Shown here piece by piece: positions 1 to 21,843 of a stretch of DNA of 21,843 bases. Within the stretch, counting starts at the first letter, position 1. Every line of letters begins with the position of its first letter. The position numbers and the translations under genes were made by a program. Below the pieces are notes generated by a model, which worked only from the letters and a program-made list of their open reading frames with translations, had not been told where the DNA came from and ran no database searches. Source of the stretch: a virus; IMG/VR virus record IMGVR_UViG_3300042868_004489, positions 1 to 21,843 of that record. One strand, given 5' to 3'.

Positions 1-975
1 GTACCTAAAAGTGTTGCTGATGCAATCGTAAACGCTTATGTATCTAACATCGAAGCAATTAAAGATACTGCCGAGAAAGGTGGAATGCTTTCTTTAGACG
101 TTAAAAGCACTACAATCAACGCTGATTATATCGGAGATGTTGCATTGTCTACATTGGAGCCGGGTGTTGATAACATCGCTCGACCAGTTATCAAAGTTCG
201 TAACGTAGTTAATACGGGTACAACTTCATCTAAGTATGTTGTTTACATTTCGCAAACAGCTAACACATCAGCATCATGGGTAACTGAAGGTGCAACAAAA
301 CCAACTTCAAATCCGAGTTATAAAGAGGTATCTGTTGAGGTTAAGAAAGTTGCTTCAACTGTTAAGGTATCAAAAGAAATGTTGGCTGACCTTGCTTTCG
401 TTCGTTCAGAAATCAATGCTGACCTTATGGCTGGACTTGATCAAGCCTTCGAAGATGCGCTAATCAATGGTGCGGGTGGTACTTCATTGAATGGATTACT
501 TACATTCGCTCAACCGTTTGCAGCGGGTACTTTCGCGGGAACTATTCCGGCGGCTAATGTATCTGATGTTATTCGTGTTGCTAAAGCACAAATTCAAGGT
601 GCTAACTTTGAGCCTACTCACGTATTGTTGCACCCAGAGGATGCGGCTAAAATTGAGTTGACAAAAGCAACTGATGGTGGTTACACTTACCCAGCGTTTT
701 GGGATCGTAACATGATGTTGGCTGGATTGATCGTTGTTACTTCAACTAACATCGCTCCTGACACGTTCTTAGTTGGTGATATGAGCAAATCAAACGTTCG
801 TATCCGTGAGAACATGAACCTTCAGGTTGGTTATGTTAATGACGATTTCCAACGTAACATGGTTACTATCTTAGCTGAAATGAGAGCAGCACATTATGTT
901 AAGGCTAATCAAGTTGATGCGTTTGTAACGGGTGATTTCACAACTGCAATCGCAGCGTTAGATTCAGGTATATAA
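1..975 (+). CDS. Major capsid protein, HK97 fold (5' end outside window)
   Basis: Forms the icosahedral shell of the head. The reading frame is open from base 1, so the gene begins upstream; 324 residues are visible, enough for most of an HK97-type capsid protein. Visible marks are the GAxKP-type segment (WVTEGATKPTSNPSY, about residue 93), the long region with AFEDALINGAGGTSLNG that matches the E-loop/spine-to-P-domain transition usual in HK97 capsid proteins, and the alternating beta strands of the C-terminal A/P domains. An internal ATG at 85 is in frame, but the codons before it are plausible protein (KSVADAIVNAY), so I do not take it as the start. It is followed at once by a terminator, as expected for the most abundant virion protein. 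The family call is confident from motif and position; the missing N-terminus prevents seeing a delta domain or protease site. Confidence 0.88.
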   Translation, partial: VPKSVADAIVNAYVSNIEAIKDTAEKGGMLSLDVKSTTINADYIGDVALSTLEPGVDNIARPVIKVRNVVNTGTTSSKYVVYISQTANTSASWVTEGATKPTSNPSYKEVSVEVKKVASTVKVSKEMLADLAFVRSEINADLMAGLDQAFEDALINGAGGTSLNGLLTFAQPFAAGTFAGTIPAANVSDVIRVAKAQIQGANFEPTHVLLHPEDAAKIELTKATDGGYTYPAFWDRNMMLAGLIVVTSTNIAPDTFLVGDMSKSNVRIRENMNLQVGYVNDDFQRNMVTILAEMRAAHYVKANQVDAFVTGDFTTAIAALDSGI

Positions 976-983
976 ATTTCTAA

Positions 984-1016
984 GGGGGTGAGATAAACTT
1001 GCCCCCACTTTTATTT
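984..1016 (+). terminator. Intrinsic terminator after capsid gene
   Basis: GGGGGTGAG (984-992), loop ATAAA, CTTGCCCCC (998-1006): a 9-bp RNA stem with two G-U pairs, followed by ACTTTTATTT. It lies 9 bases after the capsid stop codon. The T-tract is interrupted by A and C, so termination may be partial, which would let some transcripts continue into the connector genes. Confidence 0.75.
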
Positions 1017-1021
1017 GCACT

Positions 1022-1324
1022 ATGGAAAAAAAGAAAAGACGTAAAAAAATAGACGTATCGCTCGACACGAAAAACGTTGACGTAACATTCATACGTGAGG
1101 AAGATGGGGACATCGAAATAACTTTGGACACGCCGAAAGTAGATGCTAAATTCATTAAGAATGAGGAAGGCTTTTCACTTGACATTGACGTTAACGACAA
1201 AGATTATTACGAGTTCGAAAGCAACGGTAAAAACAAGCACTTGCCAAAAGGCACTATTTGGAAAATAACCGGCGCAATGCTTAAACACTTCCTTAAAAAC
1301 AAGTTCGGTAAACTCAAAAAATAA
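1022..1324 (+). CDS. Small charged repeat protein beside the capsid gene
   Basis: Unrecognised 100-residue protein. It starts with a very basic head (MEKKKRRKK) and ends in a basic tail (KNKFGKLKK). Between them are two clear copies and one degenerate copy of a roughly 20-residue unit of the form LDTxxVDxxFIxxEEG: residues 10-29, 30-50 and a weaker 51-69. The alternating pattern suggests beta hairpins or a small beta-solenoid. The gene lies between the capsid terminator and the connector gene. Position next to the capsid gene would suit a decoration, scaffold-like or DNA-contacting virion protein, but this is inference. No Shine-Dalgarno is present; the start follows a TTTATTTG element that is one base off a Bacteroidota -7 box, only 5 bases before the ATG. 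Confidence 0.8.
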   Translation: MEKKKRRKKIDVSLDTKNVDVTFIREEDGDIEITLDTPKVDAKFIKNEEGFSLDIDVNDKDYYEFESNGKNKHLPKGTIWKITGAMLKHFLKNKFGKLKK

Positions 1325-1331
1325 GTAACAA

Positions 1332-2111
1332 ATGCTTTTAGATTTAGACGATTTCACGGGTAAATATGAGTTGCATACAGGAATGTATGACCAAGCCAAA
1401 TTGTTGGAGTATATTCAGATATATGAAGAACAGTATTTGATCGACTTGTTCGGTGCGACTTTGTATGATGAATTCATCAATGACTTGGATAATAACAACT
1501 ATCCTGAATCGCCTAACTTCCAAAACGTATTTGATCCTTTTCATTTGGACAACACTTCAAACGGCTTTCTAACATCGTACAACACGTATAACAGTGTGAT
1601 AATATCAAAGGGCATTTTAGATATGCTCAAAGGCTTTATTTACTTTGAATACGTGAAAGATACGGCTAACCAAATCACATCGCAAGGGCAAAAGATACCA
1701 CAAGGGGAAAACAGCCTAACTGCTACTACTTTGTACAACATGATGTACACGCGATATTGGGAGGCATTAAAGACGTATAGAGCGATTCAATGGTACATTT
1801 ACCGTAACCAAGATTTACCAATTGGTTCTGTACTTGAATTACAGATAATGAATTCAGGATCGAATTATCCGGGTGATGATATGGCTCCGGCATTAGGTGG
1901 AACAGGAACGGGGTTGATCATAGGTTATAAAGTTATCGCTGGTTTGGTAGATGAAGTTGAAGTAATTGAAGGTGGTATTAATTACCTTGCAAATGATGTT
2001 GTTGAAATCCCTAACGGTGATCCAAACGCAATCATTAGAGTTGTAAGCGTAACGAAAGGTGACTTTACAAAGTGGAATGGTGTGGCTAAACAAATGGCAT
2101 ACTGGTTATGA
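1332..2111 (+). CDS. Head-tail connector-like protein with inserted Gly-rich beta domain
   Basis: A 259-residue protein. The N-terminal ~150 residues are helical (LLEYIQIYEEQYLIDLFG; later TLYNMMYTRYWEALKTYRAIQWYI), the pattern of adaptor proteins such as gp6/gp15 that sit on the portal. The last ~15 residues (FTKWNGVAKQMAYWL) look like the natural end of that fold. Between them, about residues 164-243, lies a different, beta-rich stretch with NSGSNYPG, GGTGTG and EGGINYL, matching the GSGY-type repeat seen in many phage structural proteins (GGxGY...GGGTGA...V..I.V..GG.GY). I read it as a domain inserted in a surface loop. The stop overlaps the next start by four bases (ATGA), implying translational coupling. 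Function rests on fold pattern and position between capsid and tube genes. Confidence 0.72.
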   Translation: MLLDLDDFTGKYELHTGMYDQAKLLEYIQIYEEQYLIDLFGATLYDEFINDLDNNNYPESPNFQNVFDPFHLDNTSNGFLTSYNTYNSVIISKGILDMLKGFIYFEYVKDTANQITSQGQKIPQGENSLTATTLYNMMYTRYWEALKTYRAIQWYIYRNQDLPIGSVLELQIMNSGSNYPGDDMAPALGGTGTGLIIGYKVIAGLVDEVEVIEGGINYLANDVVEIPNGDPNAIIRVVSVTKGDFTKWNGVAKQMAYWL

Positions 2112-2791
2112 TAAACGAAATTACATTCGAGGTTAATGAATTGGTTGATCAAATCGATACTTCCATTGTCGGAACATATGACAGTGAGACGTTGCAATTT
2201 GTATCATGCAATACTAAATGGGCGCGTATAGGCAAGAATGTAACAGATGCTGATGAGAATAAGTACACAATTACCGAAATCTCGACAGATGAATACGTTA
2301 CTTTATCGCCAATTGGACATGAGAATGAGCCTACAAATGTGATTTATCTAAGCAATCCATTTTGGATTACAGGCACAAAGTTAGCGACCAATAGCGAATG
2401 GAGTAAAGCGGAAAAAAACCTAATGAAGAAAACTCCATTAATTTGGTTGTTGGAGGTTATCCGGTTAAGACGATTCGGTCGTGACAGTGTAATTGAATTT
2501 GAAAGCGATCTAAGGATGTTTTTTTTAGATGAGACGAATGTAGCGCAGTATTACACGGCAGATCACCGCGAGAATGTAGTTTATCCAATGGAAAGGTTAT
2601 GTGATGAGTTTATCAAAGTAGTGGAGGCTAACCGAAATTATCAGACAATTGAAAATTACGACATTATTACGTTCAGCCGTTTTGGTGTTGAGCGCGATAA
2701 CGGGATGTTTCAAAACGTCTTAGATGCAAATTTGAGTGGGGTTGAGTTACGTATCACCCTTACGAAGTACAAAGAGAATTGTAAATGTTAA
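2108..2791 (+). CDS. Neck / tail-completion protein candidate
   Basis: A 227-residue protein coupled to the connector gene by an ATGA overlap. The first ~90 residues are beta-rich. The middle is helical with a charged segment (LLEVIRLRRFGRDSV, about 115-129). The C-terminus ends in NLSGVELRITLTKYKENCKC; I recall LSGVELxxTL endings in structural genes of Bacteroidota phages at this position. Gene order (capsid, connector, this, tail tube) suggests head completion or tail terminator. No catalytic motif is visible. The start is fixed by the overlap; no other nearby ATG is in frame. Confidence 0.65.
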   Translation: MINEITFEVNELVDQIDTSIVGTYDSETLQFVSCNTKWARIGKNVTDADENKYTITEISTDEYVTLSPIGHENEPTNVIYLSNPFWITGTKLATNSEWSKAEKNLMKKTPLIWLLEVIRLRRFGRDSVIEFESDLRMFFLDETNVAQYYTADHRENVVYPMERLCDEFIKVVEANRNYQTIENYDIITFSRFGVERDNGMFQNVLDANLSGVELRITLTKYKENCKC

Positions 2792-2810
2792 ATATTTAAA
2801 AGCAAAAATT

Positions 2811-3698
2811 ATGGCTTTAGGATGTAATTGTAATGCTGGATTGAGCAACACTGGTAAACCGGGGTGTTTACCAATTCAATCCGTAACAAGTGGACTTATC
2901 ATGGTTCCACTATCAGCGAATGATGGAACGCTTAATTTCATCGACTTAACTGCAACACTACCAACGTGGGCTGATCTTATCAACGAAGCTGATCCTTCAA
3001 AAAGATGGTTCCCGTTGCAAGGATTCGAGAATGTAGAATTGCCAAAGGCAGATACTATCTTTGAAGAGGCTAACTCAGGGCGTATGGTTTACATTCGTCA
3101 AGGTAAGCGTTCATTTGCTGGTGAATTGTGGGGTGAAACTCCAACTTTCTACGGTAAATTAAACACTAATCGTTGTGTACAATTCGGTGTTTACATCGTA
3201 GACGTTAACGGTAACTTGATCGGTTCTAAGGTAGGTGATGAACTTTATCCAATCCCTGTTGATAACCAATCATTCAACCCAACGTATATGTTTGCAACTG
3301 ACACCACTACTTCAAAGGTAATGGTTGCATTTGATTTCGAGCGTTTATTTGATGAAGGTACTATGTACATGATCACACCAACAGAGGCTGGTCAGAACTT
3401 CAACGACCTTGATGGATTGTTGGATGTGAACTTTACTGATAACACTGTAACTGCTGGTTCTTTGGTTTCAACTTTAGTATTGGATTACGGAACAGCATTG
3501 AATCCTATTCAATTTACAGGAGCGGTTGCGGCTGATTTTGCGTTAACTGTTAATGGTGTATCAACTGCATTAACTACTGTAACTGAATCCCCAGCGGGAA
3601 CTTACACTTTCACATTCACTGCAACAACTGGTGATGATTGTGTAATCAGCGTTGATAAGCCTGGTTATGATGGTGAAACTTCATTCACTGCGGCGTAA
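2811..3698 (+). CDS. Major tail tube protein with C-terminal Ig-like domain
   Basis: A 295-residue protein that would polymerise into the tail tube. The start is the ATG at 2811 (MALGCNCNAG) rather than the in-frame ATG at 2736, because the latter lies inside the previous gene and 2811 has an A-rich leader (AAGCAAAAATT) typical of Bacteroidota. The N-terminus has a Cys cluster (CNCN, then PGC at 17-19). Residues ~30-200 are the beta-rich tube domain. Residues ~204-295 (from DVNFTDNTV to the end) are Thr/Val-rich with short alternating strands, resembling a bacterial Ig-like fold of the kind often attached to tail tube proteins and displayed on the tail surface. Codon choice (many GGT, GCT, CGT, GTT) matches the capsid gene, as expected for high expression. 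It is followed by TAATG coupling to the next gene and a terminator. Confidence 0.75.
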   Translation: MALGCNCNAGLSNTGKPGCLPIQSVTSGLIMVPLSANDGTLNFIDLTATLPTWADLINEADPSKRWFPLQGFENVELPKADTIFEEANSGRMVYIRQGKRSFAGELWGETPTFYGKLNTNRCVQFGVYIVDVNGNLIGSKVGDELYPIPVDNQSFNPTYMFATDTTTSKVMVAFDFERLFDEGTMYMITPTEAGQNFNDLDGLLDVNFTDNTVTAGSLVSTLVLDYGTALNPIQFTGAVAADFALTVNGVSTALTTVTESPAGTYTFTFTATTGDDCVISVDKPGYDGETSFTAA

Positions 3699-3880
3699 TG
3701 AGTTACGTTACATTTGGTAAGTATAGCATTCAAGCGGATTTCATTTTGAATAGTACGTTTGATGAGTTATGCGATGCGTTCCAACATATCCCAAACAACG
3801 TTCTTGTAGCGGCTTGGGAATCGGTACATGGAAAGCAAAAAAAACCAAAAAAGAAGACAAAAACCGATAGCGAACAATAG
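3698..3880 (+). CDS. Small protein after tail tube gene (tail-assembly chaperone candidate)
   Basis: A 60-residue protein sharing one base with the tail tube stop (TAATG). The body FDELCDAFQHIPNNVLVAAWESV looks like a short helical domain; the end is Lys-rich (KQKKPKKKTK). Its place between tail tube and tape measure is that of the tail-assembly chaperone. The Lys tract contains a heptamer A AAA AAG (3847-3853) in the zero frame, the classic -1 slip sequence, but the -1 frame meets TAG at 3868 and the +1 frame ends at 3912, so no long fusion product is possible. I do not recognise the family. Confidence 0.7.
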   Translation: MSYVTFGKYSIQADFILNSTFDELCDAFQHIPNNVLVAAWESVHGKQKKPKKKTKTDSEQ

Positions 3881-3885
3881 TAAAG

Positions 3886-3913
3886 AGGGGTGTGAAATAT
3901 CACCCCTTTTTTT
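3886..3913 (+). terminator. Intrinsic terminator after tail tube operon
   Basis: AGGGGTG (3886-3892), loop TGAAATAT, CACCCCT (3901-3907), then a run of T to 3913. The 7-bp stem is perfect and can extend with flanking A-T pairs. It sits 5 bases after the stop of the 60-residue gene. Confidence 0.85.
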
Positions 3914-3927
3914 GATTAACTTTGATA
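3912..3927 (+). promoter_or_regulatory. Possible promoter element TTGATTAACTTTGATA
   Basis: Contains TAACTTTG (3917-3924), which fits the Bacteroidota -7 box TAnnTTTG, directly after the terminator and only 4 bases before the ATG at 3929. No good -33 TTG is seen at the usual 19-21 base spacing. A near copy (14 of 16 bases) lies at 17804-17819, also next to a terminator. The -7 box alone occurs by chance in coding DNA here, so this is weak. Confidence 0.3.
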
Positions 3928-3928
3928 T

Positions 3929-4399
3929 ATGTTTGATCTGATGAATACTCGCATTGGTGAATTGCTGAACAAAGCAACACGTATAACATTTGCGGATGTA
4001 TGGAAAGAGGTATTTAGGGATGAACAATTCAAAACTGAAATACTAGATTGGATCAGATGGGATCAATTATACAATGAGGGGGTTGATGAATTTGGGCAAA
4101 TTATAGGCACTTATTCACGAGCAACTGAGATGTTCAACCCTGAAAAATTAGAAGGAACACCATTCACTTTATACGACACGGGAGAATTTTACAATTCAAT
4201 GATGATCGAAGTTTTTAATGATTACATTGAGATCAACGGTGATGGTTTAAAGGTGGATGAATTTGGACAAACAACAGACCTATTTCAAGAATATGGTTAC
4301 GAAATTATTGGACTTACTGACGAAAGTAAAGAGAAATTGGCGCAAGAACTCATTGATCGATTTAACTACGAATATAAGCGACTATTATCAATCAATTGA
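3929..4399 (+). CDS. Conserved-type tail protein of unknown function
   Basis: A 156-residue protein. Its C-terminal half (FTLYDTGEFYNSM ... LFQEYGYEIIGLTDESKEKL) resembles small structural proteins I recall from Bacteroidota siphophages near the tail genes, with the DTG-x-FY and YG-x-x-I-x-GLT signatures. It follows a terminator and a possible promoter, so it may begin the tail transcription unit. An in-frame ATG at 3941 is an alternative start; if the TAACTTTG box really is the -7 element, transcription would begin near 3930 and the later ATG would be the only usable one. The next gene starts four bases after the stop. It may be a neck or minor tail protein; no enzyme motif is visible. Confidence 0.72.
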   Translation: MFDLMNTRIGELLNKATRITFADVWKEVFRDEQFKTEILDWIRWDQLYNEGVDEFGQIIGTYSRATEMFNPEKLEGTPFTLYDTGEFYNSMMIEVFNDYIEINGDGLKVDEFGQTTDLFQEYGYEIIGLTDESKEKLAQELIDRFNYEYKRLLSIN

Positions 4400-4403
4400 T
4401 GAT

Positions 4404-4817
4404 ATGCCTTTATACAACTGGATTAAATGCACTGAGGGTAATTTAACGCACGTTAGGAAGACAAAAGAAGGCAACGCGAATAATGACATCGAGGCATGGA
4501 CAAAGGTTCATGATTCATACATTGAGGAGTTCGGATTGAGCGAAGTGTACAAAAAAATGCTGGATGCCATGCGCAAAAAGGCATTGATTGAATTGGATTA
4601 TGTGATTACTGGTGATCGGTTTAAGTTAACTGAAGCCGAAATACAAGCCGCAAAATTGCAGTCAATGATGGCAAACGGCGGCAATGGAATGACAATTGAA
4701 CAGACGTTAATTTATATAAGCAAGTGGATTGGTCAATGGATCAACCCTAAACAAATAACGGCAAGGGAATATTTTAATTTGTTAAAGGAGTATGGCAAAG
4801 CAAATAAAAGCAACTGA
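4404..4817 (+). CDS. Tail-assembly protein upstream of tape measure
   Basis: A 137-residue, mostly helical protein (VYKKMLDAMRKKALIELDYV; TEAEIQAAKLQSMM; TIEQTLIYISKWIGQWI). The frame is open from 4257, but that would overlap the previous gene by 140 bases. The ATG at 4404, four bases after the previous stop, gives MPLYNWIKCTEG, and I take it as the start. Placement directly before the tape measure gene, with a 26-base overlap, is the position of a tail-assembly chaperone or tape-measure partner. No frameshift link to the preceding gene is evident. The specific function is inferred from position only. Confidence 0.72.
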   Translation: MPLYNWIKCTEGNLTHVRKTKEGNANNDIEAWTKVHDSYIEEFGLSEVYKKMLDAMRKKALIELDYVITGDRFKLTEAEIQAAKLQSMMANGGNGMTIEQTLIYISKWIGQWINPKQITAREYFNLLKEYGKANKSN

Positions 4818-7764
4818 TATATTTGAAAGCGAGGATATCTTTCGCGGTATAAGACAATCAGCAGAACAAGCAATTGATACGCTTGGTAAGTTTAAATTAG
4901 AACTTAAACAAACGGCTGATGAGTTAAAAAAGACCATTGGAGGTGCAACTGTTGGCGATACTAAATCAATTAACGAATTAATAACGGCTACACAAAAGGC
5001 AAATGACGTAAAGGAAAAGACTATTAAGATCGACCAGGAACAAGAACGGTTGAGAAAATTGGCAATTCAATCTGAACGTGAGGAACTAAAACTAAAAAAG
5101 GATTTAGAAAACCAGGCCATACGCGCACAAAAAACAAAGGACAAAGAACTAAAACAAGCACAACAACAAGAAAGCATTTACGCGCAAACATCTAAAAGGC
5201 TTAATGATTTACGAAAAGCATACAAAGATTTGGCTATTCAAAACCGAGAAAACACGGCTGAAGGTCAAAAGTTAATCGCGGAAATCAGCGAATTAGATGC
5301 TAAATTAAAAAAGGTTGATGCAACGGTTGGACAGCACCAAAGAAACGTAGGTAATTACGAAGGTGCAACGATGTCATTACGCGCTGAATTAAGAATGCTA
5401 ACTCAAGAACTTGCCAACATGGATACGGCAGATCCTCGCTTTGCATCAATGGCACAAAGAGCGGGTGAGTTACGTGATTCAATGCAAGATGCACAGGGTG
5501 TAATTCAAGCAACTGCCGGTACTGCTGTTGAGAATTTAGCCGGTTCAATGGTTCGTGTTGGTCAGGTAGGTGTGGCGGCATTTCAAGGCGTTCAATCTGC
5601 AATGGTATTGGCTGGTGTAGAGAATGAGCAACTAATGAAAGCAATGGTACAATTACAAGCCGTTGCTGGTTTATCAGATGCACTTCAGGCTCTTGGTGGT
5701 TTAGGCGATATGCTTACTCAGATACGTGCTGGATTTACTGCGGCTGCTCAAAAGCTTGGAATTTTAGTTGTTGTAAAAGAGGCTGATGTTGTGGCAACAA
5801 ATGCACAAACAACGGCAACGGTAGCGCAAGAAGCGGCAACAGAAGGTGCGGCAGTGGCTACGGGTGTACTTGGTAAGTCAATGAAGGCTTTGCCTATTAT
5901 TGCAATTGTAGCGGCTTTAGCGTCATTGGTTTATATGGTGTACGATTACATTAGTTCATCATCTAAAGCTGAGGAAGCTACAAAGAAACGTGCTGAGGCT
6001 GAAAAAAGAGCAAACGAAGAAACAAAAAAAGCAACTGAATTTGTAGCCAAAGAATCGAGTGAATTTGTAGGATTAATTATGCAATTAAAATCTACCAATG
6101 AAGGCAGTAAAGAACGAACCAAATTAATGAATCAAATCAATTCACAATATGGTACAACGCTTAAAAATCTAAAAGATGAAACCGCATTTCAAGCGCAATT
6201 AAATCAAGCTGTTGCCGATTACATTGAATACGCAAAAGCCAAATTTAAAATGCAACAATATGAAGAAGCGATACAGCGTAATTTAGGATCACAACAGAAA
6301 GCAACAATAAACTACAATAAAGAACTTAAAAATTTAAACAAAGAATTGATTTCACCTGATGCACAAAGAGCATATAACAAAGCATTAAAAGAGGGAGTAA
6401 TTGATGCGCAATTTTTAAATGAACAATATCGAGATCGTAATATTCAAGAATCTTTAGAATATAAACGCTTAGTTCAATTAAAGAAAACGCACGATGATTA
6501 CAATAATACTATTTCAGATGCTAACAAGCGATTAGAAAACTACGGTTTACAACAGTTGAAATTAAAAGATGTTACAGGCAAGTACAATGTAACAGCAAAA
6601 GAAACAACAGATGTAAAGGAAAAGCAAAAATTAACAATTGAAATGGTAGTTGCCGCATTTAGAAAAGAACGTGATGCTGTGGCTGAATTGGCAAAGGTTC
6701 AAAAATTATTACTTGATCCTGAAGATGTAAAAAAGCAAATGTTATTAGATGAGGAACGTTCTGTTTTATCGTCTGAACTTGCAGTAATTGAGGCACAAAT
6801 TGCATTGAAACGGGCGCAAGGTTCTAAAGACGCAACTGCAATAAAGAACGCTGAAAAGCAATTGTTTGATGCACGTAAAAAACAGATTGAAGATCAGTTG
6901 GCTTTAGACCTTGCTCAAACAGATAATGTAAATGAACAAGAAAAATTACGCAAAGAGGCGGCTTTAAACATTATGAATCTTGAAAAAGAAACAACAGAAG
7001 TTGTAAAAAGCCAAACCGAAAAGCGTAACGAATGGGCAAAATTCGCAACTGAAATGTTTGTAAAGCAATCAGATGAACGCATTGCACAACTTGACAAAGA
7101 AATAGCGGCAGCAGAAAAGCAACAAGATACGCTTAGAGAATTAGCCGCAAACGGCAATATTAACGCTCGTGAGTCACTTGCAGAGAACCAAAGGATAATA
7201 GATGAGGCTAACCGCAAGAAAGCGCAAGAGGAACGCCGTAAACAAATGATCGAGTTAGTCAGTGGTGTTTATCAAACGTACAACCAAAAGGTCGCTGCAA
7301 ACGCCAAGAATCCATTAATGGAAACGATCAGGGACACGGTGCTATTGCAACAATTTGCCAATACATTGATGGGAAATATGCCTACGTTCTTTGATGGTAC
7401 AGAAAACACGGGTAAACATGGCGAGGGTGTTGATGGTAAAGGTGGGTTTCATGCGATCTTGCACCCTAACGAACGCGTTGTACCTAAATCACTAAACGAA
7501 AAGATCGGTTCTTTGAGCAATGAGCAATTGGCTAAGGTCGCGCAAGAATACCAAAACGGTAAATTGATTACAGGCACACAACCAATGAGCGCAATTGACT
7601 TATCTTTGTTGGTGAATAAGATGGATGAGTTAACGCATACGATTAGAAATAAGCCTGAAACCAATATTGAGTTAGGTGAAATCACATCTAGCGTTATGGA
7701 AATCGTAAAAACCACAAAGCAAGGCAATACATTGAAGACTAACCGCTTTAAAATCCGTAAATAA
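4792..7764 (+). CDS. Tape measure protein
   Basis: A 990-residue protein, the longest in the window, that sets tail length and probably helps DNA pass the cell envelope. Residues ~20-190 and ~395-860 are long charged coiled coils rich in Lys, Glu, Gln and Ala. Residues ~225-345 are Ala/Gly/Val-rich helices with little charge. One clear membrane-like segment lies at ~366-386 (LPIIAIVAALASLVYMVYDYI), a standard feature of tape measure proteins. Near the C-terminus, residues ~880-912 carry GKGGFHAILHPNERVVP followed by IGSLSNEQL, a motif I associate with tape measure proteins of Bacteroidota phages. An AAAGGAG sequence ends one base before the ATG, too close to act as a Shine-Dalgarno. The stop shares a base with the next start (TAATG). 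Confidence 0.9.
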   Translation: MAKQIKATDIFESEDIFRGIRQSAEQAIDTLGKFKLELKQTADELKKTIGGATVGDTKSINELITATQKANDVKEKTIKIDQEQERLRKLAIQSEREELKLKKDLENQAIRAQKTKDKELKQAQQQESIYAQTSKRLNDLRKAYKDLAIQNRENTAEGQKLIAEISELDAKLKKVDATVGQHQRNVGNYEGATMSLRAELRMLTQELANMDTADPRFASMAQRAGELRDSMQDAQGVIQATAGTAVENLAGSMVRVGQVGVAAFQGVQSAMVLAGVENEQLMKAMVQLQAVAGLSDALQALGGLGDMLTQIRAGFTAAAQKLGILVVVKEADVVATNAQTTATVAQEAATEGAAVATGVLGKSMKALPIIAIVAALASLVYMVYDYISSSSKAEEATKKRAEAEKRANEETKKATEFVAKESSEFVGLIMQLKSTNEGSKERTKLMNQINSQYGTTLKNLKDETAFQAQLNQAVADYIEYAKAKFKMQQYEEAIQRNLGSQQKATINYNKELKNLNKELISPDAQRAYNKALKEGVIDAQFLNEQYRDRNIQESLEYKRLVQLKKTHDDYNNTISDANKRLENYGLQQLKLKDVTGKYNVTAKETTDVKEKQKLTIEMVVAAFRKERDAVAELAKVQKLLLDPEDVKKQMLLDEERSVLSSELAVIEAQIALKRAQGSKDATAIKNAEKQLFDARKKQIEDQLALDLAQTDNVNEQEKLRKEAALNIMNLEKETTEVVKSQTEKRNEWAKFATEMFVKQSDERIAQLDKEIAAAEKQQDTLRELAANGNINARESLAENQRIIDEANRKKAQEERRKQMIELVSGVYQTYNQKVAANAKNPLMETIRDTVLLQQFANTLMGNMPTFFDGTENTGKHGEGVDGKGGFHAILHPNERVVPKSLNEKIGSLSNEQLAKVAQEYQNGKLITGTQPMSAIDLSLLVNKMDELTHTIRNKPETNIELGEITSSVMEIVKTTKQGNTLKTNRFKIRK

Positions 7765-9485
7765 TGCGACATTTTTTAAATGACATTGAGATTTCACCGC
7801 GTAACCGAGATTCGATTGGTGTTGTATCGGACTTTACAGGCAACCCGGAAGTACTTTCTTTGAATATTGACACGTTACAATTACCGCGTGAAGCTTATCA
7901 GATAGTAAAAGATCACATTGCAACTATTGGAGTGTTCGAAGGTATACCATATAGGGTTGAGATGAGTACAAATATCAGCCTTGACTACTATGTTGACCTT
8001 ACCGATCCGGCTAATTCGTTTAGATTGTACGATTGCGAGGTAAAAATTAAGCGGCGAATGGCTTTGGATTCGTTTATGGACAATGCTAACGGTACAACCT
8101 TTGAATTAATGCTAAAAAAAGGCGTTGATTTTGATCGGTTTCTTGTTCCTTACATTATCGTAAAAGATAATCAGGCTGAACTGGCTATAACTTTGGGCAT
8201 CTCGCTTTATGTAATGACCAAAGAATTGATCCAAGCGGTCAAAGATTTAGCCACAATGATTGCGGATGGGGTGCAAGGATCGACACCTAATCCTGGTGTT
8301 CCGCCTTCATTCCCTTTAGGTGCATTAATTGCCTACATTTTAAAGATAGCAGCGCAAGTTATATACATTGCAGCGTTAACTGTTGCATTGGTTGACCTTA
8401 CAACGCAATTATTCGCGTTAATATTCCCTCCGGTTCGTAATTTACGTGCGGCAAAGATTCAGGAATTGATGAAAAAAGGATGTGAATATTTAGGTTACAC
8501 ATTCGAATCAACACTGTTTGATCAATACCCAAACTATACAATACTTCCTGTTCCGCTTATTCCTAATCGTAAATCGTACTTTGATTTTTTACCTGAAGAA
8601 CTTACACAACCATTCAACAAGGGCGTTCCATCGGCAAGTGATACGGTTAGCACATTAGGCACGTTATTTACTACGTGTGAGCAGATGTTTAACGCACGTA
8701 CAATTGTTTACAACGGGCAAGTTAGATTCGAACGAAGGGATTACGGACAGAATCAAGTTAACTTACAATTACAACCAGCGTTAACAATTCAACCGGATCG
8801 AGACGATCAATTTAGTTATAACGTAGATGATATTTGGAAACGTTATTATATACACTATTCGTTAGACCAAAGCGATTCGCATACGTTGGATGAAATATAC
8901 GATTTCGCACAGGCTGAATATTCAACCGAACCGACAAATGTGGTTAATTATGACCTTGTTTCGATTAAAGGACTTAATGAAGTTGATATACCTTTTGCAC
9001 TTGGTCAGCGTAAAGCTAAATTAAATTGGCTTGAAAAGTTAGCCAAAACATTCTTTGAGTTAGCAGATGAGGCAACGGCGTTGTTTGGTGGTGGTACTAA
9101 CTTTGCCGCAAAAATTGATGGTCGCGTTGGGGTTATGGTGATTAGTCAGAACGTGTTCACGGTAACGAAATTACTCTACACTTCAGCCGGAAGACAGCAA
9201 CAAAACTTTATGAATTATGTTAGCGCTGGATCGCTTTGGAATAAATTTCATTACATCGAACAGATCGCATTAAACGACTTTATAATCAAAACAGATGCAA
9301 GGGTGCGAATTAAAGCATCGGATTTCGTAACTTTGTTAGATAACAACTACGTTGAAATTGATGGGGTTAGTTGTGAAATTCTAAGGTTAGAATGGGTTGA
9401 TGAAAAAACACAAGCCGTAATAACCTACAAAGAGCCTAACAACTACGCTGATGGAAGGGTTTATACGTTAACGATTAACGACTAA
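7764..9485 (+). CDS. Baseplate hub / distal tail-like protein
   Basis: A 573-residue protein directly after the tape measure gene, where distal tail and tail-associated hub proteins sit. The N-terminal ~150 residues are beta-rich (NDIEISPRNRDSIGVVSDF at the start, then YRVEMSTNISLDYY and a KIKRRMALDSF stretch), as in hub domains. Residues ~183-224 are strongly hydrophobic (GALIAYILKIAAQVIYIAALTVAL), preceded by another apolar helix at ~138-155 (AELAITLGISLYVMT). The rest is mixed alpha/beta and ends in a beta strand (GRVYTLTIND). Hydrophobic helices are unusual in an assembled tail protein and could be buried in the hub or inserted into the host membrane at DNA entry. No lysozyme or peptidase motif is visible. 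Coupled at both ends by TAATG. Confidence 0.65.
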   Translation: MRHFLNDIEISPRNRDSIGVVSDFTGNPEVLSLNIDTLQLPREAYQIVKDHIATIGVFEGIPYRVEMSTNISLDYYVDLTDPANSFRLYDCEVKIKRRMALDSFMDNANGTTFELMLKKGVDFDRFLVPYIIVKDNQAELAITLGISLYVMTKELIQAVKDLATMIADGVQGSTPNPGVPPSFPLGALIAYILKIAAQVIYIAALTVALVDLTTQLFALIFPPVRNLRAAKIQELMKKGCEYLGYTFESTLFDQYPNYTILPVPLIPNRKSYFDFLPEELTQPFNKGVPSASDTVSTLGTLFTTCEQMFNARTIVYNGQVRFERRDYGQNQVNLQLQPALTIQPDRDDQFSYNVDDIWKRYYIHYSLDQSDSHTLDEIYDFAQAEYSTEPTNVVNYDLVSIKGLNEVDIPFALGQRKAKLNWLEKLAKTFFELADEATALFGGGTNFAAKIDGRVGVMVISQNVFTVTKLLYTSAGRQQQNFMNYVSAGSLWNKFHYIEQIALNDFIIKTDARVRIKASDFVTLLDNNYVEIDGVSCEILRLEWVDEKTQAVITYKEPNNYADGRVYTLTIND

Positions 9486-9703
9486 TGGAAAACACAAAAG
9501 AGATAGTTAAGCAAGTAAAAAAGAACCTTGACAAATTGCTAAAGCAAAATGATCAGATTCTAAGCAACTTGCCTGATGAACACAAAGCAAAGGTACTACC
9601 TATACAATTGGATATTCAAGCCGTAATGAGAGCCGCAAAAAGTGGTGACATGAATAAAATAACAGAAATTTCAAAGAAATATGCCGATACAAATAACCAA
9701 TAA
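9485..9703 (+). CDS. Small coiled-coil protein between tail-tip genes
   Basis: A 72-residue helical protein (KEIVKQVKKNLDKLLKQNDQI) with heptad-like spacing, followed by a second helix (LPIQLDIQAVMRAAKSGDMNKI). It starts on the last base of the previous stop (TAATG) and overlaps the next gene by 23 bases, so it is translated as part of the tail-tip operon. Not recognised. It may be an assembly partner or a small structural subunit of the tail tip. Confidence 0.68.
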   Translation: MENTKEIVKQVKKNLDKLLKQNDQILSNLPDEHKAKVLPIQLDIQAVMRAAKSGDMNKITEISKKYADTNNQ

Positions 9704-11951
9704 AACGTACACTGATATATTCGGTAATTCACTTGGATTCTTTCAGGCAAACGCGGGTGATCAGGTTAAGCTTAAATTGGAGGTTCAATCTTCAATAAGG
9801 TTATCCTCGCAGCAATCACCTTTTCAGTTGAATTTATCTGTTTATCCTTACGAGATTACATCACCATCGGCAAGTTGGGTTGAGGAAGGTTTTAGGATTA
9901 ATGACAATATTACAATAAGTATTTGGGATCCATATTCATCTATTCCTTTAAATAGTTACGCTGCAACGATTGATTACATTGATGATAACGTGATTGGCGT
10001 TAACACTTTGCTCGGTTGGTATAACGTAACTGATCAGCAATACGCAACTATACACGTAACCGGTAGAGATCGCGATACCTTAGATGTTTTACTTAATCAG
10101 GTGTTAAACAGCACTGCGGGAACTGAATTTTCGTTAATAGATGGTGAGGTTACACGCTTTAAGTTTACTGGCATAAATACAACAACGGTAGGCACTACAT
10201 TAACGGGATCGCAAACGGGGTTGCAATCAGGACAATTTGAAGCAACGGCAAGACTTGAAAGATTATCGAATCCAAACGCATATGAACGCGCGTATGGGTT
10301 AGTAATTGATTTTATTCAATCGGGTGTTTACTCATCTACGTGGTTCGAAACGTCTAACTGCCTTAAATCATTCATCAAATTAGAATGGGCATCACTTGCG
10401 AATGAGCCATTTGGTAAAACAATAAAGGTATTCAATGATGCTGCGGATACTGGTTGGTTTGATCAGGCATATAACACGCAAGTAATTAACGCTACACTTG
10501 TTCAGGGAATCGATTATTTAGATTACCAATTTACAACCACAGGACAATTCGTAATAGATTCGGCATCGACTGATTACGGTTTTGGTGCGGCTTACATTTC
10601 GATTGACACGGCTTACTATAAGAACCGACCATTTAACCAGAGTGTAATTACAATGGCTATACCATCGTCTGAGTTTACGATAGGTGTTCCAATTGCATCT
10701 GAGTTAAACGAATTTGGTGCTGGTTACACGCTTGAAATAACAGCTATAACAACGGTTGGAACGGTTCATACGGTTGACTTTGAGTTCATCCCTAATGCGG
10801 CTTTTAATACGTTCTTTGAAGGCTTAGAATTAGGTAATAGAAACTTTTACGTTTGGGCAAAATGGGGAACGGTAAACCTACTTTTATTCAGTGGTGAACT
10901 TGAAACAACACCGCCAATTGGTGGGCCATTAACGCCTGTACGTGTAGATTTCTTTGATCATTCAGAACAACTTACGGAAGCGGTTAACAATGACATTAAT
11001 TGTCGCGGTAACATTGAAGATGATTTTGGGTTTAGCGGTATTTTTAGACTTGATGAGGGTATTCAATACGAAAGCATGACAGCGCGTATAGAGGCGTATA
11101 ATACAATAACAGAAGAATCATTTACGTTAAATCAAGTGTTCTTTGATTTCACAAGCGTTCCCTTTAATGGAACTCAACACCTTTTAAACCTAACTATTCC
11201 GGTACAAAGCCAATTACCAACCACATCGGTTAAACGTGACGCGTCTTTATTTCTATTGCCTTCCGCAAATATTACGGGTGAGTATGGAATCAATCTTTAT
11301 TTTCCTTTCTTATATCGATGGGAATATTGGTTGCCGCAAAACAATGCAGATGCTGATTTTTATCCGAACGACCAAACAAAGAACTGGTTCCCGTATGGTA
11401 ACACGGGCAATTGGACATTGAGACTATACGTACAGTTAATCAAAGATGGGTTAGCCTACATTTACGACAATGAGGTAAGAATTTATAACTATGATAATGA
11501 TTCTGAAATTGATCAGGAAATTGAACTTTACCGCGAATCAACAGGGCAGAATGTTCAAGTCGTAATTGATGGTGAACTACATAGAGTTGTTGCAACGCAC
11601 ACGCTTACAGATGGCACGGCTTGGGATCAATCAGGTACATGGGGAATGATTACGGTTGAGCCAACTGAAAGTTCACCGCGTTACATAGTGTCTACGGTTG
11701 TACCTTATGATTACAATCCAAGCAATCCACTAAGTCCAATTTCGGGGTTGTTGGTTAACATAACTTACCCAACTCCAGAGGTTGCTGTAATGGAATGTTA
11801 TTTCGATCCTACAATTATGGATTTAAGTAACGGCGTAAAATTCACAACAAAGATCAAAGGTTGCACAAGTGAAGAATTATTAACACAAAAAATAACCACT
11901 AACAACGTAGTAAAAGAAACAACCTACGGTGAAACAAAACAAATATCTTAA
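9681..11951 (+). CDS. Large beta-rich tail tip protein
   Basis: A 756-residue protein made almost entirely of short beta strands and loops rich in Thr, Asn, Tyr and aromatic residues, with no long coiled coil, signal peptide or catalytic motif that I can identify. It overlaps the coiled-coil gene by 23 bases and is followed after two bases by the jelly-roll-like gene. Size, composition and position between the hub and the fibre genes suggest a tail-tip or central-spike component made of several Ig- or jelly-roll-like domains. The C-terminal part (~680-756) has a CTSEELLTQ segment and a polar tail. A local stretch around 11,330-11,420 encodes several Trp/Tyr/Asn residues, which could be a glycan-contacting face (inference). 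Confidence 0.62.
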   Translation: MPIQITNKTYTDIFGNSLGFFQANAGDQVKLKLEVQSSIRLSSQQSPFQLNLSVYPYEITSPSASWVEEGFRINDNITISIWDPYSSIPLNSYAATIDYIDDNVIGVNTLLGWYNVTDQQYATIHVTGRDRDTLDVLLNQVLNSTAGTEFSLIDGEVTRFKFTGINTTTVGTTLTGSQTGLQSGQFEATARLERLSNPNAYERAYGLVIDFIQSGVYSSTWFETSNCLKSFIKLEWASLANEPFGKTIKVFNDAADTGWFDQAYNTQVINATLVQGIDYLDYQFTTTGQFVIDSASTDYGFGAAYISIDTAYYKNRPFNQSVITMAIPSSEFTIGVPIASELNEFGAGYTLEITAITTVGTVHTVDFEFIPNAAFNTFFEGLELGNRNFYVWAKWGTVNLLLFSGELETTPPIGGPLTPVRVDFFDHSEQLTEAVNNDINCRGNIEDDFGFSGIFRLDEGIQYESMTARIEAYNTITEESFTLNQVFFDFTSVPFNGTQHLLNLTIPVQSQLPTTSVKRDASLFLLPSANITGEYGINLYFPFLYRWEYWLPQNNADADFYPNDQTKNWFPYGNTGNWTLRLYVQLIKDGLAYIYDNEVRIYNYDNDSEIDQEIELYRESTGQNVQVVIDGELHRVVATHTLTDGTAWDQSGTWGMITVEPTESSPRYIVSTVVPYDYNPSNPLSPISGLLVNITYPTPEVAVMECYFDPTIMDLSNGVKFTTKIKGCTSEELLTQKITTNNVVKETTYGETKQIS

Positions 11952-11953
11952 TT

Positions 11954-12601
11954 ATGGGAATCAAAATACACAATTATCCAACAGAAAGCACAACCTTTAA
12001 CAGTGAGGATTACTACGATATAGATGCGTATATTTCACCGGGTGTTTATAAATCAAAAAAGCAAAAAGGTAACGTATTCTTAAATCAATTTTCACGCGGT
12101 TTATTTGCGCAAACAGGCAATTCAACACCGGTTACTGCAACAACAACAGCGGCAACAATAATCGATGGCGGGGTTGGTACGTTAACTGTACCGGCTGGAG
12201 TATTTAAAGTAGGTGATTCTTTTCGTGTTGATATGGGCGGTGTAATGTCAGCAAAAAATAACGATACCTTGCGAATAGGTTTAAAAAGTGGAGCGGTTGA
12301 CCTTGCACAGTCGGCGTTAATGGTAATGCCGGGAGTAACCAATCAAGTTTGGCATATGTCGGTAAATTTTACTGTTCGCGCAATTGGTGCTGCTGGTACG
12401 GCTGAATTAGTTACGTTGGCACAATTTCACATTTTAAAAGTTGCATCCGGAACGCAACAAGGATTCGCTTGGAATGAGGTTAACAACACAACTTTCAGCA
12501 CAACAACATCTAACACTTTGGATATACAAGCGCAATGGAGTTCTAGCAGTGCGTTGAATTCTATTTATTCAGATATTTGCATTTTAAATAAGATCTATTA
12601 A
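11954..12601 (+). CDS. Jelly-roll-like tail adhesin/structural protein
   Basis: A 215-residue protein. The first ~50 residues are a distinct attachment-like region (YDIDAYISPGVYKSKK). From residue ~52 a Thr/Ala-rich linker leads into IIDGGVGTLTVPAGVFKVGDSF, then MGGVMSAKNNDTLRIGLKSG, VWHMSVNFTVRAIGAAG, and ends with NSIYSDICILNKIY. I recall this order of motifs as a recurrent beta-sandwich domain in tail proteins of environmental phages, usually C-terminal and exposed. Likely a receptor-contacting or fibre-capping subunit. The stop is one base before the next gene's ATG. Role inferred from domain pattern and position. Confidence 0.62.
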   Translation: MGIKIHNYPTESTTFNSEDYYDIDAYISPGVYKSKKQKGNVFLNQFSRGLFAQTGNSTPVTATTTAATIIDGGVGTLTVPAGVFKVGDSFRVDMGGVMSAKNNDTLRIGLKSGAVDLAQSALMVMPGVTNQVWHMSVNFTVRAIGAAGTAELVTLAQFHILKVASGTQQGFAWNEVNNTTFSTTTSNTLDIQAQWSSSSALNSIYSDICILNKIY

Positions 12602-12602
12602 T

Positions 12603-14027
12603 ATGTGTGATTGTTTAAACATAACCTTTCAAGTAGTTGGTGAGGATACTATTCAGACTATTCAAGTTAACGCAAACGGTACGTATGGAGGTTTCAATAC
12701 CTTTGAATGGACTTTTAACGGCGTTACTTATTCAATGTGGAACGATGGAAGTTGGGAGGTTACTACCGATGGTATTGAAGGTACGGAAATAGTTACCTTT
12801 TGGGAATCAACACCTGAATGCCCAACCGCATCAATGCCGCAATGGGTTGATAATGGTTATTTTTCTACATTCACAACAGCACCTTGTTCATTTTGTACTT
12901 GCGTAAAGGTTGAAATAATAGGTGCAGAAACTGATATTATAAGTGCTAACCAAGCTGGGGTTGAAAATGGTTTTTACTACTATACTTTTGTATTCGATTC
13001 ATCAACTTATTACATATATTTTAATGAACTTGAATCAAGGTGGGAAATAAACCAAGATTCAATTGGTGGCACTTTGGTTGCATATGCGATTATTGATTCC
13101 TCTTGTCCTATTTTTGAAGGTTGGACAAATGCACTTGAATTAACAATAAACACATTTAGTTGTGCGTGTACGCCGCGCGAGGATCGTATTTTTCGACAGT
13201 ATGAAGTGGTTAAATTACCCGATACATTTGTTGAGCAGAATCGCGGATTAAAAGATTGCTGTTGTTCGTACTACGTTCTTGGATCGCCTGATCAAGAAAC
13301 ATGGAAAAAAGACCAAACATCAGCCTGGATTAAGCTGTCAGATTTAGGCGATACACATACATTCACGCTTTACAAAAACGGTCAACCAACTACCTATGTT
13401 TGCCCTAACTATTCCTTCATAAATGAGCCTAACGCATTCTATACAACTATTGAATGGTCAGATGTTCTTGAATCAGATGGTGTTGGATGCTACACATTAA
13501 AGGTTGAATTCGTTATTTCAGGGATTACAGGCGATTTTATATGGGGTAAATATGATCTAAAGCCTTACACTATTCAAAACGCTCTTAAAACGGCTCGAAT
13601 CAAGGCTATATTTAACGGTTATCATGAGGTTGATCAAATAGATTTCACGGCATCGAATGTTGAAAGCACACATAGGTTTTTTGGTTATATAGGAAATCGC
13701 CAACCGAACACTGAAATCGATAATATTATTTACGATAATCGAGAAATGAAGCGCGTAATACGTGAGAATCTGAACGATTACGAAATAATTACTGAGCCAT
13801 CTGATGAATGTATCATTCGCCCAATGGTTGAGTTGTATCTTTTAAGTGAAAACCAACTGTTCATTTCGGATTACAACGCGCATAACCACAGTTACCGTTA
13901 TTTGGATTTGCCGGTAATCGTATCTGAAAGCGCACAAATCGAATATAAAGACCTTTCACGCAAGGCAACACTAACGTGTAAGGTAAGCGACAAGTTTAAA
14001 TCAAATAGAACGTATTATAATGGATAA
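12603..14027 (+). CDS. Tail protein with two tandem Cys-bounded domains
   Basis: A 474-residue protein. Residues ~3-95 and ~97-189 are two copies of one domain: each begins with a CxC pair (CDC, then CTC), has an aromatic strand pair (FEWTFNGVTYSMW versus YTFVFDSSTYYIYF), then W-E-V/I-T/N followed by D-x-I-G/E-G, and a late Cys pair (ECP...PC versus SCP...SC). The copies are well diverged, so the duplication is old. A Cys cluster DCCCSY follows at ~223-228. The remaining ~250 residues are beta-rich and end with a helical/strand tail. The small Cys-bounded repeats, rich in Trp and Tyr, could bind glycans or cross-link the tail tip; that is inference. The last 8 bases overlap the fibre gene. 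Confidence 0.6.
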   Translation: MCDCLNITFQVVGEDTIQTIQVNANGTYGGFNTFEWTFNGVTYSMWNDGSWEVTTDGIEGTEIVTFWESTPECPTASMPQWVDNGYFSTFTTAPCSFCTCVKVEIIGAETDIISANQAGVENGFYYYTFVFDSSTYYIYFNELESRWEINQDSIGGTLVAYAIIDSSCPIFEGWTNALELTINTFSCACTPREDRIFRQYEVVKLPDTFVEQNRGLKDCCCSYYVLGSPDQETWKKDQTSAWIKLSDLGDTHTFTLYKNGQPTTYVCPNYSFINEPNAFYTTIEWSDVLESDGVGCYTLKVEFVISGITGDFIWGKYDLKPYTIQNALKTARIKAIFNGYHEVDQIDFTASNVESTHRFFGYIGNRQPNTEIDNIIYDNREMKRVIRENLNDYEIITEPSDECIIRPMVELYLLSENQLFISDYNAHNHSYRYLDLPVIVSESAQIEYKDLSRKATLTCKVSDKFKSNRTYYNG

Positions 14028-15654
14028 GATTTACTTAAAAGACAACTATATAGTCACTGAACTAGGTGGAATTATCGCCGTATTCCCAAAGAACTATTCA
14101 GGATATAGCGAAAATGTTTCAGGTTTTTATATCAATAGTACTTTACCCGTAAATAACCAACGTACAGTGTTCATTGATTTTGCGGATGTTGGTTCTATAT
14201 ATGATGAGGCTGGGGTAACTGCATATACAACAGATACGTTAAGAACTTTTTTACTTGGTAGCACGGGTTTTAAGTCACCCTCGGGAGGTAGCGGGGGCGT
14301 TTGGGGATCGATAACAGGAACGTTATCAACACAAACGGATTTACAAAGCGCGTTGGATGCCAAGCAAGACGATTTAATCAGCGGCACTAATATAAAAACC
14401 ATTAACTCAACGTCTTTGTTAGGAAGTGGTGATATTACTGTTCAGCCTACATTAGTTTCAGCTACAAATATCAAAACAGTTAACGGCAACTCTTTACTTG
14501 GTAGTGGTGATTTGGTTATTGGTGGAGGTGGTTTAACGGTAGGTACAACAGCTATTGCAAGTGGAACTATCGGAAGAATATTATTTCAAAATGGCGGCGA
14601 TGTTTTAGGTCAAGATTCTGCGTTATTTTGGGATAACACTAATAAGCGTTTAGGCATTGGTGCAACACCTTCAACAAGTGTGCGTTTAGACGTTCGCGCT
14701 CAAGGAGCGTTGAGTACTGACATAGCATTTAGAGTTAGAAATAGTGCTGATACATATAATATAATATCATCTTATGGAGATGAATTAACTATTATAGGTA
14801 GAAACGAATCAACGGAACCAAGGCTATTAATTAATAGAGCAGGAAGCACTAAAATGGTTCTAGGAGGCACGACTGATTTAAATATACAGTTTCCATCAAG
14901 TGGTTTTGGTCAATTAAACTCTGGCACTCAAGGATGGGATATAATATCATCTAGTGGAGATATTCGTACAAGAAACTCATCTACATTTACTCTATTGAAA
15001 GGTAATTTTTTCGGTATAGGTCAAACTACACCAGCTGCTAGACTAGACGTAAGAGCGCAAGGAGCGTTAAGTACGGATATAGCGTTTAGAGTTAGAAACA
15101 GTGCTGATACAAAAAATAGTTTTGAAATTAATGGTTTAGGACAAGGAACTATAAGAAGTACTGGTTTTGTACCAAGATTTAGTATAAGCTACGTATCTGA
15201 TACTGGTGTAGATAGAGACGCATTTATATTTACGCAAAATGTTCAAAATGCAATGGGACAGGCATGGACATTTGATGCTGGGTACAATGGCGTTCAAGAA
15301 AGATTAACTATATCTAATAATTTAACAGGAAATAATCAAGGTATTTTTTCTATTCATGCTTCAAATTTTTGTTTTGGTACAACTATATTAAATAGTGATA
15401 ATACAGCTGATAGGAGAGTTTTAAGGATAGCAACTGGTGTAGCCCCAACAACGTCATTTACAGATGGTTTTAAATTTTACTCAGCTGACATCGTAGCTGG
15501 TAATGCAGCACCACACTTCAGAACAGAAAACGGAAATATAATACGATTATTTCAAGGTGCTGCACTAACAGCATCTGATGGAACACTTGCTAATGCAGTT
15601 ACAAGAATTGCAGAAATTCAGGCAAGGTTACAAGCTCACGGATTAATTGCTTAA
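14020..15654 (+). CDS. Tail fibre protein with internal repeats
   Basis: A 544-residue fibre. The N-terminal ~95 residues (KIYLKDNYIVTELGG, VFIDFADVGSIYDEAG) look like the part that joins the fibre to the tail. Residues ~98-170 carry two copies of the common phage-fibre shaft motif: SGTNIKTINSTSLLGSGDI and SATNIKTVNGNSLLGSGDL, preceded by LDAKQDDL. Two further repeats follow: GIG-x-TP-x-x-RLDVRAQG at ~215 and ~335, of the type found in Bacteroidota and phage stalk proteins. The C-terminal ~30 residues (TLANAVTRIAEIQARLQAHGLIA) form a short coiled coil, likely a trimerisation end; no S74 chaperone peptidase is visible. From about 14,730 the DNA becomes more AT-rich and Arg codons switch to AGA/AGG, suggesting that the distal fibre came from another source. 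Confidence 0.8.
   Translation: MDKIYLKDNYIVTELGGIIAVFPKNYSGYSENVSGFYINSTLPVNNQRTVFIDFADVGSIYDEAGVTAYTTDTLRTFLLGSTGFKSPSGGSGGVWGSITGTLSTQTDLQSALDAKQDDLISGTNIKTINSTSLLGSGDITVQPTLVSATNIKTVNGNSLLGSGDLVIGGGGLTVGTTAIASGTIGRILFQNGGDVLGQDSALFWDNTNKRLGIGATPSTSVRLDVRAQGALSTDIAFRVRNSADTYNIISSYGDELTIIGRNESTEPRLLINRAGSTKMVLGGTTDLNIQFPSSGFGQLNSGTQGWDIISSSGDIRTRNSSTFTLLKGNFFGIGQTTPAARLDVRAQGALSTDIAFRVRNSADTKNSFEINGLGQGTIRSTGFVPRFSISYVSDTGVDRDAFIFTQNVQNAMGQAWTFDAGYNGVQERLTISNNLTGNNQGIFSIHASNFCFGTTILNSDNTADRRVLRIATGVAPTTSFTDGFKFYSADIVAGNAAPHFRTENGNIIRLFQGAALTASDGTLANAVTRIAEIQARLQAHGLIA
14683..14754 (+). repeat. Fibre repeat copy 1 (24 codons)
   Basis: Encodes RLDVRAQGALSTDIAFRVRN plus SADT. The encoded peptide is identical to that of the copy at 15040-15111, while the DNA differs at 12 of 72 positions, all synonymous. 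Confidence 0.9.
15040..15111 (+). repeat. Fibre repeat copy 2 (24 codons)
   Basis: Second copy of the 24-residue segment, 357 bases (119 codons) downstream of the first and in the same frame. Compared with copy 1 it uses AGA in place of CGT and CGC for two Arg codons and has eight further silent changes. Confidence 0.9.
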
Positions 15655-15663
15655 TTTTACATT

Positions 15664-15975
15664 ATGGGACTAATAATAAACAAAACAGAAGAAAAAACTA
15701 TCACCATTCAAGGCACAACTATTGAAATGGATAGCGTGTACGGAAGAATTGAATTTGCTGGTCGAGCAGATGGTAAGACATTAGAGGTTAGTATCGCTAC
15801 ATACGCCTCAAAAGAGGCATATGAAAGCGGTGCTGCTGTACTATCTACAGATGTACCTATGGGTAACTTAACCGTTGAAATATTACCAACAGAAGCACAA
15901 AGCATTGAGACAGCTTTGAATTATTCTAAGGTTGCTTTTGAAAATGCTGGTTATTTAGTTAACATTGAGTTATGA
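15664..15975 (+). CDS. Small fibre-associated protein of unknown function
   Basis: A 103-residue protein starting nine bases after the fibre stop. It has an N-terminal beta region (KTITIQGTTIEMDSVYGRIEFAG), a central VSIATYASKEAYESG, and a C-terminal helix (EAQSIETALNYSKVAFENAG). It fuses by overlap (ATGA) to the holin-like gene. Genes directly after a fibre are often fibre-assembly chaperones or tip proteins, but I do not recognise this family, so that is only a positional guess. Confidence 0.68.
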   Translation: MGLIINKTEEKTITIQGTTIEMDSVYGRIEFAGRADGKTLEVSIATYASKEAYESGAAVLSTDVPMGNLTVEILPTEAQSIETALNYSKVAFENAGYLVNIEL

Positions 15976-16202
15976 CACCAACATCTATACTTGACCTTAT
16001 CAAAAAACACGGCGCATTGGGCGTTCTAACTATTTGGCTTTTTTACACTAACGAAAGGTTAAATAAAGTTGAAGCTGAATTATACAGATGCTATGATAAA
16101 ATGAGCGCATACAATGAAGTTGGTAAGCGTTACCCTAAAGGATTAGGTTACTACGCTGTCATTCCAAAAGAAACGTCTTTAAAAAGCAAAAAACACGCCT
16201 AA
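15972..16202 (+). CDS. Holin-like membrane protein
   Basis: A 76-residue protein. One transmembrane segment lies near the N-terminus (about residues 14-26, ALGVLTIWLFYTN), followed by an amphipathic, charged helix (NERLNKVEAELYRCYDKM) and a basic tail ending KSKKHA. This layout, I-x-x-L-I-K-x-x-G at the start and a charged helix after the membrane span, resembles the BhlA/UviB holin type. It lies directly before the lysin gene and is coupled to the gene before it. Its role would be to open the inner membrane so that the lysin can reach the cell wall. Single-span anchors of other kinds cannot be excluded. Confidence 0.6.
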   Translation: MTPTSILDLIKKHGALGVLTIWLFYTNERLNKVEAELYRCYDKMSAYNEVGKRYPKGLGYYAVIPKETSLKSKKHA

Positions 16203-16205
16203 TTT

Positions 16206-16814
16206 ATGTACAGTCGCGAACAGATAGAAAGAGCAGTAAAAGCCAAAGGACACGTTTGGTTTGAAGATAAGTCAAACAAAGGCTACGATGTCAATATAGT
16301 AGGTGTACGTAACAATGCGCCAACGGTTGCTGATAAAGTAACCAATGTTTTTGACGATCACATTACGATTTCATTTAAGATCAATGGCGAATGGCAGTTT
16401 TTCTGTTGGTCGGCAACAGTTGATCCGGGTAAAAAAGGCGTTCAGCAATTTGGAAATAAGAAAGGTGTTGCAAGGCTTGTTCCAGGACAATACAGAGGTG
16501 CATACGCAATTGATTCACATGGTGGTAAATACACTGCATTATGCCAACGGTTACAGCCTGTAACGGTTTACCGTGATGCTGATCGAAATCTAACGTTTGA
16601 TGAAAGTAAGTTAGACACGGGAATGTTTGGAATCAACATACATAAAGCTGGGCGCGATTCGACATGGGTTGAAAATTGGTCAGAGGGTTGTTCTGTATTC
16701 AAACGATCATTGGACTTTGATGCGTTTATGAAAATAGTACAACAAGCACGTAAGATTTGGGGTAACAAGTTCACCTACACACTAATCGAATCAACAGACA
16801 TCAATGCCAACTAA
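16206..16814 (+). CDS. Endolysin candidate with His-Cys (L,D-transpeptidase-like) active site
   Basis: A 202-residue protein placed after the holin-like gene. The N-terminal ~50 residues are probably a small helical/strand region. The core contains ATVDPG (~70), VPGQYRGAYAID, QRLQPVTVYRD, then GINIHKAG with His146, and WSEGCSVF with Ser159, Gly161 and Cys162, then DFDAFM. Spacing His ... S-x-G-C and the strand pattern before it match YkuD-type L,D-transpeptidase folds, in which Cys is the nucleophile. In a lysis cassette such a fold would more likely cut peptidoglycan peptides than join them. No signal peptide is seen, so it depends on the holin for release. The last 11 bases overlap the next gene. 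The assignment to the YkuD-like fold is from motif reading only. Confidence 0.65.
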   Translation: MYSREQIERAVKAKGHVWFEDKSNKGYDVNIVGVRNNAPTVADKVTNVFDDHITISFKINGEWQFFCWSATVDPGKKGVQQFGNKKGVARLVPGQYRGAYAIDSHGGKYTALCQRLQPVTVYRDADRNLTFDESKLDTGMFGINIHKAGRDSTWVENWSEGCSVFKRSLDFDAFMKIVQQARKIWGNKFTYTLIESTDINAN

Positions 16815-17802
16815 TTCATTAAAGGCTAAGTTAGCGAAAGAATATTTACTCGCTTATCCAACAACGCCAACGCAAACAATTGCAAAGATGTTGTTTAATG
16901 ACAATCAAAAAGTGTTTTCCTCATTAGAAGATGCAAGAGGGGTTGTAAGGTATCACCGTAATGAACACGGAAGTAAAAACAAAAAAGCAATCAGCATGAG
17001 AACCGAAGACGAAAAAAAACAATCACAAGGTTGGAATAAACTACCTGAATCCGATTACGTTAAAGTTGATGATTATGTTATCCCAAAGGGTAACAATCGC
17101 GTTTTAATCCTAACCGACATACATTTCCCTTACCAAGATAATGAGGCTTTGAGCATTGCGCTGAATTACGGGCGCGAGAATAACTGTAACGCAATCATCC
17201 TAAACGGTGATGCAATGGATATGTACCAAGCATCACGCTTTGTAAAAGATCCACGTTTGCGTGATCTTGCCGGTGAGATCGAAATAGTGCGCGAATTCTT
17301 GGAGTTGCTTTATACGGAATTTAGTTGTCCTATTTATTACAAAATAGGAAACCATGAGGATCGATGGGAAACGTATCTCAAAACACAAGCACCGGCGTTA
17401 ATAGGCATTGAGGAATTCGAACTTCAACACATTCTTAGATTCGGTCAATACGGCGTTAACTTAGTCAAGTCTAAACAAATGATTCGATTGGGTAAATTAA
17501 GGCTGTTACACGGGCATGAATTCGGAATGAGTGTATTCTCACCCGTAAACGCCGCGAGAGGATTGTACACACGCGCAAAGGCATCCTCTGCAATAGGACA
17601 TCATCACGTTACATCTGAGCATTCAGAAAAAGACTTAGATGGCGAAGTGGTTACTACATGGTCGATTGGCTGTTTATGTGGCTTACAACCTGATTATCTT
17701 CCCTTCAACCGGTGGAATCATGGCTTTGCATTTGCTGTTATTGACGATAATGGAGGTTATGAATTTAGGAACTTGCGAATAATCGATGGCAAAGTGAGGT
17801 AA
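16804..17802 (+). CDS. Calcineurin-like metallophosphoesterase
   Basis: A 332-residue protein with the complete metal-binding set: D105-I-H107 in LTDIHFPYQD, G-D136 in LNGDAMD, G-N183-H184-E185 in KIGNHEDR, H236-G-H238 in LLHGHEFG, and the late G-H266-H-H268. The first ~95 residues are an extra N-terminal region with a helix-turn-helix-like start (KAKLAKEYLLAYPTTPTQTIAKML), which could bind nucleic acid. Such enzymes hydrolyse phosphodiester or phosphomonoester bonds with two metal ions; the substrate cannot be told from sequence. It overlaps the lysin gene by 11 bases, so it is made late in infection, and it is the last gene before the terminator at 17846. Confidence 0.88.
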   Translation: MPTNSLKAKLAKEYLLAYPTTPTQTIAKMLFNDNQKVFSSLEDARGVVRYHRNEHGSKNKKAISMRTEDEKKQSQGWNKLPESDYVKVDDYVIPKGNNRVLILTDIHFPYQDNEALSIALNYGRENNCNAIILNGDAMDMYQASRFVKDPRLRDLAGEIEIVREFLELLYTEFSCPIYYKIGNHEDRWETYLKTQAPALIGIEEFELQHILRFGQYGVNLVKSKQMIRLGKLRLLHGHEFGMSVFSPVNAARGLYTRAKASSAIGHHHVTSEHSEKDLDGEVVTTWSIGCLCGLQPDYLPFNRWNHGFAFAVIDDNGGYEFRNLRIIDGKVR

Positions 17803-17803
17803 T

Positions 17804-17819
17804 TTGCTTAACTTTAATA
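17804..17819 (+). promoter_or_regulatory. Near copy of the 3912-3927 element
   Basis: TTGCTTAACTTTAATA matches TTGATTAACTTTGATA at 3912-3927 at 14 of 16 bases. It lies one base after the stop of the phosphoesterase gene and upstream of the terminator. It may be a shared promoter or binding site, or coincidence. Confidence 0.22.
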
Positions 17820-17845
17820 GTCTGATTCGTGTTTTTCTTCGCATC

Positions 17846-17880
17846 GCCATCTCTTTTTAGGGGTGGCTTTGTTTTTTTTT
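17846..17880 (+). terminator. Strong intrinsic terminator ending the late operon
   Basis: GCCATCTCT (17846-17854), loop TTTT, AGGGGTGGC (17859-17867): a 9-bp RNA stem with two G-U pairs, then TTTGTTTTTTTTT. It separates the structural/lysis genes from the replication module. Confidence 0.9.
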
Positions 17881-17941
17881 CACATTTTTTTATCAATGTT
17901 TTCGCGGGTTTCAGCGATTTATCAAAAAATAATTCACATTT
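17879..17941. repeat. Two pairs of short direct repeats upstream of the early promoter
   Basis: TTCACATTT occurs at 17879-17887 and 17933-17941; TTTATCAA occurs at 17889-17896 and 17918-17925. All lie in the AT-rich stretch just upstream of the -33 element, where an activator or repressor could bind. The repeats are short and the region is AT-rich, so chance is possible. Confidence 0.3.
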
Positions 17942-17945
17942 ATTG

Positions 17946-17975
17946 TTGGTTATATCGAATTGTTATATACCTTTG
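17946..17975 (+). promoter_or_regulatory. Bacteroidota-type promoter of the replication module
   Basis: TTG (17946-17948), 19 bases, then TACCTTTG (17968-17975). This is a full match to the known Bacteroidota sigma consensus TTG-N19-TAnnTTTG. Transcription would begin near 17981, giving a leader of about 30 bases before the ATG at 18012. It is the only full match I found in an intergenic region of the window. Confidence 0.78.
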
Positions 17976-18011
17976 TAAGGTCAATAAGGCACAAACGAAA
18001 AACATAAACAG

Positions 18012-18173
18012 ATGAACACATTTTTATTTTTACTCACATCACTGATCTTCTTTATCGCCAAGCCGATGATTTGCTGGAGTTATTTTGCTAACTATATAGT
18101 TGCATACACTTTTATGATAATGGCAGTATTATCATTCTTGAATTACGTTGAATCTAAAATGAACCAAAGATGA
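18012..18173 (+). CDS. Small membrane protein, two spans, first gene of early operon
   Basis: A 53-residue protein with two hydrophobic stretches: residues ~3-16 (TFLFLLTSLIFFIA) and ~23-45 (SYFANYIVAYTFMIM and on), ending in a polar tail (VESKMNQR). It is the first gene after the promoter, with an A-rich leader before the ATG and no Shine-Dalgarno. Its TGA overlaps the next ATG. First genes of early phage operons often act on the host membrane or on superinfecting phages, but nothing in the sequence proves that here. Not recognised. Confidence 0.65.
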   Translation: MNTFLFLLTSLIFFIAKPMICWSYFANYIVAYTFMIMAVLSFLNYVESKMNQR

Positions 18174-18343
18174 ATATTTACGACATCGAATTGCGCCCTT
18201 GTGGGCATGGAGTTTACCGGGTTAAGGTAACAATGGAAAACGGTTACAAGGTTACTTTGATAGTTACCGACATGACCTTAATTGACGAGTATAAAGATGG
18301 CAACAAAGAGCCTTTAATTAACCACATAAACAACAAGTTATGA
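18170..18343 (+). CDS. Small protein, unknown function
   Basis: A 57-residue protein (MNIYDIELRPCGHGVYRVKV ... HINNKL). It has a beta-hairpin-like N-terminal half with a CGHG turn and a polar helix at the end. Coupled at both ends through ATGA overlaps, which argues strongly that it is translated. No family recognised; one Cys and one His near each other are not enough for a metal site. Confidence 0.65.
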   Translation: MNIYDIELRPCGHGVYRVKVTMENGYKVTLIVTDMTLIDEYKDGNKEPLINHINNKL

Positions 18344-18708
18344 AGCTAACTAACAAAACTTACAAGATCGTTTACTTAGACAACGATGGCGAACTATTCA
18401 CGGTGCGCAATAAGAACAACGGCAACGAATTCGATATTTACTTTTCAGCATTGGAATTTGACGCGTGGCTTGAAACAGAAGGTTACGAAGAAGATGAAAG
18501 CGAACAAGGTTACATTCAGATCAGCAAGTTAGGAATGTATCGAATGGTCGAAAACAAAGAAACGTTTAAAGAAAAGAAACACAAAGTAAGCGCAGACAAT
18601 GACTTTGTTTTGGAGTTATCGCGATACATTGCCGAAAGTTACAATTGGAACCAACACGCCCAAGCTGAACATGACTATTTAATTAACCTACAAAAAAACG
18701 AAGCATAA
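18340..18708 (+). CDS. Acidic small protein, unknown function
   Basis: A 122-residue protein. The first ~50 residues look like a small beta barrel or strand-rich domain (YKIVYLDNDGELFTVRNKNNG), followed by an acidic stretch (ETEGYEEDESEQG), and a C-terminal helical part (FVLELSRYIAESYNWNQHAQAEHDYL). Overlaps the previous gene by ATGA and the next by TAATG. Acidic small early phage proteins sometimes mimic DNA or block host enzymes; the charge pattern here is only mildly suggestive. Confidence 0.72.
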   Translation: MKLTNKTYKIVYLDNDGELFTVRNKNNGNEFDIYFSALEFDAWLETEGYEEDESEQGYIQISKLGMYRMVENKETFKEKKHKVSADNDFVLELSRYIAESYNWNQHAQAEHDYLINLQKNEA

Positions 18709-18932
18709 TGGAAAATCAAGAATTTATTAAAGATCTTTTATATATGACACCTGATGAAACCGTTAGAGGCGTTTTAAAGCGATTTAACGCACGATCTTTA
18801 GTTGGAATAGAGAAATACTCCACTACACTGGACAGAAACGATCTAACACGCTTAGAATGGCTTCAGCATTTACAGGATGAATTAATGGATGCGGTGCTTT
18901 ACATTGAGAAATTAAAACGTATAGGATTATGA
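18708..18932 (+). CDS. MazG-like small nucleotide pyrophosphohydrolase-type protein
   Basis: A 74-residue protein with RSLVGIEKYSTTLDRNDLTRLEWL followed by HLQDELMDAVLYIEKL. The E-x-x-D pattern in the last helix and the K-Y-x-T-T-L-x-R-x-D-L segment resemble small phage proteins of the MazG/all-alpha NTP pyrophosphatase type, which remove unusual or signalling nucleotides. The usual first ExxE metal site is not obvious and the protein is shorter than full MazG domains, so it may be a subunit-sized or inactive relative. Coupled to neighbours on both sides (TAATG, ATGA) within the replication operon, which fits a nucleotide-pool role. Confidence 0.65.
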   Translation: MENQEFIKDLLYMTPDETVRGVLKRFNARSLVGIEKYSTTLDRNDLTRLEWLQHLQDELMDAVLYIEKLKRIGL

Positions 18933-19027
18933 CAGCAGATTTTGCACTATTTACCGTATTATTTACATTAGGTGTTCTGGTAGGGTTTTATTTAGGCATG
19001 AAATTTTGGGATCAATTTAACAAGTGA
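18929..19027 (+). CDS. 32-residue single-span membrane peptide
   Basis: Starts at the ATG that overlaps the previous stop (ATGA). The peptide MTADFALFTVLFTLGVLVGF continues to YLGMKFWDQFNK: one transmembrane helix of about 22 residues with G-x-x-x-G spacing (GVLVG) and a short polar end. Its length, hydrophobicity and coupling support real translation. Function unknown. Confidence 0.55.
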   Translation: MTADFALFTVLFTLGVLVGFYLGMKFWDQFNK

Positions 19028-19032
19028 ATCAG

Positions 19033-19203
19033 ATGAAAACAAGAAAACATAAACACATCACATTACCAATTACTAAGGTCATGGAATGGTGGAGAAAAGG
19101 GCATACTTCAGAGGGTGCAAAGGGTGGATCATTTAACTTAGATCTGTATTTAAATTATTGTGTAGCAAGGGAGAATTATGAAGATAGGAAAAAAGTACAA
19201 TAG
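19033..19203 (+). CDS. 56-residue basic protein, unknown function
   Basis: A small basic protein beginning MKTRKHKHITLPITKVMEWW, with RKGHTSEGAKGGSFNLDLYL in the middle and a charged end. It starts five bases after the previous stop and overlaps the DnaA-like gene by 26 bases. The Lys/His-rich head and paired Trp could bind nucleic acid, but I do not recognise the family. Confidence 0.58.
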   Translation: MKTRKHKHITLPITKVMEWWRKGHTSEGAKGGSFNLDLYLNYCVARENYEDRKKVQ

Positions 19204-19597
19204 ACCAAAGCTAATGGACAGCAACGTCAGAAAAGTAAGGAATGCAACACGCGTAATCGAAATGTACGGTTTAGCCGGTAAAAGTAGACTTAGAACGACT
19301 GTATATAGACGAGCCTACATGATGGCTAAACTTCGGCAAATAGGATGCACGTTTGAAATGATCGGTGAACTATTTAATAAAGATCATTCAACGGTTGTAT
19401 ATTCGGTCAAGAATCACGATTACTTTGTCAAGATGAACGACCTGACATATAAGTTAGCGGTTGAGCCAGTAAAGACTACGTTTAAGATCATGAATCAGGA
19501 GGTACAGTTAAATATATACAGCGATGTGTTAAGTTGCTTAGACTTTAACGATTTGCTTTTGATCAAAGAAAAAATACATAACGGGATGTACAATTAA
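19178..19597 (+). CDS. DnaA domain IV-like DNA-binding protein
   Basis: A 139-residue protein. Residues ~43-80 match the C-terminal DNA-binding domain of DnaA: an arginine/alanine-rich helix (RRAYMMAKLRQIG), a second helix (TFEMIGELFNK) and the signature D69-H-S-T-V73 followed by VYSVKNH. In DnaA the DHxTV stretch contacts the DnaA box. There is no AAA+ domain, so this is a stand-alone DNA binder and not an initiator ATPase. The basic N-terminus (NRPKLMDSNVRKVRNATRV) may add DNA contacts; the C-terminal ~45 residues are not recognised. Unusually for this window, AAGGGAG (19167-19173) stands four bases before the ATG, a proper Shine-Dalgarno distance. It lies just before the replication initiator, so an origin-binding or transcription-control role is plausible. 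Confidence 0.72.
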   Translation: MKIGKKYNRPKLMDSNVRKVRNATRVIEMYGLAGKSRLRTTVYRRAYMMAKLRQIGCTFEMIGELFNKDHSTVVYSVKNHDYFVKMNDLTYKLAVEPVKTTFKIMNQEVQLNIYSDVLSCLDFNDLLLIKEKIHNGMYN

Positions 19598-19610
19598 ATT
19601 TGTATATTTG
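19595..19610 (+). promoter_or_regulatory. Two adjacent TAnnTTTG boxes
   Basis: TAAATTTG (19595-19602) and TATATTTG (19603-19610) lie back to back at the stop of the DnaA-like gene and directly before the stem structure at 19611. Each fits the Bacteroidota -7 consensus, but no TTG is seen at the proper distance upstream, so transcription from here would need an activator or would be weak. Confidence 0.45.
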
Positions 19611-19677
19611 TAGAGAGGGTTTGCGGAGGCATCCCAGTAAAAAGTTTCACACACTTCTTTTCCCTCTCTATTTTTTT
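19611..19677 (+). terminator. Terminator-like stem with 42-base loop (leader RNA or attenuator)
   Basis: TAGAGAGGG (19611-19619) is the exact complement of CCCTCTCTA (19662-19670), followed by seven T. The arms are 42 bases apart, far more than in an ordinary terminator, so the element could be a short non-coding RNA, an attenuator, or a leader whose folding is controlled. It fills the gap between the DnaA-like gene and the replication initiator gene. Confidence 0.6.
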
Positions 19678-19701
19678 AAGTGTGTGGTTTAAATAAGTGT
19701 G
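19648..19701 (+). promoter_or_regulatory. Alternative RNA pairing upstream of the initiator gene
   Basis: CACACACTT (19648-19656) is the exact complement of AAGTGTGTG (19678-19686). A second copy of AAGTGTG at 19695-19701 can pair with CACACTT (19650-19656) and ends four bases before the ATG at 19706. Either pairing places CCCTCTCTA in its loop and so competes with the stem at 19611-19670. Confidence 0.5.
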
Positions 19702-19705
19702 ATAA

Positions 19706-20365
19706 ATGAACGGATACAATCTTCTAAGGGATTGGTTTAATTTTAAATTTGCCAACCCATCAAAAACAAAAGCAAGTCATTCTGATTTTTATTGTTATTT
19801 AATTGATCGTTGGAATCGGTTAGGTCAAAAACAAGAATTTGGTTTACCTACTTCCGTAACTATGGAGGCACTTGGTATAGGATCATACAATACGTATAAA
19901 AAAACATTGAATGATTTGATCGAATTTGGTTTTGTTACAATCGTATCTGAAAGCAAAAATCAACACCAAAGTAAGATTATTGCTATATCAAAAAATGACA
20001 AAGCAATTGACAAAGCACTTGACGAAGCAAATAACAAAGCAACTGACAAAGCAACTGACACCATAATAAAACAAAAGAATAATAGAACAAAAGAAAGGAA
20101 TTTGTTATTCGATAAGTTTTGGGTTATGTACGGAAAATCGGCTGATAAAAAAAAGTGCATGGATAAGTTTATCCTATTATCAGATAGTGAAATTGATTTG
20201 ATCTTTGAAACGTTGCCAATCTATTTGCTTAAAACACCTGATGTTCAGTATAGGAAAAATCCTTTGACTTACATAAACGGCAAATGCTGGAATGATATTG
20301 ATCTAAACAACCCGCAGATACCAAGCAATCCGTATAACTTACCTCCCGTTGTTTGGGAAGGTTGA
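19706..20365 (+). CDS. Replication initiator / helicase-loader-type protein
   Basis: A 219-residue protein. Residues ~1-90 form a winged-helix-like DNA-binding region (SVTMEALGIGSYNTYKKTL, then LIEFGFVTIVSES). Residues ~97-120 are a low-complexity linker of repeated KA-x-D/N units (AIDKALDEANNKATDKATD). Residues ~130-205 match the C-terminal part of phage replication proteins that I recall from Bacteroidota (FDKFWVMYGK, IYLLKTPDVQYRKNPLTYINGKCW), a DnaD-like or helicase-recruiting module. It is followed by the helicase gene, as lambda O is followed by P. Its likely role is to bind the origin and bring in the helicase. The linker DNA is itself a repeat array (see 19996). No Shine-Dalgarno; the ATG has an A-rich leader. 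Confidence 0.72.
   Translation: MNGYNLLRDWFNFKFANPSKTKASHSDFYCYLIDRWNRLGQKQEFGLPTSVTMEALGIGSYNTYKKTLNDLIEFGFVTIVSESKNQHQSKIIAISKNDKAIDKALDEANNKATDKATDTIIKQKNNRTKERNLLFDKFWVMYGKSADKKKCMDKFILLSDSEIDLIFETLPIYLLKTPDVQYRKNPLTYINGKCWNDIDLNNPQIPSNPYNLPPVVWEG
19996..20055 (+). repeat. Five tandem 12-bp repeats, origin candidate
   Basis: Units at 19996, 20008, 20020, 20032 and 20044 follow TGACAAAGCAAY with few changes: TGACAAAGCAAT, TGACAAAGCACT, TGACGAAGCAAA, TAACAAAGCAAC, TGACAAAGCAAC. A sixth unit begins as TGACA at 20056 and then decays into an A-rich stretch (to about 20100). The array lies inside the initiator gene in the linker between its two domains, as iterons do in the lambda O gene. Confidence 0.7.
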
Positions 20366-20378
20366 TAAATTAACAGAT

Positions 20379-21362
20379 ATGTACAAAAGATTATCAGACG
20401 TAAACAGTCAAATGAACGAAATACGTCAAGTAAAAAATGTTCGGGGCAAATCTATTGGATGGGATTGGGATATGTTACCCTTTACAATTAAGGAGGGTTG
20501 TACAACTTACATAGGTGCTGCCCCAGCATCCGGTAAAACGGAACTTTGGTTTGAGTTTTTAATCAACCTTTCATGCATACACGGTTGGAATCATGTTGTG
20601 TTTTCACCTGAAACTGGTAGTGCTGCCGAAATATACGCTGAACTATGTTATAAGTACATTGGTAAACCTTATTCGATTGGTCACAATTCCATGACACAAT
20701 CTGAACAAATACGCGCTGAACATTTCATAAATGAACATTTCATTGTGATTGATCCAATTGATGAGGATTTAACATTGCAAGGGTTTTATAAATTGGTTGA
20801 TGAGATCGAACGAACGCATAATATAAACATCCATACAACCACAATTGATCCTTGGAATGAATTAACCGAGGAATATATCCAAAGTGATTTAGGCCGCGAA
20901 GACAAATATCTTAGTCGTATTTTAGGAATTGCAAGAAAGAACGCGCGTAAAACAAATAGGCACAATTGCATAATAAATCACGTTCGCGATCAACCAATGG
21001 TACATGGTAAAACAGTTGTAGGTACTGAGATCAGTTATTTTCCAATACCAACGGCGCGTGATTTTGCCGGTGGGCAAGTATGGTTTAGAAAAGGACTATC
21101 TGTATTGATCCCTTGGCGACCTCCTTACGGATTGCCAAATGAGGATGGAAGTTGTGCAGAAAAAAATGAAGTACATTTGAAAGTTGCAAAGAGTAAACCA
21201 AAAGGCGTATCAAAAAACGGAACATATCGCTTATTTTTGGATGTTGAACGGTATCAATATTATATGATCGATTGGAAGGGTAATAGAATTTATGCGAATA
21301 GATCACATATACAACCAACTCAAACAACACTAAACCACATAGTCAAAGATTGCCCATTTTAG
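20379..21362 (+). CDS. DnaB-type replicative helicase, RecA-fold domain only
   Basis: With the ATG at 20379 the protein has 327 residues; a TTG at 20349 would add ten but overlaps the previous gene. Walker A is G46-AAPASG-K53-T54, and the Walker B strand is IHTTTIDPWNE with Asp157. A later NHVRDQP segment is in the place of the DnaB-family motif that senses nucleotide or carries the basic finger. The usual DnaB N-terminal primase-binding domain is absent; the chain begins with only ~30 helical residues before WDWDMLPFTIKEG, which matches the start of the RecA-like domain. It probably forms a ring that unwinds phage DNA after loading by the initiator encoded just upstream. An RecA/RadA-like recombinase is the main alternative. 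Confidence 0.78.
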   Translation: MYKRLSDVNSQMNEIRQVKNVRGKSIGWDWDMLPFTIKEGCTTYIGAAPASGKTELWFEFLINLSCIHGWNHVVFSPETGSAAEIYAELCYKYIGKPYSIGHNSMTQSEQIRAEHFINEHFIVIDPIDEDLTLQGFYKLVDEIERTHNINIHTTTIDPWNELTEEYIQSDLGREDKYLSRILGIARKNARKTNRHNCIINHVRDQPMVHGKTVVGTEISYFPIPTARDFAGGQVWFRKGLSVLIPWRPPYGLPNEDGSCAEKNEVHLKVAKSKPKGVSKNGTYRLFLDVERYQYYMIDWKGNRIYANRSHIQPTQTTLNHIVKDCPF

Positions 21363-21421
21363 TACTAAATTAGACCTAAAAAAATCAAGTAAATAAAAAC
21401 ACGAATTATATACATGAAATT

Positions 21422-21721
21422 ATGATTGAAGAACTAGAACACTTACTCGCGCAGACATCAACAAGCGCAATTATCGGTAGCATTAAACACGAATTAGATA
21501 GGCTAAAAACAGTTGATGAGGACAAGGCAAAGCCATTCATTGATGGAAGTAGTAAACACTTGGAAAGCATGAAGCACGTATTATTACATTTGATGATATG
21601 CGAGAAAGAAATACGCAACCTTATAAGCCAAAACTACAACTTACATAGGGAAAATATGGAACTGTCAAGAAAAGTAGAACAGTTGGAAATAATGAATAAT
21701 AATCTAATGAATGGCATATAA
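21422..21721 (+). CDS. Coiled-coil protein, unknown function
   Basis: A 99-residue helical protein (HELDRLKTVDEDKAK; then EKEIRNLISQNYNLHREN and KVEQLEIMNNNL). The C-terminal ~40 residues are a regular coiled coil. It starts 59 bases after the helicase gene; that gap is AT-rich and holds no structure I can see. Not recognised. Confidence 0.72.
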   Translation: MIEELEHLLAQTSTSAIIGSIKHELDRLKTVDEDKAKPFIDGSSKHLESMKHVLLHLMICEKEIRNLISQNYNLHRENMELSRKVEQLEIMNNNLMNGI

Positions 21722-21727
21722 CGTATG

Positions 21728-21837
21728 GTGCTTTGCGAAGGCGGGGCTTTTAACCACTAAATTTAATTAAAAAGATGAATGATATATTTAACGAAAATGT
21801 TCCTTTGAAAACGGAAACGCCCGCTTTTGCAAAGCAC
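21728..21837 (+). promoter_or_regulatory. 18-bp RNA stem bracketing a start codon
   Basis: GTGCTTTGCGAAGGCGGG (21728-21745) pairs with CCCGCTTTTGCAAAGCAC (21820-21837). As RNA all 18 positions pair, two of them as G-U. The 74-base loop contains the ATG at 21775. The right arm is codons 16-21 of the new gene. Confidence 0.6.
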
Positions 21838-21843
21838 GTGTTA
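21775..21843 (+). CDS. Start of next gene (cut by window end)
   Basis: Only the first 23 codons are visible (MNDIFNENVPLKTETPAFAK, then HVL), with no stop before the edge. The ATG follows the A-rich leader AATTAAAAAG, typical of this genome. The start lies in the loop of the 18-bp stem. Too short to identify; translation is supported only by leader, context and open frame. Confidence 0.5.
   Translation, partial: MNDIFNENVPLKTETPAFAKHVL

Follow-up and report, generated by a model that had tools for sequence, protein, structure and literature searches.

A structured RNA with a variable guide loop recurs in the leaders of replication initiator genes of Bacteroidota-type phages

The antisense RNAs that control plasmid copy number, such as ColE1 RNA I and R1 CopA, lie on the other strand from their target. 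Several phage RNAs are organized differently. In the c4 antisense RNA of phages P1 and P7 the loops pair with the leader of the target and partly cover its ribosome binding site, the specificity being carried by these loops (PMC5320573). The CI RNA of the satellite phage P4 is a same-strand leader RNA described as complementary to two sites of the untranslated leader (seqA and seqC) of the replication operon (PMC4825925). For IsrK of the prophage Gifsy-1, one promoter gives rise to a terminated small RNA and to a readthrough mRNA, and the small RNA acts on the mRNA in trans (PMC4825925). Replication control in phages of Bacteroidota is little known.

Analysis of a viral DNA stretch of 21,843 nt, hereafter the window, reveals in front of its replication initiator gene a structured RNA whose guide loop is complementary to two downstream sites (Table 1), and which recurs on other phage contigs. 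Like c4 (RF01695), it is a small same-strand RNA located upstream of its presumed target and, as an analogy only, its loop complements the region in which translation of the downstream gene begins (site 2 here). On the other hand, c4 precedes and represses the icd/ant antirepressor operon and has two loops, whereas the present RNA precedes replication initiators and has one guide loop and two sites; c4 is processed by RNase P, whereas the window RNA probably has its own promoter and terminator; and the carrier records, often mere fragments, showed no tyrosine integrase. The likeness to P4 CI RNA, drawn as an analogy and without a P4 CI model, consists of two complementary sites in the same leader. 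CI RNA is processed, causes premature transcription termination and has one site upstream and one downstream, whereas both sites of the window RNA are downstream, one of them overlying the translation start, with a terminator-like stem between the RNA and the gene. IsrK (RF01394) shares the one-promoter layout with short and readthrough products proposed for the window RNA but activates translation of an antirepressor-type operon. The RNA is not filed under c4 or IsrK because the covariance models of both fail to match: a search of the window record and of 12 carrier records with RF01695 gave no match at E ≤ 1, and none at the gathering score, and RF01394 gave none above cut-off, with only a sub-threshold match of 15.6 bits elsewhere in G011. 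Finally, the proposed logic, in which an RNA proportional to copy number limits initiation, is that of ColE1 RNA I and R1 CopA; these are opposite-strand RNAs, whereas the window RNA lies on the same strand, upstream of its target.

Table 1. Features of the leader and its flanking genes in the window
Feature	Position	Strand	Evidence or remark
DnaA-like gene (Bac_DnaA_C)	19178–19597	+	Pfam E 6.9e-9; upstream neighbour, outside the RNA module
Two abutting Bacteroidota-type -7 boxes	19595–19610	+	Read from sequence
Box TAAATTTG	19595–19602	+	Overlaps stop codon of DnaA-like gene
Box TATATTTG	19603–19610	+	Placed as the box in other members
Structured RNA: three-way junction P1/P2/P3 and U-tract	19611–19677	+	Covariance model R1, 84 bits; covariation
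P1 left arm (stem 1) TAGAGAGGG	19611–19619	+	Pairs with 19662–19670
P2 hairpin UUUGC GGA [GGCA] UCC CA GUAAA	19620–19641	+	Tip-stem covariation
P3 hairpin (AAG/CUU)	19642–19659	+	Guide loop UUUCACACACUU at 19645–19656
P1 right arm CCCTCTCTA and T7 tract, terminator-like	19662–19677	+	Sequence
Site 1 AAGTGTGTGG	19678–19687	+	Guide complement, 10 pairs including one G-U
Site 2 AAGTGTG	19695–19701	+	Second guide complement; within translation initiation region
Replication initiator gene (phrog_270), presumed target	19706–20365	+	PHROGs E 2e-11
Helicase-like gene, downstream	20379–21362	+	PHROGs phrog_5482; weaker match to primase/helicase phrog_239

The promoter boxes, the two 9-bp perfect stems, the T7 tract and the second AAGTGTG copy described in a first-pass annotation of this leader were all found again by direct reading of the sequence. 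Stem 1 (P1, right arm at 19662–19670) encloses a loop of 42 nt and is followed by the T7 tract at 19671–19677; stem 2, formed by CACACACTT (19648–19656) and AAGTGTGTG (19678–19686), contains the right arm of stem 1 within its loop. They are the only pair of interleaved 9-bp perfect stems in the window, and such a pair arose in 8 of 200 Markov simulations of the whole window; when the 111-base leader was simulated 5000 times, none appeared, so that chance would not be expected to produce the pair in such a stretch. On the + strand of the window AAGTGTG occurs only in sites 1 and 2 and at 14676; the copy of site 2 ends four bases 5' of the ATG at 19706. The folding check proposed with the annotation separates two pieces of the leader: a 131-nt piece with the leader does not stand out on its own (z −0.31), and the terminated 67-nt piece does better than shuffles (z −2.4), 5 of 200 shuffles being equally good. 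The comparative evidence is far stronger than the folding of the window leader.

The relatives of the DnaA-like gene form several groups. Those numbered L008–L010 keep the window leader; in most others the gene and promoter are kept and the leader carries a different structured RNA. Further leaders of the same layout were sought with the 16-mer GGTTTGCGGAGGCATC, many of whose 30 matches are unrelated DNA, then with looser patterns, and a covariance model (R1) was built from seven member leaders. The IMG/VR scans yielded 14 members (13 distinct sequences), all from uncultured viral contigs of Bacteroidota-type phages, with one copy of the RNA per carrier contig; from promoters and homologues, the hosts would belong to the phylum Bacteroidota. 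The members score 61–88 bits with R1, and the best non-member among everything searched scores 18.7. At the gathering score, no family of Rfam 15 matches the window, ten relatives or twelve members, the below-threshold matches being to eukaryotic or unrelated families, and named phages and plasmids gave matches at chance level only. Searches of bacterial genomes, partial in coverage, gave no match to the exact core and at least 118 stretches with a looser pattern; among the matches listed, none combined a passed structural filter with a plausible leader. R1 gave no match in 395 genomes of the class of a Flavobacterium, a weak negative obtained with strict filters and no positive control. The literature search found no description of the motif either; the RNA family is previously uncatalogued. 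A GC-rich recurring sequence around ACGGAGGTTTGCGGAGGCATCC, present in L036, L043, L044, L047 and L050, contains the 16-mer without the RNA structure and is apparently an unrelated repeated motif.

All members share one architecture: a variable P1, a near-invariant P2 with the consensus UUUGC-NNN-GGCA-NNN-C(A/U)-GUAAA, a short P3 with a loop of 10–13 nt, the return to P1 and then, in most of them, a U-tract. Most search patterns allowed no variation in the TTTGC, GGCA and GTAAAA columns, so that the apparent invariance of the core may be partly imposed by the search; a search with five core columns freed (G13, C14, C25, N26 and G27) brought no new member or variant. Among the 13 distinct sequences, 95% of pair cells hold standard pairs and 10 of the 20 pairs show changes on both sides, including 7 of the 9 pairs of P1. 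In the tip of P2, GGA/UCC is replaced by GAU/GUC, GGU/ACC and GCA/UGC in L083, L178 and L179 while the GGCA loop is kept; P3 pairs in 97% of cells, and compensatory changes are found in P1, P2 and P3 alike. In total, 32 double-change cells were counted versus 8.7 expected in shuffles (reached in 0 of 500), and at most 8 when the alignment was slid. The covariation of the member RNA is strong, and the paired substitutions in related phages support the earlier suggestion of a structured regulatory RNA in the initiator leader. By plain folding the terminated RNA adopts the P1-closed form in most members.

In Flavobacterium the promoter consensus is TAHHTTTG, with transcription starting 4 or 5 nt downstream (PMC6847099), and the members have a box of the TAnnTTTG type or a near match 8–10 nt 5' of the core. 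The start site is uncertain because the complementarity of P1 reaches 2–4 nt 5' of the start predicted from this spacing. A U-rich tract lies 3' of P1 in most members, being weak in L034 and L040, and gives P1 a terminator-like look; the window RNA probably ends at the U-tract. Counted from P1 through the ATG, the leader measures 94–104 nt in all members. The two stems had been proposed to exclude each other, following the logic of a terminator and antiterminator. Although P1 and its U-tract do resemble an intrinsic terminator, an attenuator in which stem 2 prevents stem 1 is scarcely credible: in the window, as in all members, the T-tract precedes the right arm of stem 2, which the polymerase therefore transcribes once it is already beyond the U-tract, too late to bear on termination. 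This reading was rejected. The supposed incompatibility does not hold either, since the spacings (28 nt 5' of stem 2's left arm, then 5 nt and 7 nt) suit an H-type pseudoknot and all members keep the complementarity between guide loop and site 1 together with P1.

The loop of P3 varies in sequence among members and nevertheless matches the downstream sites of its own leader. Site 1, directly 3' of the U-tract, forms 7–11 pairs with the guide. Guides form 8.5 pairs with cognate sites versus 4.7–5.2 with non-cognate ones, a difference reached in 0 of 100,000 permutations, counts that concern 13 distinct sequences, some related, and are thus strong without being independent draws. Site 2 is shorter, lies just 5' of the start codon in 11 of the 13 members and has its end anywhere from 11 nt 5' of the ATG to 2 nt within it; L032 (3 pairs) and L042 have a poor site 2 or none. 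After removal of site 1 the cognate value is still 6.65 pairs versus 4.67, which none of 100,000 permutations and none of 2000 shuffles equalled. The second AAGTGTG copy had been put forward as a partner near the start codon, and this cognate matching argues for a translational target there: site 2 falls within the −20 to +20 region around the start codon, in which pairing lowers translation in Flavobacterium (PMC6847099).

Guide/site matching would also be preserved by a purely cis mechanism. The leader could be a translational switch whose guide pairs with site 1 (open) or site 2 (closed), a metabolite or protein bound to the near-invariant junction and P2 biasing the choice. A single loop with two mutually exclusive partners, the second at the start codon, a conserved core among variable helices that resembles an aptamer or protein site, and the mixed ensembles obtained by plain nested folding of the long leaders are all consistent with such a switch. 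We nevertheless regard it as unlikely, since a terminator-like U-tract between core and gene, present in most members, is unexpected for a purely translational device, and the strong diversification of the guide fits target specificity and is not needed for sensing.

We lean, with some reservation, towards a same-strand antisense RNA that controls translation of the initiator in trans, in the manner of c4, P4 CI or IsrK, as a brake on copy number or timing. The leader would give a small structured RNA from its own promoter, probably ended by P1 and the U-tract, in which the three-way junction displays the guide loop. Readthrough of the terminator would produce the initiator mRNA bearing sites 1 and 2; within this long transcript site 1 can hold the guide in the pseudoknot, so that the start codon stays open. 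With its guide free, the short RNA would pair in trans with site 2 (and site 1) and block initiation; as phage genomes multiply, the short RNA would accumulate and each genome would yield less initiator. Judging from the sequences, the RNA probably sets the amount of replication protein made per phage. The three-way match of guide, site 1 and site 2 speaks for the trans model, and the possibility raised in the first-pass annotation, that of a distinct trans-acting RNA of about 60 bases, gains ground; the weak U-tracts of L034 and L040, the poor site 2 of L032 and L042 and the uncertain 5' end speak against it. Trans action could also have the opposite sign, the short RNA opening a closed readthrough mRNA as an activator. 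Gifsy-1 IsrK has the same one-promoter short/readthrough layout (PMC4825925), but pairing of the initiation region in the nested ensemble is, on average, only partial, and site 2 is placed where pairing should close the start codon rather than open it, which makes activation improbable.

The gene 3' of the RNA is of the replication initiator or helicase loader type and belongs to several families. Close homologues of the phrog_270 gene of the window follow the RNA in L009, L023 and L034, a DUF6291/phrog_19415 gene in L022, L024, L028 and L042 (and in L178 with a GIY-YIG fusion), the C-terminal part of phrog_19415 in L032, a DnaD-like phrog_2514 gene in L033 and L179, an O-like phrog_678 gene in L083 and, assigned by position only and without a PHROGs match, a DUF7833 gene in L040. 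A RecA-like helicase or primase/helicase gene usually comes next, these assignments outside the window being made by reading the sequences and not by family search, so that the order RNA, initiator or loader, helicase or primase recurs; the genes upstream of the RNA differ between members. The adjoining replication genes could also suit a DNA-level element, such as an origin structure or a primer RNA beside the initiator gene. We consider this very improbable, as the near-fixed spacing of the promoter-like box, the U-tract, the G-U pairs and the match at the start codon speak for RNA and for translation.

More tentatively, and with less confidence than in the antisense brake itself, the RNA may constitute an incompatibility system: an exchangeable cassette before unrelated initiators, whose guide would repress initiator synthesis from genomes with matching sites and thus limit the phage itself and co-infecting phages with the same guide, without a protein repressor. 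From the guide classes one can predict directly between which phages interference should occur. Placed before initiators of several unrelated families, a recurrent RNA that combines a variable guide with two matching sites would act as a general switch for the replication of phage DNA and could be recognized from the sequence by itself; same-strand antisense control of the c4/CI/IsrK type would thereby reach another phylum and replication initiators.

Several other observations concern this locus and its relatives. In L178 (9907–10398), directly 3' of the RNA, the first ~62 residues of DUF6291 are fused to a GIY-YIG domain (T5orf172) and followed by a DnaD-like gene, an arrangement suggestive of a homing endonuclease inserted into the initiator slot. 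In sister phages a second structured RNA occupies the same slot behind the same promoter (L001, 3434–3515; L004, 653–740; L005, 3434–3520; L011, 3402–3490). The loop of its 5' hairpin is complementary to the loop of the following terminator hairpin (GGCTTCAC/GTGAAGCC, CATCTCAC/GTGAGATG and CCTTCGAC/GTCGAAGG), a possible kissing RNA with covariation; the copies that were scanned have no Rfam match. Since the sister phages share the promoter and carry another terminator-ended RNA, an RNA-gene slot is suggested. The leader at 2025–2110 of Polaribacter phage Danklef_1 (L302) resembles this second RNA but aligns poorly. Finally, 82 bp of the window (21719–21800) are 95% identical to a DNA methyltransferase gene of the Flavobacterium phages hemulen and stinky, the sole nucleotide-level similarity to named phages within window positions 18900–21800.
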